Source of the DNA: Sphingobacteriales bacterium
Lineage (GTDB): Bacteria > Bacteroidota > Bacteroidia > Chitinophagales > Chitinophagaceae
Direction of reading: 5' to 3'
Assembly: GCA_004295245.1 (NCBI GenBank)
Contig: REAR01000073.1
Span: 1 to 32,972 of the forward strand
DNA: 32,972 nucleotides
Shown here: positions 1-32,972 of the stretch, one piece after another
Layout of the letters: each line of letters starts with the position of its first letter
Numbering within the stretch: the stretch's first letter is position 1
Position numbers and translations under genes: made by a program
Notes under the pieces: model-generated
What the model was told of the DNA's origin: nothing
Seen by the model: the letters and a program-made list of their open reading frames with translations, nothing else
Databases searched by the model: none

Positions 1-13
1 AAAAAGTAGGATA

Positions 14-451
14 ATGGGTTTATTAGAAGCAACACGTACACACGGAGATTTTGGATTAACCATTAAAGATGCCACCGGCAATAGTATGCAAATAGACATA
101 CCAATAGACCAGGGTGGAGAGGGCAAGGGCTTGCGCCCCATGCAAACTGTTTTAGCAGCCTTATGTGGTTGCAGCAGTGTAGATATTGTAAGCATTTTAA
201 AAAAACAAAAACAAAACGTAACCAATTTTACGATTGTTGTGGATGGCAACCGTGAAGATGGTAAAGAACCATCGCTTTGGCAAAATATTTCATTGGTGTT
301 TTCTTTAACCGGTATTATTGATGAAGCAAAAGCCTACCGTGCTGCCGAATTATCTGTAAACAAATATTGTTCTGTTGCAGAAACATTGCGCCGTGCCGGC
401 GCGGCAATTACCTGGAAAGTAATTGTAAACGGCAACGAGGTTATAAAATAA
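14..451 (+). CDS. OsmC/Ohr family protein
   Basis: A 145-residue protein of the OsmC/Ohr fold, a family of thiol-dependent peroxidases that reduce organic hydroperoxides, though many members have no defined substrate. Visible marks are the central-helix motif LCGCSSVDIVSIL (residues 50-62, with Cys51 and Cys53) and a second conserved cysteine in KYCSVAETLRR (Cys119); the usual reactive pair would be Cys53 and Cys119. The length is normal for the family. The ATG at 14 is close to the window edge, so anything upstream is unseen. metZ follows 17 bases later on the same strand, so the two are probably co-transcribed. The exact subfamily and substrate cannot be told from sequence. Confidence 0.88.
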   Translation: MGLLEATRTHGDFGLTIKDATGNSMQIDIPIDQGGEGKGLRPMQTVLAALCGCSSVDIVSILKKQKQNVTNFTIVVDGNREDGKEPSLWQNISLVFSLTGIIDEAKAYRAAELSVNKYCSVAETLRRAGAAITWKVIVNGNEVIK

Positions 452-468
452 TTGCAGTAAAAAATTGA

Positions 469-1653
469 ATGCACATGTCACAACAACAACAGCCACAAAC
501 ACAAGCAATACGGTTACAAACACAAAAAACAGCGCAGATGGAACACTCTACGCCTTTGTTTTTAACCAGCAGTTTTACATACCACTCTGCAGAAGAAATG
601 GCAAGTGCCTTTGCAGATGACAGCTTAGATATAAATATTTACAGCCGCTTTTCTAACCCCACTGTAGATGAGTTTATTAATAAAATAACTGCACTAGAAG
701 GTGCTGAAGACGGTGTTGCTACCGGCACAGGTATGGCGGCAGTGTTCAGCACGTTTATGACTTTTCTATCAAAAGGAGATCATATTATTTCTGCTTCGGC
801 TGTATTTGGTTCTACACATACCATATTAACCAAGTATTTACCTAAATGGGGGTTTGAGTTTTCTTATTTTGATATGAACCAACCAGAGACTATTGAAGCT
901 TTAATAAAACCCAATACTAAAATACTTTATGTAGAAACGCCTTCTAACCCCGGGCTTGATATTATTGATTTAGAATATGTAGCTGCTATATGCAAAAAAT
1001 ATAAAGTGCTTTTTGTAGTAGACAATTGCTTTGCCACACCCGCCGTGCAACAACCTATTAAATGGGGTGCCGATTTGGTACTGCATTCTGCCACAAAATT
1101 TATTGATGGACAGGGCCGGGTGCTGGGTGGGGTGGTGGTAGGCCGTAAAGACTTAATTAAAGAATTGTATTTGTTTGTAAGAAACACGGGGCCCTCATTA
1201 AGCCCATTTAATGCATGGGTACTTAGTAAAAGTTTAGAAACATTGTATGTGCGTATGGACCGGCACGCAGAAAATGCATTGGAATTAGCCACACACTTAC
1301 AAGGCCATGCAAAATTAAGTAGTGTAAAATATCCGATGCTACTTTCTCATCCGCAACATGCTATTGCTAAAAAACAAATGAGCAATGGCGGTGGCATAGT
1401 AACGTTTGAATTGAAAGGAGGCATTGAAAGCGGACGTACATTTTTAAATGCACTACAAATGCTGTCTATGACCAATAACCTGGGCGATAGCCGCAGTATT
1501 GCATCGCACCCTGCCAGCACTACGCATTCTAAATTATCCGATGCTGAAAGAGCTGCTGTGGGTATTACACCCGGCCTCATCCGAATATCGGTGGGGTTGG
1601 AACATATTAAAGACATCATTAAAGACATTGAACAGGCATTGGAAAAATGCTGA
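469..1653 (+). CDS. metZ: O-succinylhomoserine sulfhydrylase (MetZ-type PLP enzyme)
   Basis: A cytoplasmic Cys/Met-metabolism PLP enzyme that would join sulfide to an O-acylated homoserine to give homocysteine, the direct sulfhydrylation route to methionine. Motifs in order are YSRFSNPT (residues 58-65), whose Tyr and Arg contact the neighbouring subunit's cofactor; VVDNCFATP, with Asp185 pairing to the PLP ring nitrogen; and HSATKFIDGQGRVLGG, with Lys210 as the Schiff-base lysine. The SATKFIDGQGR form is typical of MetZ rather than MetB or MetC. At 394 residues the length is as expected. Translation could begin at ATG 469 or at the in-frame ATG 475; nothing decides between them. It follows the OsmC gene closely and ends in a strong terminator. 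Succinyl versus acetyl substrate is an inference. Confidence 0.9.
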   Translation: MHMSQQQQPQTQAIRLQTQKTAQMEHSTPLFLTSSFTYHSAEEMASAFADDSLDINIYSRFSNPTVDEFINKITALEGAEDGVATGTGMAAVFSTFMTFLSKGDHIISASAVFGSTHTILTKYLPKWGFEFSYFDMNQPETIEALIKPNTKILYVETPSNPGLDIIDLEYVAAICKKYKVLFVVDNCFATPAVQQPIKWGADLVLHSATKFIDGQGRVLGGVVVGRKDLIKELYLFVRNTGPSLSPFNAWVLSKSLETLYVRMDRHAENALELATHLQGHAKLSSVKYPMLLSHPQHAIAKKQMSNGGGIVTFELKGGIESGRTFLNALQMLSMTNNLGDSRSIASHPASTTHSKLSDAERAAVGITPGLIRISVGLEHIKDIIKDIEQALEKC

Positions 1654-1657
1654 TACT

Positions 1658-1694
1658 AATAAAAAAGCTCCTTATTAAAAGGAGCTTTTTTATT
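1658..1694. terminator. Bidirectional intrinsic terminator between metZ and the DUF983 gene
   Basis: A perfect 16-bp stem (1658-1673 with 1679-1694) encloses a 5-base loop. Runs of A on the left arm and T on the right arm let it act on both strands. It starts four bases after the metZ stop, and its last base is the first base of the DUF983 stop codon, so it serves two convergent genes. Confidence 0.9.
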
Positions 1695-2158
1695 TACCAG
1701 TTACCCATTTGTTCAGATATCACACGTTCTGTACTGGCTGTATCAACTTTTTGTTCTTTCCATTTGGGGTTATACTTTACAAACCAAGAGAGCCACAGGG
1801 TTCTTGATAAGCGCATAAGCAAAGGTTGTATTACTACTAATAACACCGCATTAAAACCCAGCCAATAAAAAAAACGATTATCGTTTAAAGACATACCAAT
1901 TATAACCCACCATGCAATAAACGAGGCCACACAAACAGCTACAGATATAGCATAACTTACATAACCCGTACCATAGTAAAAACCTACTTCAATTTCTGTA
2001 GGCTGCCCGCATTCAGGGCATTTTTCTTCCATTCGTACTGTGGTTTTTAACAGGTAGGCGTTTTTTTCTTTATAAATATAGCCCTGCCTGCAGCGGGGGC
2101 ATTTGTTAGTAAGCACACTTAATAAGTAAGATGGCTTCTTGTTTTTTTCGGCGCCCAT
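1694..2158 (-). CDS. DUF983 zinc-ribbon membrane protein
   Basis: A 154-residue protein with an N-terminal zinc ribbon and two membrane segments. The ribbon is CPRC (Cys20, Cys23) and CPEC (Cys47, Cys50). Hydrophobic spans lie at about residues 67-88 and 98-116, so this is an inner-membrane protein with its zinc domain at one face. This arrangement is the DUF983 family, whose function is unknown. The gene lies 74 bases downstream of murF on the same strand but has its own good promoter match at 2182-2189, so it may be transcribed both with and without murF. The spacing to the convergent metZ terminator is minimal. Confidence 0.85.
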   Translation of the reverse strand: MGAEKNKKPSYLLSVLTNKCPRCRQGYIYKEKNAYLLKTTVRMEEKCPECGQPTEIEVGFYYGTGYVSYAISVAVCVASFIAWWVIIGMSLNDNRFFYWLGFNAVLLVVIQPLLMRLSRTLWLSWFVKYNPKWKEQKVDTASTERVISEQMGNW

Positions 2159-2181
2159 AGTTGATGAAATTTTGAATGGCG

Positions 2182-2189
2182 CAAATGTA
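2182..2189 (-). promoter_or_regulatory. Bacteroidota -7 element upstream of the DUF983 gene
   Basis: The minus strand reads TACATTTG, an exact match to the Bacteroidota -7 consensus TAnnTTTG, 23 bases before the ATG. No clear TTTG -33 box is seen. It lies in the 74-base gap after murF. Confidence 0.45.
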
Positions 2190-2232
2190 ACTTTTATTAG
2201 CAGAACCTTCGGTGCGAAATATCACGCACAAT

Positions 2233-3513
2233 TTAACGGTCTAGCACCTTTTCCATTTGCATACTACGGCTACCTTTAATTAGTATGATGCTGTTTTGTG
2301 GTGCCTTAGCTTGTAACCATTGTTTAGCAGCTGTTGCGTTTTTTAAACTATGAAAAGAGTGTGGTATTTTTTCAAAATCGCCTCCTACTAATACAACATC
2401 TGTAAATTTTTGGTCTACTAGTAGGTTAATAATGCCTTGATGTTCAGCCATACTTTCATTGCCCAGTTCTGCCATTGCCCCCAATAACGCTATTTTAGTC
2501 TTCCCTTCCATACGGCCCAGGTTTTCTATGGCCAATCGCATGCTGCTTGGGTTGGCATTATAGGCATCTAATATTATTTTATTTGTTCCTTGTTCAATTA
2601 ATTGGCTGCGGCTGTTTGAGGGGGTATATGCTTCAATGGTTTTTTTTATTGTTACATCAGGTATTTTGAAATAAGTACCAACAGTAGCAGCAACTAATAC
2701 ATTGGGCAAATTATAAGCACCTACCAACTGTGTTTTTATATTTTCTATGTTTACCCCTTTTGTCATTTTCACTTCCAGAAAGGGTTCGCTTTCTATTACA
2801 TTCCCTTCTACATCTGCTGCTTCAGTTCCATACTTAATAATTGTATGAATACCCTTGCTCATTTGCTGCAGATAGTCATAATCCCACATTACAAAGGCGG
2901 CGCCATTGTTTGCTTTTAAATAAGCATATAACTCCCCTTTGCCTTTTCTTACTCCTTCTACTCCGCCAAAACCTTCTAAATGTGCTTTGCCGCAGTTGGT
3001 AATAATGCCATGTGTGGGCAATGTGTATGTGCAATAGCTTTCTATTTCTTTTTGGTGATTGGCCCCCATTTCTATTACAGCCATCTCTGCATCGGGCTTA
3101 ATAGCAAGTAATGTTAGCGGCACCCCGATATGATTATTTAAATTACCCTGTGTGGTATACGTTTTATAAGTGCTGTTTAGCACTGCATACACCAATTCTT
3201 TTGTGGTGGTTTTACCATTGCTGCCGGTAATTGCTATAATGGGTATATTAAACTGTTTGCGGTGGTGTAATGCCAACAGTTGCAAGGTGGTTAATACATC
3301 TTGCACCAAAATGCATTGGCTGTTTACCTGGTACTCTGCTTCATCTATAATTGCGTATGCAGCCCCGGCGGCTACTGCCTGTGCAGCAAAAGCATTTCCA
3401 TTAAAGCTGGGGCCTTTTAAAGCAAAAAAAAGATCGCCTTGTTTAAGTTTACGGGTATCTGTTTGCACAGAAGGGTATTGCCTGAAAACAGCATATAATT
3501 GCTCAATTGTCAT
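2233..3513 (-). CDS. murF: UDP-MurNAc-tripeptide--D-alanyl-D-alanine ligase
   Basis: The cytoplasmic ATP-dependent ligase that adds D-Ala-D-Ala to UDP-MurNAc-tripeptide, completing the peptidoglycan stem pentapeptide. The protein has 426 residues, within the family range. The N-terminal UDP-substrate domain includes SVQTDTRKLKQGDLFFALKG (residues 15-34). The ATP loop GSNGKTTT is at 97-104, followed by GNLNNHIGVPLTLL and VIEMGANHQKEI. The DAYNANPSSM motif starts the C-terminal ligase region. It sits downstream of gldJ, separated by a terminator and one copy of the dispersed repeat, so it is probably transcribed separately. The start is set by the ATG five bases after an exact TAnnTTTG motif. 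Confidence 0.95.
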   Translation of the reverse strand: MTIEQLYAVFRQYPSVQTDTRKLKQGDLFFALKGPSFNGNAFAAQAVAAGAAYAIIDEAEYQVNSQCILVQDVLTTLQLLALHHRKQFNIPIIAITGSNGKTTTKELVYAVLNSTYKTYTTQGNLNNHIGVPLTLLAIKPDAEMAVIEMGANHQKEIESYCTYTLPTHGIITNCGKAHLEGFGGVEGVRKGKGELYAYLKANNGAAFVMWDYDYLQQMSKGIHTIIKYGTEAADVEGNVIESEPFLEVKMTKGVNIENIKTQLVGAYNLPNVLVAATVGTYFKIPDVTIKKTIEAYTPSNSRSQLIEQGTNKIILDAYNANPSSMRLAIENLGRMEGKTKIALLGAMAELGNESMAEHQGIINLLVDQKFTDVVLVGGDFEKIPHSFHSLKNATAAKQWLQAKAPQNSIILIKGSRSMQMEKVLDR

Positions 3514-3517
3514 GCTT

Positions 3518-3525
3518 CAAAATTA
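3518..3525 (-). promoter_or_regulatory. Bacteroidota -7 element placed for a leaderless murF mRNA
   Basis: The minus strand reads TAATTTTG, an exact TAnnTTTG match, with only four bases between it and the murF ATG. A start site a few bases past the motif would fall on or next to the ATG. No convincing -33 box is visible. Confidence 0.4.
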
Positions 3526-3582
3526 GCAGATTGATTGCAGAAAGTTTTCTGTTGTAAAAAAAATACCGGGCTGTTTGGTATG

Positions 3583-3633
3583 GCTGAAGAGTGCGACGCA
3601 ACAACAGCCGAATAGTGTTTTGCAGCTGGTAAC
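3583..3633 (+). repeat. Dispersed repeat copy E1 (GTGCGACGCAAC ... GGTAAC)
   Basis: The core GTGCGACGCAAC is at 3591-3602, preceded by GCTGAAGA and followed, after exactly 25 bases, by GGTAAC (3628-3633). The GGTAAC end abuts the gldJ terminator at 3634. It lies between murF and gldJ and belongs to the family described in the findings. Confidence 0.85.
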
Positions 3634-3666
3634 AAAAAAAGCCACTCTTTACAGAATGGCTTTTTT
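3634..3666 (-). terminator. Intrinsic terminator after gldJ
   Basis: A hairpin with paired ends AAAAAAGCCA and TGGCTTTTTT encloses a loop of about 12 bases. It is A-rich on the left and T-rich on the right, so it can work in either direction. It lies just beyond the gldJ stop (minus strand). Confidence 0.75.
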
Positions 3667-3683
3667 AAAATATTTAAATCTGA

Positions 3684-5255
3684 TTATTTTTTACGTGAGT
3701 TCTGGCGGCGCACTTTGTAATCGATACCAGTTTTGCGGCCATTACCTTCTGGACTACCCACACGATCCATTGCGCAGCGGAAACCTACCGTACTGCTACT
3801 TTGAACTTCTTCTAAGAAGCGGCGGGTACCAGGGCTTAACCAATAAGCACGGTCGTTCCAGCTACCACCTTTAATTACACGAGACTGATCGCTGATTAAA
3901 GTGGTTAAACCATAACCATAGTTAACACCAGATACCAGGCTATCGCCATCCAGGTAATTAATAACATCTCCTTTTTGGTAGTTACGGCGCTTAGCACTTT
4001 CTTCATCTGTAATGTAGCGATTCTTAATACGACCTAAGCTATCTCTTTCTGCCTTACCAGTTGACATATCAACGGTTTCATATTTATTACCACGGAAAGA
4101 AGCAACATCATCCATATCTACCGGAGATAATGGACGGTAAACGTCGGCTGTCCACTCGTTTACGTTACCGCTCATGTTGTAAATACCAAAACCATTGGGA
4201 AAGAATGATTGAACAGGGGCCGTATAAACTGCACGGTCGTTTAAACCACCAGCTACACCCATGTTATCACCAGCACCCCGCTTAAAGTTTGCTAAGAAAG
4301 TACCTTGCCAGCTACCGCGGCGGGTATCTCTTAAGCCATTCACATTTTGGCTCCAGCTATAAACTTGTTTATTAGTAGTTAACTCTTCACCACGCTTGCC
4401 TTCTTTTTTACTAGGCTGCGGGTTTTGATTTACATAACCATAAGCAGCGTACTCCCACTCAGCTTCTGTTGGTAAACGGTAGCCAGGTAATAAAATACCA
4501 TCTTCAAATGTTACTGATGTACGCGGTGTACCATTTGAATTTTTTAGTGGGTTCTTTTTAGACTTAGCCATGGTTCCCGGAGTGGGTTGATACTCGCCTA
4601 ACAAGTAAGCTTTGGTATCAAAATTTTCCTGTCCAAGTCCGGTTAAGTTTTTTACAGAATTTTTATTGATATAGCCTCTTTTTAATAAGATGCCTTCATT
4701 TACGCGGTTGGTTCTCCAGGCGCAAAAATCATTGGCCTGCTTCCAGCTAACACCCACAACAGGGTAATAGTTGTAAGATGGGTGACGCAGGTAATATTCA
4801 ACCAACGGTTCATTGTACGCTAATTCGCTTCTCCAAACCAAAGTATCTGGCAAAATAGCATCACGTACGGGTTGGTATTCATCACCTTCAAATACGCTGT
4901 TTACCCAATACATATATTCACGATAATGCACGTTAGCCACCTCTGTTTTATCAATGTAAAACGAGTTTACTGTTACACGACGGGGAATATTGTTGTGGTC
5001 TGCCATTACATCTTCTTCAGTAGCACCCATAGTAAAGGTACCGCCCTGAACAAATACTAGGCCCGGGCCTGTGCCCTGTTCTTTTTCTTTAGAAACCTGG
5101 TAACCACCCATGTTTTTATCATTGTAGTTCCAACCAGTTACTGAAGACGATTCTTTCTTTTTACCGCCAAATAGTTTACCATCTTTACAAGAGGCAAAGA
5201 GTACGGCGGAGGATACGAGGATTGTTAAGTTTTTCCAGTTCATAGTTCTAGCCAT
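3684..5255 (-). CDS. gldJ: Gliding motility lipoprotein GldJ (formylglycine-generating-enzyme fold)
   Basis: A lipoprotein of the SUMF1/FGE-like family required in Bacteroidota for gliding and for stable type IX secretion. The N-terminus is a lipoprotein signal ending in LFASC, with Cys23 as the acylation site. The FGE-like domain runs from about residue 65 (PGLVFVQGGTFTMGA) through LPTEAEWEYAAYG and NMSGNVNEWTADVY to RVIKGGSW and VGFRCAMDRVG near residue 500. The FGE active-site chemistry is not expected in Gld proteins; the fold is structural. GldK has the same fold, but adjacency to murF and to divergent porU points to GldJ. Translation may start at 5255 (523 residues) or at an in-frame ATG at 5243, which gives a more usual signal length. 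Confidence 0.9.
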   Translation of the reverse strand: MARTMNWKNLTILVSSAVLFASCKDGKLFGGKKKESSSVTGWNYNDKNMGGYQVSKEKEQGTGPGLVFVQGGTFTMGATEEDVMADHNNIPRRVTVNSFYIDKTEVANVHYREYMYWVNSVFEGDEYQPVRDAILPDTLVWRSELAYNEPLVEYYLRHPSYNYYPVVGVSWKQANDFCAWRTNRVNEGILLKRGYINKNSVKNLTGLGQENFDTKAYLLGEYQPTPGTMAKSKKNPLKNSNGTPRTSVTFEDGILLPGYRLPTEAEWEYAAYGYVNQNPQPSKKEGKRGEELTTNKQVYSWSQNVNGLRDTRRGSWQGTFLANFKRGAGDNMGVAGGLNDRAVYTAPVQSFFPNGFGIYNMSGNVNEWTADVYRPLSPVDMDDVASFRGNKYETVDMSTGKAERDSLGRIKNRYITDEESAKRRNYQKGDVINYLDGDSLVSGVNYGYGLTTLISDQSRVIKGGSWNDRAYWLSPGTRRFLEEVQSSSTVGFRCAMDRVGSPEGNGRKTGIDYKVRRQNSRKK

Positions 5256-5293
5256 AAAAAGCCGGTTTTTAATATTGAAATAACGGGCTATTT

Positions 5294-5322
5294 CCTTTTA
5301 TATTGTACAATCAATATAAAGG
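5294..5322. promoter_or_regulatory. Hairpin or operator-like inverted repeat upstream of gldJ
   Basis: Nine-base perfect arms TTTATATTG and CAATATAAA flank TACAAT. Pairing extends outward to CC/GG with a one-base bulge. It lies about 40-65 bases before the gldJ start, so it could be a binding site in DNA or a 5' leader hairpin in gldJ mRNA. It has no poly-U tail suggestive of a terminator. Confidence 0.45.
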
Positions 5323-5349
5323 TTTCCACTAGCCGTTTCGCGAATATAG

Positions 5350-5357
5350 TAAGTTTG
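5350..5357 (+). promoter_or_regulatory. Possible porU -7 element
   Basis: TAAGTTTG matches TAnnTTTG exactly on the plus strand. Upstream there is only a TTTC-type -33 candidate. If used, porU mRNA would have a leader of about 230 bases containing repeat copy E2. Confidence 0.3.
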
Positions 5358-5422
5358 TGTTTTTACTACCGTATAAATACGTTAAAAAAGGGTTTAGGTT
5401 TCTTAAAGTCAAAAACTTACAT

Positions 5423-5483
5423 AATACCAGCCGCATTACTCCGGGGCAACATTGTTGCGTCGCAATCCTTTCATGGGCAGTAC
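5423..5483 (-). repeat. Dispersed repeat copy E2 (reverse orientation)
   Basis: The core GTTGCGTCGCAA is at 5454-5465. AATACC (5423-5428) takes the place of GTTACC, exactly 25 bases before the core. The outer flank TCCTTTCAT after the core is shared with copy E5. It sits in the divergent gldJ/porU spacer. Confidence 0.8.
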
Positions 5484-5591
5484 AAAAATGGGGCATTGGT
5501 TTTGATATATCAGTTGCCAACTTTTAGCCGCTGCAGCAATTTCAAACCGGCAGCGCTCTTAGTATCAATTTCTTGTTCCTAACTTAGCAGT

Positions 5592-8500
5592 ATGCACAAA
5601 TGGCTGGCCACCTTACTATTATTATTATTATTTAAACTTGTACCGGCACAGCGTACCTATAAAAACGCATCAGTTCTGGCATCGGGCAACTGGTACCAGT
5701 TTAGTATTAAAGAAGCCGGTGTTTATAAAATAGATCTCGCCTTTCTTAACAAATTGGGCATTACCAATACGGCTATCCCCTCCGGTACCCTGCAAATTTT
5801 TGGTAACGGCGGTGCCATGCTGCCAGAGGCTTGCAATGGCAGTAAAACCGACGATTTGGTTGAAAATGCCATACAGATAGAAGATGGCGGAGATGGCGTG
5901 TTTAATGGCAGCGATTATATTTTGTTTTATGCCAACGGCCCTGATGGCTGGATAGCAGACTCCGTTAACAAAACCTACAAACACACCAAAAATTTATACA
6001 GTAACTCGGTTACTTATTTTTTAGCCCTTGGTAGTAATGGCAAACGTATTAACAATGCCCCAGCTGCCGGCACTTTTAATACGGTATCCACCGCTTATGA
6101 TTTTCGCTTTTTTTATGAGCTGGATTCTGTTAACCTTTTAAGCAGCGGTAAGGATTGGCTGGGAGATGAATTGTCTAACATGCCGGGCAAAACCAACACT
6201 AAAACATTTTCGATACCAGCAAATAATATTGTAACCACCAATGCAGGTAGCTTTACATCCCATTGTGTGGGGCGTTCTGTTGGCAGTAATAGTATTTTAC
6301 AGGTAAGCGTTAATAACAGTAATTTATTTCAACAGGTATTTGCTTCTACTGGTGCTGGCAACTACGATTTATTTGCCCGTACAGATACCCGGCAAGCCAA
6401 CTTTACACCGGGCAACAATCTTACTATCAGCTATCAGTTTACCCCCGGCAATGCCACCGCACAGGCATGGATAGATTGGTTTGAACTGGTATGCCGTGCT
6501 ACGCTAAGCCTAGCCAATAATACACAACTATCGTTTAGAGACTGGACAACCGTTGGCCCGGGCAATAATACAGAGTTCCGCATTCAATCAGCACCGGCAG
6601 GCACACAAGTTTGGGATATTAGCAATCCTTTATCACCCATTCAACAAACCCTTCAAGCAGCGGCAGGTACCGTTTCGTTTACGGCAGCCAGCAATACCTA
6701 TAAAGAATACATTGCCTTTACAAATACAGGTTTAAAAACACCGGCTGCTATTGGCAAAATACAAAATCAAAACCTGCACAGCAGCGGCCCTACAGATTTC
6801 ATAATTATTACTACACCACCATTATTGGCGCAGGCACAGCGGCTGGCATTGCACCACCAACAAAAAGACAATCTAAAAACCATTGTAGTTACAGCTTCTC
6901 AAGTATATAATGAATTTAGTGGCGGCCAACCAGACCCCACCGCTATCAGAGATTTTGTAAAAATGTATTATGATAAAGCAGGTGCAGATACAACCAAACG
7001 GCCCCGGTATTTATTACTCTTTGGCGATGCTTCTTTTGATTACAAAGACCGTATACAAAACAACACCAACTTTATTCCATCCTATCAAAATAACTTTTCT
7101 TACGATCCTTTAGCTACTTATACTTCAGACGATTTTTTTGGTTTTTTAGATGATGCCGAAGATATTAATGCAGGCACAATATTGAACTTTTTAGATGTGG
7201 GCATTGGCCGCATACCTTGTAAAACCACCGAAGAAGCTACTGCCGTGGTTGATAAGATAATTCATTATGCCAGCAACAAAACACTCGGCACCTGGCGTAA
7301 CCAGCAAACTTTTATTGCAGACGATGAGGATTTTAACCTGCATTTTACCGACGCACAAGTAATAACAGCTGCAGCCAATAGCACCAACCCACTTTTTTTA
7401 CAGGAAAAAATATACATGGATGCTTATCAGCAGGAAAGCAATGCAGCCGGCAGCCGTTACCCAGCGGTTAACCAAGCAATAGACAATCAAATACAAAACG
7501 GCACATTAATATGGAATTATAATGGGCATGGTGGGTTTAGAAGACTGGCAGAAGAAGTGATTTTAGAAAAGGAAATTGTAGATAAATGGAATAACCCCAA
7601 TAAACTTCCTTTATTTATTACTGCTACCTGCGATTTTGCACCCTACGACAACCCAGCTTATTTTTCTTTAGGTGAATATATTTTACTAAAACCGAATGCT
7701 GGCGCCATTGCATTAATGACCACCACAAGGCTGGTATTTGCATTCAGCAATCGAATTATGAACCGCAACTATTTGCAAACAGCATTGCAACCACTAGCCG
7801 ATGGCTCTTACTTAACATTAGGAGAAGCCGTACGGCGCACTAAAAATTTAACCTACCAAACACAGTCAGACATTACCAATAACCGCAAGTTTACTTTATT
7901 AGGAGACCCTGCTTTGCGTTTAGCATTTCCTACCTATAAAGTAACCGCCACCCATATTAATGGTTTGGCCATTAACAGTACTGCAGATACATTAAAAGCT
8001 TTAAATAAATACAACATCAGTGGTAGTATTAGTAACGCAATCAATCAACCAGCCACCAACTTTAACGGCACCCTATATGCAACTGTGTTTGATAAACCCC
8101 AAAGCACCAGCACTCTTGCTAACGACCCTGACAGCTATAAAGAAAATTTTCAGGTGCAGCGCAACCAGCTTTTTAAAGGAAAAGTAACTGTGAAGGATGG
8201 CAACTTCTCACTAAATTTTATTGTTCCAAAAGACATTAACTACCAGCCCGGTTTTGGCAAAATCAGCTTCTATACTGAAAACGGCCAGTTAGATGGCAAT
8301 GGCAGCTTTACTAATTTTATAATTGGCGGCTCTGCAGGTGATTTGAACGATAAAGAAGGCCCGCAGATAAAGGCGTTTTTGAACGACGAAAAATTTGTAA
8401 ACGGAACGTTGGTGAACGAAAAACCCATGCTATTGCTGAAGCTTTCAGATTCCTCAGGCATTAATGTTATGGGCACCGGCATTGATCATAACCTGGTTGC

Positions 8501-9008
8501 TATTTTAGACAATAACCCCAACCAAACTTATATCTTAAATAATTTTTTTGAAGCAGATCTTAACACCTACCAATCGGGCCAGGTAGGGTTTCAATTGCCG
8601 GCATTAGAAGAAGGCAATCATACCCTCACCATCAAAGCTTGGGATGTTGCCAACAACTCCTCTCAAGCGCAAATTAATTTTTTGGTACAAAAAACCGGCA
8701 CCCTGCAATTACAAAGGGTTTTAAACTACCCCAACCCCTTTACCAGCAAAACTAGCTTTTGGTTAGAGCACAACCGACCCAGTCAAGATTTAAAGGTTCA
8801 TATTCAAATTTTTACAGTCAGTGGAAAGCTGGTAAAAACCATTAGAACAACAATAAATACACCCGGAAATCGTTCTAATTCTATTGTTTGGGATGGCACT
8901 GATGATTATGGCGCAAAACTGGCAAGAGGTGTTTATATTTACCAGGTTAAATTAACTGGTTCAGACGGCAAGACTGTATCAAAATTGGAAAAATTAATGA
9001 TCTTGTAA
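5592..9008 (+). CDS. porU: Type IX secretion system sortase PorU
   Basis: The gingipain-like (C25) cell-surface sortase that cleaves C-terminal signals of T9SS cargo and attaches the proteins to the outer surface. It has 1138 residues, as usual for PorU. A signal peptide covers residues 1-19 (LLLLLLFKLVPA, then QR). The catalytic pair is visible: His646 in WNYNGHGGF and Cys680 in FITATCDFAPYDNP. The C-terminus (about 1045-1138) contains YPNPF, an Ig-like fold with VWDGTDDYGAKLARGVYIY, and the sorting-domain-like end KLEKLMIL. porV follows 97 bases later, and PorU and PorV work together at the outer membrane. The gene is divergent from gldJ. The ATG at 5592 gives a complete signal peptide. Confidence 0.95.
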   Translation: MHKWLATLLLLLLFKLVPAQRTYKNASVLASGNWYQFSIKEAGVYKIDLAFLNKLGITNTAIPSGTLQIFGNGGAMLPEACNGSKTDDLVENAIQIEDGGDGVFNGSDYILFYANGPDGWIADSVNKTYKHTKNLYSNSVTYFLALGSNGKRINNAPAAGTFNTVSTAYDFRFFYELDSVNLLSSGKDWLGDELSNMPGKTNTKTFSIPANNIVTTNAGSFTSHCVGRSVGSNSILQVSVNNSNLFQQVFASTGAGNYDLFARTDTRQANFTPGNNLTISYQFTPGNATAQAWIDWFELVCRATLSLANNTQLSFRDWTTVGPGNNTEFRIQSAPAGTQVWDISNPLSPIQQTLQAAAGTVSFTAASNTYKEYIAFTNTGLKTPAAIGKIQNQNLHSSGPTDFIIITTPPLLAQAQRLALHHQQKDNLKTIVVTASQVYNEFSGGQPDPTAIRDFVKMYYDKAGADTTKRPRYLLLFGDASFDYKDRIQNNTNFIPSYQNNFSYDPLATYTSDDFFGFLDDAEDINAGTILNFLDVGIGRIPCKTTEEATAVVDKIIHYASNKTLGTWRNQQTFIADDEDFNLHFTDAQVITAAANSTNPLFLQEKIYMDAYQQESNAAGSRYPAVNQAIDNQIQNGTLIWNYNGHGGFRRLAEEVILEKEIVDKWNNPNKLPLFITATCDFAPYDNPAYFSLGEYILLKPNAGAIALMTTTRLVFAFSNRIMNRNYLQTALQPLADGSYLTLGEAVRRTKNLTYQTQSDITNNRKFTLLGDPALRLAFPTYKVTATHINGLAINSTADTLKALNKYNISGSISNAINQPATNFNGTLYATVFDKPQSTSTLANDPDSYKENFQVQRNQLFKGKVTVKDGNFSLNFIVPKDINYQPGFGKISFYTENGQLDGNGSFTNFIIGGSAGDLNDKEGPQIKAFLNDEKFVNGTLVNEKPMLLLKLSDSSGINVMGTGIDHNLVAILDNNPNQTYILNNFFEADLNTYQSGQVGFQLPALEEGNHTLTIKAWDVANNSSQAQINFLVQKTGTLQLQRVLNYPNPFTSKTSFWLEHNRPSQDLKVHIQIFTVSGKLVKTIRTTINTPGNRSNSIVWDGTDDYGAKLARGVYIYQVKLTGSDGKTVSKLEKLMIL

Positions 9009-9105
9009 GTCTTATTTATTGAAAACACGTATTTTAGCCGTTCATATAGTAAAAATACCAACAAACGACCGCATGATTATATCGCTACTTTAAAACATTA
9101 ACCTG

Positions 9106-10257
9106 ATGAAACGTATGACCTTTAAACTACCTGCCTTTCTGGTATTATTATCTGGATTGACACTGACTGCATTTGCACAAGCAGACAGAAAAATAAACGT
9201 GGTAACCACGTCTGTTCCTTTTTTGCGTATTTCTCCAGATGCACGTGCTGGCGGTATGGGCGAAGTTGGTATTGCTACCTCGCCTGATGCAAATAGCCCT
9301 TTCTGGAACCTGGCTAAAACAGCTTTTAATGAAAGTGAAGGTGGCCTTTCTTTAACGTATACTCCCTGGCTTAGAAGACTACAATTAAACGATGTTTACC
9401 TGGCAACTGTTACCGGCTACTATAAATTAAGCGATCAGGAAGCTATTGCCGGTTCTTTGCGTTATTTCAGCCTTGGTAATATTCAGTTTACAGATAATCT
9501 GGGTAACGACTTTGGTTCATTTCGCCCCCGCGAGTTTTCTTTTGATGCAGGTTATACCCGTAAATTATCAGAGAAAATGGGTTTAGGTGTGGCATTACGC
9601 TACATCAACTCAAACCTTGCAGGCGGACAAGTTGTTAACGGTACCACTTACAAAGCCGGAAGCACTGTTTCTGGAGACCTTAGCTGGTTTTATACCGGGC
9701 AAAACCAAGTAGGCGAAGGCTGGAACCTAGGTGCTACTTTAACCAATCTGGGTGGTAAAATTGGTTATACCAACGATGCCAAGCAAAAAGACTTTATACC
9801 CGCTAACTTAGGCATTGGTGCCGCACATAGCTGGGTGTTTGATGAAAGCAATAAACTAACCTTTGGTGTAGATGTAAATAAATTATTAGTACCTACCCCA
9901 CCAGCCGTTGGCGATTCTGCCGGCCTGGTAGCTTACCGCAGCAAAAGTGTTGTTAGCAGCTGGTTCAGCAGTTTTGGAGATGCACCCGGTGGCTTTGGCG
10001 AAGAGCTGAGAGAGTTTCAGGTAAGCGGTGGTTTTGAATTTGTGTATCAAGATCAGTTTGCGCTTCGTGCAGGTTATCATTACGAAGATGCAACAAAAGG
10101 CAACCGCAAATATTTTACATTGGGCGCCGGTTTAAAATACAATGTATTTGGCCTAAACGTTTCTTATATCATTCCTTCGGGCAGTGGTATCAACCAAAAC
10201 CCATTGTCAAACACCCTACGTTTTGGAATTGTGTTTGATTTTGGTGCAGAGAAATAA
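9106..10257 (+). CDS. porV: Type IX secretion outer-membrane protein PorV (LptO)
   Basis: An outer-membrane beta-barrel of the FadL-like PorV family that shuttles T9SS cargo from the translocon to the PorU attachment complex. The 383-residue protein starts with a clear signal peptide (FLVLLSGLTLTAFA, then QAD; cleavage near residue 25). RISPDARAGGMGEVGIATSPDANSPFWN follows, a typical start of this family, then alternating barrel strands and a final LRFGIVFDFGAEK strand. It directly follows porU, the usual partnership. An in-frame ATG at 9115 would also leave a usable signal peptide. It ends in a terminator with a repeat copy beyond. Confidence 0.95.
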   Translation: MKRMTFKLPAFLVLLSGLTLTAFAQADRKINVVTTSVPFLRISPDARAGGMGEVGIATSPDANSPFWNLAKTAFNESEGGLSLTYTPWLRRLQLNDVYLATVTGYYKLSDQEAIAGSLRYFSLGNIQFTDNLGNDFGSFRPREFSFDAGYTRKLSEKMGLGVALRYINSNLAGGQVVNGTTYKAGSTVSGDLSWFYTGQNQVGEGWNLGATLTNLGGKIGYTNDAKQKDFIPANLGIGAAHSWVFDESNKLTFGVDVNKLLVPTPPAVGDSAGLVAYRSKSVVSSWFSSFGDAPGGFGEELREFQVSGGFEFVYQDQFALRAGYHYEDATKGNRKYFTLGAGLKYNVFGLNVSYIIPSGSGINQNPLSNTLRFGIVFDFGAEK

Positions 10258-10281
10258 GAATAACAACAAATCAATATCTTT

Positions 10282-10312
10282 AAAGCGTCTCTAAAGAGGC
10301 GCTTTATTTTTT
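10282..10312 (+). terminator. Intrinsic terminator after porV
   Basis: AAAGCGTCTC (10282-10291) pairs with GAGGCGCTTT (10296-10305), with one G-T pair and a TAAA loop. A T-rich tail follows. It lies 25 bases after the porV stop and stops directly against repeat copy E3. Confidence 0.85.
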
Positions 10313-10313
10313 T

Positions 10314-10414
10314 GTTACCAGCAGCAGTCGCACTCTTCAGCTCCGGTTGCGTCGCACCCTTCAGCTGAAGAGTGCGACGCAACGGTGATGCCATGAAAAA
10401 CTAAAGCCGGTAAC
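10314..10414. repeat. Compound repeat locus E3: two head-to-head cores plus a partial unit
   Basis: GTTACC (10314-10319) is followed after 26 bases by the reverse core GTTGCGTCGCAC (10346-10357). The forward core GTGCGACGCAAC (10372-10383) comes next, with GGTAAC (10409-10414) after exactly 25 bases. The two cores and the CTTCAG/CTGAAG between them form a 38-base palindrome with one mismatch. A further partial unit, TCGCACTCTTCAGCT, is at 10328-10342. The locus fills the gap between the porV terminator and ispF. Confidence 0.88.
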
Positions 10415-10437
10415 CACATAAAAAACCAATAAAAATG

Positions 10438-10920
10438 ATGCGTATAGGTTTTGGTATAGACTTTCATCAACTGGTTGAAGGAAGAGATTTATGGATTGGT
10501 GGGGTAAAAGTGCCGCACACAAAAGGCGCTTTGGGGCATAGCGATGCGGATGTGTTGTTACATGCCATTTGCGATGCGCTGCTTGGTGCTTTGGCATTGG
10601 GCGATATTGGAATGCATTTTCCAAATACAGACGACCACTATAAAGATATTGACAGTAAAATTTTACTGAAACATTGTTATGACCTGATTACGCAAAAAGG
10701 CTATGCCGTAGTGAATGTGGATAGCAGCATTTGCCTGGAAGCACCCAAAATAAAAAAACACAGCAATGAAATGAGAACTACAATTGCTGCTATTTTACAA
10801 ATTACTGCAGATGATGTGGCTGTTAAGGCCACCACTACAGAGCAAATGGGTTTTGTAGGCAGAGAAGAAGGATTGGTGGCGTATGCAGTTGTTTTGTTAC
10901 AAAAAAACAAGCCCGCCTAA
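10438..10920 (+). CDS. ispF: 2-C-methyl-D-erythritol 2,4-cyclodiphosphate synthase
   Basis: The MEP-pathway enzyme that cyclises CDP-methylerythritol 2-phosphate to the 2,4-cyclodiphosphate with release of CMP. Starting at the second of two adjacent ATGs (10438) puts the zinc ligands at Asp8, His10 and His42, the same numbers as in E. coli IspF, so I prefer it to ATG 10435. Motifs seen are [43 protein letters not shown], and the C-terminal [17 protein letters not shown] that binds the nucleotide side. Length is 160 residues, normal. dut follows 30 bases later. The repeat locus E3 lies just upstream. Confidence 0.95.
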
Positions 10921-10937
10921 TAAAAGCATGTTTCATT

Positions 10938-10945
10938 TACTTTTG
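10938..10945 (+). promoter_or_regulatory. Bacteroidota -7 element placed for a leaderless dut mRNA
   Basis: TACTTTTG matches TAnnTTTG exactly and ends five bases before the dut ATG at 10951. A start site a few bases after the motif would fall at the start codon. No good -33 box is visible. Confidence 0.4.
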
Positions 10946-10950
10946 CAGCC

Positions 10951-11391
10951 ATGCCGCCAATAAACATTAAAATAAAAAACGAATCGGGCCATCCGTTACC
11001 AGCTTATGCTACAGCAGACGCAGCAGGTATGGATATAATGGCTAACCTGCCAACACCATTGGTATTACAACCTATGCAACGCAGTTTAATACCTACCGGT
11101 TTATTTATAGAACTGCCTCAAAATTTTGAAGCTCAGATAAGACCCCGCAGTGGTTTGGCTATTAAAAATGGCATTACCTGCTTAAACACACCGGGCACTA
11201 TTGATGCAGATTACCGGGGCGAGATTAAAGTGATTTTAATTAACCTTTCCAATGAACCACATACCATACAAAATGGAGACCGTATTGCACAAATGATTGT
11301 TGCACCCGTTACCCAGGCTGTTTGGCAAGAAGTTACAAGCATCAGTGCCACCCAACGCAATGCCGGCGGGTTTGGCCATACCGGTAAATAA
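10951..11391 (+). CDS. dut: dUTP diphosphatase
   Basis: The trimeric enzyme that hydrolyses dUTP to dUMP and pyrophosphate, keeping uracil out of DNA and feeding dTMP synthesis. All five family motifs are present in 146 residues: DAAGMDI (23-29), RPRSGLA (64-70), [11 protein letters not shown] (82-92) with the uracil-pocket and catalytic Asp, [10 protein letters not shown] (108-117), and the C-terminal flap [10 protein letters not shown] (136-145). The flap has His where many family members have Ser. It lies between ispF and the DUF4292 lipoprotein gene, which starts nine bases after its stop. Confidence 0.95.
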
Positions 11392-11400
11392 GAATAAAAT

Positions 11401-12219
11401 ATGAAACAACTAGTATTTGCTGCCTTTGTGATTGGATCAATGGTGTTATTCAGTTGCCGCTCGGCTAAAATAATACAAACTGCTATTGCAAAGAAAGACA
11501 CTATCACCACTGTAGTGATAGATGACTCTCATGCAGACTCTATAAAATACATTCGCAACCTGCTTAGCCATATTGATAGTAACCGTATTGACTTTAAAAC
11601 TTTTTCAGCCAAAGTAAAAGTTGAGTTTGAAGATAAAAATGGCAAGCAGCCAGATCTTACAGTTTTTATACGCATTCAAAAAGACAGTTTAATATGGTTG
11701 AGCATTAATGCTACCATACTGAGTTACGAAGCGCTGCGCATTTTAATTACACCAGACAGTGTAAAACTGATGAATAAAAAAGACCGGTTTTACCAGTTGC
11801 GCAGCGTTAACTACCTGCAAGAGTTAACACAATTACCTTTTGATTTTAAAACCATACAAGACCTGCTAGTGGGCAACCCCATTTATCTGGATAGTAATGT
11901 GGTATCATATAAAAAAAATGAGGCCCAAATTCTTTTAATGAATGTGAATGAGTTTTTTAAAAATTTGGTTACTGTGGGCAGCAACGATTTGCTGATGCTA
12001 CATAGTAAACTAGATGACACAGATTTGATACGCAACCGTACCTGCGATTTAACCTATGGCAGTTACGAGAATAAAAATAATATCAGATTTCCCACTAAAC
12101 GCCGTATTACTGTTTCAGAAAAAAGCAAATTGGATGTTGATATGGAGTTTAAGCAATATAGCTTTAACGAAATATTAAGCTACCCATTCAGCATTCCTAA
12201 AAATTATAAACAGCAATAA
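11401..12219 (+). CDS. DUF4292 lipoprotein
   Basis: A 272-residue predicted lipoprotein of the DUF4292 family. The signal peptide ends with VLFSC, giving Cys19 as the lipidation site. The rest (FKTFSAKVKVEFEDKNGK, then DLTVFIRIQKDSLIWLSI) has the beta-rich look of LolA/LolB-like lipid-carrier folds, which is an inference. Its role is not established. It starts nine bases after dut, and envC follows 76 bases downstream, an order that suggests an envelope-linked operon. No internal transmembrane segment follows the lipobox. Confidence 0.82.
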   Translation: MKQLVFAAFVIGSMVLFSCRSAKIIQTAIAKKDTITTVVIDDSHADSIKYIRNLLSHIDSNRIDFKTFSAKVKVEFEDKNGKQPDLTVFIRIQKDSLIWLSINATILSYEALRILITPDSVKLMNKKDRFYQLRSVNYLQELTQLPFDFKTIQDLLVGNPIYLDSNVVSYKKNEAQILLMNVNEFFKNLVTVGSNDLLMLHSKLDDTDLIRNRTCDLTYGSYENKNNIRFPTKRRITVSEKSKLDVDMEFKQYSFNEILSYPFSIPKNYKQQ

Positions 12220-12231
12220 GCGTTATAGTTT

Positions 12232-12239
12232 TACTTTTG
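12232..12239 (+). promoter_or_regulatory. Bacteroidota -7 element upstream of the envC-like gene
   Basis: TACTTTTG, an exact TAnnTTTG match, lies 56 bases before the ATG in the 76-base gap after the DUF4292 gene. It suggests an internal promoter for the last gene of the operon. No -33 box is clear. Confidence 0.4.
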
Positions 12240-12295
12240 AGGTTTACAGCTAACAATCCGTTCCCTGTGTATTTTTATACTGTTAAAACCAAACT

Positions 12296-13579
12296 ATGTT
12301 GAGAACCATTTTTTGTGTAGCCTTATTTATTTGCAGCCTATCAGCAGGGGCGCAAGCGCCTTCTAAATCTGAATTAGATAAGCAGCGTGCTGCCAACCAA
12401 CGTGAAATGGAAGCGCTGCAACAACAATTAAAAGATATTAGCAAAAACAAAAAAGCTTCTTTAGCACAATTAAATCAGGTGCAGAAAAAAATACAACTGC
12501 GAGAAAAACAAATAAACCTTATTAACCAGCAAATACATCTTATTGAAGGAAACATAAATCAAAGCTGGAGGGAAGTAAGTAAGCTAAAAAAAGAGCTTGA
12601 TACTTTAAAAGTTCAATACGCCAAAAGCCTGGTATACTCATATAAAAATCGCAACAATTACGATTTTTTAAATTTCATTTTCTCGGCGGCCTCTTTTAAC
12701 GATGCCTTAAAACGGGTTACTTATTTAAGAAACTACCGTAATTACCGTGAGCAACAAGCCGCTAACATACAACAAACACAAGTGTTGTTGCAACAAAAAA
12801 TTACCGGTTTAAGTGCCAACCGCAAAGAAAAAAGCCTGGCATTAAAAGACGAAAACGTTGAACGCAAAGAACTGGAAGTAGAAAAAAAGGAAAAAGATGC
12901 GGTAGTAAGCAAGATAAAATCCAGAGAAAAAGAATTGAATAAAGAGTTGGCCGAGAAAAAGAGACAGGACCAAAAATTGGCGGTTGCAATAAGAGCGGCC
13001 ATTGCCCGTGCCCAAAAAGAAGCCATAGCCGCAGCAGCAAAAAAGCCGGTGGTTACACCATCAACTACCAACTCTGGCAACACAAAACCTACTACCAGTG
13101 GGGCAAAATTTCCTAAATCAGACAATACTAATAAACGAAGCGTGTTAGATACCGATGCAGAGAGTATTGCTTTGTCAGCAGACTTCGAAAAAAATAAAGG
13201 CAATTTGCCATGGCCAGCAAGTGGTGTAGTAGCTATGCGTTTTGGCCCTCAAGAAGTAGAAGGGTTAAAAGGAATTATTGAGAACAACCCTGGCATTACA
13301 ATAGAAACTAATGCAGAGGCTGCTGTAAAAGTTGTTTTTGATGGTGAAGTAGCTGCTGTTACTACCGTAGGCCCGGTACAAGCTGTTATAATAAAACATG
13401 GTCGCTATTTTACCACATATAGCAATTTATCCAGCGCTTCTGTTAATAAAGGGCAGCAGGTAAAACGTGGTCAGATAATAGGCAGAGTAATGGAAAAAGA
13501 AGACGGAAAAGGCGACTTAGAGTTTTTGATTACTAATGAGCTTAATAAAAACTTCGACCCTGAAAAATGGCTACGATAA
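12296..13579 (+). CDS. EnvC-like murein hydrolase activator (degenerate LytM/M23 domain)
   Basis: A secreted periplasmic protein of 427 residues. A signal peptide (to about residue 19, SLSAGA then QAP) precedes a long coiled coil at about 23-225, rich in Gln, Lys and Glu heptads. An Ala/Thr/Pro-rich linker follows, then a C-terminal LytM-like domain at about 300-427. The M23 zinc ligands are missing: the usual HxGxD region reads RFGPQEVEG, and the HxH motif reads DLEFLI. The protein is therefore expected to be a non-catalytic activator of amidases that split daughter-cell septa, as EnvC is in E. coli; the target here is unknown. It ends the ispF-dut-DUF4292 run and has a strong terminator. 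Confidence 0.87.
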   Translation: MLRTIFCVALFICSLSAGAQAPSKSELDKQRAANQREMEALQQQLKDISKNKKASLAQLNQVQKKIQLREKQINLINQQIHLIEGNINQSWREVSKLKKELDTLKVQYAKSLVYSYKNRNNYDFLNFIFSAASFNDALKRVTYLRNYRNYREQQAANIQQTQVLLQQKITGLSANRKEKSLALKDENVERKELEVEKKEKDAVVSKIKSREKELNKELAEKKRQDQKLAVAIRAAIARAQKEAIAAAAKKPVVTPSTTNSGNTKPTTSGAKFPKSDNTNKRSVLDTDAESIALSADFEKNKGNLPWPASGVVAMRFGPQEVEGLKGIIENNPGITIETNAEAAVKVVFDGEVAAVTTVGPVQAVIIKHGRYFTTYSNLSSASVNKGQQVKRGQIIGRVMEKEDGKGDLEFLITNELNKNFDPEKWLR

Positions 13580-13587
13580 CTGAATCA

Positions 13588-13629
13588 TTATAAAAAGAAA
13601 CCCGCTAATTGGCGGGTTTCTTTTTATAA
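13588..13629. terminator. Strong intrinsic terminator after the envC-like gene
   Basis: A perfect 18-bp stem (13588-13605 with 13612-13629) has a GC-rich top, CCCGC/GCGGG, and a 6-base loop. A/T-rich lower arms let it work in both directions. It starts nine bases after the stop codon. Confidence 0.92.
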
Positions 13630-13851
13630 ATACAATTACTTAAAGGGCTATAAATGAAAAATGCCATACTAACTGTATGGCTTTTCATTATTGGTAACCG
13701 TCCTGAAAATTATATAATAAATGTTTTAAGTAGTACTGTTGATGTATATAGTATTTCCGAAATCGTGCCAAAGCAAAATACCATTGAAAATCAATAGTTA
13801 AATTCTTTTGAAATATGCTACATCATCCCATAGCGGGAAATAGTTTCCCAT
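13630..13851. other. Intergenic stretch with an imperfect hairpin and a 47-codon frame
   Basis: An imperfect hairpin at 13653-13689 pairs AATGAAAA and GCCATAC with GTATGGC and TTTTCATT, with a 2-base bulge. A plus-strand frame of 47 codons (13654-13797, starting MKNAILTVWLFIIGN) begins inside it. It has no recognisable promoter or homologue, and I do not call it a gene. A small GGGAAA/TTTCCC hairpin lies at 13835-13849. The rest is AT-rich and holds no other feature I can see. Confidence 0.4.
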
Positions 13852-13874
13852 AAAAAAGCCCGGCAATGCCGGGC
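13852..13874 (-). terminator. Intrinsic terminator after the DUF4293 gene
   Basis: GCCCGGC (13858-13864) and GCCGGGC (13868-13874) pair around a 3-base loop. On the minus strand the stem is followed by six T. It ends the glyA-DUF4293 transcription unit. Confidence 0.88.
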
Positions 13875-13901
13875 CCTATTAAAAATATACTACACTCTTA
13901 A

Positions 13902-14327
13902 TTAGCGTAACCGGTCAAGGCTTTTAATCAACTTTTCATCTTTATAAATAGCACGGGCTGCTAAAAACAAAAATATAACCATTGCAATAGGTAATAATGC
14001 CCCCCATTGATATGTACCCTTGGTGATAGTATTGGCTGTTTTATAGTTTTCTACCTGCGCAACTTGTATTACAATGGCTGCAACTGCTAATACAATAGCC
14101 GCCACCGATAATTTAAACTGCAGGTTACGGTTTTTATATAAAAAAACAACAACCGCAGCCAAACAAGCAATACCAATAATTAAAGCAAACAATAACAAAC
14201 TACCGGCAGGGTTTATCTTTTGAATAATGCCGCTGGCAAGTGTTGCTTCAAAAACCGGTAACTGGGCCATTACAAAACCACAGGCCGCAGCTAATAAAAG
14301 CCAAACTGATTGAATACGACGTAACAT
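13902..14327 (-). CDS. DUF4293 four-helix membrane protein
   Basis: A 141-residue inner-membrane protein with four hydrophobic segments, at about residues 7-25, 42-63, 72-92 and 108-126. The N-terminal MLRRIQSVWLLLAA and the C-terminal tail DEKLIKSLDRLR are typical of the DUF4293 family of Bacteroidota. Its function is unknown. It starts 20 bases after glyA on the same strand and ends at an intrinsic terminator, so the two genes form one transcription unit. No conserved catalytic residues are evident. Confidence 0.85.
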   Translation of the reverse strand: MLRRIQSVWLLLAAACGFVMAQLPVFEATLASGIIQKINPAGSLLLFALIIGIACLAAVVVFLYKNRNLQFKLSVAAIVLAVAAIVIQVAQVENYKTANTITKGTYQWGALLPIAMVIFLFLAARAIYKDEKLIKSLDRLR

Positions 14328-14347
14328 ATATTTTGATTGTTAAATGA

Positions 14348-15625
14348 TTAACCTAGTTCTGGATATAACGGAAATTGCTGCATAAACGCTTTTACTTCTT
14401 CTTTAACTCCTTCTATAACGGTGGCATCATCTGCATGCATCAAAACTTTATCAATAAAACCAACCACCGTTTCCATATGCGCTTCATTTAAACCACGAGT
14501 GGTGGCAGCCGGTACACCAACCCTGATACCGCTGGTTACAAAAGGCGATTTATCATCAAAAGGTACTGCATTTTTATTGAGTGTAATATGTGCTTTATCT
14601 AAAGTTTCCTGAGCTTTTTTTCCGGTAAGATTTTTATTACGCAGATCTATTAGCATTAGGTGGTTATCGGTTCCGCTGCTAATTAAGTTATACCCTTTGC
14701 TTACAAAAGCCTTTGCCATTGCTTGTGCATTGGCTATTACCTGTTGACCGTAAGCTTTAAAAGAAGGATCTAATATTTCTGCAAACGCTACTGCTTTTGC
14801 AGCTATAACATGCTCTAACGGCCCACCTTGCATACCCGGAAACACCGCCAGGTCTAACAATTGGCTCATGGAACGGATATTGCCTTTGGGGTCTTTAATA
14901 CCAAATGGGTTTTCAAAATCGTGACGGAGCATAATAATACCACCACGAGGCCCACGCAATGTTTTATGTGTAGTAGATGTAACAATATGGCAATGATCAA
15001 ATGGATCGTTTAACAAACCCGCGGCAATTAAACCTGCAGGGTGTGCAATATCTGCCAATACCAGTGCGCCTATTTCATCTGCTACTGCACGTATTCTCTT
15101 ATAATCCCAATCGCGGCTGTAAGCAGAAGCACCACAAATAATCATTTTTGGTTTTTCTGCACGGGCTGTTTTTTCCAGCTGCTCATAATCTACCAACCCA
15201 TCTTTGGTTACACCATAAAAAAATGCCTGGTAGTTTTTACCGCTAAAGTTAGCAGGGCTGCCGTGTGTAAGATGGCCACCCATACTCAAATCAAGCCCCA
15301 ATATTTTATCGCCGGGTTTTAAACAGGCTAAGAAAACAGCAGTATTGGCTTGTGCTCCGCTATGTGGCTGCACGTTAGCCCAGCTGGCATTAAATACTTT
15401 TTTTAACCGCTCAATTGCCAGCGTTTCAATTTCATCTACCACCTCGCAACCGCCATAGTATCTTTTACCGGGGTAGCCTTCTGCATATTTATTTGTAGCC
15501 ACACTACCCATGGCTTGTATTACCTGTAATGATGTGAAGTTTTCTGAAGCTATCAGCTCAATGCCATTGCGCTGGCGGTCTAACTCTTTGTTTAGTAAAT
15601 TAAATATTGCTGTGTCTTTTTGCAT
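14348..15625 (-). CDS. glyA: Serine hydroxymethyltransferase
   Basis: The PLP enzyme that interconverts serine and glycine and loads one-carbon units onto tetrahydrofolate. It has 425 residues, as expected. Motifs are ELIASENF (residues 23-30), [15 protein letters not shown] (45-59), [10 protein letters not shown] (191-200) with the PLP-contacting Asp and stacking His, and [15 protein letters not shown] (215-229) with Lys221 as the Schiff-base lysine. It heads a two-gene unit with the DUF4293 gene. The start at 15625 gives the standard N-terminus; the region upstream is a 301-base divergent spacer. Confidence 0.97.
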
Positions 15626-15926
15626 GTGCTGTATTTATTTTTAAGTGTTTCAATTTTTTAATGTAGCTGTTTGCATAAATACTAATTACCATATTTGGTA
15701 ACAACGTACAAGTTCTGCTAAAGTTGAGATGAAGTGCTACTGTTACTTGTTCCTCGCAGCGTTGCAGCTAACATGTGCGACGCAACGGCTGCCGGGTTTA
15801 GTACAATTGCTGGCTACCCTTTATTTAACAGGTTGCAAAAATAAGATGTTCCATTTGTATTGCCCATTTGTTAAATACCAATTTATTACCGGAAATGTGT
15901 ATTTTCACGCCCTCTTATAACCTTGT
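15626..15926. other. 301-base divergent spacer between glyA and the nucleotidyltransferase gene
   Basis: It contains a short palindrome, TTACCA-TATT-TGGTAA (15686-15701), which could be an operator about 60 bases before glyA, and repeat copy E4 (15751-15817). Promoter matches here are weak. A 63-codon plus-strand frame crosses the repeat and is not convincing. Confidence 0.5.
15751..15817 (+). repeat. Dispersed repeat copy E4 (GGCTAC variant)
   Basis: The core GTGCGACGCAAC is at 15775-15786, with GGCTAC (15812-15817) exactly 25 bases further on. The left flank GCAGCTAACAT and the right end GCTGGCTACC closely match copy E7, so the two form a subgroup. Confidence 0.82.
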
Positions 15927-16925
15927 ATGAAAGCAATTATACCCGTAGCAGGTGCAGGTACCAAACTACGCCCACATACTTACACGCAACCTAAGGCACT
16001 AATACCATTGGCTGGCAAAACCATCCTTAGTATTATTATAGACCAATTACAAGATGCAGGTATACACGAGTTTGTGTTTGTTGTTGGCTACCTGGGCGAC
16101 AAAATTCAGGACTTTGTTAAAGAAAAATACCCACACCTTAAATCGCATTTTGTACATCAAAATGAACGCCATGGTTTAGGGCACGCCATTTTTATTACTA
16201 AAGACATTGTAGCTAACGATGAGTTGTTTATTGTGCTGGGCGATAGTATTTGCGAGTATGATGTGGCAGCCGTATTAAACAGCCCCCATTCTGTGCTTTG
16301 CGTAAAACGGGTAGATGACCCCAGAGATTTTGGCGTGGCCGAAATGAATGAAGAAAATAAGGTAAGCCGCGTGGTGGAAAAGCCACAAATACCCAAAAGC
16401 AATATGGCATTAGTGGGTATTTATAAAATAAAAGAGTCGGGCCTGCTATTCTCTTGCCTTGAGAAAAATATTAATGAGCAGGTAATGAGCCGTGGTGAAT
16501 ATAACTTAACGGATGCTATTGAATGCATGATTAAGCAAGGCGCTATTATTGAAACTCAAAAAGTACAAAACTGGTTTGATTGTGGTAAAATAGATTCTTT
16601 GCTGCAAAGCAATGCCACACTGCTTAAAAAATTTGGTCATACCATTGCAGAAGATCACCAGTTTGAAAACACCATCATTATTCCACCGGTAAGTATTGCT
16701 GCCGGTTGCGATATTAAAAATTCTATCATTGGCCCCAATGTGGCTATTGGCGAAAAAGCTTCTATTAATTATTCCATCATTAAAGATTCTATCATTGGCA
16801 GCTACTCAGACCTGCTGGATATTGTACTCACCCACTCATTAATTGGCAGCGATACCGATGTAAAAGGTGAAAGCCGCAGTTTAAATATTGGCGATAATAC
16901 CGAAATAGATTTGGGCAAAAGCTAA
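15927..16925 (+). CDS. Sugar-1-phosphate nucleotidyltransferase with left-handed beta-helix tail
   Basis: A 332-residue cytoplasmic enzyme of the NTP-transferase family, which joins a sugar 1-phosphate to an NTP and makes activated sugars for polysaccharide or envelope glycans. The N-terminal Rossmann-like domain has the loop GAGTKLRP (residues 9-16, with Lys where Arg is common) and PKALIPLAGK (22-31). IVLGDS holds the metal-binding Asp. VEKPQIPKS and an NWFDCG motif follow. From about residue 250, hexapeptide-like repeats (IIPPVSIAAGC, SIIGPNVAIGE, SIIKDSIIGSY) form a short left-handed beta-helix. The base and sugar cannot be fixed from sequence; glucose-1-phosphate thymidylyl- or uridylyltransferase is most likely. 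It stands alone between repeat copies E4 and E5. Confidence 0.88.
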   Translation: MKAIIPVAGAGTKLRPHTYTQPKALIPLAGKTILSIIIDQLQDAGIHEFVFVVGYLGDKIQDFVKEKYPHLKSHFVHQNERHGLGHAIFITKDIVANDELFIVLGDSICEYDVAAVLNSPHSVLCVKRVDDPRDFGVAEMNEENKVSRVVEKPQIPKSNMALVGIYKIKESGLLFSCLEKNINEQVMSRGEYNLTDAIECMIKQGAIIETQKVQNWFDCGKIDSLLQSNATLLKKFGHTIAEDHQFENTIIIPPVSIAAGCDIKNSIIGPNVAIGEKASINYSIIKDSIIGSYSDLLDIVLTHSLIGSDTDVKGESRSLNIGDNTEIDLGKS

Positions 16926-16942
16926 GTAGTATTCCAACTTTT

Positions 16943-16995
16943 GTAACACAGTGGCAGCATCGTTGCGTCGCAATCCTTTCATCTTTTGAAAGTAC
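16943..16995 (-). repeat. Dispersed repeat copy E5 (reverse orientation)
   Basis: The core GTTGCGTCGCAA is at 16962-16973, with GCAGCATC before it and TCCTTTCAT after it, as in E2. The GTTACC end is degenerate: a GTAAC is present at 16943 but at 14 rather than 25 bases. The copy begins 17 bases after the nucleotidyltransferase stop. Confidence 0.75.
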
Positions 16996-17057
16996 AGCAG
17001 CTGTAGGGTTTATGGCATTTTAAAAATGGCTATCTTCAAAAAACAGATTGCGCCATT

Positions 17058-18464
17058 ATGCTACCAACTAAATTTTTACTAGCTGCTATTGCTGTAGCAC
17101 TTCTTTACAGCTTCACCAATTTTCAACCCCCTAAAAATAAGGTAAGCGTTTGGCTTACAAAAGCAGACAGCTCTGTTTTACTGCAACAGCAAAAAACAAA
17201 CCTGCATTTTACCAACAGCGCAAATGCTTCATTAACGGTTATTGCAGTAGATGCAGCACAAAAATATCAAACCATAGATGGCTTTGGGTTTACTTTAACC
17301 GGTGGCAGTGCAGCACTTATTAACCGTTTAAATACAAACAGCAAAAAACAATTATTGCAAGAATTGTTTGGCAATAAAAACAACGCTATTAAAATAAGTT
17401 ACCTGCGCATCAGCATTGGTGCGTCTGATTTAAACAGCGAAGTATATAGCTATAATGATTTACCAGCAAACGAAACAGATACTAGTTTGTCAAAATTCAG
17501 TTTATCAAAAGATACAACTGATGTACTACCACTTCTTAAAGAAATTGTAGCTATTAACCCCAGCATTAATATCATGGGCTCTCCATGGAGTGCCCCGGCA
17601 TGGATGAAAAGCAATGGCAATAGCATGGGCGGCAGTTTGCTACCCCGCTATTACACAGTTTATGCTAATTACTTTGTAAAATACCTGCAAGCCATGCAGG
17701 CAAACGGCATTAACTTAAACGCCATTACCATACAAAACGAACCACAGCATGGTGGCAATAACCCTAGCATGATAATGAGTGCCGGAGAGCAGGCACTATT
17801 TATAAAAAACCATCTGGGTCCTGCCTTTGCAAAGGCAGGTATTAAAACCAAAATCATAATTTGGGATCATAACTGCGATAACCCTGAATACCCCATCAGT
17901 ATTTTAAACGATGCCGCAGCCCGGCAATATATTTATGGCGCTGCATTTCATTTATATGCAGGCGCCATCAACGCCTTATCAGTTGTGCAGCAGCAGCACC
18001 CTGATAAAGCCATTTATTTTACAGAACAATGGACGTGGGCTAAAGGCAGTTTTGGCGGCGATTTAAAATGGCATACGCAAAACGTAATCATAGGTGCGTT
18101 GCGTAACTGGAGCCGCACGGCCCTTGAATGGAACCTGGCCAACGATGCCACATTTAACCCGCACACCCCCGGCGGATGTACCGAATGCAAAGGTGCATTA
18201 ACCATTACCAATACAGTTACCCGTAATGTAGCTTACTATATTATTGCGCATGCGGCCAAATTTATTCCGCCCGGCGCTGTAAGAATTGCAAGTACAGAAG
18301 CTAACAATTTATATACCGTTGCTTGTTTAACCCCCAATGGCACCAAAGTATTGTTAGTGCTAAACAGCAACAGCAGCGCTGCTAATTTTGCTATTCAATT
18401 TAATAACCAAACAACCGTGGCACAGCAACCTGCCAACAGCGTTGCTACCTACACCTGGCAATAA
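17058..18464 (+). CDS. Secreted glycoside hydrolase family 30 beta-glycosidase
   Basis: A retaining glycoside hydrolase of family GH30 (glucosylceramidase-like), 468 residues. An N-terminal hydrophobic signal (FLLAAIAVALLYSF) sends it to the periplasm or beyond. QTIDGFGFTLTGGSA (residues 71-85) is the usual start of the GH30 barrel. The acid/base is Glu228 in ITIQNEPQH and the nucleophile Glu323 in IYFTEQWTW, on barrel strands 4 and 7. WSAPAWMKSNGNSMGG (177-192) is also characteristic. The C-terminus ends in a beta-sandwich-like segment (VLLVLNSNSSAANFAIQF). No T9SS sorting domain is seen. It begins a four-gene plus-strand run, and the GDSL gene starts seven bases after its stop. Glucosyl versus xylosyl or other specificity is not determined. 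Confidence 0.92.
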   Translation: MLPTKFLLAAIAVALLYSFTNFQPPKNKVSVWLTKADSSVLLQQQKTNLHFTNSANASLTVIAVDAAQKYQTIDGFGFTLTGGSAALINRLNTNSKKQLLQELFGNKNNAIKISYLRISIGASDLNSEVYSYNDLPANETDTSLSKFSLSKDTTDVLPLLKEIVAINPSINIMGSPWSAPAWMKSNGNSMGGSLLPRYYTVYANYFVKYLQAMQANGINLNAITIQNEPQHGGNNPSMIMSAGEQALFIKNHLGPAFAKAGIKTKIIIWDHNCDNPEYPISILNDAAARQYIYGAAFHLYAGAINALSVVQQQHPDKAIYFTEQWTWAKGSFGGDLKWHTQNVIIGALRNWSRTALEWNLANDATFNPHTPGGCTECKGALTITNTVTRNVAYYIIAHAAKFIPPGAVRIASTEANNLYTVACLTPNGTKVLLVLNSNSSAANFAIQFNNQTTVAQQPANSVATYTWQ

Positions 18465-18471
18465 TAAACAC

Positions 18472-19125
18472 ATGAAAGCAATACTAATAACAATTACAGT
18501 TTTTGTGCTGGCCCTTACAACAAACGCACAACCTTTTAGTGGCGAGATACAGGCTTTTAAAAAACAAGACAGCCTTTCGTTTCCGGTGCCTAATCAAATT
18601 TTGCTCATTGGCAGCTCTTCATTCCGTTTATGGAAAGATGTGCAAAACAGTTTTCCTACATACCCAATAGTAAACCGGGCTTTTGGAGGCTCCACCCTGC
18701 CCGATATTATCCGCTACCGCTATGAAGTTATTTATGCCTATCAGCCCAAACAAATACTTATTTATTGTGGCGAAAATGATTTTGCATCCAGCGACACCGT
18801 AACGGTTGCCACCGTTGCAAACCGGTATAAGCAGCTGCATCAATTAATACGTGCTAAATTTCCCGCCGTGCCCATTGGGTATGTATCTATGAAGCCCAGC
18901 CCCAGCCGGCAGCACTTGTTGCCAAAATATAAAGAAGCCAATTACCAGATACAGCAATTTTTAGCAACAGATGCTAATGCAACATTTATAAACGTGTACA
19001 AGGCTATGCTTAACAGCAATGGCCAACCTATGCCCGATTTATTTATTGCAGACAACCTGCACATGAATGCCAAAGGCTATAGCATCTGGCAAAAAATTAT
19101 ACTGCCTTATTTAGTAAAACAATAG
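18472..19125 (+). CDS. Secreted GDSL/SGNH-family esterase
   Basis: A 217-residue SGNH hydrolase with a signal peptide (MKAILITITVFVLALTTNA, then QPF). The blocks are ILLIGSSSF (block I, with Ser replacing the Asp of GDS), FGGST (block II), YCGENDFA (block III, the GxND motif) and DNLHMNAKGY (block V, Asp-x-x-His). The triad is therefore complete apart from the usual block I variation. Family members remove acyl groups from carbohydrates, lipids or other esters; this one's substrate is unknown. A longer frame opens at 18388 inside the GH30 gene, but only the ATG at 18472 gives a signal peptide and a seven-base gap, so it is preferred. Confidence 0.9.
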   Translation: MKAILITITVFVLALTTNAQPFSGEIQAFKKQDSLSFPVPNQILLIGSSSFRLWKDVQNSFPTYPIVNRAFGGSTLPDIIRYRYEVIYAYQPKQILIYCGENDFASSDTVTVATVANRYKQLHQLIRAKFPAVPIGYVSMKPSPSRQHLLPKYKEANYQIQQFLATDANATFINVYKAMLNSNGQPMPDLFIADNLHMNAKGYSIWQKIILPYLVKQ

Positions 19126-19128
19126 TAG

Positions 19129-19195
19129 GTAACCAGCAGCAATGCTCCGGTTAGGCATCGTTGCCACGCTAGCTTCAACGGCAACGCAGCAACTG
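19129..19195 (-). repeat. Degenerate dispersed repeat copy E6
   Basis: GTAACC (19129-19134) is followed after exactly 25 bases by GTTGCCACGC (19160-19169), a decayed form of the core GTTGCGTCGCAC. CGTTGCC (19159-19165) pairs with GGCAACG further on. It begins three bases after the GDSL stop codon and overlaps the only ATG available to the next gene. Confidence 0.65.
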
Positions 19196-19237
19196 TGCAG
19201 TTTTTTTTATTTACCTTACTTAAATAAACAACCAACG

Positions 19238-20026
19238 TTGAGCCAACTACTGCTATATATTGCCGGGGGCATTCTGCTACTATCATTACTACTATTTCTG
19301 CTGCAAGAGAAGTTTATATTTAAACCCGAAAAACTGAAACAGGATTTTGAATTTAAATATGATGTACCCTTTAAAGAATTGTTTTTTGATATAGTGCCCG
19401 GTGTACGTATCAATGGCTTGCATTTTTACAGAGAACAACCAAAAGGGCTTATCCTTTATTTTCATGGCAATACAAGAAGCATTAAAGGCTGGGCTAAATA
19501 TGCCCGCGATTTTTATAGGTACGATTATGATGTAATACTACTAGACTATCGCGGTTTTGGCAAAAGCACCGGCAAGCGCAGCGAAAAAGAAATGCTGAAC
19601 GATATGCAGGTCATTTATACCTCGCTTACTAAACAATACCCAGAAGAACATTTACTAATTTATGGCAGAAGTATGGGAAGTGGCTTTGCTACCAAACTGG
19701 CTTCAGAAAACAATCCGCGTTATTTAATTTTAGATGCCCCTTATTATAGTTTTAAAAAAGTAGTGGAGCGTTTTTTACCCATGCTGCCGGTACGCATGGT
19801 ATTACGCTATCACCTGCGCACCGATTTATGGATACGCAAAGTACAATGCCATACCTATATTATACATGGCACCAGTGATAAATTAATACCCATTAAACAC
19901 AGCGAAAGATTACAACGGGTAAACCCAGGGAAAATAACATTAATACGCATACATGGTGGTGGCCACAATAACCTGCCTTCTTTTGATGAATACCATAATT
20001 TTGTACGCGATATTCTGAAATACTGA
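19238..20026 (+). CDS. Membrane-anchored alpha/beta hydrolase (first of two paralogues)
   Basis: A serine hydrolase of the alpha/beta fold. Seen are the oxyanion region YFHGNTRSIKGWAKYARDF, DYRGFGKSTG, the nucleophile elbow YGRSMGSG, the acidic-residue region HGTSDKLIPIKHSERL and the catalytic His in GGGHNNLPSF. One N-terminal membrane segment (LLLYIAGGILLLSLLLFLL) anchors it. The open frame extends back to ATG 19142, but that ATG lies inside degenerate repeat E6. The only other in-frame start is TTG 19238, which gives an N-terminus like the paralogue at 20050, so I place the start there with moderate confidence. The substrate is unknown. Its neighbours are a secreted glycosidase and an esterase. 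Confidence 0.82.
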   Translation: MSQLLLYIAGGILLLSLLLFLLQEKFIFKPEKLKQDFEFKYDVPFKELFFDIVPGVRINGLHFYREQPKGLILYFHGNTRSIKGWAKYARDFYRYDYDVILLDYRGFGKSTGKRSEKEMLNDMQVIYTSLTKQYPEEHLLIYGRSMGSGFATKLASENNPRYLILDAPYYSFKKVVERFLPMLPVRMVLRYHLRTDLWIRKVQCHTYIIHGTSDKLIPIKHSERLQRVNPGKITLIRIHGGGHNNLPSFDEYHNFVRDILKY

Positions 20027-20049
20027 TTTTACAGCACCGTAAACCGCTC

Positions 20050-20868
20050 ATGCAACAAACTTTGAAAAAGAAAATTTTCCGCTGGCTTAAAATACTGCTA
20101 TTGTTATATGCTGTTTTTGGCATTGCTATTTATTATCTGCAAGACCGTATTTTGTTTCAGCGTTCTGCACTAAGCCCAACAGAACAATATCAGTTCAAAC
20201 AGCCTTATAAAGAGATTATGCTTCCGTACGACTCACAATCTGCCATTAACATTATACAGTTTAAAATTGCTGATACGCTTAAATGCAAGGGTGTGGTGCT
20301 TTACTTTCATGGTAATAAAAAAAATATAGGCTGGTATGCTAAATATGCCCCCTATTTTACCAAACATCAATATGAGGTGTGGATGATTGATTACCCGGGG
20401 TATGGTAAAAGTACAGGGCCTTTAACAGAAGCACGTTTGTATGAGTATGCAGAGCAGTTATATAAATTAGCCAACGCTTTTTATAAAAAAGATAGTATTA
20501 TTATTTATGGTAAAAGTATGGGTACTGGCATTGCCAGTTGGCTGGCTTCCAGAAAAAGCTGTAAGCAACTGATTTTAGAAACCCCTTACTACTCCATGAC
20601 TTCTCTGGCGGGTTATTATTTTCCGGTTTATCCGGTTAGTAAAATAATACGTTACAAAATACCTTCTTACAGTTATGTGAAAGATGTAATTGCACCAATT
20701 ACTATTTTACAGGGCACGGCTGATTGGGTGGTACCTTATAGCAATGCCAGCCGTTTAAAAGAATGCCTGAAACCAACTGATGAATTTATAAGTGTAGCCG
20801 GTGGCAGTCACAACAATTTATATGATTATGAAATGGTAACTAAAAAGGTGGCGCAATTACTACAATAG
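20050..20868 (+). CDS. Membrane-anchored alpha/beta hydrolase (second paralogue)
   Basis: A 272-residue alpha/beta hydrolase similar throughout to the preceding gene, so the pair arose by tandem duplication. It has one N-terminal membrane segment at about residues 12-30 (WLKILLLLYAVFGIAIYYL), YFHGNKKNIGWYAKYAPYF, DYPGYGKSTGP, nucleophile Ser in YGKSMGTG, QGTADWVVPYSNASRL with the acidic residue, and the catalytic His in GGSHNNLYDY. The family includes esterases and lipases, and the substrate cannot be told. It follows the first paralogue by 23 bases and ends the plus-strand run; no terminator hairpin is seen after it, only repeat copy E7. Confidence 0.88.
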   Translation: MQQTLKKKIFRWLKILLLLYAVFGIAIYYLQDRILFQRSALSPTEQYQFKQPYKEIMLPYDSQSAINIIQFKIADTLKCKGVVLYFHGNKKNIGWYAKYAPYFTKHQYEVWMIDYPGYGKSTGPLTEARLYEYAEQLYKLANAFYKKDSIIIYGKSMGTGIASWLASRKSCKQLILETPYYSMTSLAGYYFPVYPVSKIIRYKIPSYSYVKDVIAPITILQGTADWVVPYSNASRLKECLKPTDEFISVAGGSHNNLYDYEMVTKKVAQLLQ

Positions 20869-20905
20869 CTTTCATAAAATTAAATACAGCAACCTTTTGT
20901 TGCTT

Positions 20906-20967
20906 GTAGCACTGCAGTTAACAGGTGCGACGCAAGGATGACGCTATGAAAAACTACTGCTGGCTAC
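20906..20967 (+). repeat. Dispersed repeat copy E7 (GGCTAC variant)
   Basis: The core GTGCGACGCAAG is at 20925-20936, with GGCTAC (20962-20967) exactly 25 bases on. The end touches the stop codon (20968-20970) of the minus-strand LD-carboxypeptidase gene. The left flank GCAGTTAACAG matches E4. Confidence 0.85.
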
Positions 20968-21876
20968 CTACTCTTCTAGCAACACTTTGGTTTTGCCTAC
21001 TTTTAACTTATAGCCTACCCCTACTTTTAATGCATAATTTTCTTTCTCGTGGCTTACCGGAAAATTATAACAAACAGGATAATTGTATGGGGCTACTGCA
21101 TCTTTAATAATCTCGTAAACGGTTTTACCAAAGGGGCGTTCTGTATCCTTGGTATCTGTAAAGCCACCTACAATTAAGCCGGCCAATTTTTCTAATTTGC
21201 CACTGCGTTTTAGTTGCTGCATCATACGATCGGTGCTGTATAAATATTCGCCCACATCTTCTAAAAATAAAATACGCCCTCTTGTTTTAATATCTGAAGC
21301 GGTGCCAATACCATGTGCTAGCAAGGAAAGATTACCACCCACCAATTCACCAATAGCTGCTCCTTTTACATTAAAATCGTGTGCCGGCAGTTCGTACTTA
21401 ATTTTTTTTCCTTCTAAGGCATGCCGTAAAGATTGAACATACACATTATTAAAAGCACCATTGTTAAACGCGGCAGCCATAGGCGCATGTAAACTGGCTA
21501 TTTTATAATTGCTATAAATATGGCTGTGCAATACCGTAATATCGCTGAAGCCAATAATCCATTTTGGGTTTTTTTTGAACGCTTTAAAATTTATTTGCTC
21601 AATAATACGTGTAAGGCCATAGCCGCCGCGGCCGCATAAAATTGCTTTTACAGTATCATCATCCAACAGTTGCTGAAAATCGTTCAAACGTTCTTCATCA
21701 GTGCCTGAAAAATAAGTAGTGGAGGTGCTGCCTAAAGTGGCACCTACTTTTATTTTATAACCCCACTGTGTTAAGGTTTCAATACAGGTTTGCGCTTTTT
21801 CTGCAGCCATATAACCAGCAGGGCAGGTAATGCCAATGGTATCGCCGGGTTTTAAGTAAGAAGGGAGTTTGATCAT
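20968..21876 (-). CDS. LD-carboxypeptidase (peptidase S66), cytoplasmic paralogue
   Basis: A 302-residue S66 serine peptidase, the family that removes the terminal D-Ala from murein tetrapeptides during peptidoglycan recycling. The triad is visible: Ser111 in GFSDITVLH, Glu206 in FLEDVGEY and His276 in FPVSHEKENYALK. It also has GRGGYG near residue 82. I prefer the ATG at 21876 (MIKLPSYLKPGD) over the frame start at 21903: it leaves a single base between the upstream paralogue's stop and this start, while 21903 would overlap that gene. There is no signal peptide. It is the second gene of a tandem pair and is likely translationally coupled. Confidence 0.9.
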   Translation of the reverse strand: MIKLPSYLKPGDTIGITCPAGYMAAEKAQTCIETLTQWGYKIKVGATLGSTSTTYFSGTDEERLNDFQQLLDDDTVKAILCGRGGYGLTRIIEQINFKAFKKNPKWIIGFSDITVLHSHIYSNYKIASLHAPMAAAFNNGAFNNVYVQSLRHALEGKKIKYELPAHDFNVKGAAIGELVGGNLSLLAHGIGTASDIKTRGRILFLEDVGEYLYSTDRMMQQLKRSGKLEKLAGLIVGGFTDTKDTERPFGKTVYEIIKDAVAPYNYPVCYNFPVSHEKENYALKVGVGYKLKVGKTKVLLEE

Positions 21877-21877
21877 T

Positions 21878-22900
21878 TTAAATTTCTTTAAGCGTAACGG
21901 CATTATTACTAACTCTTAACTGGTGCACTACACCACATTTTAATGCAAAATTATTTTTTTGGTGCCCTACCGGAAAATCAAAACATACAGGATATTTATA
22001 GTTTTTTATTTTTTCCAGAACTATTTCCTGCAGGTCTTTGCCAAACTCTTCTTTAGAGTCCTCTGCAGCTCTTATTTTAAAGCCTCCTATAATTAATCCT
22101 TTTAATAAAGAAAGTTTTCCGCTTCGTTTCAGGTTCCAGAACATTCGATCGATGCTATATAAATATTCACCGGTATCTTCTACAAATAAAATTTTTCCGG
22201 CGGTATGTAAATCGCTTTTACTACCCGCTAATGTTTCAATAGTTTTTAAGTTGCCGCCTACCAGCATACCGCTAGCTAGCCCTGCAACGTTTCGGGCATT
22301 AGGGGTGGCGGTGTACTGCATTTTCTCTGCCATTAATGCCTGGCGAATGGATAAGATGGTTTCAATTTGTATGGGCTCGGCTTTGCTCCAATCATCGGGG
22401 AAGCTATTGCACATTTTGCTATGTATAGTGGCCACGCCAAAATTTCGGTTGATATGTGAATGCAGCACGGTAATATCACTAAACCCAATGACCCATTTGG
22501 GATGTTGCAGAAACTGTGTAAAATTTAAACGGTCTACAATTCGCAGGGCGCCGTATCCGCCGCGGGCACAAAGAATGGCTTTTACTTTTGGGTCGTCTAA
22601 CAATTGCTGTAAGTCAGCGGTTCTTTCTGCATCGGTACCACCAAAAGTAAAATCGCGTTTGCCAATAGAGGTGCCTATTTTAATTTTCAGCCCCCAACTC
22701 TCTATTTGTTTAATAGCAGGGGCTATTTCTTCAAAGGTTATATAGCCTGCGGGGCTGGTAATGGCAATTGTATCGCCGGGCTTTAATTTACGTGGAACAA
22801 GACCTGCAATAGCACCATCGTCTTCGTTTTTGACAGCCGCCAAGGTTTTTATAGTAGTGCCGGCCAGCAATAAGCCCCCTAAAAATTGTTTCCGCTTCAT
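21878..22900 (-). CDS. LD-carboxypeptidase (peptidase S66), exported paralogue
   Basis: A 340-residue S66 peptidase, paralogous to the following gene. The triad is Ser141 in GFSDITVLH, Glu241 in FVEDTGEY and His313 in FPVGHQKNNFALK, with ARGGYG at 112-117. Unlike its neighbour it has an N-terminal extension of about 35 residues starting MKRKQFLGGLLLAGTTIKTLA. This looks like an export signal, with a Tat-like KRKQFL rather than a perfect twin-arginine motif. It would therefore act in the periplasm, while the paralogue acts in the cytoplasm. It is the first gene of the pair and is divergent from porP. Confidence 0.9.
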   Translation of the reverse strand: MKRKQFLGGLLLAGTTIKTLAAVKNEDDGAIAGLVPRKLKPGDTIAITSPAGYITFEEIAPAIKQIESWGLKIKIGTSIGKRDFTFGGTDAERTADLQQLLDDPKVKAILCARGGYGALRIVDRLNFTQFLQHPKWVIGFSDITVLHSHINRNFGVATIHSKMCNSFPDDWSKAEPIQIETILSIRQALMAEKMQYTATPNARNVAGLASGMLVGGNLKTIETLAGSKSDLHTAGKILFVEDTGEYLYSIDRMFWNLKRSGKLSLLKGLIIGGFKIRAAEDSKEEFGKDLQEIVLEKIKNYKYPVCFDFPVGHQKNNFALKCGVVHQLRVSNNAVTLKEI

Positions 22901-23034
22901 ACAATGAAAATAATGAATTTACTACTGGCAGCTGACATGTTTTGATGCCGGGTAAAAACCATTGGCTAACTGTGTAGAATAATTGACCCGAATCCGTTAA
23001 ATTCTTAAAATAAAATAACATATGCCTTATAAAA

Positions 23035-23066
23035 TTTGCATAACGGGCAGCATAATAGTAATTTTA
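23035..23066 (+). promoter_or_regulatory. Promoter of the PorP/SprF gene (TTTG-N20-TAATTTTA)
   Basis: A -33 TTTG (23035-23038) and a -7 TAATTTTA (23059-23066, one mismatch to TAnnTTTG) are separated by 20 bases, a normal Bacteroidota spacing. The ATG at 23094 follows by 27 bases, which supports that start over the longer frame from 23022. Confidence 0.6.
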
Positions 23067-23093
23067 ATGCTCTGGAATAAAAGCCATTTTCAA

Positions 23094-24113
23094 ATGAAGA
23101 GAGTCTTATTTTTTTTGTGCTGTAGTGTGTTTGCATTTACTTCTATAAATGCTCAGGATCCGCATTTTTCACAGTTCTTCTCTTCTCCTTTAACATTGAA
23201 CCCTGCGCTTACCGGAAAATTTGATGGCAATTTTAGAATAGCTGGTAATTATAGAGATCAATGGCCTGCCATTAGTAAAACATTTGTTACTTCTACTTTT
23301 TCAATAGACGCACCTATCCTTACCAGCCGCATACAAGAAATTGATGCTTTGGCGGTGGGTGTTATGGCTATGAATGACCGTACTGCAAACGGTATTTTAA
23401 AAAGTAATTTTATTTCAGCTTCAGTTGCCTACCACAAAGGGTTGGATGAAGATGGGTTGCAGCAACTGGGCTTTGGTTTTCAGGGCAGTTATGGCAATCA
23501 TAAAATGGATGGCTTTGCGCTGAAGTTTGAAGATGGCCTGACTGCCAACGGCACTTGGGCTACCTCTCCCACAGAACCTATCAACCAACAGGTAATTGGT
23601 GTAAACTATTTTGATTTTAATGCAGGGCTGTTATACAACGGTTCTACCGATGGTTTTAATAATTTTTATCTCGGGGCTTCTATGTATCATATTAATAGGC
23701 CCAAATATAATTTTCAGGGTGGGTTTTATACTTTAAACCCGCGCCTTACCTTGCACAGCGGCGGCTACCTGCCGGTTGGAGAATACAAAACGCTTCACTT
23801 AAGTGCATTGCACAGCAGACAAGCGGGTGCTTTTGAAACGGTAGTGGGTGGTGCAGTGGCATTTAATGTGAATTACGATGAAGAAAACCCTACCAGCTTT
23901 TATGCAGGTTTGTGGAGCAGATTTAATAACCAAACAGATGCTTTGATTCCTTATTTGGGTTTTGAATTTGCTGATTTCAGAATTGGTGCCACTTACGATG
24001 TAAATATATCTTCTTTAAAATCTGCTTCTCAAAGCAGGGGTGGTTTAGAAGTTTCGCTCATTTATATTAAAAGACCACCGGGCAAAAAAGGCATACCCTG
24101 CCCCAAATTTTAA
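23094..24113 (+). CDS. Type IX secretion membrane protein PorP/SprF family
   Basis: A 339-residue outer-membrane beta-barrel of the PorP/SprF family, associated with T9SS and with secretion of the gliding adhesin SprB in Flavobacterium. A signal peptide (MKRVLFFLCCSVFAFTSINA, then QDP) is followed by the family start DPHFSQFFSSPLTLNPALTG and repeated barrel strands such as GLLYNGSTDGFNNFYLGASMYHINRP. Bacteroidota often carry many copies, usually beside an SprB-like adhesin; here it stands alone. The frame opens earlier at 23022, but the signal peptide and a good promoter place the start at 23094. It is not possible to say whether this is the core PorP or a cargo-specific SprF paralogue. Confidence 0.9.
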   Translation: MKRVLFFLCCSVFAFTSINAQDPHFSQFFSSPLTLNPALTGKFDGNFRIAGNYRDQWPAISKTFVTSTFSIDAPILTSRIQEIDALAVGVMAMNDRTANGILKSNFISASVAYHKGLDEDGLQQLGFGFQGSYGNHKMDGFALKFEDGLTANGTWATSPTEPINQQVIGVNYFDFNAGLLYNGSTDGFNNFYLGASMYHINRPKYNFQGGFYTLNPRLTLHSGGYLPVGEYKTLHLSALHSRQAGAFETVVGGAVAFNVNYDEENPTSFYAGLWSRFNNQTDALIPYLGFEFADFRIGATYDVNISSLKSASQSRGGLEVSLIYIKRPPGKKGIPCPKF

Positions 24114-24170
24114 GTACATAGCAATTAAGATTTACTGTTTCCATAAAAATAGCCCCATAAATTTTGTGGA

Positions 24171-24231
24171 GCTGAAGTGTGCGACGCAATCCCGAAGTTT
24201 CGGGACTGAACGATGTGTTGCTGCTGGTACC
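24171..24231 (+). repeat. Dispersed repeat copy E8 with an inserted hairpin
   Basis: GCTGAAGT and the core GTGCGACGCAAT (24179-24190) are followed by a 14-base perfect hairpin, CCCGAAGTTTCGGG (24191-24204), then GCTGGTAC ending at 24230. The core-to-end distance is 35 rather than 25 bases. The right end lies three bases from the terminator at 24234. Confidence 0.8.
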
Positions 24232-24233
24232 AT

Positions 24234-24268
24234 AAAAAAACTCCGGGTAATTAATCCGGAGTTTTTTT
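24234..24268. terminator. Bidirectional intrinsic terminator between porP and the sigma factor gene
   Basis: AAAAAAACTCCGG (24234-24246) pairs with CCGGAGTTTTTTT (24256-24268) around a 9-base loop. It can terminate porP from the left and the sigma factor gene from the right. Confidence 0.9.
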
Positions 24269-24276
24269 AATTAGGC

Positions 24277-24346
24277 GTCATTCTGTTCCAGCCTTCTGAT
24301 GCGCAAGCGAATCAAGATAAGAGTTCAGAGGGAGGGCCAGAATGAC
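24277..24346. repeat. Second inverted-repeat element (GTCATTCTG ... CAGAATGAC)
   Basis: Nine-base perfect terminal arms (24277-24285 and 24338-24346) enclose 52 bases with partial internal pairing. It lies between the bidirectional terminator and the sigma factor 3' end. No reading frame is present. The ends resemble other intergenic repeats common in Bacteroidota genomes, from general knowledge. The remaining bases of this 335-base gap (24114-24448) hold nothing else I can identify. Confidence 0.5.
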
Positions 24347-24448
24347 AATATGTTGTTCTTTATATTGAGTTCTCAAAATTAAGCGGTTGTTTCTTGCAGT
24401 TTTCAACTGGTTCCGTTAATTAATTGTAAAACAAAAAACTCATGACAA

Positions 24449-25030
24449 TTACAGTGAAATTTGTTTTTCTACCATCATTTTACGCAAATTAATTAAGCCA
24501 TAACGCATACGGCCTAAGGCAGTATTAATGCTGCAATTGGTTAAAGCGGCAATCTCTTTAAAACTTAATTCTGCATAATGACGCAGGATAATTACCTCGC
24601 GTTGGTCTTCTGGTAATAAATCCAGCATGCGACGCACACGGTCGTGGCTTTGGCGCTTCATCATTTTTGTTTCTGCACTGTCTTCTGTAAAATTCAGTAC
24701 TTCAAAAATGTCGCGGTCATCGCTGGTTTTAATAGCAGGCGTTCTTTTTACCTTACGAAAATGGTCTACACAAAGGTTATGCGCAATACGCATTGCCCAG
24801 GGAAGGAATTTTCCTTCTTCTGTGTAGCGGCCACCGCGAATGGTGTCAATAATTTTAATCAGAACGTCCTGGAAAATATCTTCAGCCAGATATTTATCTT
24901 TTACCAAGAAAAGAATAGAGGTGTACAACTTGTCCTTGTGGCGAATTACCAGGGTTTCAAGTGCATTCATGTCGCCGTCCATAAAAGAATGGATCAGCTC
25001 GTGGTCCGTTTTTTTGCAAAGTGATTTCAT
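24449..25030 (-). CDS. ECF-type RNA polymerase sigma factor
   Basis: A 193-residue sigma-70 family member of the extracytoplasmic-function type. Region 2 is at about residues 25-95 (FQDVLIKIIDTIRGG, then FLPWAMRIAHNLCVDHFRK), with a linker to about 125. Region 4 at 126-185 has LLPEDQREVIILRHYAELSFKEIAALTNCSINTALGRMRYG, a helix-turn-helix. It lacks region 3, as expected. No anti-sigma factor or FecR-like gene is adjacent on either side, so its control cannot be read from the locus. It is divergent from uvrA across a 377-base AT-rich spacer, which holds no promoter I can call with confidence. Confidence 0.93.
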   Translation of the reverse strand: MKSLCKKTDHELIHSFMDGDMNALETLVIRHKDKLYTSILFLVKDKYLAEDIFQDVLIKIIDTIRGGRYTEEGKFLPWAMRIAHNLCVDHFRKVKRTPAIKTSDDRDIFEVLNFTEDSAETKMMKRQSHDRVRRMLDLLPEDQREVIILRHYAELSFKEIAALTNCSINTALGRMRYGLINLRKMMVEKQISL

Positions 25031-25407
25031 AAACTTCTACAGTTTTTAAAGTTATTGGATTTATAGTTACAGAGAGATTGGGAAAACTAAATGTTGTGAA
25101 GTAGAGTTTATGCGATAGGCTTGTAGTTTAGGTTTTTCATTTTAGTGTGTGTTTGGATTTTAAAAAAACATTTATAAACCGAAAATAATACAAAAAATAA
25201 TACAACCAAATTTTATAAAAAAAAAATTGCCCTATAAAAGCATGATTACGTGTTAGTACTTAACCAACTCGTAGATTTCCGATAATTTTACCAAATTATT
25301 AAGATATCGGTTACAGGCTGCATCTGGTGCTTCAACATCGTTGCGTCGCATTCCGTTCATCAGTATATCTTTACTCAACAAGCTTAGGAGAAACAGCACT
25401 CAATTTT
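25031..25407. other. 377-base AT-rich divergent spacer between the sigma factor gene and uvrA
   Basis: This is the longest non-coding stretch in the window. It contains A/T-rich tracts near 25160-25230, the TAATTTTA motif at 25283-25290, repeat copy E9 (25309-25360), and TATCTTTA at 25366-25373, a candidate uvrA -7 element. I find no SOS-box-like inverted repeat by eye. Confidence 0.5.
25309..25360 (-). repeat. Dispersed repeat copy E9 (reverse orientation)
   Basis: The core GTTGCGTCGCAT is at 25340-25351. GTTAC (25310-25314) stands about 25 bases before it and GTTCAT follows. It lies about 50 bases before uvrA, and a GTG at 25327 inside it opens a spurious upstream extension of the uvrA frame. 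Confidence 0.75.
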
Positions 25408-28242
25408 ATGAAAGCAACAGCTACAAAAGAAAAAGAAACCACTACCCTTGCTCAGAACGGTATTTATATTAAAGGCGCACGAATACATAATTTAAAAAAT
25501 GTTAGTGTTAGCATACCCCGTAACAAATTAATTGTTGTTACGGGTGTATCGGGCTCTGGCAAATCTTCCTTAACTATTGATACATTGTTTGCAGAAGGGC
25601 AGCGCCGCTATGCAGAAAGCCTGAGTGCCTATGCCCGGCAGTTTATGGCCCGCATGGTAAAACCAGATGTAGATTATATACATGGTCTTTGCCCGGCTAT
25701 TGCCATAGAACAAAAAGTAATTACCCGCACCCCAAGGTCTACCGTTGGTAGCATGACAGAAATATACGATTACCTGCGTCTTTTGTTTGCAAGAGCTGGT
25801 AAAACTATTTCTCCAGTTTCTGGTAAAGAGGTAAAAAAAGATGATGTAACTGATATTGTAAAAACAATTACCCACTATAATAACGGAGAAAAAATTGTAA
25901 TACTGGTATTATTAAAACAACATACCAATCGTAAGCTGAAAGAAGAAATTAATATACTGCTGCAAAAAGGGTTCTCTCGTTTATACAAAAACAATGAGTT
26001 GTTTCGTATAGAAGACCTGCTGGAAGATGAAGCAACGCTTAAAAAAATTGAGAAAGCCCATAAAAGCGAACCACTATACCTGTTAATTGACAGATTGATT
26101 GCAAAAACATTTGATGAAGAAGACCAGCATCGCATTGCCGATTCTGTTACCACTGCCTTTTATGAAGGTGAAGGCGAAGTATATGTTGAAATTGACGGCA
26201 GCCAGCAATTACATTTTAGTAATAAGTTTGAATTAGATGGCTTAACATTTGAAGAGCCCGTACCCAATCTTTTTTCTTTTAATAATCCTTTTGGTGCGTG
26301 CCCCACCTGTGAAGGGTTTTCGCAGGTGCTGGGCATAGATACAGACCTTGTAATACCCGATAAACGCCTGAGTGTATTTGAAGGTGCCGTAGCCCCTTGG
26401 AAAGGAGAAAAATTGGGAATGTGGAAAGAGCAATTTATTAAAGCTGCAAAGAAATTTGATTTCCCTATTCATAAACCCATAATGGATCTCAGCAACCATC
26501 AATATAAAATTTTATGGGAAGGCAATGAATATGCGCAGGGTATAAATGATTTTTTTAAAGAAGTAGAACAAAATTTGTATAAAGTGCAATACCGTGTGTT
26601 ACTTTCCCGGTATCGTGGTCGCACCTCCTGCCCGGATTGTGCAGGGTACCGTTTGAGAAAAGAAGCACTTTACATAAAAGTAGGAAGCAAACATATTGGT
26701 GAGCTTTGCGAGATGCCTGCTAAAGATTTAAAAATTTGGTTTGATAAACTACAGCTTTCTGAACACGATTTGCAAATTGCCAAACGTATTCTTATAGAAA
26801 TAAATGCCCGTATTAAAACCCTGCTAGATGTAGGTTTGGGTTACCTAACACTCAACCGTTTAGCTAATTCACTTAGCGGTGGAGAAAGCCAGCGCATACA
26901 ATTAACCCGCAGCTTGGGCAGTAATCTTACCAACTCACTTTACATTTTAGACGAACCCTCTATTGGCCTTCATTCTCGTGACACCAAAAATCTGATTGAA
27001 GTTTTAAAATCTTTACGGGATTTAGGCAATACTGTTGTAGTAGTAGAACACGATGAAATGATTATGCGGGAAGCAGACCATATAATTGATATGGGCCCAT
27101 TAGCCAGCCATTTGGGTGGCGAAGTAATTGCTGAAGGAAACTATGATGCTATTGTTGCTAATAAAAAAAGCCTAACGGGTCAATACCTTAATGGCAGCCT
27201 AAGCATTACGCCCCCCAAACAAACCAGAAAATGGAACCGATCTATAAAAGTGGAGGGAGCAAGACAAAATAACCTGAAAGATGTTACGGCTGAATTTCCA
27301 TTAAATGTATTGTGTGTTATTAGTGGCGTTAGTGGTAGTGGCAAAACAACACTTGTTAAGCAGGTACTTTATGCAGGGCTACAAAAATTAAAGGGAGAAT
27401 TCTCTGAAAAAGCCGGTTTACATAAAGCAATAACAGGAGATATCGATTCTATAAGCCAGATAGAACTGATTGACCAGAACCCAATTGGCAAATCTTCCCG
27501 TAGTAACCCCGTAACGTATATAAAAGCTTACGATGAAATAAGAGAATTATTCTCAAAACAACCGCTTAGTAAAATGCGTGGGTTTTTACCAAAGCATTTT
27601 TCTTTTAATGTTGATGGGGGCCGGTGCGATACCTGTAAAGGCGAAGGCGAACAAATAGTAGAAATGCAATTTTTAGCAGATGTGCATTTGACCTGCGAAG
27701 TATGCCATGGAAAAAAATTTAAAGACGAGGTGCTGGAAGTTCAATATAAAGGCAAGAGTATTTATGATATTTTAGAATTGAGTGTAGACGAGGCCATTGA
27801 TTTTTTTGCTGAAGAAAAAGATGTGGCCAATAAAATAAAACCTTTGCAAGACGTAGGGCTTGGGTATATAAAACTCGGACAATCGTCAGACACGTTATCA
27901 GGCGGAGAAGCACAGCGGGTTAAGCTTGCCTCATTTTTAGGCAAAGGAAGATCGCAAGGGCATATTCTTTTCATTTTTGATGAGCCCACCACCGGCTTAC
28001 ATTTCCATGATATTAAAAAACTTTTATCATCTTTTAACGCTCTCATTGAGCAAGGGCATTCGATACTGGTTATAGAACATAATACTGATGTAATTAAAAG
28101 TGCAGATTGGGTTTTAGACCTTGGGCCGGAAGCCGGCGACGGCGGTGGCAATCTTGTATTTAGCGGCACACCGGCTAATCTTGTAAAAAATCAATTAAGT
28201 AAAACAGCCAGCTTCCTAACAGGTGTGAACAACTTACATTAA
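25408..28242 (+). CDS. uvrA: Excinuclease ABC subunit A
   Basis: The damage-recognition ATPase of nucleotide excision repair, which loads UvrB onto lesions. It has 944 residues from ATG 25408, the usual length. Two ABC modules are seen: Walker A GVSGSGKSS (46-54) and GVSGSGKTT (640-648), signatures LSGGESQR (489-496) and LSGGEAQR (830-837), and Walker B ILDEPSIGL and IFDEPTTGL. The UvrB-binding region includes RTPRSTVGSMTEIYDYLRLLFARAG. The C-terminal zinc module is CDTC (740, 743) with CEVC (763, 766). In the first zinc module only the second pair, CPTC (298, 301), is present; the first pair is replaced by KFELDG. A GTG-initiated extension to 25327 runs through repeat E9 and is rejected. Confidence 0.96.
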   Translation: MKATATKEKETTTLAQNGIYIKGARIHNLKNVSVSIPRNKLIVVTGVSGSGKSSLTIDTLFAEGQRRYAESLSAYARQFMARMVKPDVDYIHGLCPAIAIEQKVITRTPRSTVGSMTEIYDYLRLLFARAGKTISPVSGKEVKKDDVTDIVKTITHYNNGEKIVILVLLKQHTNRKLKEEINILLQKGFSRLYKNNELFRIEDLLEDEATLKKIEKAHKSEPLYLLIDRLIAKTFDEEDQHRIADSVTTAFYEGEGEVYVEIDGSQQLHFSNKFELDGLTFEEPVPNLFSFNNPFGACPTCEGFSQVLGIDTDLVIPDKRLSVFEGAVAPWKGEKLGMWKEQFIKAAKKFDFPIHKPIMDLSNHQYKILWEGNEYAQGINDFFKEVEQNLYKVQYRVLLSRYRGRTSCPDCAGYRLRKEALYIKVGSKHIGELCEMPAKDLKIWFDKLQLSEHDLQIAKRILIEINARIKTLLDVGLGYLTLNRLANSLSGGESQRIQLTRSLGSNLTNSLYILDEPSIGLHSRDTKNLIEVLKSLRDLGNTVVVVEHDEMIMREADHIIDMGPLASHLGGEVIAEGNYDAIVANKKSLTGQYLNGSLSITPPKQTRKWNRSIKVEGARQNNLKDVTAEFPLNVLCVISGVSGSGKTTLVKQVLYAGLQKLKGEFSEKAGLHKAITGDIDSISQIELIDQNPIGKSSRSNPVTYIKAYDEIRELFSKQPLSKMRGFLPKHFSFNVDGGRCDTCKGEGEQIVEMQFLADVHLTCEVCHGKKFKDEVLEVQYKGKSIYDILELSVDEAIDFFAEEKDVANKIKPLQDVGLGYIKLGQSSDTLSGGEAQRVKLASFLGKGRSQGHILFIFDEPTTGLHFHDIKKLLSSFNALIEQGHSILVIEHNTDVIKSADWVLDLGPEAGDGGGNLVFSGTPANLVKNQLSKTASFLTGVNNLH

Positions 28243-28267
28243 CAAAAAAACACTTAGAACCGATTTT

Positions 28268-28301
28268 TTTGAGCTCTATTCAGGGGCAGTAGTTATCTTT
28301 A
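28268..28301 (+). promoter_or_regulatory. Possible promoter of the T9SS cargo gene
   Basis: TTTG (28268-28271) and TATCTTTA (28294-28301, one mismatch to TAnnTTTG) are 22 bases apart, slightly long. The leader to the ATG would be about 90 bases. Confidence 0.35.
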
Positions 28302-28397
28302 TATTCCTTTTCCCCAACCCCTGAAAACCTTCAAACGTAGCATTATTATTGCTGTTTTCGTATACACACAACTAACATAAACTGAAATCTCATGTGC

Positions 28398-30326
28398 ATG
28401 AAAAAAACGTACTTATTAACGACCTTGCTGGCCGCATCCATTGCAGTATCAGCACAATCACCGGGCGGTGTTAGCACTGGCCTAAAACAATGGGTGAAAG
28501 CTAATGCTTCCGCAGCATTAGACACCAACGTGGTAAATTTCGGATTGGATACTGTAGTCAACATTTGGACTTACAGTAACGATGGCACCAAAACATATAC
28601 CGCATCAGGAAATGCACGTCCAAAATTGCGCTACAATACACTTAACTTTTTACCTACATTAGAATTTGATGGCGGTGGATTTTTACAAGGCCCTACTGGC
28701 TCAAATGCACCATTAACAGCTGGCGACGACGATTATTCAGTATTTGCTGTATGGTTGTCAAGTTCTGCTTCCAGCTATCAGCGTGTTTGGACACAAAAGA
28801 ACTCCGCATTTACCGATGTAGGCGACGGTGCCGCATTAGCTACTTGGAACGATGGCCGCTATGGCCATCAGATTGAGAAAAGCCCTTACGACCATACTAT
28901 TCAAAGAACTTATACTGCCAATACATGGCGTATTTCTCAGTTAAATCTATTAAACCAAGCCACCAATGATTTAGAAATTATTGACAATGGAAATCTTTCA
29001 AGCGGCGGCACAGCACACAATACAGATCCATTGGGTGTGGATGGTGCAGCATTAAGAACATTGGTAACTTCCTACAATCATATCGGCGCACGTAATGGCC
29101 AATACGATGAAGCATTAACTGGTAATGTTGCTGAAATTATTATTTATGAAAATTCAATCAGCAGCACCGACAGAAGCAAAATATTTTCATACCTGGCATT
29201 AAAATATGGTATCAATATAGCCACCAGTTTTTTGGCTTCAGATGGCACCACTATTTGGGATGCCACCGCTAATGCCTCTTTTAACAACGATGTTTTTGGC
29301 ATTGGCCTTGATAATGGTTCTGGCCTAAGTGCTGCTTCTGCCAACAGTATTAATAATGGCACTGGTGCAGGTAACGGCATCAGCGGTCGCGGTAATATTG
29401 TTTTATCTAATCCTTCTGCGTTGGCCGATCTTGAGTTTATGATTACTGGTCATAACAGTGGCGCTTTAACTGAAATATCCACTGACCTTCCTGTAACAGC
29501 AACCGGATCTCAACGCCTTGTTAGAGAATGGAAAATTCAACATACAGGCAACGTAGGTACTATAAACCTGAGCTTTGATTTAGCGGGCATTACCACCACT
29601 GGTGTAGTTGGCACTGTAACAGATTTTAAATTGATGGTTGATGAAGATGGTGATGGCGACTTTACCACAGGCACTGTTTCGTTCTATACACCTGCTAACT
29701 TTACTGGCACACGTATGAACTTTGCTGGCATCACTTTAAATAATAATGTGGTGTACTCATTTATTACAAAAGCATTGGGTGCTTTACCTGTTAGCTGGAA
29801 ATCTTTTGAAGCAAAAGCAACCGGCGATAATGTTAGCTTAAGCTGGAGCGTAAGCAACAACGCAGATGCAGATTATTATGAAGTAGAACATGCAGCAGAT
29901 GGCATCAACTTCCAAACAGTTGGAAAAGTAAGTAACAGTGCAGCAGTGAGTGCATACAATTTTACGCACAATAATGTTGCTGCAGGTAAAAACTACTACC
30001 GCATCCGTCAGGTAGATGAAAACGGCCGTGCCACTTATAGCAAAGTAGTTGACGTAACCGTTAAAGGAGATGCCTTTGGTATCAAATTATTAAGCAACCC
30101 TGTTCGCACGGCTTATGCAGAGTTAGAAATAACAGCGCCAAAAGCAGATGTTATTGTAACAGAATTATGGTCTGTTGCTGGTAACCGCATTGCTACTGCA
30201 CAACAAACTGTTGTAGCTGGTAAAAACAGAGTAAGAGTACCAATGGATCGTGCAAGCTCCGGCAATTATATTATTAAAGTAAAAGTGGGCGACACCAACC
30301 AAACCATACAAGTGGTTAAGTTATAA
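28398..30326 (+). CDS. Secreted T9SS type A sorting domain protein with LamG-like N-domain
   Basis: A large cargo protein of the type IX system, 642 residues from ATG 28398 (an ATG two codons earlier is also possible). The signal peptide is MKKTYLLTTLLAASIAVSA, then QSPGG. The N-terminal half (about 23-260) resembles concanavalin A/LamG-like surface modules: GVSTGLKQWVKANA near its start, LEFDGGGFLQGP, and EIIIYENSISSTDRSKIFSYLALKYGI. A region of about 260-460 has a calcium-site-like DEDGDGDF. Residues about 465-560 form a fibronectin-like beta-sandwich ending YYRIRQVDENGRATYSKVVDV. The last 80 residues are a type A sorting domain (IKLLSNPV ... GNYIIKVKVGDTNQTIQVVKL) that PorU would process. 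Its ligand or function is unknown. Confidence 0.88.
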   Translation: MKKTYLLTTLLAASIAVSAQSPGGVSTGLKQWVKANASAALDTNVVNFGLDTVVNIWTYSNDGTKTYTASGNARPKLRYNTLNFLPTLEFDGGGFLQGPTGSNAPLTAGDDDYSVFAVWLSSSASSYQRVWTQKNSAFTDVGDGAALATWNDGRYGHQIEKSPYDHTIQRTYTANTWRISQLNLLNQATNDLEIIDNGNLSSGGTAHNTDPLGVDGAALRTLVTSYNHIGARNGQYDEALTGNVAEIIIYENSISSTDRSKIFSYLALKYGINIATSFLASDGTTIWDATANASFNNDVFGIGLDNGSGLSAASANSINNGTGAGNGISGRGNIVLSNPSALADLEFMITGHNSGALTEISTDLPVTATGSQRLVREWKIQHTGNVGTINLSFDLAGITTTGVVGTVTDFKLMVDEDGDGDFTTGTVSFYTPANFTGTRMNFAGITLNNNVVYSFITKALGALPVSWKSFEAKATGDNVSLSWSVSNNADADYYEVEHAADGINFQTVGKVSNSAAVSAYNFTHNNVAAGKNYYRIRQVDENGRATYSKVVDVTVKGDAFGIKLLSNPVRTAYAELEITAPKADVIVTELWSVAGNRIATAQQTVVAGKNRVRVPMDRASSGNYIIKVKVGDTNQTIQVVKL

Positions 30327-30340
30327 AATCAACTCACTCA

Positions 30341-30385
30341 TAAAATAAGAAAGCCGCTTCATATAGAAGCGGCTTTCTTATTTTA
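30341..30385. terminator. Very strong bidirectional terminator after the T9SS cargo gene
   Basis: A perfect 20-bp stem (30341-30360 with 30366-30385) encloses a 5-base loop. The GC-rich top is GCCGCTTC/GAAGCGGC with A/T-rich lower arms. It begins 14 bases after the stop. Confidence 0.93.
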
Positions 30386-30386
30386 T

Positions 30387-30454
30387 ATTACCAGCTAAAG
30401 TACAAAACCTGGCATCCTTGCGTCGCACCCTTCAGCAGCTGCACTAAGCTGTAC
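30387..30454 (-). repeat. Dispersed repeat copy E10 (reverse orientation)
   Basis: ATTACC (30387-30392) begins one base after the terminator. The core CTTGCGTCGCAC (30417-30428) follows after 24 bases, then CCTTCAG and a GTAC near 30451. It is the inverted partner of E11 in the same convergent spacer. Confidence 0.85.
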
Positions 30455-30565
30455 AATTATTGTTGCAAATAAGTATTTTTTAAAGCTCGCTATGTATAGT
30501 AGCTGAAATTGTATTTACACACAATTTTTTTCTATCGAACTATTTGTTGCCCAAAATTACTACAG

Positions 30566-30615
30566 CATAAGTGTGCGACGCAACGATGCTTAATTAGTGT
30601 GCGAATGCTGGTAAC
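30566..30615 (+). repeat. Dispersed repeat copy E11
   Basis: The core GTGCGACGCAAC is at 30573-30584, with GGTAAC (30610-30615) exactly 25 bases later and six bases before the bshA stop codon. With E10 it forms an inverted pair about 110 bases apart between the convergent cargo gene and bshA; the bases between hold no gene. Confidence 0.87.
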
Positions 30616-30621
30616 AAAAAT

Positions 30622-31749
30622 TTATATGCAGTTACAAAAGCGGTTGTATAATTTTTCGTAAATGGGTATAATATTGTGTATATCAAAAATAGCCGCATGT
30701 TGGCGGGCATTATTTTTAAACTCAAGTAATTTTTTTTCATCAGTCAGCAGGGTTAAAGCAAACTGTGCCATTCCATCTACATCCCCCACATTACTTAAAA
30801 AACCGGTTTTACCATGCTCATTAATTTCTGTTAAACCACCAGCATTGGTACTAATTACCGGCACCCCTGCAGCCATTGCTTCCAATGCAGCTAAGCCAAA
30901 ACTTTCATACTCAGAGGTAAGTAAGAATAAATCTGAAACAGCCAATATATCCTCTAGCTGTTCTTGCTTACCAACAAATCTTACATCATCAATAATATTC
31001 AGCTCCCGGCAAAGACTTTCGGCACCGCTGCGCTCTGGGCCATCGCCTACAAATAATAACTTACAAGGTATTTGCTGACGCACTTTTGCCATTATCTGTA
31101 CCACATCCATAACCCGTTTTACTTTCCTGAAGTTAGAGATGTGCAGCAAAATTTTTTCTCCGTTGGGGGCAATAACTTTTCTGAATGCATCAATAGGTTT
31201 TTTCTGAAAACGGCTTACATCAACAAAATTATGAATCACTTCTATTTCCTTTTCTATTTTAAAAAAGGCATAGGTTTCATCCCGCAGGTTTTTTGATACT
31301 GCCGTAATAGCATCACTCTCGTTCATAGAAAAAGTTACTACCGGTGCATAGGTTTTATCTTTACCTACCAGTGTTATATCTGTTCCGTGCAGCGTGGTAA
31401 TAAAAGGAATGTGTATGCCTTGCTTAGCTACAATTTGCTTGGCCATATAAGCAGCACTGGCATGGGGTATTGCATAATGCACATGCAATAAATCCAGCTG
31501 GTTATTTAAAATAACATCTACAAGAGTACTGGCCAAAGCTGTTTCATAAGGTGGGTAATCAAACAAAGGATAGGTAGGCACCCGCACTTCATGATAAAAA
31601 ATATTTGCATTAAACTCACTTAGCCTTACCGGTTGCTGGTAGGTAATAAAATGCACCTGGTGATTTTTATCGGCCAAAGCTTTTCCTAATTCTGTTGCCA
31701 AAACACCACTACCACCAAAAGTTGGGTAGCAAACAATTCCTATACGCAT
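30622..31749 (-). CDS. bshA: N-acetyl-alpha-D-glucosaminyl L-malate synthase
   Basis: The GT-B (GT4) glycosyltransferase that joins GlcNAc from UDP-GlcNAc to L-malate, the first step of bacillithiol synthesis. The 375-residue length and the N-terminus MRIGIVCYPTFGGSGVLATELG are characteristic of BshA, as is VHYAIPHASAAYMAKQI (about 94-110). The C-terminal nucleotide-sugar domain has VGDGPERSGAE and ESFGLAALEAMAAGVPVIST with the conserved Glu pair. The other bacillithiol genes (bshB, bshC) are not in this window. It is convergent with the cargo gene and divergent from the M28 peptidase gene. No transmembrane segment is seen, so it is cytoplasmic. Confidence 0.95.
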   Translation of the reverse strand: MRIGIVCYPTFGGSGVLATELGKALADKNHQVHFITYQQPVRLSEFNANIFYHEVRVPTYPLFDYPPYETALASTLVDVILNNQLDLLHVHYAIPHASAAYMAKQIVAKQGIHIPFITTLHGTDITLVGKDKTYAPVVTFSMNESDAITAVSKNLRDETYAFFKIEKEIEVIHNFVDVSRFQKKPIDAFRKVIAPNGEKILLHISNFRKVKRVMDVVQIMAKVRQQIPCKLLFVGDGPERSGAESLCRELNIIDDVRFVGKQEQLEDILAVSDLFLLTSEYESFGLAALEAMAAGVPVISTNAGGLTEINEHGKTGFLSNVGDVDGMAQFALTLLTDEKKLLEFKNNARQHAAIFDIHNIIPIYEKLYNRFCNCI

Positions 31750-31837
31750 ATAAAAAAGTAGTTAGTACAATTAAATTTCAGTTGCCGAAGGTAACTTAAT
31801 TTCTATTTGAGGTTACTACCGTTTATACAGCCCCTGA

Positions 31838-31866
31838 TTGGTCACAAAATGTTTGGCTTATCTTTA
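31838..31866 (+). promoter_or_regulatory. Candidate promoter of the M28 peptidase gene
   Basis: TTG (31838-31840) and TATCTTTA (31859-31866, one mismatch to TAnnTTTG) are 18 bases apart. The ATG at 31882 follows 15 bases after the -7 element, giving a leader of about 10 bases. Confidence 0.45.
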
Positions 31867-31881
31867 GCAAAACTTACGCTC

Positions 31882-32972
31882 ATGAGATTATTACTGGCAA
31901 TAACCCTTAGCCTTGCTGTTTTTTTATCGCGGGCACAAAATGCAGACTCTCTTTTTATTTCTAAAATTGCAGATGAAATTTTGGTAAGTGGCAAAGCCTA
32001 CGAAAACCTGCGGGTGCTTTGTAAAACTGTTGGGCCACGGTTAGCCGGCTCACCCGGTATGTATAAAGCCGAAGAGTGGGGTGTGCAAACATTAAAAGTT
32101 GCAGGAGCCGATAAGGTTTGGCTGCAAGAATGTATGGTACCCCATTGGGTACGCGGTGGTAAAGATGTTGCATGGATTAGTTATACCAACGAAGCTGGTA
32201 AGCAGGTAAAAGAAACCCTAGATGTGCTGGCATTAGGCAATTCTGTTGGCACTGGTAAACCCGGTGTAAAAGCAGAAGTATTGTTACTGAATAATTTTGA
32301 TGAGCTGGAACAACGCAAAGAAGAAGTAAAAGGTAAAATTGTATTTTTTAATTACCCTTTCAATCCACGTTATATACAACCCTTTCGGGCTTACGGAGAA
32401 AGTGGTGCATACCGACGCAGCGGCCCCAGCCGTGCCGCCAAGTACGGCGCATTGGCCATTGTTATCCGTTCTATGACTGCTTCTGCAGCAGACAACCATC
32501 CCCACACCGGCACAACCGGTTACGATAGTGCTTATAAAAAAATTCCGGCAGCCGCTATGGGTTTAAGAGATGCAGATAAGCTGGGCAAATTATTAAGCAC
32601 TGGCAAAAAAGTGCAGCTCTATTACCAAAGCAATGCACAAATGCTGCCCGATGTGGAAGGGCATAATGTAATTGGAGAAATAACCGGCAGCCAGTTTCCG
32701 GATGAGTATATTACTGTTGGCGGCCACCTGGATAGCTGGGACCCTGCCGAAGGCGCACACGATGATGGTGCAGGCTGTGTACATTCAATAGAAGTGCTGC
32801 GGGCTTTAAAAATATTAGGCTACAAACCCAAACGCACCATCCGCATAGTTTTATTTGCCAATGAAGAAAACGGCCTGCGTGGCGGACAGAAATATGCCGC
32901 TGCTGCAAAAGCCAATAACGAAAAACATTATTTTGCTTTAGAAAGCGATGCGGGTGGTTTTACCCCACGCAG
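31882..32972 (+). CDS. Secreted M28-family zinc aminopeptidase (3' end cut by the window)
   Basis: An open frame of 363 codons with no stop before the window end. It starts with a signal peptide (MRLLLAITLSLAVFLSRA, then QNAD). An early PRLAGSPGMYKAEEW segment and a middle protease-associated-like region (about 110-210) precede the catalytic domain. Zinc-site motifs of family M28 are seen: VGGHLDSWD (His282, Asp284), GAHDDGAG (His293, Asp294, Asp295) and ANEENGLRGG (catalytic and metal Glu328/Glu329), followed by ESDAGGFTP. The family removes N-terminal residues from peptides, here outside the cytoplasm. One or more further metal ligands (the usual distal His) and any C-terminal sorting domain lie beyond the window. 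It is divergent from bshA, with a spacer of 132 bases. Confidence 0.9.
   Translation, partial: MRLLLAITLSLAVFLSRAQNADSLFISKIADEILVSGKAYENLRVLCKTVGPRLAGSPGMYKAEEWGVQTLKVAGADKVWLQECMVPHWVRGGKDVAWISYTNEAGKQVKETLDVLALGNSVGTGKPGVKAEVLLLNNFDELEQRKEEVKGKIVFFNYPFNPRYIQPFRAYGESGAYRRSGPSRAAKYGALAIVIRSMTASAADNHPHTGTTGYDSAYKKIPAAAMGLRDADKLGKLLSTGKKVQLYYQSNAQMLPDVEGHNVIGEITGSQFPDEYITVGGHLDSWDPAEGAHDDGAGCVHSIEVLRALKILGYKPKRTIRIVLFANEENGLRGGQKYAAAAKANNEKHYFALESDAGGFTPR

Follow-up and report, generated by a model that had tools for sequence, protein, structure and literature searches.

Strand-wise even spacing of a short intergenic repeat in a Chitinophagaceae genome: a candidate orientation-read signal array

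What is the long palindrome that stands in the gap between porV and ispF, and does it tell how single copies of its repeat are formed? The window analysed here is the whole stretch of 32,972 nucleotides, in which this gap is flanked by genes matching the Pfam families PorV and YgbB, with a terminator-like hairpin of porV immediately before the palindrome. The preliminary description took the palindrome for a BIME-style dimer of two head-to-head repeat cores and suggested that such a dimer could explain the origin of single copies.

The palindrome and the repeat units that compose it

The 38-base structure proved to be as nearly perfect as described, since its two arms of 19 nt each (10346-10364 and 10365-10383) are 95% complementary and join without a gap. 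Both outer ends were found as well, GTTACC at 10314-10319 and the matching GGTAAC at 10409-10414, and the partial third unit noticed inside the left arm is a 16-nt exact inverted copy (10327-10342) of positions 10363-10378. Folding of both strands, proposed as a check, gave a spacer (10258-10434) far more stable than its shuffles, with z of −5.6 and −6.9 for the two DNA strands and −7.1 for RNA. The palindrome itself is not a unit. It is composed of a + unit and a − unit of an approximately 75-nt intergenic repeat, whose right ends meet:

10281..10306, + strand: intrinsic-terminator-like hairpin after porV, its T-tract continuing into the + unit
10307..10364, + strand: + unit, made of T-run, GTTACCAGC box, variable left module, core and right word CCCTTCAG
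10347-10356, + strand: core TTGCGTCGCA of the + unit (profile match of the unit 10303-10401)
10327..10342, + strand: partial third unit inside the left arm, inverted exact copy of 10363-10378
10346..10383, no strand: 38-base palindrome, in which the cores of the + and − units are fused at CTTCAGCTGAAG
10365..10414, − strand: − unit with core 10373-10382, left module and GTTACC end (profile match 10341-10425)

The window gave no match in an Rfam scan. Directly upstream of porV, in the region 5592-10257, there is a C25 peptidase gene, whose secretion-tail match is below the family cut-off; together with porV it makes a porU-porV-like set of type IX secretion genes.

The window belongs to a Chitinophagaceae genome of 3.37 Mb (G000; 269 contigs, 96% complete), in which the core TTGCGTCGCA was registered 1036 times (508 forward, 528 reverse) against 5 for the reversed-word control. 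BLAST with the element 10314-10413 gave at least 82 genome matches at E<=10 with 40 of 719 candidates scored. Details of unit structure were read from a sample of 629,874 bases (19% of the genome), comprising the window and 34 further stretches; its contigs were picked for BLAST matches to the element, except the window, C6 (taken for size) and C141 (taken for its Y1 gene). This sample contains 209 exact cores, 203 of which (97%) are outside crude ORF calls and 6 inside. A unit of about 75 nt starts with a T-run, followed by GTWACCAGC approximately 33 nt 5' of the core and a variable left module, the endings of which include CAGCATCG or GCAGCCG; then come TTGCGTCGCACnCTT, mostly CAR or GTR, and the right module near TCAGCA. 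Many units begin at or just past a stop codon, sometimes providing it, or behind a terminator-like hairpin. A coding reading of the unit was dropped because frames vary and stops fall inside. The pattern GTCGCACnCTT[CG][AT][AG]C occurs at 137 places of the sample and lacks the preceding TTGC in just 2 of them, one being the partial third unit of the window and the other a core with one mismatch. The partial third unit is thus a local oddity, occurring once in the sample and plausibly originating from a template switch.

Six + and six − units are present in the window, at same-strand intervals of 2.2-6.8 kb. Besides the two in the porV-ispF gap, these are the following profile matches:

3546..3640, − strand: single unit
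5421..5507, + strand: single unit, core followed by A instead of C
15738..15828, − strand: single unit
16924..17016, + strand: single unit
19120..19164, + strand: unit with a near class-B core (TTGCCACGCTAG)
20890..20973, − strand: single unit
24142..24242, − strand: single unit
25300..25389, + strand: single unit
30378..30463, + strand: + unit of a facing pair
30534..30626, − strand: − unit, partner of 30378..30463 in the facing pair

Some other structures were encountered in the course of this reading. Two adjacent − strand ORFs of the window (20968-22900; 311 and 340 aa), with DNA repeats 75-85% identical at a spacing of about 920 bp, are probably a tandem gene duplication, and 21-nt terminator-like inverted repeats lie at 30340-30386 (100%, 5-nt loop) and 13588-13629 (95%, 0-nt loop). 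At four places of the sample (L043 11167, L050 18089, L061 6777 and L042 15376) a hairpin segment of about 45 nt (TTGC...CCCCGA...TCGGGGCAC) opens the core in place of GTC, as though an insertion had occurred at the core loop, and at three others (L038 13769, L040 2409, L045 3337) left modules carry small hairpin words of the type TCCCGAA..TTCGGGA.

Close pairs are a regular feature of the family. Among neighbouring units no more than 250 bp apart 57 of 61 pairs were facing, 4 diverging and none tandem, and 117 units were single. Both cores were exact in 48 of the facing pairs, and these spanned from 36 bp (tight) to 179 bp. Other dimers, looked for as the preliminary description proposed, are indeed present: tight ones number 21 in the sample and 32 in the whole genome (<=3 mismatches; reversed control 0). 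They are over-represented in the sample, since BLAST matches to the element decided the choice of most of its contigs; outside it only one tight dimer was registered among 10 facing pairs at the sites listed. The left modules of partners were no more alike (0.495 in 21 tight and 0.478 in 27 wide pairs) than those of random units (0.505). A dimer therefore looks like two independent units placed in one gap rather than an inverted duplication, and the idea that dimers account for the formation of single copies was not borne out. The variable base of tight CTTCAGCTGAAG dimers is complementary between the two arms in 12 of 18 cases, perhaps as a result of correction within the palindrome.

Spacing along each strand and constancy of the core

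When each strand was considered alone, 239 profile-found units showed a mean interval of 4984 bp with CV 0.47, and only 5 of 201 intervals were shorter than 2.1 kb. Shuffling the strands of single units gave on average 23 such intervals (minimum 13 in 1000 runs), and random intergenic placement gave 60 (minimum 42). Thus, units of one strand keep a distance of about 5 kb (CV 0.41-0.47), while units of opposite strands may occupy one gap together. A simulated 2-kb same-strand exclusion in the same intergenic slots yielded a mean CV of 0.55 (1st percentile 0.459, 5th 0.483) versus the observed 0.47, and 104 intervals of 3-6 kb on average (maximum 122 in 300 runs) versus 127 of 201 observed, so that plain exclusion accounts for much of the evenness, perhaps not for all of it. 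In contigs outside the sample, for which 62 sites were listed, none of the 32 same-strand intervals was shorter than 2 kb against 4.0 expected (P 0.004; pairs kept, 42 single sites shuffled), and all 10 close pairs among the sites listed were facing; contigs with one listed site were left out of this set and C3, matched in earlier element searches, was included. The same tendency was found in G026, a genome of another genus, where 1 of 43 same-strand intervals fell below 2 kb (uniform null 7.6, least 2). In G006, of a further genus, 0 of 24 did so, but a uniform null of 1.6 makes this number uninformative. A run of + sites on one strand of G006 was considered and rejected, as the stretch has 15 + and 12 − sites. 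Transcription-unit 3' ends are spaced unlike the units (CV 0.87, 41% below 2 kb), and gene strand around the units is near even, with a mild excess behind same-strand genes. Taken as a whole, even strand-wise spacing suggests a genome-wide signal, not ordinary repeat clutter.

The core is kept nearly exact. In the sample there are 192 exact copies of TTGCGTCGCAC and 9 with one mismatch at positions 1-10, against a background of 5-6 for all positions; variants at position 11 add 17 more and two-mismatch words are at background. Genome-wide, 907 places have at most one mismatch, exact and one-mismatch copies pooled. A profile of the left module only, which is about 50% alike in random units, found an intact core of classes A-D in 227 of 285 matches; the other 58 comprise 46 in ORF calls and 12 intergenic, with 6 near-miss cores by reading. 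The near-miss core at window position 19120 falls in an ORF call, and one further near-miss is at L071 5306. With the exact left box as an anchor, 31 of 38 places had exact A cores, 2 had other classes and 5 were coreless, the latter looking like coding sequence. In G026, with 50 exact and 6 one-mismatch cores against 0 in the control, core decay does exist.

The same flanks may also carry other cores, namely B, TTGC[CT]ACGCTC (21 units), C, TTGTGTCACTC (9), D, TTGCG[GA]CGCTC (4), and E, TTGCTCGTT with a hairpin (3); in G006 the word TTGCTCGTT occurs outside unit context. Among the 37 units of classes B-E none has an A unit of its own strand within 2 kb, while 18.2 were expected from intergenic gaps free of a same-strand A unit, and 19 of 37 have an opposite-strand A unit within that distance. 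Pooling all core types decreased the same-strand CV from 0.54 to 0.41. This mutual exclusion speaks against deletion between identical direct repeats as the cause, and in favour of a single array serving a single function.

Distribution among relatives and rival explanations

A search of 59 genomes, including the window's own, found abundant cores only in some family members: 267 in G026, 191 in G006, and 82, 70, 68, 63, 47 and 34 in six others. G006 and G026, which represent two other genera, have the same unit, and no 10-mers of their samples are more strongly over-represented than the core words. Two genomes from the genus of the window (85% complete) had 7 and 2 cores with 4 and 7 for reversed controls, and no unit and no evident replacement word among top 12-mers were found in G001 and G002 of this genus (54 and 52 kb). 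Relatives carrying the same palindrome with no other copies of the element would have made it a local structure only, as the preliminary description pointed out. Such cases were not encountered: 65 porV loci drawn from Flavihumibacter, Ferruginibacter and other relatives, including many metagenome bins (503 kb), gave no profile match at E<=0.01, the bare core word being present twice and the class-B word once, and 7 ispF loci from 10 searched genomes (24 kb) had no unit.

Copy numbers so patchy and so different from one relative to another are what can be expected from a selfish non-autonomous MITE-like repeat with GTTACC/GGTAAC outer ends and a hidden mobiliser, the copies of which are lost, or never settle, near a same-strand copy. 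Such a repeat is rather improbable when taken by itself and almost as likely as an uptake or exchange tag. As in MITEs, the units are short and intergenic, two of them can flank a gap like inverted ends with GTTACC/GGTAAC outside in facing pairs, and they abut stop codons or follow terminators, as reported for REP insertions in PMC3733652. Unlike the paired terminal inverted repeats of one MITE, however, the two ends are unrelated units (48 pairs), so that a pair is not one element, and singles are common (117). Near-invariant cores beside left flanks only about 50% alike, and mutual exclusion of A and B-E units on one strand despite their differing cores, also speak against it, as do blastn searches of phages and plasmids with the porV-ispF gap, which gave no match, and the viral collection, in which only 24 stretches matched the 20-nt core pattern exactly. 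The mutual exclusion of A and B-E units likewise weakens the possibility that a site-specific recombinase deletes close direct copies of its target and only flips inverted ones, which would fit the free inverted pairs, the same-strand exclusion and the nearly exact core; the 2-kb limit would in our judgement be odd for a recombinase, and this explanation is improbable. Equally improbable is a Chi-like recombination hotspot, read by a helicase-nuclease in one orientation. Orientation-specific function would make the strands independent, and the array resembles Chi in presumed one-way reading and in same-strand density. But in 250 kb of E. coli K-12 75 Chi sites with a mean same-strand interval of 5005 bp were spaced randomly (CV 1.04, 22 of 65 intervals below 2 kb), unlike the array, and it counts against this reading that Chi words, being short, do without an intergenic context of 75 nt.

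A BIME consists of REPs, every one of which is itself a hairpin, and is moved by a RAYT. From the preliminary reading of the palindrome as a BIME-style dimer only a part survived: two units do stand head to head here, and their repeat has many single copies, but a lone unit forms no hairpin and the copies do not follow the distribution of Y1/RAYT genes. The family resembles REP, BIME and REPIN families as described in PMC3733652 in intergenic location, hundreds of copies, dominance of head-to-head dimers with tandem ones absent, and the ability to provide a stop codon. One unit is situated 160 bp from the only Y1 transposase gene of the genome, and 2 of 30 examined Y1 loci have a unit. Single units, however, folded with mean z of only −0.38 for the left, −0.43 for the whole and −0.14 for the right part (50 single units each), and alifold of 89 units gave 3 invariant pairs and 0 covarying. 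Mutual information in the unit alignment is mostly between neighbouring columns and thus reflects words, not base pairs. G026 with its 267 cores has no Y1_Tnp match at E<=0.001, while G036 and G040 have 9 Y1 matches and 2 cores each. The genome's own Y1 protein (motifs DHVH, WQ and YIMNQKQHH) resembles IS200 subclass 1.2, which is tabulated in PMC6006769 without REP. The strand-wise spacing rule also sets the units apart from these repeats, since in 250 kb of E. coli a REP word breaks it with 5 of 12 intervals below 2 kb, two further REP words giving 1 of 3 and 2 of 5. A RAYT-moved REP/BIME family is therefore the least probable of all explanations considered. Beside the Y1 gene (L037 1260-1440) several AT-rich hairpins of the CCCACGGTTTTAACCGTGGG type are seen, but with 1-2 copies in the 630-kb sample they do not make an abundant REP family. 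Very improbable, too, is that the unit serves at gene ends as an insulator or as a terminator of transcription in both directions. This would suit the many units found at or just past a stop codon or terminator-like hairpin; units nevertheless neighbour genes of both strands, with each of the four possible arrangements represented, 115 of 246 have the end of a same-strand transcription unit no more than 150 bp before them, and the single unit does not fold.

A possible tag for DNA uptake or exchange

We favour, though at somewhat less than even confidence, a signal array read in one orientation and most similar to a tag for DNA uptake or exchange. In such an array each strand would carry one functional site per about 5 kb, rarely closer than 2 kb and independent of gene direction, and a protein would read the core in one direction while entering or processing DNA. 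One site per strand would serve a few kb, so that a second one nearby would be useless or costly. The likeliest process would be uptake or exchange of DNA between cells, with a DUS-like tag kept exact by transfer bias, and copies would still need some copying step to arise. The best fit is an uptake or exchange tag, since inverted pairs, dialects and, by some reports, even spacing are features of known tags and transfer bias can hold words exact. Against it, about 75 nt is long for a tag evolving in place, and the contrast between 1036 copies here and 7 and 2 in same-genus genomes also suits a mobile repeat; the decayed cores of G026 and the share of the evenness that plain exclusion accounts for weigh against the array as well. 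ComEC is present in the window's genome, but it is widespread, occurring in 10 of 14 control genomes.

Like DUS of Neisseriaceae and USS of Pasteurellaceae, the array consists of about a thousand exact, evenly spaced words with inverted intergenic pairs and alternative spellings resembling dialects; inverted pairs and dialects of DUS are described in PMC3630211, and even spacing of uptake words was reported by Karlin et al. as cited in PMC1939737, where its strictness for DUS is disputed. It differs from them in strand-specific spacing, in the context of about 75 nt, in 97% intergenic location (35% of uptake words are within genes in N. gonorrhoeae, PMC1939737) and in belonging to Bacteroidota, where a role in uptake would be our reading of the pattern. 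Uptake is independent of word orientation according to PMC1939737, whereas exclusion in the array acts on the same strand only; the published statement concerns uptake, not spacing. In another Bacteroidota family Riemerella columbina reportedly prefers its own DNA (PMC7965970). Among the papers listed by literature searches for uptake words in Bacteroidetes/Bacteroidota and for competence or intergenic repeats in Chitinophagaceae, none was seen to describe such an array, and a search with the core letters found no paper on such a repeat by title and abstract.

It is possible, at rather less than an even chance, that we deal here with a strand-resolved, chromosome-wide array in Bacteroidota having interchangeable core spellings, one site per about 5 kb per strand and one-way reading, which might be the first DUS-like tag outside Neisseriaceae/Pasteurellaceae or a new oriented chromosome mark. 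If functional, it would mean that in some Bacteroidota genomes each strand is tiled separately by a signal spaced at about 5 kb, which occupies about 3% of the chromosome, as estimated from 1200-1300 units of about 75 nt scaled up from the sample. It would also point to a protein that reads the signal and to a directed form of DNA exchange or repair, within a phylum for which our searches found no described uptake word, and the strand-wise spacing rule offers a simple criterion for separating signals from selfish repeats.
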